Below the pieces are notes generated by a model. The model was not told where the DNA came from and did no database searches. It saw only the letters and a program-made list of their open reading frames with translations. A program made the translations under genes and the position numbers. Below, piece after piece: positions 1 to 32,035 of a stretch of 32,035 nt of DNA; position 1 is the stretch's first letter, and every line of letters starts with the position of its first letter. Origin of the DNA: Eubacteriales bacterium (GTDB lineage Bacteria; Bacillota; Clostridia; Oscillospirales; Butyricicoccaceae); NCBI GenBank assembly GCA_030524205.1, contig JAUNGZ010000025.1, forward strand, positions 1 through 32,035, read 5' to 3'.

Positions 1-97
1 GGCCCCGCGCGGGCAGCGCGGCGTTCCCCGCCGCCCGCAGGCGGCGAAATCCCCGTCCCGCGCCGTGCGCGGAAAACCCCCGCCCGCAGGCAAACCC

Positions 98-2083
<1,986 letters not shown>

Positions 2084-2344
2084 TTAAACCGCATAGCCCT
2101 TTTCCGCACGCCGCTGCATGGCCTGCGTGGATACACCGGTCAGGTAAAGCGTCTCGCCGAGCGCGTCCTCGCACAGGACCGCCGCGCGCGGCAGATCGTC
2201 ATACAGCTCGATGATCCGCCCCTCCTCCTGCAGCCGGGTCAGCAGGCCGCGCGTGCGCCTTGACGCGGTCGCCGTGTCCATGTCGAACACGCTCACGACG
2301 TTTTGCAGCGGCACGATATAATCCTGTCCCAAATGCAGATACAT
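2084..2344 (-). CDS. remB: RemB-like DUF370 protein (YaaB)
   Basis: An 86-residue protein starting MYLHLGQDYIVPL, the N-terminal signature of the DUF370/RemA-RemB family. In Bacillus subtilis the gene at this place, between recF and gyrB, is yaaB/remB, linked to control of matrix genes; the function here is inferred from family and position. The ATG at 2344 has GAGGAG seven bases upstream, so the longer in-frame N-terminal extension is not used. A promoter lies just upstream (2412-2439), so this gene and gyrB can be transcribed separately from recF. RemA-like proteins form DNA-binding rings, but I see no separate DNA-binding motif that would prove it. Confidence 0.85.
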   Translation of the reverse strand: MYLHLGQDYIVPLQNVVSVFDMDTATASRRTRGLLTRLQEEGRIIELYDDLPRAAVLCEDALGETLYLTGVSTQAMQRRAEKGYAV

Positions 2345-2411
2345 GGGCGCTCTCCTCACAGAAAAGAAGCACCGGACGGGGCCGGCGCGGATATGGGTTT
2401 TCCTAGTTTTT

Positions 2412-2439
2412 ATTATACCACTTTTTTCTGCGTTTGTAA
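2412..2439 (-). promoter_or_regulatory. Promoter of remB-gyrB, overlapping a recF hairpin
   Basis: Read on the minus strand: TTACAA, 16 bases, TATAAT, ending about 68 bases before the remB-like start codon. The same stretch can fold as TTTTCTGC/GCAGAAAA, so end-of-recF and start-of-remB signals overlap. The assignment rests on motif match only. Confidence 0.6.
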
Positions 2440-2458
2440 GCAAAAAAAGCAGAAAAGG

Positions 2459-3559
2459 TCAAATAATTTTACCGTTTTCTATCTCGAAAACCGCGCCCGC
2501 GTGCAATTTTCCGGAAACGCCGTCCTCGCAGCAGGTGATCATGACCTGCCCGGCCGCGATCCGGTTCAAAACGAAGTCCTGCCGGCGGCGGTCCAGCTCG
2601 CTCAGCACGTCGTCGAGCAGCAGCACCGGGTACTCGCCGTCCTCGTCGAAGAACAGCTCGCGCTCGGCAAGCTTTAGGGACAGCGTGCACGTCCGCACCT
2701 GCCCCTGCGAGCCGTAGGCGGCCGCGCTGCGGCCGTTTAAGTCGAGCAGCAGATCGTCCTTATGCGGGCCGGAAAGGCAGCTTTTCGCCGCGATCTCGGC
2801 GGTTTTGTGCGTCAGGGCGTGATGTATCAGCTCCTGCTCGATCCGCCCCGCGTCCGCCAGCGGGTCGGTGACCGAGGACACGGTTTTATACGCGCCGGAC
2901 AGCGTTTCATGCGGCGCGATCTCGGCATAGATGCCGCCCGCAGCGGCCAGCAGCTTTTTGCAGTAGTACGCGCGGTAGCGAACGAGCTGCGCGCCGAAGC
3001 GCGCCATGCGGAGTGAAAAATCCTCCCACATTGAAAGCAGGGAGGGCTTTTCCTCGCTGTCGCGCAGGATGCGCGTTTTATGCTCGTACAGGCGGTTGTA
3101 TTCCTCCAGACAGCGCGCGTAATACGGCCGCAGCTGGCACAGCGCGGTATCCAGAAAGCGCCGCCGCGCGGACGCCCCCTGCCGCACAAGCGTCAGGTCG
3201 CCCGGGCAAAATAAAACAGTTTTTAAAAGTCCCTGCACATCGCTCTGCCGCTTCTGCCGCACACCGTTTTTGTAGATTTCCATGGATTTTGTGCGCGAAA
3301 GCCGCAATTCCAGCTCGATCTCGCGCGACTGCGCCTCAAATTCGGCGCTGATAAACGCATGATCCGCGTCGAAGCGCAGGCCCTCTTTTTTCTGCGCCGT
3401 GCGAAACAAACGCATGGTCGAGCAGGCCGCGACCGCTTCGAGCAAATTGGTTTTGCCCTGCCCGTTGTTGCCGCAGATCAGGTTGACCGCCGGATCGAAC
3501 GCAAACTTCTGTTCTTCATAATTGCGGAAATTTTGCAGGGTAAGCGTATTTATGTGCAT
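2459..3559 (-). CDS. recF: DNA replication and repair protein RecF
   Basis: SMC-like ATPase that helps load RecA at gaps in replicating DNA as part of RecFOR. The 366-residue protein opens with the family hallmark LTLQNFRNY. It has Walker A GNNGQGKTN at about residues 30-38, the ABC-type signature in YGSQGQVR near residue 280, and Walker B LLLDDVLSELD near residue 315. The ATG at 3559 is preceded by CAGGAGA at good spacing. It lies 14 bases after the S4-domain gene in the leftward dnaA-dnaN-yaaA-recF cluster. Length is normal for RecF and nothing looks broken. Confidence 0.97.
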   Translation of the reverse strand: MHINTLTLQNFRNYEEQKFAFDPAVNLICGNNGQGKTNLLEAVAACSTMRLFRTAQKKEGLRFDADHAFISAEFEAQSREIELELRLSRTKSMEIYKNGVRQKRQSDVQGLLKTVLFCPGDLTLVRQGASARRRFLDTALCQLRPYYARCLEEYNRLYEHKTRILRDSEEKPSLLSMWEDFSLRMARFGAQLVRYRAYYCKKLLAAAGGIYAEIAPHETLSGAYKTVSSVTDPLADAGRIEQELIHHALTHKTAEIAAKSCLSGPHKDDLLLDLNGRSAAAYGSQGQVRTCTLSLKLAERELFFDEDGEYPVLLLDDVLSELDRRRQDFVLNRIAAGQVMITCCEDGVSGKLHAGAVFEIENGKII

Positions 3560-3573
3560 GATTTCTCCTGTTT

Positions 3574-3783
3574 TTATGCCGAAACCGTAACCGTCTGCCC
3601 GCCGAGCGAGACCGTGTCGCCCGGCCGCAGCTTTTTGCCGCGCATCAGGCAGGGCGCGCCGTTTACCAGCACCTCGCCCTCGGCGATACGGATTTTGGCT
3701 TCTCCGCCGGAAGATACGAGATTGGCGAATTTTAAAAGCGCGTCGAGCTTGATAAACTCCCCTTCAATACGGATCTCAGTCAT
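3574..3783 (-). CDS. yaaA: S4-domain RNA-binding protein YaaA
   Basis: A 69-residue protein made almost wholly of one S4 RNA-binding fold: KLDALLKFANLVSSGGEAK, then EGEVLVNGAPCLMRGKKLRPGD. This is the YaaA/RlbA family found between dnaN and recF in most Firmicutes, with a proposed but not firmly established ribosome-related role. Its start overlaps the end of dnaN by eight bases, implying translational coupling. Family assignment is strong from motif, size and position. The precise function cannot be read from the sequence. Confidence 0.92.
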   Translation of the reverse strand: MTEIRIEGEFIKLDALLKFANLVSSGGEAKIRIAEGEVLVNGAPCLMRGKKLRPGDTVSLGGQTVTVSA

Positions 3784-4885
3784 TGGCCTTGAGCCTCACG
3801 GGCAGCACCAGATAGGTATACTTATCCCCTTCGAGCGGCGAAATGACGACCGGATTGAGCGGCCCTTTGAGCTTTAAGCGGACGGTGTCGTCGCCCGCGG
3901 CGCGCAGCGCGTCGAGCATGTAGCGGTTGTTAAAGCCGATTTCCAGCTCGTCGATCGTGCCGTCGAAGGCGCACTCGTCGTAGCTCTTGCCGACGGCCGT
4001 GATGCACGACATCTGGACATAGGAGCCGTCAAAATGGAAGCGCACGGGATTTTTGAGCTTTTCGGACACGATCAGCGACACGCGCTCGATGCAGGTGATC
4101 AGCTCGTGCCGGTCGGCCTTGACCTCGTGCTCGAACTCTGCGGGGATGGCCGCGCGGTAGTTGAGGAACTCGCCGTCGATCAGCCGGGTGATCAGCGTGG
4201 TGCGGCCGATGCGGAACAGAATGTTCTTTTTGTCGGGGAAAATCTCAACGTCGCCGTCCTCCTCGGTCAAAATGCGCTCGATTTCGCGCAGCGAAGAACC
4301 GGGCACGACGAATTTCATATCCCCGGGAATACCCTCCACTGTTTCGCGCCGCACGGACAGGCGGTAGCCGTCCACCGCGACGACGTGCAGCTCCTTCCCT
4401 TCCAGCTCGAACAGGCAGCCGGTATGGATGGGCTTGGATTCATTGTCGGAAACCGAGAAAATGGTCTGCGCGATCATGCTTTTGAGCATGGCCTGCGGCA
4501 GCGAAAAGCCGGTGTCGCTGGAAACCTCGGCCAGCGCGGGGTATTCGTCCGCCTCGGTGGCGATCAGGTTGAACACCGCCCGGCCGCACTTGATGGTGGT
4601 CAGCAGCTTGTCGTCCGTCTCCAGATAGACGGAATCCTGCGGCAGCTTGCGGACGATATCGTAAAACAAACGGGAATTGAGCACGATGCTGCCCGGCTCG
4701 ACCACGTCGACCTCGGCGGTCGAGCGGATGCCCATGGACAGATCATAGCCGGTCAGCGTCAGCGTGTCCGCGTCGGCGGTGACCAGCAGGCCTTCGAGCA
4801 GCGGCATGGCGCTTTTGCCGGTGACCGCGCGGGACGCGGTGCCGATCAGGCCGAGCAGCGTTTCTTTTTCACAGGAGAATTTCAT
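3776..4885 (-). CDS. dnaN: DNA polymerase III beta subunit (sliding clamp)
   Basis: The ring-shaped processivity clamp for the replicative polymerase, 369 residues starting MKFSCEKETLLGLIG. Three clamp folds are expected across this length. The stretch VVPGSSLREIERIL in the middle and the end VISPLEGDKYTYLVLPVRLK (the C-terminal clamp signature near the MPMR/LPVR motif) support it. I chose the ATG at 4885 because AGAGGA lies about eight bases upstream and the clamp N-terminus fits. The longer open frame extends through the origin region and is not coding. It lies downstream of dnaA and oriC and overlaps yaaA at its 3' end. Confidence 0.97.
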   Translation of the reverse strand: MKFSCEKETLLGLIGTASRAVTGKSAMPLLEGLLVTADADTLTLTGYDLSMGIRSTAEVDVVEPGSIVLNSRLFYDIVRKLPQDSVYLETDDKLLTTIKCGRAVFNLIATEADEYPALAEVSSDTGFSLPQAMLKSMIAQTIFSVSDNESKPIHTGCLFELEGKELHVVAVDGYRLSVRRETVEGIPGDMKFVVPGSSLREIERILTEEDGDVEIFPDKKNILFRIGRTTLITRLIDGEFLNYRAAIPAEFEHEVKADRHELITCIERVSLIVSEKLKNPVRFHFDGSYVQMSCITAVGKSYDECAFDGTIDELEIGFNNRYMLDALRAAGDDTVRLKLKGPLNPVVISPLEGDKYTYLVLPVRLKAND

Positions 4886-5134
4886 CGGTCGTTCCTCTTT
4901 CTGTATTTTTTCTCTAAAAAAAATAGAATAGGTTTTTATCGTAGTAGTAGAGGCTGGGGAAATTGGGGAAAAGCGGTGTACGGCGAGAGATACTGCGGGA
5001 AATGTCGTACACAGAGAGTTGTGGACGAGTTTTGCGCCGTCCACAGCGGCTGTGGGTAGGTTTTTTATCCACAGGGCTTTACCTGTGTAATCCACAGAGG
5101 GTTGTGGATGGATTTAAAGCGAGAAGCGGTCCGT
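4886..5134. other. oriC: Probable oriC: DnaA boxes, GC cluster, TAG repeat and AT-rich unwinding region
   Basis: The dnaA-dnaN gap. DnaA boxes: perfect TTATCCACA at 5065-5073; TAATCCACA at 5088-5096; CCGTCCACA at 5037-5045; on the other strand TGTGGATGG 5103-5111, TGTGGGTAG 5051-5059 and TGTGGACGA 5020-5028. Toward dnaN come a G-rich segment (4951-4967), TAGTAGTAG at 4942-4950, and an AT-rich run (about 4907-4940). Read in the dnaA direction this gives boxes, GC cluster, CTACTACTA and AT-rich DNA, matching the DnaA-trio layout established for B. subtilis. The nearest good box is about 70 bases from the trio, farther than in B. subtilis. Origin function is inferred. Confidence 0.88.
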
Positions 5135-6415
5135 TTATTCGCCGCGGATGTTGTTGTGCAGCTTTTTGATCACGTCCTCGGCCTCGCGGGAGGAGCGCCG
5201 TTCCTCCTCGATCTTATTGCAGGCGTGCATGACGGTGGTGTGGTCGCGCTTGAAGATCTTCGCGATGTCGGGGAAGGAATACTCGAGCTCCTGCCTTATC
5301 ATGTACATGGCCATCTGGCGGGGATAGGCGACGTCCTTCGAGCGGTTCTGCGAGATCATCTGCTCGACCGGGATGTAGAAGTAGTTGGCGACCGCTTCCA
5401 TGATGCGCTCGGGCGTCGGGTTGAGGCCGGGGTTTTCGATGCGCAGCGCGTCGATCGCGTTTTCCGCCAGCTCCACGTCGATCCTTTCGCCGATCAGCTC
5501 GTGCATGGCCTTGATCTTTTTGACCGCGCCCTCAAGCTGGCGGATGTTGGCCTGAATATTTTCCGCGATGTAGGTGGAAACTTCGTCGGGCAGGTCGATG
5601 CCCATTTTAACCGCCTTATCCCGGATGATCGCGATGCGCGTTTCAAAGTCGGGCGGCTGGATATCGGCCAGCAGGCCCCATTCAAAGCGGGTCTTCATGC
5701 GGTCCTCGAGCGTGTTGATTTCCTTGGGCGGCCGGTCGGAGGTCAAGACGATCTGCCGGTGCGCCTCGTACAAGGCGTTGAAGGTATGGAAGAATTCCTC
5801 CTGCGTGCGCTCCTTGCCGGCGATGAACTGCACGTCGTCGAGCAGCAGCAGGTCGACCATGCGGTATTTGTTGCGGAAGGCCTGCACGTTGCCGTCCTGG
5901 ATGGCGGTGATCAGCTCGTTGGTGAAATCCTCGCCCTTGACGTAAATGATGCGGTATTCCGGATGCGTTTTGCGGATGACGTTGGCGATCGCGTACATCA
6001 AGTGGGTTTTGCCGAGGCCGGAGTTGCCGTAGATGAAAAGCGGGTTATTCTCCGCCGCGGGGCGCTGCGAGACGGCGACCGCCGCCGCGTGCGCGAATTT
6101 GTTTGCCGAGCCGACGATAAACCGCTCGAACGTATAATCGTCATACGGGGAGGAACTGGCGGTGGGCGCGGTGTATTCGCCCGTCACCACGACGACCGCG
6201 ACCGGATCGCCGGTCAGCTCCTGCAGCACGTTTTGCAGCGGGTCAATGAATTTTTGGTCGATAAATTCCTTCTTGAATTGCACCGGTGAATGCAAAATCA
6301 AACGGTTGTCCGCGAAAGAAACAACCGTGACATCGTCGAACCATGCCGAGAGACTCGACGGCGGAAAATCGCGTTCGAGCTGCTCGAGCGCCATTTCCAA
6401 TATATTATTGGCCAT
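5135..6415 (-). CDS. dnaA: Chromosomal replication initiator DnaA
   Basis: AAA+ ATPase that binds DnaA boxes and opens the origin. The 426-residue product has an N-terminal oligomerisation domain (about 1-75), a very short linker (about 78-92), Walker A GNSGLGKT at 130-137, Walker B LLLLDDVQF at about 189-197, and the C-terminal DNA-binding domain with the DnaA signature DHTTVMHACNKI at 391-402. AGGAGG lies seven bases before the ATG at 6415. It is a little shorter than the B. subtilis protein, and the short linker accounts for the difference. Its promoter (6448-6476) contains a perfect DnaA box, suggesting autorepression. Confidence 0.98.
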   Translation of the reverse strand: MANNILEMALEQLERDFPPSSLSAWFDDVTVVSFADNRLILHSPVQFKKEFIDQKFIDPLQNVLQELTGDPVAVVVVTGEYTAPTASSSPYDDYTFERFIVGSANKFAHAAAVAVSQRPAAENNPLFIYGNSGLGKTHLMYAIANVIRKTHPEYRIIYVKGEDFTNELITAIQDGNVQAFRNKYRMVDLLLLDDVQFIAGKERTQEEFFHTFNALYEAHRQIVLTSDRPPKEINTLEDRMKTRFEWGLLADIQPPDFETRIAIIRDKAVKMGIDLPDEVSTYIAENIQANIRQLEGAVKKIKAMHELIGERIDVELAENAIDALRIENPGLNPTPERIMEAVANYFYIPVEQMISQNRSKDVAYPRQMAMYMIRQELEYSFPDIAKIFKRDHTTVMHACNKIEEERRSSREAEDVIKKLHNNIRGE

Positions 6416-6447
6416 GGGGTGCCTCCTGTCCAGATTGATACAGTATC

Positions 6448-6476
6448 ATAATACCATAAGTTATCCACAGATTCAA
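6448..6476 (-). promoter_or_regulatory. dnaA promoter with embedded DnaA box
   Basis: On the minus strand: TTGAAT (6471-6476), a 17-base spacer, and TATTAT (6448-6453). A perfect DnaA box, TTATCCACA on the plus strand at 6461-6469, fills the spacer, so DnaA binding would block RNA polymerase. This arrangement is classic for dnaA autoregulation; binding here is inferred. Confidence 0.8.
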
Positions 6477-6576
6477 CGCAAATTGTTGACAAAGCGGGCG
6501 TTTGGCGGCTGTCACGCCCCAAGTTGTAGGGCTATTTTTGAACCCATCCCCAAGATGTTGAAAACGCAAAAAAACC

Positions 6577-6605
6577 TTGACATTCTGCCCTTTTTATAAG
6601 ATAAT
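6577..6605 (+). promoter_or_regulatory. rpmH promoter
   Basis: TTGACA (6577-6582), a 17-base spacer and GATAAT (6600-6605), about 110 bases before the rpmH start codon. It diverges from the dnaA promoter. The rest of the 6416-6715 gap holds no gene. Confidence 0.75.
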
Positions 6606-6715
6606 ATTTATTGTCTCATATTCTGCGGACAGGCAGCGGCATGTGCCCGCGTAACCGCCGGACCTATGCCGGTGCCCATCCGTAACTTATCAAAAAACAG
6701 GGAGGTGCACGAAAG

Positions 6716-6850
6716 ATGAAGAGAACTTACCAGCCTAAGAAGCGTCAGCGTTCCAAGGAGCACGGCTTCCGCAAGCGTATGCGTACGTCGAACGGCCGCA
6801 AGGTATTGGCCCGCCGCCGCGCGAAGGGCCGCGCGAAGCTGTCCGCGTAA
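6716..6850 (+). CDS. rpmH: 50S ribosomal protein L34
   Basis: A 44-residue, very basic ribosomal protein of the large subunit. The sequence [18 protein letters not shown] followed by [19 protein letters not shown] is the invariant L34 pattern. GGAGG lies ten bases before the ATG. It is the first gene of the rightward cluster and is followed by an intrinsic terminator at 6963-6987, so much of its transcription probably ends before rnpA, as expected where L34 is needed in greater amount than RNase P protein. Confidence 0.98.
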
Positions 6851-6962
6851 TTGTTGGAAGAAGCGGCGTGTTTTGCGGAAGGGCTTTTGTTTCGGCAAAG
6901 CCCGGCGGGAAAATACAGATTATTTTTTGGGCAATACGCGCCGCGGCGCGAAAGAGCTACAG

Positions 6963-6987
6963 CGAGCCGCTTTTGCGGCTCGTTTTT
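6963..6987 (+). terminator. Intrinsic terminator between rpmH and rnpA
   Basis: An 8-bp perfect stem CGAGCCGC/GCGGCTCG with a TTTT loop, followed by five T residues. It lies in the 286-base rpmH-rnpA gap and probably acts as a partial terminator. I see no clear promoter or gene in the rest of this gap. Confidence 0.8.
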
Positions 6988-7136
6988 CCGTTATTGCAGA
7001 ATATTCGGAAAACCGGCGAAAAAGATTTGGGCTGTGCGGCCGGTCAAGCAATCGCACAGTCGGCTTTGCAGGGTTACTTAGATGCAAAGAGAGTTCGTTT
7101 TTTCAGGGCATCGGAAAAACGAGGGGTTTCATAAAA

Positions 7137-7481
7137 ATGAAAAATACCGTATCCCTAAAGGAGAATCACGAGTTCCGCCGGTTATACCATCGCGGCGTTT
7201 CTTCGGCAAACCGGCATTTGGTGCTGTACTGCCGCAGAAATAAGCTGGGCAAAAACCGGCTGGGGCTTACCGTCAGCGCCAAGCTCGGGTGCGCGGTGCA
7301 GCGAAACCGCGTCAAGCGCCTGTTTCGCGAGGCGTACCGTCTGCACGAGCAGGAATTTGCGCTGGGCGTCGATCTGGTGCTTGTCGCGCGCGGGCGCGCG
7401 GTGGGCGCAACCTATCTGGAAATTGAAAAATCGCTGCTGCGGGCCTTATCGGAAAACAAGCTCGCGGCGGCTGAGAGTTGA
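7137..7481 (+). CDS. rnpA: Ribonuclease P protein component
   Basis: Basic protein subunit of RNase P, which assists the catalytic RNA in trimming tRNA 5' leaders. The 114-residue product starts [20 protein letters not shown] and carries the family RNR-type motif in [18 protein letters not shown], plus VLVARGRA further on. I chose the ATG at 7137 (GAGGGG upstream) because the longer in-frame extension reads through the terminator. Its stop codon overlaps the TTG start of yidD, the usual rnpA-yidD coupling. Confidence 0.95.
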
Positions 7482-7690
7482 AGCGGGCCTTGCTGGCGGC
7501 CATCCGGTTTTACCGCCGGCATATTTCCCCGGCAAAGCCGCCCTGCTGCCGCTATATCCCGACCTGCTCGCAGTATGCGATCGAGGCGATCGAGAAATAC
7601 GGCGCGCTTAAGGGCGGCTGGCTCGCTTTGAAACGGATCCTGCGGTGCCATCCCTTCAGTAAGAGAGGGCCCTACGATCCGGTACCTTAA
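7478..7690 (+). CDS. yidD: Membrane protein insertion efficiency factor YidD
   Basis: A 70-residue small protein that assists YidC-dependent membrane insertion in E. coli. The diagnostic core [20 protein letters not shown] is present, then [15 protein letters not shown]. The N-terminal amphipathic helix with Arg/Lys fits peripheral membrane attachment. The start is a TTG that shares bases with the rnpA stop codon, which points to translational coupling and low expression. The yidC gene follows after about 120 bases. Confidence 0.93.
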
Positions 7691-7813
7691 CGGAAAAGAT
7701 GTAAAATACGCGGGAAACAGAAAGCCGCGGGCTTGCCGTTTCCTTCCCGCGCCTGTCCGGCGCGGATTATTTCAAATTCAAGCGGAACACGGTTTCGCTT
7801 GATGGAGGTTTTT

Positions 7814-8785
7814 ATGGGAGAAGCATTCGGACTTATCATCGTCAGGCCGCTCGGCCTGATTTTACTCGCGATTTTTAAAACGGTTCATTCCTACGGCCTT
7901 GCCGTTATCCTGTTCGCCCTGCTGGTCAAGCTGATCTGCATTCCGCTGGCGATCAAGGGTAAAAAGAGCATGCTCGCGATGACCGCGATGAACGCGGAGC
8001 TGCAGTCGCTGCAAAAGAAATACGCCAACAACCGCGTCAAGCTCAACGACGAGATGCAAAAGCTGTATGATAAGCACGGCGTCAACCCGATGTCGGGCTG
8101 TCTGCCGCAGTTCATCCCGCTGCCGATCATGATGGGCCTGTACTACGCGGTGCAGCAGCCGCTCAAGTTCATGATGGGCTTTGCGGACGACAAGATCGCG
8201 GCGCTTGCCAAGCTGGTCGGCGTCGATATCGCGACCGCCGGGTACTACGGCCAGATCACAATCGCGGAAAAGCTCGGCCAGATGACCGACGCGGCCGGCA
8301 ATTTCCCGGCGGCGGTTACAAGCATCACCAACGGCGCGGGCGAGCTGCTGAACATTGATTTCAGCTTCCTCGGCCTGAACCTTGCGCAGACGCCGTCCAT
8401 TTCGCACCCCGGCATTATCTGGATTATCCCGATCCTGTCCGGCGCGACGGCGTTCCTGTCCAGCTTTGTGATGCAGAAGATGCAGGGCACGCAGAACAGC
8501 CCCGCCGCCGGCCAGATGAAGGCGCTGACGTATATGATGCCGCTGATGTCGGTTTACTTCGGCTTTATCCTGCCGGGCGCCATCGGCATTTACTGGATCT
8601 TCAACAACGTGTTCACCTGCCTGCAGGAGGTTGTGCTGACCAAATGGCTGCGCGGCAAGCGCGAGCAGGCCGAAGCGGAAAAGCAGGCGGCCATCGAAGC
8701 GGAAAAAGCGTCTAAGCGCGCCGCCAATCAGGCCGCGCAGCTCCAGCAGTCCCAGGAAGCGAAGAAAAAGAAGGGGGACAAGTAA
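7814..8785 (+). CDS. yidC: Membrane protein insertase YidC/OxaA
   Basis: Inserts proteins into the cytoplasmic membrane, alone or with SecYEG. The 323-residue product has about five hydrophobic segments, beginning at about residues 5-25, a cytoplasmic charged hairpin (LQKKYANNRVKLNDEMQKLY) and the conserved GCLPQFIPLPIMMGLY loop. The last segment is IGIYWIFNNVFTCLQ, and the tail is Lys-rich, ending KKKKGDK, fitting ribosome contact. I chose the ATG at 7814 because GGAGG ends five bases upstream; an ATG at 7802 lies within that site. No lipobox is seen, unlike Bacillus SpoIIIJ. The jag gene follows two bases later, the standard pair. Confidence 0.95.
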   Translation: MGEAFGLIIVRPLGLILLAIFKTVHSYGLAVILFALLVKLICIPLAIKGKKSMLAMTAMNAELQSLQKKYANNRVKLNDEMQKLYDKHGVNPMSGCLPQFIPLPIMMGLYYAVQQPLKFMMGFADDKIAALAKLVGVDIATAGYYGQITIAEKLGQMTDAAGNFPAAVTSITNGAGELLNIDFSFLGLNLAQTPSISHPGIIWIIPILSGATAFLSSFVMQKMQGTQNSPAAGQMKALTYMMPLMSVYFGFILPGAIGIYWIFNNVFTCLQEVVLTKWLRGKREQAEAEKQAAIEAEKASKRAANQAAQLQQSQEAKKKKGDK

Positions 8786-8787
8786 CG

Positions 8788-9762
8788 ATGCAGAAATTTC
8801 TTGAAATGACGGGCGAAAACCGCGACGCGGCGATCGAAGCCGCGCTCAAAGCGCTCGGCCTCGACCGGGACGACGTTTCGGTGGAAGTGCTCGACAACGG
8901 CAAAAAGGGCTTTTTGGGCATCGGCTCCACGCCGGCCCGCGTGCGCGTGACCTACGAAGCGCCCGACGTGCCGGAAACGCCCTCCGTCCCCACCCCTGTG
9001 GAAAAACCCGCGCCGGCGCGCAAGCCGAAGCCCGCGCCGCGGCCCGCGGAGAAGCCGTCCAAGCTGTCCATCACGACGGACGACGACCAGCCCCGTCTGG
9101 TCAAGCCCGCGCCTGCCGGCTTTGTTGCGGAAAAGCAGGAGAACGCCCGTCCGGAGAGCCGTGAACGAGCCGAGCGCCCGCGCCGCGACCGCGGCGAGCG
9201 CCGGGACCGCCGTCCGCGCGAGGAACGCCCGGCGGCTCCCTCCGCGCCCAAGGAGCGCGAGCTGATTCCGGTTTCCCCGGAATGCATGCAGAAGGCCGAG
9301 ACCTTGGCGACGGATTTTGTCAAGGGCCTGCTGGAAAAAATGGGCGTGGAGGCGACGGTCGCCACCATGCCGCAGGTTGAATGCGACCAGCTCCGTCTGG
9401 AGATTTCCGGGCCGGATATGGGTCCGGTGATCGGCCGCCGGGGCGACACGCTCGACGCGATCCAGTATCTCGGCTCGCTCGTGCTCAATAACGCGCTCGA
9501 CGAGCACGTCCGCCTGTCGGTCAATACGGAGAATTACCGCGAAAAGCGCGCCGAGAGCTTGGAGCGTCTGGCACGCAAAATGGCGATGAAGGTGGTCAAA
9601 AGCCACCGTTCGATGACGCTAGAGCCGATGAACCCCTATGAGCGCCGCATTATCCACGCCGCTTTGCAGGAGTTCAACGGCGTAACGACCTATTCGACCG
9701 GCACCGAGCCCGGCCGCCGCGTTGTGATCGCGCCGGATAACGGCTATCGCTCCCGTCGCTGA
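8788..9762 (+). CDS. jag: RNA-binding protein Jag/KhpB
   Basis: Cytoplasmic RNA-binding protein (Jag, also called KhpB or EloR) linked in other Firmicutes to cell elongation and sporulation. The 324 residues show a Jag-N domain at about 1-50 (VEVLDNGKKGFLGIG), a long Pro/Arg-rich disordered linker (about 60-160), a KH domain (about 187-250, GRRGD at 216-220) and an R3H domain at the C-terminus (R286 to H290 spacing in ERRIIH). The gene begins two bases after yidC, so coupling is likely. The linker is basic (RDRGERRDRRPREER), which may itself bind RNA. Confidence 0.95.
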   Translation: MQKFLEMTGENRDAAIEAALKALGLDRDDVSVEVLDNGKKGFLGIGSTPARVRVTYEAPDVPETPSVPTPVEKPAPARKPKPAPRPAEKPSKLSITTDDDQPRLVKPAPAGFVAEKQENARPESRERAERPRRDRGERRDRRPREERPAAPSAPKERELIPVSPECMQKAETLATDFVKGLLEKMGVEATVATMPQVECDQLRLEISGPDMGPVIGRRGDTLDAIQYLGSLVLNNALDEHVRLSVNTENYREKRAESLERLARKMAMKVVKSHRSMTLEPMNPYERRIIHAALQEFNGVTTYSTGTEPGRRVVIAPDNGYRSRR

Positions 9763-9784
9763 CAGCGAATGGGGGAGAAAGTAA

Positions 9785-11146
9785 ATGAACGATACCATTG
9801 CCGCTGTTTCTTCCGCGGGCGGGCCGATCGGTTTGATCCGGGTATCAGGAGAACGGGCGATTGAGGCGGTTTCCGCTGTTTTTCAGCCGAAAAACGGCAA
9901 GAAGCTGACCGACGCGCCCTCTCAGAAGCTGGTATACGGCACGCTGCGCGATAAGGACGGCAAAGTGATCGACTGCTGCTATGCGGTTGTGCTGCGCGCC
10001 CCCCTCACCTACACGGGCGAGGATATGGCCGAGCTGCAATGCCATGGATCGACCGCCGTTTTGCAGCTCGGATTGGACGCATTGTTCTGTCAGGGCGTGC
10101 GGCAGGCCGAGGCGGGCGAGTTTACGCGCCGCGCTTTTCTGAACGGCAAGGTGGGTTTGTCCGAGGCCGAGGCCGTGCACGACCTGATCACCGCGCGCAC
10201 GGCGGAGGCCGCGCAGAACGCGGCGGCGCAGGTCATGGGCGCGGTCGGCTCTCCCGTGCAGGAGATGCGGGACGACCTGATCGGCATGGTGGCGCACTTT
10301 CACGCGGTCGTCGATTTTCCGGATGAGGATATCGACCCCGTTTTGTTTGAGGACGCCGCTGCGCTGCTCCACCGGACAACCAGCCGCCTGTACGCCATGG
10401 CGGAAAGCTATGAGCGCGGCCGCATCCTGCGCGAGGGCGTGCCCTGTGTGATTCTGGGCCGTCCGAACGCGGGAAAAAGCACGCTTTTAAACGCCCTTTT
10501 GGGCCGGGAACGCGCGATCGTAACCGATATTCCGGGCACGACGCGTGATTTGATTGAAGAAAACGTGAAAGTCGGCGGCGTGCTGCTGCGGGTGACCGAT
10601 ACGGCCGGCCTGCGCGACACGACCGACCCGATCGAGCAGGCGGGCATCGACCGCGCGATGGCCGAGGCTTCGGCCTCGGCGCTCATTCTGGCGATGTTCG
10701 ACGGCTCGCAGCCGCTGGGGGACGAGGATATGCTCGTGCTCGCCCGTTCGGCCGGGCACCGCGCAATCGCGGTGATCAATAAAGACGATCTGCCGCGCGG
10801 GATCGACGAAAAGCTGCTGAAAAAGCATTTTCTGCACATTGTGCCGCTGTCGGCCAAGACCGGCGCGGGGCTGGACAAGCTGCTCGAGCTGATCCCGAAA
10901 ATGGTCGGCTTGGGAGACGGCTCGATCGACGGCGCGCTGATCACCAACGCGCGGCAGGCTGCCGCGCTCGCGCGCGCCGCCGAGCGGTGCGAGGCCGCGC
11001 TGTACGCCGCGCAGTCGGGCATGACGCCCGATGCCGTCGTGATGGACGCGGAGGGCGCGATTGCCGCGCTGGGCGAGATCACCGGCGAAACGGTGACCGA
11101 GGCCGTCGTCTCGCGCATTTTCAGCGATTTCTGCGTCGGAAAATGA
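9785..11146 (+). CDS. mnmE: tRNA modification GTPase MnmE (TrmE)
   Basis: K+-dependent GTPase that works with MnmG to install the cmnm5 group at U34 of certain tRNAs. The 453 residues comprise the N-terminal folate-binding domain (1-120), a helical domain, and the inserted G domain with G1 GRPNAGKS at about 225-232, DTAGLRDT (G3), NKDDL (G4), and the C-terminal CVGK, which supplies the catalytic cysteine C450 (normally CIGK). Standard length. The partner mnmG follows, separated by a terminator and an AT-rich spacer. Confidence 0.97.
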   Translation: MNDTIAAVSSAGGPIGLIRVSGERAIEAVSAVFQPKNGKKLTDAPSQKLVYGTLRDKDGKVIDCCYAVVLRAPLTYTGEDMAELQCHGSTAVLQLGLDALFCQGVRQAEAGEFTRRAFLNGKVGLSEAEAVHDLITARTAEAAQNAAAQVMGAVGSPVQEMRDDLIGMVAHFHAVVDFPDEDIDPVLFEDAAALLHRTTSRLYAMAESYERGRILREGVPCVILGRPNAGKSTLLNALLGRERAIVTDIPGTTRDLIEENVKVGGVLLRVTDTAGLRDTTDPIEQAGIDRAMAEASASALILAMFDGSQPLGDEDMLVLARSAGHRAIAVINKDDLPRGIDEKLLKKHFLHIVPLSAKTGAGLDKLLELIPKMVGLGDGSIDGALITNARQAAALARAAERCEAALYAAQSGMTPDAVVMDAEGAIAALGEITGETVTEAVVSRIFSDFCVGK

Positions 11147-11163
11147 CCGGCGTTCGCCGCCGC

Positions 11164-11193
11164 AGGCCGCTGCAACGTGCAGCGGCCTTTTTT
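11164..11193 (+). terminator. Intrinsic terminator of mnmE
   Basis: A 10-bp perfect stem AGGCCGCTGC/GCAGCGGCCT with loop AACGT, then six T residues. It ends the jag-mnmE transcript and separates it from mnmG. Confidence 0.9.
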
Positions 11194-11216
11194 CGGCCTT
11201 GCTGTTTGAAGCGTTA

Positions 11217-11345
11217 GCTGGATAAATACAGCTTGTAAATACTATTTGTATAATACTATAATATTATTTCAAATAGAAATTTTAAACTCAATCCTTATCA
11301 AGAAGTTATCCCATGTTTACACAGAGTTATCAACAGGGGGTATCC
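11217..11345. promoter_or_regulatory. AT-rich mnmG upstream region with DnaA-like boxes
   Basis: About 17 percent G+C over 11222-11290 by hand count, against a visibly GC-rich surrounding. It holds a promoter-like TTGTAA (11233-11238), 18 bases, TATAAT (11257-11262), and a second TATAAT at 11249-11254. At the downstream edge lies TTATCAACA (11327-11335), one mismatch from the DnaA box, plus weaker TTATCCCAT (11306-11314). It is certainly a promoter-type region; any role in replication is speculative. Confidence 0.6.
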
Positions 11346-11420
11346 GTTGAAAATCCATGAGAGGGCCGCTGCTGAGGTGGTTTTTCATGTGATAAATCCA
11401 TCAGAAAGTGAGGGATAGGT

Positions 11421-13310
11421 ATGACGGTTTTTTCGGCTGAGCCGTTCGACGTGATCGTGGTGGGCGCGGGACATGCCGGCATCGAGGCCGCGCTCGCGTC
11501 CGCGCGGCTGGGCATGAAAACGGCCTGCTTTACGATTAACCTCGACGCAGTGGGCAATATGCCGTGCAATCCGGCGATCGGCGGCACGGCAAAGGGGCAT
11601 TTGGTGCGTGAAATCGACGCGCTGGGCGGCGAAATGGCCCGCGCGGCGGACGCCGCCTGCATCCAATACCGCATGCTCAACCGCGGCAAGGGGCCGGCGG
11701 TGCATTCGCTGCGCGCGCAGGCCGACCGCGTGCAATACAGAGCGTATATGAAGCATGCGCTCGAGCGGCAGGACAATCTGCGGCTGATGCAGGATGAGGT
11801 TGTGTCGGTCGAGACGGAAAACGGCGCGGTATCCGCCGTGGTCACGGCGGTCGGCGCGCGGCACGCGGCAAAGGCCGTGGTCATCGCGACGGGCACGTTT
11901 TTGGGCGGCCGCGTCATCGTCGGCGAGCACACGCGCGACTGCGGACCGGACGGCATGTTCGCCGCCGGGCCGCTGACCGACAGCCTGCGCGCCCTCGGCC
12001 TGCGCTTGCAGCGCTTCAAAACCGGCACGCCGCCGCGCATCCACCGCCGGTCGATCTGTTTCGACGGGCTGGAGGAGCAGCGCGGCGAGGAGGAGATCAT
12101 CCCCTTTTCGTTCGAGACCGAGCGCCCGCCCGAAAACCGGGCGGTCTGCCACCTGACTTACACGACGGCGGAAACGCATGAGATCATCCGGCAAAACCTC
12201 GGCCGCTCGCCGCTTTACGGCGGCAAGATCGAGGGGATCGGGCCGCGCTACTGTCCCTCGATCGAGGATAAGGTCGTGCGCTTTGCAGACAAGCCCCGGC
12301 ATCAGCTCTTTTTGGAGCCGATGGGGCTGGACACCGAGGAAATCTACGTGCAGGGCTTTTCCTCCTCCATGCCGTTCGACGTGCAGCGGGACATGCTGCA
12401 CACGGTCAAGGGGCTGGAGCACGCCGAGATCATGCGCCCCGCTTATGCGATCGAGTATGACTGTGTCGATCCGCTCGAGCTGCGGCCGACGCTCGAGACC
12501 AAAAAGGTGAAGGGCCTGTACGGCGCGGGGCAGTTCTGCGGCTCCTCCGGCTACGAGGAAGCGGCGGCGCAGGGCCTTGTCGCGGGCGTGAACGCGGCGC
12601 TTGCGATCAAAGGGGACGAGCCGCTGGTGCTCGACCGGGCGGACGGCTACATCGGCACGCTGATCGACGATCTGGTCACCTGCGGCGCGAACGAGCCGTA
12701 CCGCATGATGACCTCGCGCTCGGAATATCGCCTGCTGCTGCGGCAGGACAACGCCGACGAGCGGCTGGTCGGCATCGGCGTGCGCGTCGGCCTCAATCCG
12801 CCCGAACGGGGGGAGCGGGTGCGCGAGAAATACGCCCGCGTACAGGCCGAGATCGACCGGGTCGCGGCGGTCGGCGTTGCGCCGGGCGAGCGGCTGGACG
12901 GCTTTCTCGCCGGCCGGAACAGCGCGCCGCTCAAGGCGGGCTGCAAGCTGATCGACCTGCTGCGCCGTCCGGAGCTGTCCTACGAGGCGCTCGCGCCCTT
13001 TGACCCCGACCGCCCGGCGCTGCCCGCCGTCATCCGGGAGCAGGTCGAGATCCGCGTCAAATACGCGGGCTATATCGACCGGCAGCAACGCGACGTGGAG
13101 CAGTACCGCAAACTGCAGGGCCGCGCGCTGCCCGCCGAGCTGGATTACAGCGCGATCGACTCGCTGCGGCTGGAGGCGCGCCAGAAGCTGAACGCGGTAA
13201 AGCCCTTGAACTTCGGGCAGGCCGCGCGCATCTCGGGCGTTTCGCCCGCCGATATCACCGCGCTGATGATCTATATGGAAACCAAGTGGAAAAGGGGGGA
13301 GCGGGCATGA
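11421..13310 (+). CDS. mnmG: tRNA uridine 5-carboxymethylaminomethyl modification enzyme MnmG (GidA)
   Basis: FAD enzyme that forms the cmnm5U34 modification with MnmE. The 629 residues begin with the Rossmann FAD motif [11 protein letters not shown] at about 13-23, followed by the GidA signature [26 protein letters not shown] near residue 45-70. Further family motifs are [15 protein letters not shown] and [14 protein letters not shown]. The length is normal. The stop codon overlaps the rsmG start, so mnmG and rsmG are cotranslated. Confidence 0.97.
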
Positions 13311-14017
13311 ACGAACGGGAGCTGCTGGAAAGCGGTCTTGCGGCGCTTGCGCTGGACTTTTCTCCCCAGTCTGTGGATAACCTGCTTCGGTTTTCCGAGC
13401 TGCTGCTGGAAAAGAATAAGGTGATGAACCTGACCGCGGTCACCGATCCGCGCGAGGTGGTGACGCGGCATTTTCTAGACTGCGCGGCGGTCATCCCTTA
13501 TATGGATTTGCGGCAGGGACGGACGGTTTTGGATGTGGGCACTGGCGCGGGCTTTCCGGGGCTGCCGCTTGCCGTGCTGTGTCCACAGTGTGAATTTGTG
13601 CTGCTGGACGCGCAGCGCAAGCGCGTGGATTTTCTGAAAAAGGTGATCGCGGCGCTGGGGCTTACTAACTGCACCGCCGTGCATGCGCGCGCCGAGGATT
13701 TCGCGGGGGAGCACCGCGCCTCGTTCGACGCGGCGGTTTCGCGCGCCGTGGCCGAGCTGCGCGTGCTCTGCGAGCTGGCGCTGCCCATGGTCAAAACAGG
13801 CGGGGCGTTTTTCGCTATGAAAGCCGCGGACTGTCAGGATGAGGTCGACGCGGCGGCGAACGCCCGCGCGGTGCTCGGCGCGCCCAGAGCGGAGGTGTTC
13901 CGCTACGCGGTGCCGGTCGACGGGGTTGCGCGCGCCGTCGTGCGGCTGGAAAAGACGGCGGATTGTCCGCCACAGTATCCGCGCCGGTTTAAAAAGATTG
14001 AAACGCAGCCTTTATAA
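13307..14017 (+). CDS. rsmG: 16S rRNA (guanine527-N7)-methyltransferase RsmG (GidB)
   Basis: SAM-dependent enzyme that methylates G527 of 16S rRNA; its loss gives low-level streptomycin resistance in other bacteria. The 236-residue product contains the SAM motif [10 protein letters not shown] at about 76-85, [10 protein letters not shown], and [10 protein letters not shown] chose the ATG at 13307, which overlaps the mnmG stop in an ATGA arrangement and has a G-rich ribosome binding site upstream. A terminator follows at 14026-14062. Confidence 0.96.
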
Positions 14018-14025
14018 CTTTTTGT

Positions 14026-14062
14026 AACCCTCTGTCTGGAAATTACAGAGGGTTATTTTTTG
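14026..14062 (+). terminator. Intrinsic terminator after rsmG
   Basis: A 10-bp perfect stem AACCCTCTGT/ACAGAGGGTT (14026-14035 with 14045-14054), then A and six T residues. It ends the mnmG-rsmG transcript. Confidence 0.92.
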
Positions 14063-14165
14063 TCCGAAAATGTGGGGAAATGCATATATAAGAGTAAGAA
14101 ATGACAGATATACGTCGAATAAGGCAGTTTTTGCGGTCGATTCTCCTTGCCAAAATGTAATAATA

Positions 14166-14181
14166 TGGTAATCTATTACCA
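14166..14181. repeat. 16-bp palindrome upstream of noc
   Basis: TGGTAATCTATTACCA reads as TGGTAAT/ATTACCA with a two-base centre. It lies in the AT-rich part of the 14018-14328 gap, close to where a noc promoter would sit (no convincing minus-10/minus-35 pair found), and is likely an operator for an unknown regulator. Confidence 0.5.
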
Positions 14182-14216
14182 GTGGACATAAGAGAAAGCG
14201 TTTTGCGCCGCATGCG

Positions 14217-14230
14217 ATTTCCCGGGGATT
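14217..14230. promoter_or_regulatory. Possible Noc-binding site
   Basis: ATTTCCCGGGGATT matches 12 of 14 bases of the B. subtilis Noc-binding sequence ATTTCCCGGGAAAT. It lies about 100 bases upstream of a gene whose product carries Noc-type specificity residues. Binding is inferred. Confidence 0.5.
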
Positions 14231-14328
14231 GGACGCGGCATTTGACGGTTTTTCCGGTTTGTTGGCAGGTAAAGTGGGATCCTTGCGGGTCCTGTCCGGA
14301 TTGGTCATATGAGAAGGAGGAGCAGAAA

Positions 14329-15153
14329 ATGATGTCGGTTTTGACATTGGTATCAGGCAAGGAGGACCGCACGCTGCGCCGCATCCGTGTCGGTGAAATC
14401 GCGCGCAACCCCAATCAGCCGCGCAAGTATTTTGACCCGGAAGCGATCGCGCAGCTTGCGGAAAGCATCCGCCAGTATGGGGTGCTTAACCCCTTGACCG
14501 TGCGCCGCGCGCCGGGCGGCGGGTTTGAGCTGGTGGCGGGGGAGCGCCGTCTGCGCGCGGCCCGCGTGGCCGGGCTGAACGAGGTGCCCTGTCTGGTGAT
14601 TTCGGCGGATTCGCAGGATTCTTCCGCGATTGCGCTGGTTGAAAATTTGCAGCGCCGCGACCTCGACTTTTTCGAGGAGGCAAACGGCTTCAAGCGCCTG
14701 ATCGAGCAGTACGGCCTGACGCAGGAGGAGGCCGCCCGCAAGGTGGGCAAGACGCAGTCGGCCGTGGCGAATAAGCTGCGCCTGCTACGGCTGTCTCCGC
14801 AGAATGTCGAGCTGATCCGCAGCGCGGGTCTGACCGAGCGACACGCGCGCTGTCTGCTCCGCTTGGAAACGGAAGAGGACCGCATTGGCGCGACCAAGTT
14901 CATCATCGAGCACGATTTGAACGTCAGCCGGTCCGAGCAGTACATTGACGCCTTGCTCAAGGAAAAGGAAACGCCGCCGGGGCAGGAGCGCAAAATGGTG
15001 CGCCTGATCAAGGACGTGCGCTTCTTTCTCAACACGCTCAACCGGGCGGTCGGCGTAATGGTCGACGCCGGTGTCGGCGCGACGATCGACCAGCAGGAGA
15101 GCGAGGACGGTTTGACGCTTACGATCAATATTCCGCACGCTCGGAATAACTGA
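14329..15153 (+). CDS. noc: Nucleoid occlusion protein Noc (ParB paralogue)
   Basis: CTP-dependent DNA-clamp protein of the ParB/Noc family, predicted to link nucleoid position to division-site choice. The 274 residues have the CTPase motif GERRLR at 71-76, ENLQRRDL at about 105-112, and a helix-turn-helix at about 130-155 (LTQEEAARKVGKTQSAVANK). At the positions that separate Noc from ParB specificity it has Q143, K149, R154 and R171, against R160, A166, A171 and G188 in the neighbouring ParB, at identical spacing. The ATG at 14329 has AAGGAGG eight bases upstream. The first residues MMSVLTLV are hydrophobic and might serve as the membrane-targeting tip known in B. subtilis Noc (inferred). 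It lies between rsmG and parA, the Bacillus noc position. Confidence 0.87.
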   Translation: MMSVLTLVSGKEDRTLRRIRVGEIARNPNQPRKYFDPEAIAQLAESIRQYGVLNPLTVRRAPGGGFELVAGERRLRAARVAGLNEVPCLVISADSQDSSAIALVENLQRRDLDFFEEANGFKRLIEQYGLTQEEAARKVGKTQSAVANKLRLLRLSPQNVELIRSAGLTERHARCLLRLETEEDRIGATKFIIEHDLNVSRSEQYIDALLKEKETPPGQERKMVRLIKDVRFFLNTLNRAVGVMVDAGVGATIDQQESEDGLTLTINIPHARNN

Positions 15154-15163
15154 CGCACCCAGA

Positions 15164-15179
15164 TGTTTCACGTGAAACA
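15164..15179. other. parS: parS site 1 (perfect)
   Basis: TGTTTCACGTGAAACA, the exact 16-bp parS consensus and a perfect palindrome. It is the loading site for ParB (Spo0J) clamps, here between noc and parA, inside the origin region. Confidence 0.97.
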
Positions 15180-15193
15180 GTGCAACATGAACG

Positions 15194-15222
15194 GCGGCCC
15201 GCATCTGCGGGCCGCTATTTTT
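15194..15222 (+). terminator. Intrinsic terminator after noc
   Basis: A 9-bp stem GCGGCCCGC/GCGGGCCGC with loop ATCT, then TATTTTT. It lies between the two parS sites and ends noc transcription. Confidence 0.88.
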
Positions 15223-15235
15223 GGTGCATTTGAAA

Positions 15236-15251
15236 TGTTTCACATGAAACA
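15236..15251. other. parS: parS site 2 (one mismatch)
   Basis: TGTTTCACATGAAACA differs from the parS consensus only at one central base. It ends eight bases before the minus-35 of the parA promoter, so ParB bound here could also repress parA-parB. Confidence 0.92.
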
Positions 15252-15258
15252 TAAGCCT

Positions 15259-15286
15259 TTGCATTCTCATGTGATTGTGCTATAAT
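15259..15286 (+). promoter_or_regulatory. parA-parB promoter
   Basis: TTGCAT (15259-15264), a 16-base spacer, and TATAAT (15281-15286) preceded by an extended minus-10 TGC. It lies 43 bases before the parA start codon and abuts parS site 2. Confidence 0.82.
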
Positions 15287-15328
15287 AAAACCCGTAAGAC
15301 AATACGAGAAAATCGAGGAGAGACTGCT

Positions 15329-16105
15329 ATGGGCAAGATTATAGCCTTCGCCAATCAAAAAGGCGGCGTCGGAAAGACTACCACCGCAATCAATTTGGCA
15401 GCCGCGCTGTTCGAGCGCGGAAAGCGCGTGCTGCTGTGCGACTTTGACCCGCAGGGCAACGCCACTTCGGGCTTCGGCGTGGATCCGCGGTCGCTCGAGA
15501 CCTCGATTTACGATCTCATCGTGGCGGAAGAGCCGGACGTGCACAAGGCGGTCGTTTCAACCAAATGGGTTGATCTGATCGGCGCGAACGTCAATTTGGC
15601 GGGCGCGGAGCTGGATTTGATCGCAATGGACGGCCGCGAATACCGCCTGAAGGGCGTGCTCGACCGGATCAAGGACGAATACGACTTCATTTTCATCGAC
15701 TGCCCGCCGTCGCTCGGTCTGCTGACGCTCAACTGCCTGTGCGCCGCGGACAGCTTTTTGGTGCCGCTTCAGTGCGAATACTACGCGCTCGAGGGGCTTT
15801 CGCAGCTGATGACGACCGTGCGCATGGTCAAAAAAGCGATGAATCCGTCGCTCGGTCTGGAAGGCGTGCTGCTGACCATGTTCGACGGCCGCACCAATTT
15901 GTCCATTCAGGTGGTCGAGGAAGTCAAAAAGCACTTTCCGGGCGAGGTGTTCTCCTCGGTCGTGCCGCGCAACGTGCGCCTGAGCGAGGCGCCCAGCCAT
16001 GGCAAGCCGATCACCGATTACGACCGCATGTGCCGCGGCGCGGAGGCATATTTATCGCTTGCGGATGAAATATTAAAGAAGAACAAGCAAGGGAAGGGGA
16101 GGTAA
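15329..16105 (+). CDS. parA: Chromosome partitioning ATPase ParA (Soj)
   Basis: Deviant Walker ATPase that, with ParB and parS, segregates the origin and modulates DnaA. The 258 residues start MGKIIAFANQ followed by the deviant Walker A KGGVGKTT at 11-18. Then come CDFDPQGNATSGFG, the Walker B region FIFIDCPPSLGLLTLN, and VVPRNVRLSEAPSHGKPI near the end, all characteristic of Soj. The ATG at 15329 has GAGGAG eight bases upstream; the in-frame upstream extension reads through the promoter. parB follows two bases after the stop. Confidence 0.97.
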   Translation: MGKIIAFANQKGGVGKTTTAINLAAALFERGKRVLLCDFDPQGNATSGFGVDPRSLETSIYDLIVAEEPDVHKAVVSTKWVDLIGANVNLAGAELDLIAMDGREYRLKGVLDRIKDEYDFIFIDCPPSLGLLTLNCLCAADSFLVPLQCEYYALEGLSQLMTTVRMVKKAMNPSLGLEGVLLTMFDGRTNLSIQVVEEVKKHFPGEVFSSVVPRNVRLSEAPSHGKPITDYDRMCRGAEAYLSLADEILKKNKQGKGR

Positions 16106-16107
16106 GT

Positions 16108-16980
16108 ATGTCGTCGGCAAAAAAAGGGCTGGGCGGCGGACTGTCCAATTTGTTCGGCGGCGACGTGGCTGATTTGAGCGCCGCGGGCGCGGCGGACAGC
16201 GTTTCGCAGCTTACCCTGTCCAAAATAGAACCAAACCCCAACCAACCGCGCAAAATGTTCGATCAGGCCGCGCTTGACGAGCTGGCCGAGAGCATCCGCC
16301 TGCACGGCGTGATCACGCCGATCACGGTGCGGCCGGGTGAAAAGGCCGGGTATTATCAGATCATCGCGGGCGAGCGCCGCTGGCGCGCGGCGCGCATCGC
16401 AGGGCTGGACAAGATCCCGGCGATGGTGCTCGACGCGGGCGAGAGCGAGGTCATGGAGCTTGCGCTGATCGAGAATTTACAGCGGCAGGATCTCAACCCG
16501 ATCGAGGAGGCCGAGGGCTACGATCTGCTGATGCGGCAGTTCGGCCTGACGCAGGAGGAGGTCGCCCAGCGGGTCGTCAAGTCGCGTCCGGCGGTCGCCA
16601 ACGCGCTGCGCCTGCTCGCCCTGCCCGACGAGGTGCGCACCATGGTGACGGAGGGCAAGCTCTCCGGCGGACACGCCCGCGCCGTGCTTGCGGTCGCGGA
16701 AGCGGATAAGCGCGTCGAGGCGGCGCGGCAAATGATCGGCATGACGGTGCGGCAGGCGGAGGCTTTGTCCAAAAAAATGAACAAAAAGCCGGTTCTCAAG
16801 CCGGAAAATAGCGATTTTACCGTGGATTACGTCGCTGATGTGGAAAAAGAGCTGGAAAGCGCGCTCGGGCGCAAGGTCAGCATCCAGCAGGGAAAAACAA
16901 GCGGCTCGCTGTCGCTTGAATACTACGGCGCAGACGATTTGGAGCGTCTGATCGACGCGCTGCGCAGCCTGCGCGTATAA
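16108..16980 (+). CDS. parB: Chromosome partitioning protein ParB (Spo0J)
   Basis: CTP-dependent clamp that loads at parS and recruits SMC. The 290 residues start with the typical MSSAKKGLGGGLSNLFG. They contain the CTP motif GERRWR at 89-94, ENLQRQDLNPIEEA at about 122-135, a helix-turn-helix (LTQEEVAQRVVKSRPAVANA) and a C-terminal dimerisation segment. Specificity residues R160, A166, A171 and G188 are of the ParB rather than the Noc type. GGGAGG precedes the ATG. It overlaps neither neighbour but is two bases after parA. Confidence 0.97.
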   Translation: MSSAKKGLGGGLSNLFGGDVADLSAAGAADSVSQLTLSKIEPNPNQPRKMFDQAALDELAESIRLHGVITPITVRPGEKAGYYQIIAGERRWRAARIAGLDKIPAMVLDAGESEVMELALIENLQRQDLNPIEEAEGYDLLMRQFGLTQEEVAQRVVKSRPAVANALRLLALPDEVRTMVTEGKLSGGHARAVLAVAEADKRVEAARQMIGMTVRQAEALSKKMNKKPVLKPENSDFTVDYVADVEKELESALGRKVSIQQGKTSGSLSLEYYGADDLERLIDALRSLRV

Positions 16981-16990
16981 GGAGAAGCTT

Positions 16991-17539
16991 ATGGACGAAC
17001 AGAAGAAAACCGCGCAGCCCGAACAGCAGCCCGAGCATCCCGAGAAAAAGCTCAGCCGGAAAACGCTTACCTTTTATATTGTCGGCCTGTTTTCCGTGGC
17101 GATCGCGCTGATTTTGATTAGCTACGTGGCGCAGTCGCGCGCGGATAAGCAGCTCGAAAACCTGAGCACCAAGCTGAGCGAGCAGCAGACCGTCGCACAG
17201 GGCGCAACCCAAAAAATGGAAGATTTGCAGAAGCAGCTCGACGACATGTCCGCAGAAATCGCGGCGGCAAAGCAGTCGCTCGGAGTGGATGCAAAGGACT
17301 CGCTTGCCGAGAGCGTGCAAAAACTGCGCAGCCGCGAACAGCTTCTCGAGCTGCTGGTTTCCGCCGAGGAGGCCGCGCGGGCGGACGATTGGGAGCGGCT
17401 GAGCTTGCTGTTGGACGGTTTCGTGGACGCTTGGAGTGCGGACGACCTGAAACCGGCCGCGCAGGGCGGCCTGTTTGACGAGCAGGATTACTTGGCGTAT
17501 CAAAACTTGGTAAAGCTGAACAGCGAAAAAAATAGATAA
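16991..17539 (+). CDS. Membrane-anchored coiled-coil protein of unknown function
   Basis: A 182-residue protein that I do not recognise beyond its build. A short, charged, Pro/Gln/Glu-rich cytoplasmic N-terminus (1-27) is followed by one membrane segment at about 28-46 (FYIVGLFSVAIALILISYV), a coiled coil at about 48-98, and an acidic helical C-terminal domain (about 103-180). With two Arg/Lys before the membrane segment, the C-terminal part is probably outside. The start has GGAGAAGC upstream, ten bases after parB, and serS follows 14 bases later, so it is in the parAB transcript. A role in segregation or division is possible but only from position. Confidence 0.8.
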   Translation: MDEQKKTAQPEQQPEHPEKKLSRKTLTFYIVGLFSVAIALILISYVAQSRADKQLENLSTKLSEQQTVAQGATQKMEDLQKQLDDMSAEIAAAKQSLGVDAKDSLAESVQKLRSREQLLELLVSAEEAARADDWERLSLLLDGFVDAWSADDLKPAAQGGLFDEQDYLAYQNLVKLNSEKNR

Positions 17540-17553
17540 GGGGAAATCAAAAC

Positions 17554-18837
17554 ATGCTGGATATTAAATTTGTCCGCCAGAACCCGGACGCGGTCAAGGA
17601 AAACATCAAGAAGAAGTTTCAGGACGAAAAGCTCGTGCTGGTTGACGAGGTCATCGACTTCGACGCGAAATTCCGCGCGGCCAAGACCCGCTGCGACGAG
17701 CTGCGCGCCCAGCGCAACAAAAAGTCCAAGGAAATCGGCGGGCTGATGGCGCAGGGCAAGAAGGACGAGGCCGAGCAGGTCAAGGCCGCGGTCAAGGCCA
17801 TGGCGGACGAGATGGCGCAGCTCGAGGAGGACGAAAAGGTCTATGCCGACGAGGTCAAAAACCGCATGATGGTCATTCCGAACATCATCGATCCCTCGGT
17901 GCCGATCGGTAAGGACGACTCGGAAAACGTCGAGATCGAGAAATACGGCGATCCGGTCGTGCCCGATTTTGAGGTGCCGTACCACGTCGATATCATGGAA
18001 TCGCTCGACGGCATCGACTTGGACGCGGCGCGCCGCACCTCGGGCAACGGCTTCTACTATCTCAAGGGCAATATCGCCCGGCTGCATTCGTCCATTCTCA
18101 GCTACGCGCGCGATTTTATGATCGACCGCGGCTTCACCTATTATATCCCGCCCTACATGATCCACGGCGACGTGGTTAAGGGCGTCATGTCCTTCAAGGA
18201 AATGGAGAACATGATGTACAAGATCGAGGGCGAGGACCTGTATCTGATCGGCACGTCCGAGCACTCGATGATCGGCAAGTTTATCGACACCATCAACGAC
18301 GCGGACACCCTGCCGCAGACGCTCACCAGCTATTCGCCCTGCTTCCGCAAGGAGGTCGGCGCGCACGGCATCGAGGAGCGCGGCGTGTACCGCATCCACC
18401 AGTTTGAAAAGCAGGAAATGGTTGTCGTATGCGAGCCGGAGGAAAGCCCCAAGTGGTATGACGTGCTCTGGCAGAACACCGTCGATTTCTTCCGCACGCT
18501 CGATATCCCGGTGCGCACCTTGGAGTGCTGCTCGGGCGATCTGGCTGATCTGAAGGTCAAAAGCTGCGACGTGGAGGCGTGGAGCCCCCGCCAGCAGAAG
18601 TATTTCGAGGTCGGCTCGTGCTCCAATCTGGGCGACGCGCAGGCGCGCCGTCTGGGCATCCGCGTGCGGCCGAAGGACTCGAAGGAGCTGCACTTCGCGC
18701 ACACGCTGAACAACACGGTCGTCGCGCCGCCGCGCATGCTGATCGCGTTTTTGGAGAACAACCTGCGCGCGGACGGCTCGGTAGCCATCCCGAAGCCGCT
18801 GCAGCCCTACATGGGCGGCATGACCGAGATCAGATAA
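17554..18837 (+). CDS. serS: Seryl-tRNA synthetase
   Basis: Charges tRNA-Ser (and tRNA-Sec) with serine. The 427 residues have the N-terminal coiled-coil arm (about 28-105, Lys/Glu-rich), class II motif 2 in SPCFRKEVGAHGIEERGVYR, and motif 3 at the extreme C-terminus in AFLENNLRADGSVAIPKPLQ followed by PYMGGMTEIR. The segment KSCDVEAWSPRQQKYFEVGS matches family active-site architecture. Motif 2 is not the common SEAGSAG pattern, so this may be the less usual bacterial SerRS subtype seen in some Clostridia. I see no T-box upstream; only 14 bases separate it from the previous gene. Confidence 0.94.
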   Translation: MLDIKFVRQNPDAVKENIKKKFQDEKLVLVDEVIDFDAKFRAAKTRCDELRAQRNKKSKEIGGLMAQGKKDEAEQVKAAVKAMADEMAQLEEDEKVYADEVKNRMMVIPNIIDPSVPIGKDDSENVEIEKYGDPVVPDFEVPYHVDIMESLDGIDLDAARRTSGNGFYYLKGNIARLHSSILSYARDFMIDRGFTYYIPPYMIHGDVVKGVMSFKEMENMMYKIEGEDLYLIGTSEHSMIGKFIDTINDADTLPQTLTSYSPCFRKEVGAHGIEERGVYRIHQFEKQEMVVVCEPEESPKWYDVLWQNTVDFFRTLDIPVRTLECCSGDLADLKVKSCDVEAWSPRQQKYFEVGSCSNLGDAQARRLGIRVRPKDSKELHFAHTLNNTVVAPPRMLIAFLENNLRADGSVAIPKPLQPYMGGMTEIR

Positions 18838-18850
18838 GGAGCTGCAAGGT

Positions 18851-19240
18851 ATGGAAATCGGAATCAAGGGCGAGAAGAAATTCACCGTTCAAAAGGAACA
18901 GCTGGCAAACGCGGTCGGCAGCGGCCTTGTCGCCGTGTTCGCGACCCCGATGATGATTGCGAATATCGAAAACACGGCGGCGGCGAGCGTCGCCGCCGAG
19001 CTGGACGAGGGCAAGACCACGGTCGGCACGCTGGTGAATGTCAGCCACGTCGCCGCCACGCCCGAGGGCATGGAGGTGCGCATCGAAACGACGCTCACCG
19101 AGATCGCGCCGAACGGCAAAATACTGACCTTTCAGGTAGCGGCCTACGACGAAGCGGGCCTGATCGGCGAGGGCACGCACCAGCGCGCCATCGTTGACAA
19201 AGACCGCTTTGAGCAAAAGGCGCAGAGCAAAAAGGGATGA
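18851..19240 (+). CDS. FlK-like hotdog-fold thioesterase
   Basis: A 129-residue single-domain protein with the hotdog pattern of the FlK (fluoroacetyl-CoA thioesterase-like) family: HxxxA-type segment, LDEGKTTVGTLVNVSHVAATP, then alternating beta strands. The FlK catalytic positions Thr42 and Glu50 have counterparts T42 and E50, and a His is present (H66). The natural substrate is unknown; most members hydrolyse small acyl-CoAs, and fluoroacetyl-CoA specificity should not be assumed. It begins 14 bases after serS, with AAGGAGCTG upstream, and ends at a terminator. Confidence 0.8.
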   Translation: MEIGIKGEKKFTVQKEQLANAVGSGLVAVFATPMMIANIENTAAASVAAELDEGKTTVGTLVNVSHVAATPEGMEVRIETTLTEIAPNGKILTFQVAAYDEAGLIGEGTHQRAIVDKDRFEQKAQSKKG

Positions 19241-19269
19241 AAAAAGCGCCGCTTACGCGGCGCTTTTTT
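19241..19269 (+). terminator. Intrinsic terminator of the parA-serS-thioesterase operon
   Basis: A 9-bp stem AAGCGCCGC/GCGGCGCTT with loop TTAC and a T tail, starting directly after the thioesterase stop codon. The AlkA ribosome binding site follows at once. Confidence 0.9.
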
Positions 19270-19289
19270 GTTTGACGGAGGAAATGCAT

Positions 19290-19922
19290 ATGCTTCTGCA
19301 CTATGGAAAAGTCGAAACGGCGCGTCTGGCCGCCGCCGACCCGGTGCTGGGCGCGGCAATCGGGCGCATCGGCCCGATCGAGCGGCAGGCCATGCCCGAT
19401 TTGTTCGAGGCGCTGATCAATTCGATCGCCGGGCAGCAGATCTCGGGACGGGCGCTCGAAACCGTGTGGGCGCGGCTGTGCGGCAAGACCGGCCCGGTCA
19501 CGCCGGAAAGCCTGCTCGCGCTGGGCGGGGACGAGCTGCGCGCCTGCGGCCTGTCGGGCCGCAAAGCGGGCTATATGCTGGCCGCCGCACAGGCGGTGCA
19601 AAGCGGCGCGCTGGATATCCACAGCTTTGTGGATAAACCGGACGAGCAGGTCGTCCGTGAGCTGACCGCCCTGCCCGGCGTCGGCCGGTGGACGGCGGAA
19701 ATGCTGCTGATCTTTTCGCTTAGGCGGCCCGATGTGCTCAGCTGCGGCGATTTCGGCATCCGCAAAGGGCTGCGCATGCTGTACGGCCTGCCTGAAATTG
19801 AGAAAGCGCGGTTCGAGACGTTCCGCAAGAAATATTCGCCCGACGGCACTGCGGCCTCGCTCTACCTTTGGGCAATCGCGGGCGGCGCGCTGCCCGAGCT
19901 GTCCGACCCGGCGGGCAGGTGA
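19290..19922 (+). CDS. DNA-3-methyladenine glycosylase II (AlkA/HhH-GPD family)
   Basis: Base-excision repair glycosylase that removes alkylated purines. The 210 residues include the helix-hairpin-helix LPGVGRWTAEM at about 128-138, followed by the GPD loop with the probable catalytic Asp D154 in SCGDFGIRKG. The N-terminal part has DLFEALINSIAGQQIS. The ATG at 19290 is chosen because GGAGG lies eight bases upstream; an ATG at 19284 is too close. No iron-sulfur cysteine cluster is present, in contrast to Nth/MutY. It is transcribed after the terminator, so its promoter is unclear. Confidence 0.9.
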   Translation: MLLHYGKVETARLAAADPVLGAAIGRIGPIERQAMPDLFEALINSIAGQQISGRALETVWARLCGKTGPVTPESLLALGGDELRACGLSGRKAGYMLAAAQAVQSGALDIHSFVDKPDEQVVRELTALPGVGRWTAEMLLIFSLRRPDVLSCGDFGIRKGLRMLYGLPEIEKARFETFRKKYSPDGTAASLYLWAIAGGALPELSDPAGR

Positions 19923-20050
19923 CGCGCGTTCAGCCGAACACCCGCCGATTCGGTCCAAATGCGGCGAATGTGACTAACTCACGGTAAATAGAGAAAAAAG
20001 GGATATAATAAGACCATAAACCAAATACACTATACGAAGGAGTGCTGACA

Positions 20051-20374
20051 ATGTCTATGCTGAAAATAACGAACGAGAATTACGAGGCCATGGTGGAGCA
20101 GGCGAAGCAGCCCGTGCTCGTCGAATTTTGGGCGCCGTGGTGCACCTACTGCCGCCGGATCGCGGGCGTGGTCGCCAAGCTGCCCGACGCGTACGAGGGC
20201 CGCGCGGCGGTCGGTCAGGTCAATATCGACGAAGAGCCGGAGCTTGCCCGCAAATTCGGGGTGGACACCATTCCGACCCTGCTGCTGATGAAGGACGGCC
20301 AGCCGGGCGCGCCGCTCGTCGCCCCGGGCTCCAAGGCCGATATCGACGCTTGGATGGAGGCGCAGTCGGTTTAA
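20051..20374 (+). CDS. Thioredoxin with WCTYC active site
   Basis: A 107-residue thioredoxin-fold protein. The active site is WAPWCTYC (C31-C34) in place of the usual CGPC, and cis-proline P75 (TIPT) is present. Such a CTYC site differs in the dipeptide that sets the redox potential, so it may act more like an oxidant or target a different partner than housekeeping thioredoxin. The ATG at 20051 has AAGGAG at 20037-20042; the upstream GTG at 20042 is within that site. A TATAAT at 20004-20009 suggests a promoter, without a clear minus-35. trxB follows, and its product is the likely reductant. Confidence 0.9.
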   Translation: MSMLKITNENYEAMVEQAKQPVLVEFWAPWCTYCRRIAGVVAKLPDAYEGRAAVGQVNIDEEPELARKFGVDTIPTLLLMKDGQPGAPLVAPGSKADIDAWMEAQSV

Positions 20375-20411
20375 ATCCCGGCGCGCGGCATACCGAAGGA
20401 GGCGGAACCGC

Positions 20412-21338
20412 ATGAAGAAACAATATGATATGCTGGTGATCGGCGGCGGGCCGGGCGGCTATACCGCCGCGCTGTATGGGGCGCGGGCCGGTCTCAGCGT
20501 GCTGGTGATCGAAAAGCTGTCCGCCGGCGGGCAGATGGCGACGACCGAGCAGGTCGACAATTACCCCGGCTTTGACGAGGGCATCGACGGCTTTGAGCTG
20601 GGCGAGCGCATGCAGCGCGCGGCCGAGCGCTTCGGCGCGGAAAGCCTGAACGCCACGGTGACCGCCGTGCGTCTGGACGGCGCGGTCAAGCGCGTCGAAA
20701 CCGACGAGGGCGCGTTGGAAGGCAGCACGCTTGTGATTGCGACAGGCGCGTCCCCGCGCGAGCTCGGCCTGCCGGAGGAGCGCGCGCTGCGCAGCCGCGG
20801 CATGGCCTACTGCGCGGCCTGCGACGGCATGTTCTATAAGGATAAGACCGTCGTCGTCGTGGGCGGCGGAAACACGGCGGTGGGCGACGCGCTGCTTCTC
20901 GCCAAGCTGTGCCGCAAGGTGTATCTGGTGCACCGGCGGGACGCGCTGCGCGCCTCGCGTATTTACGACAAAGCCCTGCGGGAAGCCGAAAACCTCGAGA
21001 TGGTGTGGAACAGCCGGGTAACCGCGCTGCTGCATGACGAGCGCGTGACCGGCGTGCGGCTGGAGAACGTCAAAACCGGGGAAACGAGCGAAATCGCCTG
21101 CGACGGTGTGTTTGCCGCGGTCGGCCGCGTGCCGGATACCGCGCTGTTCACGGGCCAGCTGGCGCTCGACGCGCAGGGCTATATCGAGGCGGATGAGACG
21201 ACGAAGACCAGCGTGCCCGGCGTGTTCGCCGTGGGAGACGTGCGTTCGAAGCCGGTGCGGCAGATCGTCACCGCCGCGTCGGACGGCGCGGTCGCCGCGT
21301 TCTTCGCCGAGCAGTATCTTGCCGAACAGCAGGACTGA
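20412..21338 (+). CDS. trxB: Thioredoxin reductase (NADPH/FAD)
   Basis: Flavoenzyme that passes electrons from NADPH to thioredoxin. The 308 residues have the FAD motif GGGPGGYTAA at about 11-20, the redox-active CAACDG at 134-139, a second Rossmann motif GGGNTA at 151-156, and the closing FAVGDVR motif. AGGAGGCGG precedes the ATG. Its pairing with the upstream thioredoxin, 37 bases away, suggests one transcript and a shared redox couple. A strong terminator follows. Confidence 0.95.
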   Translation: MKKQYDMLVIGGGPGGYTAALYGARAGLSVLVIEKLSAGGQMATTEQVDNYPGFDEGIDGFELGERMQRAAERFGAESLNATVTAVRLDGAVKRVETDEGALEGSTLVIATGASPRELGLPEERALRSRGMAYCAACDGMFYKDKTVVVVGGGNTAVGDALLLAKLCRKVYLVHRRDALRASRIYDKALREAENLEMVWNSRVTALLHDERVTGVRLENVKTGETSEIACDGVFAAVGRVPDTALFTGQLALDAQGYIEADETTKTSVPGVFAVGDVRSKPVRQIVTAASDGAVAAFFAEQYLAEQQD

Positions 21339-21340
21339 GA

Positions 21341-21368
21341 AAAATGCCCGCTTTGCGGGCATTTTTTT
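21341..21368 (+). terminator. Intrinsic terminator after trxB
   Basis: An 11-bp stem AAAATGCCCGC/GCGGGCATTTT with loop TTT, then a T run. It ends the thioredoxin operon. Confidence 0.92.
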
Positions 21369-21369
21369 G

Positions 21370-21482
21370 AGGCTGTCGAAAAACGTAGTTTTTCGACAGC
21401 CTTTCGATTGGAACCACGCGCACCCATCAAATCGCCGCACGGCGGCGGAATCAGGATTGGCGGGCTACGGCCTCCAATCGAA
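21370..21482. repeat. Small hairpin element between trxB and the Crp/Fnr gene
   Basis: A 15-bp perfect hairpin (21370-21384 with 21388-21402, loop GTA) is joined to a segment closed by the inverted repeat TTCGATTGGA (21403-21412) and TCCAATCGAA (21473-21482). Nothing here codes. The hairpin may act as a two-way terminator. The whole may be a dispersed repeat element, which one copy cannot show. Confidence 0.6.
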
Positions 21483-21485
21483 TTA

Positions 21486-22154
21486 TTATCGAATGCTGTC
21501 CGCCGCAAGCTCGCGCAGGCGGTCGATATCGAGCAGCGTGACGCTGCCGCGTTCCAGACGCACCAGCCCCTCGGTCTGGAAGTACTTGAGCATGCGCGTG
21601 ACCACCTCGCGCGCGCTGCCCAGATGGGCCGCGATGCGTTCGTGCGTGATCGGGAGGGTTTCGCCGCCGTCCAGCGTGTGCTCCTCGAGCAGCAGGGCGG
21701 CGAGGCGGCTGTCCAGCTTGTGGTTGAGAAGCTGGTCCATCAGCCACATCACGTCGGAAAAACGCGCGCCCATCAGCTCGCTCGTGTAGTTGGCCACCGC
21801 GGCGGACTGCTCCATCAGCTCCTTATACACGTCCGACGGGATCAGCAGCACCTCGGTATCCTCCTCGGCGGCGATGATGATGTCGAATTCAATGCTGCGC
21901 ATGATGCACGAGGCCGAAAACAGGCAGATATCGCGGTCGAGCAGGCGGTAGAGCGTCAGCTCCTTGCCCTCGTCCGACAGGGTGTAGGCGCGCAGTCGGC
22001 CGTTCAGCACGACGAACAGGCCCGTGCAGTCGTTGCTGCCGGCGTGCAGCACCGCGCCGCGTTCAAAACGCGACAGGGACGCGGCGCTCTCCAGCTTGCG
22101 GCGCTGGGCGTCGTCCAATTTGCTCCAAAAGGGAAAATAGGTTTCTATGTTCAT
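21486..22154 (-). CDS. Crp/Fnr-family transcriptional regulator
   Basis: A 222-residue transcription factor. An N-terminal cyclic-nucleotide-type beta-roll domain (about 1-120, with FERGAVLHAGSNDCTGLFVVLNG) is followed by a long dimer helix and a winged helix-turn-helix (about 165-215, ITHERIAAHLGSAREVVTRMLK). The classic Arg-Ser motif for cAMP is not seen, and the N-terminal cysteine cluster of Fnr is absent, so the signal is unknown. GGAGG lies eight bases before the ATG at 22154. Its promoter is at 22196-22224. Convergent with trxB; a redox role is plausible from position only. Confidence 0.9.
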   Translation of the reverse strand: MNIETYFPFWSKLDDAQRRKLESAASLSRFERGAVLHAGSNDCTGLFVVLNGRLRAYTLSDEGKELTLYRLLDRDICLFSASCIMRSIEFDIIIAAEEDTEVLLIPSDVYKELMEQSAAVANYTSELMGARFSDVMWLMDQLLNHKLDSRLAALLLEEHTLDGGETLPITHERIAAHLGSAREVVTRMLKYFQTEGLVRLERGSVTLLDIDRLRELAADSIR

Positions 22155-22195
22155 AGGGGTACCTCCGGGTCGGATGCGGCGGATCGTTTGCTACC

Positions 22196-22224
22196 AGTAT
22201 ACCGCTTTTTCGTTGAAAAGTCAC
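22196..22224 (-). promoter_or_regulatory. Promoter of the Crp/Fnr gene
   Basis: On the minus strand: GTGACT (22219-22224), 17 bases, TATACT (22196-22201). The 22155-22344 gap holds nothing else clear; no FNR-type TTGAT-N4-ATCAA site was seen. Confidence 0.65.
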
Positions 22225-22344
22225 TTTTTTGCGCGCAAAAGCATGGAAGGCCGAAAAATCCCCCGCGCCGCCGTTTTCCTGTTGCCCGTGGGGCGCGATT
22301 CGGAGGCGGAAAATACGATGGGAAGCGTGCTTGCCATCGAGGGG

Positions 22345-23289
22345 CTATAATCCGAAATACGAGTAGTCCGTGCACAGCCGGGGCAGCTCGTCCGCGAGCG
22401 TGGTCAAGTGGTTTTGGCGGCTGCCCGCGCCCAGATTGCGCTGCAGCATTTCCTTGACCGAGTTTGCAACGTTGTTTTCCGTTTCGCGCCCCCAATAGTT
22501 GCCGCCCGAGAGATTGGCCACGCGCTTGACGCAGGTCGCGCCCGCGCTGATGCCGGTGAGCCGGCTCGTCGGCACGGTGACGAAGGAATAGGTAAAGCGT
22601 GAAACATCCCGGATGGAAAACCCATTGCGCCCGACTGTGACATGGTTCTGGAAGCCGGTGGCCGAGTAGATCATATCCCAGAGCATGGGGATCTGCGCGT
22701 TGTCGTTCCAGTTTGTTTTGCATTGGATGACGTGGATTTCCAGATCGCTGAAATCCCTGTGGCACAGCGCGTTCATCACGCCCGCCAGATTGTACCGCGG
22801 CAGTCTGCCGCCGGTGTACAAGGGCACGGGCAGACCGTTTTCATCATATACGGAAACGGTTTCCCTGTCGGCGCGGTATTCCGGCTTGTCCGGAAAGGTA
22901 ATGGCGATCAGGTCGGATTCGGTATTGGATACAAAGTTGTGGTAGTTGACGGTGATCGCGTCGCTCACGGGGGAGGGGATCAGGTTTTTGTGATGCTTGA
23001 TCACGACGGTGCGCCGCCCGACGGGGCAGAGGTTCAGATACCAGCAGACGATGGATTCCCATGCCGCCCCGCCGCCGGAAACGTCGCCCTGTCCGCGCCC
23101 GGCGGTGCCGGTGGTGCGGAAAATCTCCGAGAGACGGTCGCCGAGGTCCATGATCTGCCGGGGCGTTTTGGACGGCGCCAGCCGGTCGATCTCGTCTTTC
23201 CAAGAGGGGAAGCAGCCGGAAAAGACCCGCGCGCCGAACAACTGCCCGACAGCGGCCTCGCGCAGCGCTTCCACGATATTCTGTCCCAT
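22345..23289 (-). CDS. Solitary protein with PD-(D/E)XK nuclease-like motifs
   Basis: A 314-residue soluble protein that I cannot name. Residues 123-134 (NTESDLIAITFPD) supply a candidate metal-binding Asp (D126), and HVIQCKTNW at about 187-195 has Q189-x-K191. Together these resemble the D...(E/Q)xK core of restriction-enzyme-like nucleases, with E78 in an upstream helix (AAWESIVCWYLN). The spacing of 62 residues is long but possible. The context differs from a restriction system: no methyltransferase lies nearby. I chose the ATG at 23289 over longer frames that reach into the next promoter; AAAGGCGGG lies upstream. A promoter (23319-23347) drives it divergently from the HPt gene. Confidence 0.5.
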   Translation of the reverse strand: MGQNIVEALREAAVGQLFGARVFSGCFPSWKDEIDRLAPSKTPRQIMDLGDRLSEIFRTTGTAGRGQGDVSGGGAAWESIVCWYLNLCPVGRRTVVIKHHKNLIPSPVSDAITVNYHNFVSNTESDLIAITFPDKPEYRADRETVSVYDENGLPVPLYTGGRLPRYNLAGVMNALCHRDFSDLEIHVIQCKTNWNDNAQIPMLWDMIYSATGFQNHVTVGRNGFSIRDVSRFTYSFVTVPTSRLTGISAGATCVKRVANLSGGNYWGRETENNVANSVKEMLQRNLGAGSRQNHLTTLADELPRLCTDYSYFGL

Positions 23290-23600
23290 TTTTCGCCCGC
23301 CTTTCCGGTATTTTCTATATTTTATCACGCGCGGGACCGTTTGACAAGAACGCCGCGCGGCCCGGGGCTTCATACCGCCGCAAAACGGGCGATTGTGCCC
23401 TTTGCAGCGGCGTCCGTGCTTGACAGGAGGCCGGTTACGCATTACACTGATTTTATATGTATTTACACGTTTTATTTCAATTAGAAATACAAGGGGCTTT
23501 ACCGGCGGCGGCAGGGGGAGAAAGCGCCCCAAGCCCGCGCCCGCGGCGCGGCGGCAGGCCCCGTCCGTTTTTATGCCGCGCGGAAAAGGGAGACTGCGAA
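23290..23600. promoter_or_regulatory. Divergent promoters and GC-rich leader ahead of the HPt gene
   Basis: Minus strand: TTGTCA (23342-23347), 17 bases, TAAAAT (23319-23324) for the nuclease-like gene. Plus strand: TTGACA (23420-23425), 17 bases, TACACT (23443-23448) for the HPt gene. The latter leaves a leader of about 145 bases before 23601. Its 23490-23590 part is GC-rich with complementary blocks (GGGCTT with AAGCCC; a GCGCGGC/GCCGCGC pair), so it may fold. I recognise no named riboswitch there. Confidence 0.6.
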
Positions 23601-23972
23601 ATGAACAAAGAATCAATGGAAATGCTGCGGGCCGCCGGGGTGGACGTTCAGACCGCCCTCAACCGGTTTTGCGGAAACGATAGCCTGTACGCGAAGTACC
23701 TCAAGAAGTTTTTCGACGACCCCAATTATCGGGAAGCCGGCGCGGCGCTCGCCGCGTCGGACTGGGAGGAAATGCTGCACGCGGCGCATACGCTCAAGGG
23801 CGTGGCGGGAAACCTCGGCCTCGACCGGCTGTTTGAGACGAGCGGGCGCATTGTGGCCGCGCTGCGGGCGGGGGAGCACGATGCGGCGGCGGCCGCCTAC
23901 GCGGTTCTGCGCGGACAGTATGAGGAGCTGTCCCGCGCGGTGGAGCAAATGAGAGAGAGGGGCCTGCTGTGA
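23601..23972 (+). CDS. Histidine phosphotransfer (HPt) protein
   Basis: A 123-residue four-helix HPt protein. The phosphorylatable His is H63 in HAAHTLKGVAGNLG, the standard HPt box. HPt proteins shuttle phosphoryl groups between hybrid kinases and response regulators. No histidine kinase gene is adjacent; the obvious partner is the receiver domain of the next gene, whose GTG start overlaps this stop codon, so the two proteins are probably made together and in similar amount. The ATG at 23601 is preceded by GGGAG. Confidence 0.9.
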   Translation: MNKESMEMLRAAGVDVQTALNRFCGNDSLYAKYLKKFFDDPNYREAGAALAASDWEEMLHAAHTLKGVAGNLGLDRLFETSGRIVAALRAGEHDAAAAAYAVLRGQYEELSRAVEQMRERGLL

Positions 23973-26900
23973 AACGGGATACCATCCTGATCGTGGATGA
24001 TATGGAGGTCAACCGCGCGATCCTGCATGCGCTTTTCGAGGAGGAGTACAACCTGCTGGAAGCGGAAAACGGCGAGCAGGCGGTCATGCTGATCAAGCAG
24101 TACCATCAGTCGCTGGCGGCGGTGCTGCTTGATCTGGTCATGCCGGTCAAGGACGGGTATCAGGTCATGTCCGAGCTGTCCCAAAACGGGCTGCTGGTCG
24201 GCTTTCCGGTCATTGTCATCACCTCGGAGGATTCGATGGAAAACGAGGTCCGCGCGTTCGATCTGGGCGCGGCGGATATCATCATCAAGCCGTTCGAGCC
24301 GCATGTGGTGCGCCGGCGCGTGCGCAACGCGGTCGAGCTGAACCGGCACAAGCTGCATCTGGAGGAAATGGTCGAGGAGCAGGCCTCCAAGCTGCGGGAA
24401 TCGCGCGATGTGATCATGGACGCGCTGTCCTCCGTGATCGAGCACCGCAGCGCCGAAACCGGGCAGCACGTGCTGCGCATCCGCATGTTTACGCGGGTGC
24501 TGCTGGAAAACGTCATGCGCTGCTGCCCGGAGTACGATCTGGACGAGCGCTCGATCGGCGTAATCGCCGAGGCCGCCGCCCTGCACGACATCGGCAAGAT
24601 CGCGATACCGGACACCATCCTGAACAAACCCGGCCGCTTGACGCAGGAAGAATTTGAAATCATGAAGACCCACACGGTCAAGGGCTGCGAGATTCTGACC
24701 GGACTTGACCGCATGGGCGACAGGGAATATCTGCAATACGCCTACAACATCTGCCGCTACCACCACGAGCGGTGGGACGGGCGCGGCTATCCGGACGGCC
24801 TTGTGGGCGACAATATCCCGATCTGCGCGCAGGCGGTCGGCATTGCCGACGCTTACGACGCGCTGACCACCGACCGCGTGTACAAAAAGGCGATCCCGCC
24901 CGAGCGCGCGCTGACGATGATCCTGAACGGGGAGTGCGGCGCGTTTTCCCCCAAGCTGCTGGAGTGCCTGAAGAACGTGAGCATCCCGTTTGAGGAATTG
25001 GTGCGCGATTACGCGGACGGGCGCAGCCCCTCCGGGGAGACGGCCCGTTTGGGCGGGCCGGCCGCCCGCTATCCGGGTCTGAAGGGCGCGGCGGACTTCG
25101 GCCAGATGAAGTATTTCGCGCTGCTGCGCTATTTGGAGGCCACCGTGCTTGAAGCCGACCTCGACAGCGGGATTTACCATCTGGTGTATCAGCAGGACGA
25201 GGATTTCGAGGACCTGCGGCAGGGCGATACGTTTGAGGAGGCTTTTCGCGCGTTTGCGCGGCGCGCCGTGCATCCGGACGACCGGGACGAGGTGCTTTCC
25301 ATCCTCAGCAGCGGGGTCGAGAACTTTTTCGGCAGCGGCCTGATGAAGCGGAGCCGGAAATACCGGGTGCTGCACCGCGCCACCGGCGCGTATGTTTGGT
25401 ACGAGGGGACCGCGCTGCGCGTCGATATCGACAATCCCAAGCAGCACAGGGCGCTGTTCGTCTGGACGCGGTGGGAGGGCGGCGAGGCGGCGCTTCCGCA
25501 AAGCGCGCCCGCGCTGCGCGCGCCCGACACGCACGACCTGCCGGTCAGCGTGCAGCAATGCCTGAACGACCGGTGGTTCACCATGACCTATGTCAACGAA
25601 AGCTTCGTTTCGCTGTTCGGCTACGACAAGCGGGAGCTGGAGCAAAGGTTCCACAACCATTACATCGAAATGGTCTATCAGGAGGACCGGCAGCATATGA
25701 CCCGACGGCTGTACGAGCAGCTTTGCTCCGGCCGCGCGCAGGAGCTGGAGTACCGGGTCGTCACCAAGCAGGGCGGCCTAGTGTGGGTGCTCGACCGGTG
25801 CCAGCCGGTTATGGGCGAGGACGGGTATGAATACCTCAACCGTGTGCTGACCGATATCACCCAGATCAAGCAGGCGCAGGAGGAGCTGCGGCTGAGCATG
25901 GAGCGCTACCGCATCGTGCAGGCGCAGACCAACGATATTATTTTCGAGTGGAACCTCGATCAAGATCAGATCATTTATTCGCAGAACTGGGAAAAGAAAT
26001 TCGGCTACCGTCCCGTTTCAAGCGCCGCGCGGATCGGCACGGCCTCGCGCCTGTATCCCAAGGATCTTCCCGCGCTGCAAAAGCTGATCGGGCAGATAAA
26101 GGCGGGCATGCCCTACGGCGAGGCCGAGCTGCGCGTGCCGGACGCGGCCGGGCAGTACCGCTGGTGCCGCCTGCGCGCGACCACGCAGTTCGACGACAAG
26201 GGCAGGCCGGTCAAGGCGATCGGCGTTGTGGTGGATATTGATTCCGAAAAGCGCCGCACGCAGGAGCTGATCCACAGGGCTGAGCAGGACGCGCTGACCA
26301 AGCTGTACACCAAAAACGCCGCGCGCGACAGCATTGAGCGGACGCTTGAAAACCGCGAGGCGGACGAGCGCTTCGCCATGATGATCATTGATCTGGACAA
26401 TTTCAAGCAGATCAATGATTCCCGTGGACATATGTTCGGCGACGTGGTGCTCGCCGAGGCCGCCGCCTGCCTGAAAAAGCTGTTCCGCGGCAGCGACACG
26501 GTCGCGCGGTTCGGCGGGGATGAATTTCTGGTTTTTCTGCGGCATGCTTCCGACGGACGGTTTCTGCATGAAAAAGCGGCGCATGTCGTCGGCGCGTTCC
26601 GCGAGCTGCTCGTTGAAGAGCTGAAGGACACCCGCCTGACCTGCAGCATCGGCATCGCCTGCTGCCCGGAGGACGGCGCGGATTTCCAAACGCTGTTCCA
26701 GCGGTGCGACCGGGCGCTGTATCAGGCAAAAATGAACGGCAAGGACCGGTTCGCCGTCTATAACGACGCAACCATGTCCAAAATTTTCGGGCTGGACGCG
26801 CCGCAGGTCTATGCGGCGGGCACGCATATCGAATCGGACGACGCGGACGCGCATTTCAGCGTGGACGGCATCGTGCCGCAGGCGTTCCGCCTGCTGTATG

Positions 26901-27724
26901 AATCCGGGGATATGGAAACCGCGGTAAACGCGATTCTGGATATGGCGGGACGCAAATACAATGTCAGCCGCGCGTATATTTTTGAAAATTCGGAGGATGG
27001 GACTTGGTGCCGGAATACCTTCGAGTGGTGCGGCGAGGGGATCGAGCCCCAGATGCCGTCCTTGCAACATGTGGTTTACGCGGAGCTTGGCGGCTGCTAC
27101 AAGGATAACTTTAATGAGAACAATGTATTTTACTGCCGGGACGTCGCTGAACTGTCCGAGGGGCAGCGCAAGCTGATGGAGGAGCAGGGTATCCGTTCGC
27201 TTTTGCAGTGCGCGATACAGGACGCCGGCAGGTTCGTCGGCTTTGTCGGGTTCGACGACTGCGCGCTCCAGCGGACGTGGACGCAGGGCCAGATCGACGC
27301 GCTGACCTTTATTTCCGAGCTGCTGTCCACCTTCCTGCTCAAAAAGCGCGCGCAGGACAAGGCGATTGCCGCCGCGGACGATTTGCAGATGATGCTCGAT
27401 AATCAGAACGCATGGATCTACGTGATCGACCCGGACGATTATACGATGCGCTACCTCAACAAAAAAACCCTGCGCACCGTGCCCGGCGCGGCGCTCGGCC
27501 AATGCTGCCATAAGGCGTTTTTCCACAGGGACACGCCGTGCCGGGTGTGTCCCGCGCGCGATATCCGCCAAACGCGGAGCCAGACGCACGAGGTTTACAA
27601 CCCGGTGCTGGATGTGTGGACGGTGGCGGACGCCAGTTTGGTACGCTGGGACGGGGCGGACGCCTGCCTGCTGGTCTGCCATGATGTGACCGCGTACAAG
27701 CGGCGGGACGGCGGGGCGGTATAA
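23969..27724 (+). CDS. REC/HD-GYP/PAS/GGDEF/GAF cyclic di-GMP signalling protein
   Basis: A 1251-residue cytoplasmic protein that should both make and degrade cyclic di-GMP. Domains in order: receiver (about 1-120; D10/D11, phosphoacceptor D55, K107); coiled coil; HD-GYP phosphodiesterase (about 145-340; HDIGK at 206-210, HHERWDGRGYPDGL at 265-278); about three PAS regions (about 385-500, 525-635, 645-765); GGDEF cyclase (about 773-932; GGDEF at 849-853, with an I-site RGSD at 840-843); GAF-like domain (about 975-1125); and a C-terminal PAS-like domain with a Cys-rich CCHKAFFHRDTPCRVC segment (about 1179-1194). All catalytic signatures look intact. It starts with GTG overlapping the HPt stop. 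No membrane segment is seen. Confidence 0.93.
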   Translation: MKRDTILIVDDMEVNRAILHALFEEEYNLLEAENGEQAVMLIKQYHQSLAAVLLDLVMPVKDGYQVMSELSQNGLLVGFPVIVITSEDSMENEVRAFDLGAADIIIKPFEPHVVRRRVRNAVELNRHKLHLEEMVEEQASKLRESRDVIMDALSSVIEHRSAETGQHVLRIRMFTRVLLENVMRCCPEYDLDERSIGVIAEAAALHDIGKIAIPDTILNKPGRLTQEEFEIMKTHTVKGCEILTGLDRMGDREYLQYAYNICRYHHERWDGRGYPDGLVGDNIPICAQAVGIADAYDALTTDRVYKKAIPPERALTMILNGECGAFSPKLLECLKNVSIPFEELVRDYADGRSPSGETARLGGPAARYPGLKGAADFGQMKYFALLRYLEATVLEADLDSGIYHLVYQQDEDFEDLRQGDTFEEAFRAFARRAVHPDDRDEVLSILSSGVENFFGSGLMKRSRKYRVLHRATGAYVWYEGTALRVDIDNPKQHRALFVWTRWEGGEAALPQSAPALRAPDTHDLPVSVQQCLNDRWFTMTYVNESFVSLFGYDKRELEQRFHNHYIEMVYQEDRQHMTRRLYEQLCSGRAQELEYRVVTKQGGLVWVLDRCQPVMGEDGYEYLNRVLTDITQIKQAQEELRLSMERYRIVQAQTNDIIFEWNLDQDQIIYSQNWEKKFGYRPVSSAARIGTASRLYPKDLPALQKLIGQIKAGMPYGEAELRVPDAAGQYRWCRLRATTQFDDKGRPVKAIGVVVDIDSEKRRTQELIHRAEQDALTKLYTKNAARDSIERTLENREADERFAMMIIDLDNFKQINDSRGHMFGDVVLAEAAACLKKLFRGSDTVARFGGDEFLVFLRHASDGRFLHEKAAHVVGAFRELLVEELKDTRLTCSIGIACCPEDGADFQTLFQRCDRALYQAKMNGKDRFAVYNDATMSKIFGLDAPQVYAAGTHIESDDADAHFSVDGIVPQAFRLLYESGDMETAVNAILDMAGRKYNVSRAYIFENSEDGTWCRNTFEWCGEGIEPQMPSLQHVVYAELGGCYKDNFNENNVFYCRDVAELSEGQRKLMEEQGIRSLLQCAIQDAGRFVGFVGFDDCALQRTWTQGQIDALTFISELLSTFLLKKRAQDKAIAAADDLQMMLDNQNAWIYVIDPDDYTMRYLNKKTLRTVPGAALGQCCHKAFFHRDTPCRVCPARDIRQTRSQTHEVYNPVLDVWTVADASLVRWDGADACLLVCHDVTAYKRRDGGAV

Positions 27725-27741
27725 TAAAGCATCTCGGCAGC

Positions 27742-27781
27742 AAAAGCGGCGGCCGTCCGTTTGGACGACCGCCGCTTTTTT
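27742..27781. terminator. Bidirectional terminator between the c-di-GMP gene and the xre gene
   Basis: A 14-position stem with one mismatch, AGCGGCGGCCGTCC paired with GGACGACCGCCGCT, loop GTTT, flanked by A and T runs. It lies between the convergent genes and can serve both. Confidence 0.9.
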
Positions 27782-27803
27782 ATATTTGCCGGCCGCGCCG
27801 CGT

Positions 27804-28013
27804 TCATCTGCGCGGCGTCAGTCCGAGGATATAGTCGGCCGACACCCGGTACAAACGGCACAGCACGAGAAGATGCCGGATGGGCAGCTCGTTCGCGCCG
27901 CGCTCGTAGCGGGCGTACATGGTCTGGGAAGTGCCGAGCAGGCGCGCCACCTGCTCCTGTGTTAAATCCGCGTCCTCCCGCAGATCCCGGATGATCCGAA
28001 CGTATGGCTGCAC
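27804..28013 (-). CDS. XRE-family small repressor
   Basis: A 69-residue protein that is little more than a Cro/CI-type helix-turn-helix (IRDLREDADLTQEQVARLL, then GTSQTMYARYERGANELP). It has no extra sensor domain, so it may act as a plain repressor, possibly through a partner. The start is GTG at 28013, preceded by GGAAGGGGGGG, which is a long G run but plausible as a ribosome binding site. It diverges from the SLH-protein gene, and two matching dyads in the shared region (28056-28098) are its likely operators. Confidence 0.85.
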   Translation of the reverse strand: MQPYVRIIRDLREDADLTQEQVARLLGTSQTMYARYERGANELPIRHLLVLCRLYRVSADYILGLTPRR

Positions 28014-28055
28014 TTGCGCACCCCCCCTTCCTCTTGCTCTATAAATATCGTAGCA

Positions 28056-28102
28056 TAGTAAAGAAATATACTATTGACATTAGTAAATAAATTTACTATA
28101 AT
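28056..28102 (+). promoter_or_regulatory. Consensus promoter with two matching 18-bp operators
   Basis: TTGACA (28074-28079), 17 bases, TATAAT (28097-28102): a perfect sigma-A consensus. Dyad 1, TAGTAAAGAAATATACTA (28056-28073), ends just before the minus-35. Dyad 2, TAGTAAATAAATTTACTA (28081-28098), fills the spacer. Both share TAGTAAA...TACTA ends and their centres are 25 bases apart. A repressor bound here would block polymerase. The adjacent XRE protein is the obvious candidate. Confidence 0.85.
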
Positions 28103-28189
28103 AATCACATACAAATTACGGCAGTATGCTTGAAAAAGGCTATTACTTGTGATATTCTCTTTATGCTAATAGATATATGCATAAATAAT

Positions 28190-28275
28190 TTGGCAAACCC
28201 ATCGAAAGATGGCGACGCAAAGCTAAAGGGACTTCTTCGCGGGCGCGAAATGTCAGCCAGCTGCACGGTTGCTCC
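28190..28275 (+). ncRNA. Cyclic di-GMP-I riboswitch (GEMM)
   Basis: The leader between the promoter and the SLH-protein gene contains the GEMM-I core: GGCAAACC (28192-28199), the P1b-type hairpin CCATC-GAAA-GATGG (28199-28212), the invariant GACGCAAAGC (28214-28223) and, on the far side, ATGTCAGCCAGCTG (28250-28263) followed by a closing GGTTGC. The tetraloop GAAA and its receptor-type AAAGGG region are in the usual places. Position, sequence and the terminator that follows make this a strong call. Whether the ligand switches the gene on or off cannot be told by eye. Confidence 0.92.
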
Positions 28276-28296
28276 CGATATGGGGGTTATACCTTG

Positions 28297-28324
28297 AAAC
28301 TGGACTGAACAGTCCAGTTTTTTT
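28297..28324 (+). terminator. Intrinsic terminator in the riboswitch expression platform
   Basis: A 10- to 11-bp perfect stem AAACTGGACTG/CAGTCCAGTTT with a small loop, then a T run. It lies about 22 bases after the aptamer and before the SLH-protein start, so ligand binding probably controls whether RNA polymerase passes it. Confidence 0.92.
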
Positions 28325-28369
28325 ATTGCCCTCCGAGGGTGGGGGCTATTCGTTAAAGGAGGAATACAT

Positions 28370-31135
28370 ATGAAAAAGCACAGAGGTTTGGCCGCGCTGC
28401 TCGCAGCGGCGGTCGCCGCGTCAATGCTGACAGTACCGGCGCTGGCCGCGGATTTTGCCGACATCGAGGGGCATTGGGGCGCTTCGTCGATCGAGCGCTG
28501 GGCGGATTACGGCGTTGTGCAGGGTTCGGACGGCAAATTTAACCCGGACGCCGAGATGACCCGCGCCGAGCTTGCGGCCGTCATGGCGCGCCTGCTCGGT
28601 CTGCGGGATAAGGCGGAGAATACCTTTGCCGATGTGGACGAGGGCGCTTGGTACGCCGACGCGATCCTGAAATGCGCGGCCGCCGGCATCCTGAAGGGCG
28701 ACGGCACAGGCGCCAACCCGAACGGCACGGTAACGCGGCAGGAAGCGGCGGTCATGCTGGGCCGCGCGCTCGGCATCCAGCCTGCGCAGGGCGCGGTCTC
28801 CTTTGCCGACGGCAGCGAGGTTGCCGGCTGGGCGGCGGGCTACGTTAAAGCCATGGCCGAAAAGGGCATCATCAATGGCGTGGGCGGCAATGCTTTCGCC
28901 CCGCTGAGCGATATCAACCGCGCCTCGGTCACCACGATTTTGGATAAGTCGATCTCGACCTACGCCAATGAGAAGGGCGCTTCGGTCGAAGCCGCGGGCG
29001 ACGGCCTGACCGTTGTTGCCGCGCCCGATGTAACGGTCACCGGCGCGGCGGCCGATATCGTGGTAGCGCCCGGCGCGGCCGACGGCACGACGACGCTTGA
29101 AAACACCGCCGTCACTGGCACGGTGACGGTTTCCGCGCCGCAGGCCGAGGTCGTCCTCGCCGGTACGACCAAGGCGGCGGATATCGTCGTCAGCCAGACG
29201 GCGGAGGCCGCTAAGGTAACGGTCGCCTCGACCGCCGAGGCTCAGACGATCACCGCCGAAGCTCCCAAGGCCGAGGTTGCGGTGGCTGGCAAGGTCGATA
29301 AGGTCGAAACCGCAGAAACGGCCGATTCCGCCAAGGTAACGGTCGAAAAATCGGCCACGGTCAGCGAGGTTGCGGTGGGCGCAGCCAAGACCGAGGTCGC
29401 CGTTTCCGGCAAGGTGGACAGCGTGCAGGTGAACGAGGCAGCGGCGGATACCAAGGTGCAGGCCAACAGCGGCGCGACCATCAGCAAGGTGGACAACGCG
29501 GCGGCCGGCACGACGGTTTCCGGCTCGGGCAAGGTGGAAAACGTGACCACCTCGGGCGATAACACCAAGGTCGATACCTCGGGCACCAAGGTGGAGGCCG
29601 CCGAGGGCACGACCGGCACGACGGCGGGCGGCACCAAGGTGGACGGCGGCGAGAGCACGACCACAACCAAGCCCAGCACCGGCGGCGGTGGCGGCGGCGG
29701 TTCTTCCGGGCCAAGCTATACCACGGTAAACGACGCGGCGGCGCTGGCAACCGCGTTCCAGAACGGCGGTTATGTGCGGTTGGGCACGGATATTGCACCG
29801 GCAGATTATCTTACAATTCCAGCAGGGAAAAATGTGACGCTGGATTTAAACGGAAAGATACTGACGATGGCGGCGACAGATAACCAACCCGATTCCTATC
29901 GAAATATTTGTGTTTACGGAACGTTGACAATTGAAGACCGGGCAAACGGCGGAAAGATCGTCAGATCGGCACAAACTTCGGTGGGTGCACTCTCTGTAGT
30001 AGAGATTGATAACGGCGGTAAAATCGTGATGAACAGCGGCATGATCGAGGCGGGAAATCCCTCGAATGCGGACAATACGAACGGTGCAACTGCCGTAGGC
30101 GTGTTCAATGACAGCACCTTTGAGATGAACGGCGGCAGTATTACGGCAAGCTGGTATGCCGTATGTTCAAACGGAACAACCGATTCTAACGCTGAAACCT
30201 ACGGAAACAACGCAAGAATTGTAATTAACGGCGGTCAACTGATCTCTTCGACGGATTATGCTGTTTACGCTCCGTCCGATGGCGGTGTAACCACCATAAG
30301 CGACGGCCATTTGCAAGGCTCGTGGGGCGCGGTTCAATTAACGCGAGGCGAGCTGAATGTAAAGGGCGGCACGTTGACCTGCAACGGCGCTGCCAATGCA
30401 GTAAAGCCGGATGGACAGCATGATGGTTCCACGCCTTCCAGCGCTGCCGCCATATCGCTGAATGCGGTTCACGGCCCTATTACAGCCAGCCTTTCCGGCG
30501 GCACATTTTCGACGACAAACGGAGAAATGGCAGTTAAAAAGAGTGGGAGCCACAACGTTACCACAAACATTACCGGCGGCACGTACTCGAGCGATGTAAC
30601 CGAACTTTGCGCGACTGGTTATGCCTGCGAAGAAGTGAACGGAAAGTACGTTGTAAAGCAATTCGATGATATCCTTACGGAGAAACTGGATGCGTTCGCA
30701 TCTGACCTCTCGGGAAATAGCCTGCCCGTAACAATGGAAAAAGCCGCAGATAAAGAGTATAATGTTACGTTTACATCCGCTACTATCAGCGGCACCAACG
30801 CGGTCGCCATGCTCAGCACGATTCCCGGGCTGACGAAGGTTTCGGTTGCCAAGGATGGCGCGACAACCGTATCGCTTGAGGTTAAGAACGCGGAAAGCGG
30901 CGGCGCTCAGTTCAAAACAGATGTTACGAATCTGCTTCCCACAGCTTCCGGCAGCACGGTCGACCTGACCGTCACCTTCTCGCAGGGCGAAAGCCATACA
31001 GCGGCTATCACCCTGCACGTGACCAACAATGTTACCAGCGACAGCACCACCACCCAGCAGTCCGACGAGGGCGGCGGAACTGTCGGAGACAGCACCATCC
31101 AGCAGCCCGGCGACGAGGGCACAATCACCGAATAA
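28370..31135 (+). CDS. Secreted SLH-domain surface protein with beta-helix region
   Basis: A 921-residue predicted surface protein. Signal peptide at 1-27 (cleavage after ALA). Three S-layer-homology domains follow: about 28-88 (MTRAELAAVMARLLGL), 89-145 (VTRQEAAVMLGRALGI), 146-197 (INRASVTTI). They should bind cell-wall polymer. Residues 205-430 are an Ala/Val/Thr-rich repeat region of short beta strands. A TGGGGGGGSSGPSY linker (about 437-450) leads to a right-handed beta-helix-like region (about 450-765; repeated GG-x-I/G-T pattern, similar in character to pectate-lyase-fold repeats), then a C-terminal domain ending in an acidic Ser/Thr/Gly tail. The AAAGGAGGAATACAT site before the ATG is strong. 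Expression is governed by the promoter, operators and riboswitch upstream. Ligand and role (adhesin, enzyme) are unknown. Confidence 0.9.
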   Translation: MKKHRGLAALLAAAVAASMLTVPALAADFADIEGHWGASSIERWADYGVVQGSDGKFNPDAEMTRAELAAVMARLLGLRDKAENTFADVDEGAWYADAILKCAAAGILKGDGTGANPNGTVTRQEAAVMLGRALGIQPAQGAVSFADGSEVAGWAAGYVKAMAEKGIINGVGGNAFAPLSDINRASVTTILDKSISTYANEKGASVEAAGDGLTVVAAPDVTVTGAAADIVVAPGAADGTTTLENTAVTGTVTVSAPQAEVVLAGTTKAADIVVSQTAEAAKVTVASTAEAQTITAEAPKAEVAVAGKVDKVETAETADSAKVTVEKSATVSEVAVGAAKTEVAVSGKVDSVQVNEAAADTKVQANSGATISKVDNAAAGTTVSGSGKVENVTTSGDNTKVDTSGTKVEAAEGTTGTTAGGTKVDGGESTTTTKPSTGGGGGGGSSGPSYTTVNDAAALATAFQNGGYVRLGTDIAPADYLTIPAGKNVTLDLNGKILTMAATDNQPDSYRNICVYGTLTIEDRANGGKIVRSAQTSVGALSVVEIDNGGKIVMNSGMIEAGNPSNADNTNGATAVGVFNDSTFEMNGGSITASWYAVCSNGTTDSNAETYGNNARIVINGGQLISSTDYAVYAPSDGGVTTISDGHLQGSWGAVQLTRGELNVKGGTLTCNGAANAVKPDGQHDGSTPSSAAAISLNAVHGPITASLSGGTFSTTNGEMAVKKSGSHNVTTNITGGTYSSDVTELCATGYACEEVNGKYVVKQFDDILTEKLDAFASDLSGNSLPVTMEKAADKEYNVTFTSATISGTNAVAMLSTIPGLTKVSVAKDGATTVSLEVKNAESGGAQFKTDVTNLLPTASGSTVDLTVTFSQGESHTAAITLHVTNNVTSDSTTTQQSDEGGGTVGDSTIQQPGDEGTITE

Positions 31136-31148
31136 CACGCACCCATCC

Positions 31149-31181
31149 AAAGGGACGGCTTTACGCCGTCCCTTTCCCTTG
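31149..31181 (+). terminator. Intrinsic terminator after the SLH-protein gene
   Basis: An 11-bp stem AAAGGGACGGC/GCCGTCCCTTT with loop TTTAC. The T tail is interrupted, but the stem is strong. Confidence 0.82.
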
Positions 31182-31188
31182 TGTCATA

Positions 31189-31217
31189 TTGACTTTTCCC
31201 GCCGCATATGCTATGAT
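31189..31217 (+). promoter_or_regulatory. mntP promoter
   Basis: TTGACT (31189-31194), 17 bases, TATGAT (31212-31217). The riboswitch begins about nine bases downstream, which fits a transcription start near its 5' end. Confidence 0.82.
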
Positions 31218-31225
31218 AGAGCGCA

Positions 31226-31353
31226 ATAAGGGAGTAGTCGGCGCGGTCTGTTCCGCCGCGCGGCAGAGCCAACATACTGAGGGGGACGCTCCTCTGGTTT
31301 TGCATGAAATGACGAGACTTATCTGTTTATGCGGCAGATGGGTCTCCTTTTTT
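31226..31353 (+). ncRNA. Mn2+-sensing yybP-ykoY riboswitch with terminator
   Basis: The aptamer shows the family marks AAGGGAGTAG (31229-31237 region), CCAACATACTGA, and CGAGACTTAT (31313-31322). ATAAG (31226-31230) pairs with CTTAT (31318-31322) to close P1. GAGACTTATCTG (31314-31325) can instead pair with CAGATGGGTCTC (31335-31346), followed by six T residues, as an intrinsic terminator. These pairings exclude each other, so Mn2+ stabilising P1 should prevent termination and turn mntP on. The Mn2+ specificity is from the known family. Confidence 0.93.
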
Positions 31354-31392
31354 ATGCCTAAGCTGCCGCGCCTACGACGAGGAGGACAAGAA

Positions 31393-31956
31393 ATGGGATT
31401 TTTGGAGCTATTTATCCTTGCGGTCGGCTTGTCGATGGACGCCTTTGCGGTGTCCGTCTGCAAGGGGCTGTCGGTGCGCGCGCTGCGGCCGCGCCATGCG
31501 CTGATCACGGGCGCGTATTTCGGGGGGTTTCAGGCGCTGATGCCGCTTGCCGGCTTTCTGCTCGGCGTGCGGTTCCAGTCGCTGATCACCAGCGTCGACC
31601 ACTGGATCGCCTTCGTGCTGCTCGCGCTGATCGGCCTGAACATGGTGCGCGAGTCGCGCGAGTGCGGCGAGGACAGCCTGAGCGATTCCTTTTCCTTCGG
31701 TACGATGCTGCCGCTCGCCGTCGCCACCAGCATAGACGCGCTTGCCGTGGGCGTGACGTTTGCGTTTTTGCAGGTCGATATCGTGCCCGCGGTGTGCTTT
31801 ATCGGCGGCACGACCTTTGTGCTTTCGTGCGCCGGGCTGCTGGTTGGCCGCGTGTTCGGCGCGAAGTATAAATCGCGCGCCGAGCTGTTCGGCGGCGTTG
31901 TGCTGATTTTGATGGGGCTTAAAATTTTACTGGAACATTTGGGCGTTTTGGGGTAA
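31393..31956 (+). CDS. mntP: Putative manganese efflux pump MntP
   Basis: A 187-residue membrane protein with about six hydrophobic segments (start at about residues 3-23, LFILAVGLSMDAFAVS). The two DAxAV motifs, SMDAFAVSVCKG and SIDALAVGVTFA, are the diagnostic inverted-repeat signatures of MntP (DUF204), with Asp residues thought to bind Mn2+. The ATG at 31393 follows GAGGAGGACAAGAA. It is controlled by the yybP-ykoY riboswitch, a well-known pairing. It protects against manganese excess. Confidence 0.95.
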   Translation: MGFLELFILAVGLSMDAFAVSVCKGLSVRALRPRHALITGAYFGGFQALMPLAGFLLGVRFQSLITSVDHWIAFVLLALIGLNMVRESRECGEDSLSDSFSFGTMLPLAVATSIDALAVGVTFAFLQVDIVPAVCFIGGTTFVLSCAGLLVGRVFGAKYKSRAELFGGVVLILMGLKILLEHLGVLG

Positions 31957-31992
31957 AATAGGCTTTGAAAACGCGCAAAGGAGTGAACCCCA

Positions 31993-32035
31993 TTGAAGAA
32001 AAGAACCATACCGGCGCTGCTGCTGGCGGCGCTGC
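31993..32035 (+). CDS. Start of a secreted or membrane protein, cut by the window edge
   Basis: Only the first 14 codons are visible. A TTG start with AAAGGAG nine bases upstream is followed by LKKRTIPALLLAAL, the beginning of a signal peptide or membrane anchor. It follows mntP by 36 bases, so it may be cotranscribed. Function cannot be judged. Confidence 0.55.
   Translation, partial: MKKRTIPALLLAAL

Follow-up and report, generated by a model that had tools for sequence, protein, structure and literature searches.

The window, by which is meant the whole stretch of 32,035 nucleotides that was analysed, contains between positions 23601 and 31135 an HPt gene and an enzyme gene in one transcription unit, a divergent regulator gene, and a second transcription unit in which a riboswitch precedes the gene for a surface protein. 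The features are as follows.

23601..23972, plus strand: HPt protein, 123 aa (Pfam Hpt, 8.1e-13, 48.9 bits against a cut-off of 24.6)
23969..27724, plus strand: REC-HD-GYP-PAS-PAS-GGDEF-GAF enzyme, 1251 aa (Pfam domains, intact motifs, relatives)
27746..27781, plus strand: hairpin and T-run ending the enzyme transcription unit (direct sequence reading)
27804..28013, minus strand: XRE (HTH_3) regulator, 69 aa, divergent from the SLH unit (Pfam HTH_3, 8.8e-14)
28056..28073, no strand: putative XRE operator 1, an 18-bp palindrome touching the -35 box (exact-match search, homologues)
28074..28102, plus strand: promoter TTGACA-17 bp-TATAAT of the riboswitch-SLH unit (direct sequence reading)
28081..28098, no strand: putative XRE operator 2, an 18-bp palindrome within the promoter spacer (sequence reading, homologues)
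28182..28268, plus strand: c-di-GMP-I riboswitch aptamer (Rfam RF01051, 64.6 bits, E 1.2e-10)
28296..28324, plus strand: intrinsic terminator, the likely expression platform (hairpin of -13.7 kcal/mol and U-run)
28370..31135, plus strand: secreted SLH-domain surface protein, 921 aa (Pfam SLH, three stretches, 1.2e-30)

The HPt protein carries its HxxKG motif at H63, as found by inspection of the sequence, and G13, R22, H63, K66, G67, V68, N71, L72 and R89 are invariant across seven aligned HPts; it is probably a phosphorelay carrier. Its stop codon overlaps the GTG start of the enzyme gene by 4 nt (GTGA), and the same overlap was found again in L081 and L082, two of the three full-length relatives of the enzyme (L080-L082, 54-60% identity). 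The enzyme itself is above the Pfam cut-offs for Response_reg, HD_5/HD, PAS_3 (two stretches), GGDEF and GAF, with values of 3e-29 for HD_5 and 6.1e-39 for GGDEF; its best NCBIfam matches, to the PleD and NosR families, are both far under their cut-offs. The motifs DLVMP (D55), HDIGK, HHE, GYP and GGDEF are intact and RGSD lies five residues upstream of GGDEF; HDIGK, HHE, GYP and GGDEF are taken here to be the catalytic motifs. An earlier sequence-only reading of this DNA had described an HPt protein coupled by overlapping codons to an enzyme with intact synthesis and breakdown motifs, beside an XRE repressor and an SLH protein; Pfam confirmed that all four proteins are present, and both the overlap and the motifs are as described, the two activities being predicted from the motifs. 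The hairpin and T-run at 27746-27781, which sits between the enzyme and XRE genes, was missing from that reading's list.

HPt and REC-HD-GYP enzymes co-occur as neighbours in the relatives and in the surveyed genomes. A hybrid HisKA-HATPase-REC kinase gene lies immediately 3' of the enzyme gene in L080 and L081, and a hybrid kinase adjoins the enzyme in L262 too; beside the HPt-enzyme pair of the window no linked histidine kinase was seen. At the other end of the locus, the SLH protein has an N-terminus that resembles a signal peptide by eye, so export is predicted. Its single-sequence structure model has a mean pLDDT of 47.6, and only approximately residues 241-390, all beta strands, are above pLDDT 80.

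On the reading to which we would give an even chance, these are two adjacent, separately transcribed units in which a phosphorelay sets c-di-GMP, the riboswitch tunes the SLH gene and XRE gates initiation, the whole being one case of a recurrent arrangement. Phosphate would pass from an unlinked hybrid kinase to H63 of the HPt protein and from there to D55 of the REC domain, and REC phosphorylation, together with inputs to the PAS and GAF domains, would set the balance of c-di-GMP synthesis and breakdown. At the sigma-70-type promoter of the second unit, the divergent XRE protein would act as a repressor by way of the twin operators, whose sites are conserved. Since the leader carries both an aptamer and a terminator, c-di-GMP would determine whether the SLH gene is read.

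A serious alternative, which we place somewhat short of an even chance, is that the two units are neighbours by accident, a generic HPt/HD-GYP-GGDEF phosphorelay unit having come to lie beside a member of a genome-wide c-di-GMP riboswitch regulon for surface proteins, in which the riboswitch reads a global pool to which every enzyme contributes. Several findings point this way. The XRE gene and a terminator intervene between enzyme and riboswitch. In 24-25 kb around the enzymes of the three best relatives (L080-L082) RF01051 was sought and not found. In the congeners G010 and G024 the riboswitch-SLH unit follows a gene read by eye as pyruvate:ferredoxin oxidoreductase, with no enzyme, HPt or XRE match nearby. 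The exact neighbourhood of the window thus recurs neither in the three best enzyme relatives nor in the riboswitch-SLH units of its own genus, where an enzyme gene lies within 1 kb in one of 14 riboswitch units (the window) and within 5 kb in two of 14. Furthermore, 13 GGDEF domains were counted in the source genome (82% complete), along with three c-di-GMP-I riboswitches, of which two precede SLH genes. The sequence-only reading had proposed a self-contained circuit, and had named loss of the neighbourhood in relatives as one outcome that would refute it, an outcome seen here at the level of the locus. Its parts stand, as does linkage above chance across the order (below), and the remainder does not: the neighbours are not conserved together in L080-L082, G010 or G024, and the terminator between enzyme and riboswitch, the 13 GGDEF domains and the three riboswitches, along with the lack of a linked histidine kinase, mean that the circuit is not self-contained. 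Because enzyme and SLH gene are in separate transcription units, this enzyme has no specific claim over the twelve other GGDEF loci, and its role as feeder of this riboswitch is unsupported. The locus is one node in the wider c-di-GMP network of its genome.

Against an accidental pairing stand the congener G002, whose riboswitch-SLH unit is flanked by REC-GGDEF-EAL and hybrid-kinase genes, and an order-wide survey in which both enzyme and HPt genes are enriched beside riboswitches. The survey covered 174 riboswitch sites in 154 units and 87 genomes among the matches listed: 42 sites from a first search and 132 new ones among 150 matches listed, from which the weakest are absent. The riboswitch search was positive in 104 genomes, some of them outside the 87. 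Genes were called with HMMs for GGDEF, EAL, HD-GYP, HPt and SLH built from the source genome, the window, L080-L082 or L159; all 23 enzyme matches rechecked with Pfam were confirmed, and the remainder rest on these home-made HMMs. Among the matches listed, 33 enzyme genes had their nearest edge less than 1 kb away (in 298 kb), compared with 20 at 3-9 kb (in 1,333 kb). A c-di-GMP enzyme gene ended within 1 kb upstream in 13 of the 154 units listed, against 2.25 expected (Poisson P 7.6e-7), a count that omits five units whose enzyme stands between two riboswitches. These 13 cases, all confirmed by Pfam, are spread over 13 genomes and 10 families among the matches listed; with the window removed 12 remain (P 4.2e-6, matches listed), although these P values assume independent units and several units share an inherited operon. 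A first estimate, made on the source genus and 16 riboswitch-bearing genomes, had suggested chance and was overturned by this larger survey.

A similar result was obtained for HPt genes, which were searched in 80 of the 87 genomes, with genome lengths rounded. Within 5 kb of a riboswitch lay five of 43 standalone HPts, where 0.30 were expected (P 1.5e-5), and without the source genome four, where 0.27 were expected (P 1.8e-4), both among the matches listed. Standalone here means that the open frame does not exceed 245 aa, a cut that was set after inspection of the table and barely admits the HPt of G544 (242 aa); if all 133 HPt matches are counted, 0.82 would be expected and P is 1.5e-3. In G039, G544, G575 and G630 the HPt near the riboswitch is the sole HPt match of its genome, with 31-38% identity to that of the window. 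G630 repeats the logic of the window with REC-HD-GYP-GGDEF, HPt, riboswitch and a giant pilin-like protein, and in G661 the gene order is GGDEF, riboswitch, VTC, DUF4956, CotH. An SLH gene stands straight after the riboswitch in seven of 14 units of the source genus and two of 140 others, although the SLH HMM leans towards that genus. The order thus shows a recurrent and probably selected arrangement in which a c-di-GMP enzyme, often with an HPt, neighbours a c-di-GMP-I riboswitch and a surface gene, and which was probably put together at separate loci from more than one set of gene families.

The match to RF01051 is full length (positions 1-87 of 87) and its 64.6 bits compare with a gathering score of 35, so that the riboswitch called in the sequence-only reading passes the covariance model; in a permissive scan RF01051 remained the best of its clan at 28182-28268. 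A yybP-ykoY-like leader suspected by eye before mntP gave no Rfam match at E up to 1. The terminator begins 28 nt past the aptamer. Just before its completion, the best free fold draws on bases of the aptamer and is 5.5 kcal/mol better than the aptamer-forced fold. The fold of the window suggested an antiterminator, but this did not exceed chance: in 258 of 500 trials, shuffled terminator strands paired equally well. Aptamer-terminator complementarity at the other tested sites was nowhere clearly above that of their own shuffles. Of the 10 sites tested, eight had a terminator detected by the terminator finder; it saw none at G002:C3, although a GACAGA-like hairpin with a T-run can be read there by eye. 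We favour an OFF switch for the SLH gene, mainly because class I riboswitches in C. difficile behave uniformly as OFF switches according to the available text of PMC6200980, the folding results lending weak support. Promotion of a surface or adhesion protein by c-di-GMP suits sessile life. An ON switch promoting SLH display would fit this, as well as the lack of an antiterminator above chance, and appears rather unlikely given the C. difficile precedent and the preference for the free fold.

The twin palindromes lie 25 bp apart, and when the 25 genomes of the genus were searched for exact copies of TAGTAAANAAATNTACTA, only two turned up, each within the window. The same twin element also precedes the XRE gene in all five of the closest XRE homologues, which bears out the repressor dyads reported earlier; because the sites are conserved there, we infer that they are operators for XRE repression of the SLH promoter. 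In three of the five homologues (L217, L218, L219) the divergent gene has a secreted-looking start. These findings, with operators that overlap the promoter and riboswitch-SLH units in G010 and G024 that have no XRE, would also suit XRE as the main SLH switch and c-di-GMP as a modifier, a regulator and its divergent surface gene having later gained a riboswitch. This is unlikely, as the riboswitch is complete and well-scoring with its terminator close behind, and XRE and the riboswitch could act in series. Least probable, and very doubtful, are portable local-signalling cassettes, placed repeatedly in the order, in which the adjacent HPt-fed enzyme would shift c-di-GMP up or down around the nascent leader and give each surface gene a private input inside the common pool.

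Each component of the preferred reading, two units joined through c-di-GMP, is already known. The leader resembles other members of the c-di-GMP-I (GEMM-I, RF01051) class in that a full-length aptamer and then an intrinsic terminator precede a surface-protein gene, and in the part of PMC7266159 seen the class is known to be associated with genes that make or degrade c-di-GMP or belong to its signalling networks; here, in contrast, the enzyme gene is upstream and outside the riboswitch transcript, with an SLH protein as the output. As in the window, envelope, adhesin and flagellar genes lie behind class I riboswitches in C. difficile, yet the available parts of PMC6200980 and PMC11477304 describe neither an HPt-enzyme pair beside a riboswitch nor an SLH target. 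Gram-positive Pel clusters also link c-di-GMP enzyme genes to surface output, with CotH, polyphosphate polymerase and DUF4956 as accessory genes (PMC7112168, in part; compare G661), whereas riboswitches are mentioned 0 times in the text of that paper and polysaccharide genes are absent beside the riboswitch of the window. The enzyme shares REC input, together with HD-GYP and GGDEF domains, with REC-HD-GYP and PleD-type REC-GGDEF response regulators, but joins both catalytic domains, PAS and GAF in one chain and is preceded by a dedicated HPt. In the literature searched, the recurrent HPt-enzyme-riboswitch-surface arrangement was not found described.

How outputs are kept specific when a cell has many c-di-GMP enzymes, by local protein complexes or from one global pool, is an open question in the available text of PMC8967002. 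Source, sensor RNA and surface output, repeatedly found side by side, are small natural test objects for this specificity. Their hosts are gut Clostridia, in which to our knowledge little is known about c-di-GMP, and several of these test objects include their own phosphorelay carrier.

The sequence-only reading had proposed a self-contained cyclic di-GMP circuit, and each of the components on its list is recovered by Pfam or Rfam. The layout of the locus is as follows:

23601-23972, forward strand: HPt protein, 123 aa (Pfam Hpt)
23969-27724, forward strand: the enzyme, 1251 aa (Pfam Response_reg, HD_5, PAS, GGDEF and GAF)
27746-27781: hairpin with T-run, at the end of the enzyme unit
27804-28013, reverse strand: XRE regulator, 69 aa (Pfam HTH_3)
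28182-28268, forward strand: c-di-GMP-I riboswitch aptamer (Rfam RF01051)
28370-31135, forward strand: SLH protein, three SLH stretches (Pfam SLH)

The covariance model agrees on the riboswitch at 64.6 bits, where the gathering score is 35, and the same class was the top clan member in a permissive scan. The predicted coupling of HPt and enzyme holds, the two genes overlapping by four bases, and inspection of the sequence finds the catalytic and phospho-acceptor motifs of both proteins intact. Since the enzyme unit ends at the hairpin and the riboswitch lies, seen from the enzyme, past the divergent XRE gene, the enzyme is probably outside the control of the riboswitch. In the SLH protein a single stretch is well predicted (residues about 241-390, pLDDT 80-94, beta strands after the SLH repeats), and it appears beta-solenoid-like in the model. 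A long, structured-looking leader (31190-31390) lies 5' of an mntP-type gene (Pfam Mntp); a manganese riboswitch was suspected there by eye, but an Rfam search with a limit of E 1 gave no match.

The arrangement of enzyme, riboswitch and output gene recurs beyond chance in the order Oscillospirales. Among the matches listed, the survey drew on 87 genomes with 174 riboswitch sites, which form 154 units; any gene with a GGDEF, EAL or HD-GYP domain was taken as an enzyme gene, and its distance was that from its nearest edge to the riboswitch. At the sites listed, 17 upstream and 16 downstream enzyme genes lie less than 1 kb from a riboswitch (in 298 kb), compared to 20 in 1,333 kb of background at 3-9 kb. 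The downstream genes agree with the known association of c-di-GMP genes with this riboswitch class, as given in the part of PMC7266159 consulted; the upstream genes are not explained by the association described there. Among the matches listed, an enzyme gene lies within 1 kb upstream in 13 of 154 units where 2.25 were expected, a count that omits five units with the enzyme between two riboswitches. All 13 enzymes were confirmed by Pfam; they are spread over 13 genomes and 10 families, and 11 share the strand of the riboswitch. Without the window 12 cases are left (P 4.2e-6), a value that is optimistic because many units have an architecture in common with others and so are not independent.

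Three gene orders recur among these loci. The order GGDEF, riboswitch, VTC-like gene is common to five genomes (G612, G622, G661, G694, G765); the Pfam tests of VTC, DUF4956 and CotH cover G661 alone, and the other four were assigned by similar protein starts. GGDEF, riboswitch, EAL is found in G513 and G528; and REC-HD-GYP with HPt lies upstream in G544, G575 and G630. At five fetched loci (L302, L320, L338, L286, L291) the GGDEF gene ends at or just before the c-di-GMP-I riboswitch that leads the VTC-type gene, and in G661 DUF4956 and CotH follow; the GGDEF-riboswitch-VTC loci resemble the accessory genes that accompany Gram-positive Pel clusters. A further recurrent layout (L258, L270, L305, L328, L343, L250, L311) has a riboswitch, a gene and a roughly 300-aa HD-GYP protein, often with a second c-di-GMP-I riboswitch next; the three such proteins tested gave a weak Cupin_2 match.

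HPt genes were found in 52 of 80 surveyed genomes (133 matches), of which 43 matches are standalone by our own cut (open frame of at most 245 aa). Five of these 43 have a riboswitch no more than 5 kb away, against 0.30 expected: that of the window and those of four genomes in which it is the sole HPt match:

G544: hybrid kinase, REC-HD-GYP, HPt, riboswitch, CotH
G575: REC-HD-GYP, HPt, riboswitch, 238-aa protein (no Pfam match), further HD-GYP protein
G630: REC-HD-GYP-GGDEF (two overlapping frames), HPt, riboswitch, 3190-aa protein with type IV pilin-like N terminus
G039: HPt and REC-GGDEF-EAL, oriented away from the riboswitch

HPt and REC-HD-GYP genes are partners irrespective of riboswitches: the HPt search gave ten matches in five genomes of the genus, and at least six of them adjoin a gene related to the REC-HD-GYP region in the window. 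A second HPt in the window's own genome (C41, 20531-22784) has a REC-HD-GYP relative beside it, together with a GGDEF domain, on a contig without an RF01051 match.

The circuit proposal stands in part: its components are real and its type of linkage recurs, but the exact locus is neither conserved nor self-contained. In the genome collection the enzyme is closest to three relatives, at 54-60% identity, from Cuneatibacter sp. NSJ-177 (L080), Candidatus Stoquefichus massiliensis (L081) and Clostridium sp. MCC353 (L082). The overlapping HPt is retained in L081 and L082, none being found in L080; a hybrid histidine kinase lies directly 3' of the enzyme in L080 and L081; and no RF01051 match lies within the three fetched stretches. 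Conversely, two genomes of the genus (G010, G024) carry a riboswitch 5' of an SLH gene for a 2153- or 2187-aa protein, with no match to enzyme, HPt or XRE nearby; C-terminal to the SLH repeats, along about 112 residues, these proteins show 52% and 50% identity to the SLH protein of the window. Together these absences show that the neighbourhood is not conserved. In L081, group II intron RNA matches (6676-6974) lie about 3.4 kb 5' of the HPt-enzyme pair.

Self-containment fails on the content of the genome itself (2.2 Mb, 82% complete), which has 13 GGDEF domains and three c-di-GMP-I riboswitches. Two of the three sit 5' of SLH genes, from a genome with 90 SLH-domain matches, and the third precedes a gene whose product, of 2722 aa, has a secreted-looking start. 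With an SLH model built from this genome, an SLH gene lies within 700 bp of the riboswitch in 7 of 14 units of the genus versus 2 of 140 others. In G002, of the same genus, EAL-REC-GGDEF and hybrid-kinase genes precede a riboswitch-SLH unit and REC-GGDEF-EAL follows it; the HPt search found none there. The SLH gene 3' of that genome's riboswitch in L159 (contig C3, about 7900-8760) is apparently broken across reading frames in the assembly.

Two operator palindromes of 18 bp, set at 25 bp from each other, lie at the promoter beside the XRE gene, one abutting it and the other within it. They are the only exact consensus matches among 25 genus genomes; with two mismatches permitted a reversed control pattern was about equally frequent, and therefore only exact sites were counted. 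The twin element lies just 5' of the XRE gene in all five closest homologues (L216-L220, 65-73% identical) and the six homologues ranked after them (L221-L226) lack the pair. Nine of 391 genomes of the class have the core pattern, and five of the eight besides the window's own have the twin element; four of these sites adjoin a gene homologous to XRE, at E values of 5.8e-29 or lower, and the fifth stops at a contig edge. As the twin element is kept at homologues while neighbours vary, the pair would be an old autoregulatory unit, whose divergent promoter in the window probably drives the riboswitch-SLH unit. The operator with its embedded divergent promoter and small XRE gene is seen across genera (window 28056-28098, L216-L220, L230-L233), its differing neighbours including secreted proteins, a membrane protein and, by eye, an ABC-type ATPase.

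Each component is already known. The parts consulted of the open-access literature (including PMC6200980, PMC11477304, PMC7266159, PMC9481103, PMC7112168 and PMC8967002) describe neither a c-di-GMP riboswitch that has an HPt-enzyme pair next to it nor an SLH gene under such a riboswitch; as far as searched, in open-access literature and few subscription papers, the recurrent arrangement is undescribed. An OFF switch is favoured for the riboswitch, because PMC6200980, in the part consulted, gives the class I riboswitches of C. difficile as OFF without exception and because the modelled free fold just short of the complete terminator takes up aptamer bases; aptamer-terminator complementarity was no better than in shuffled sequences. 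In the probable scheme, a kinase encoded elsewhere would supply phosphate to HPt and REC, and the enzyme would, by its net direction, alter the c-di-GMP level. The window's riboswitch, perhaps fed by the window's enzyme, would bind c-di-GMP and set termination at 28324, while XRE would set transcription initiation of the SLH unit.
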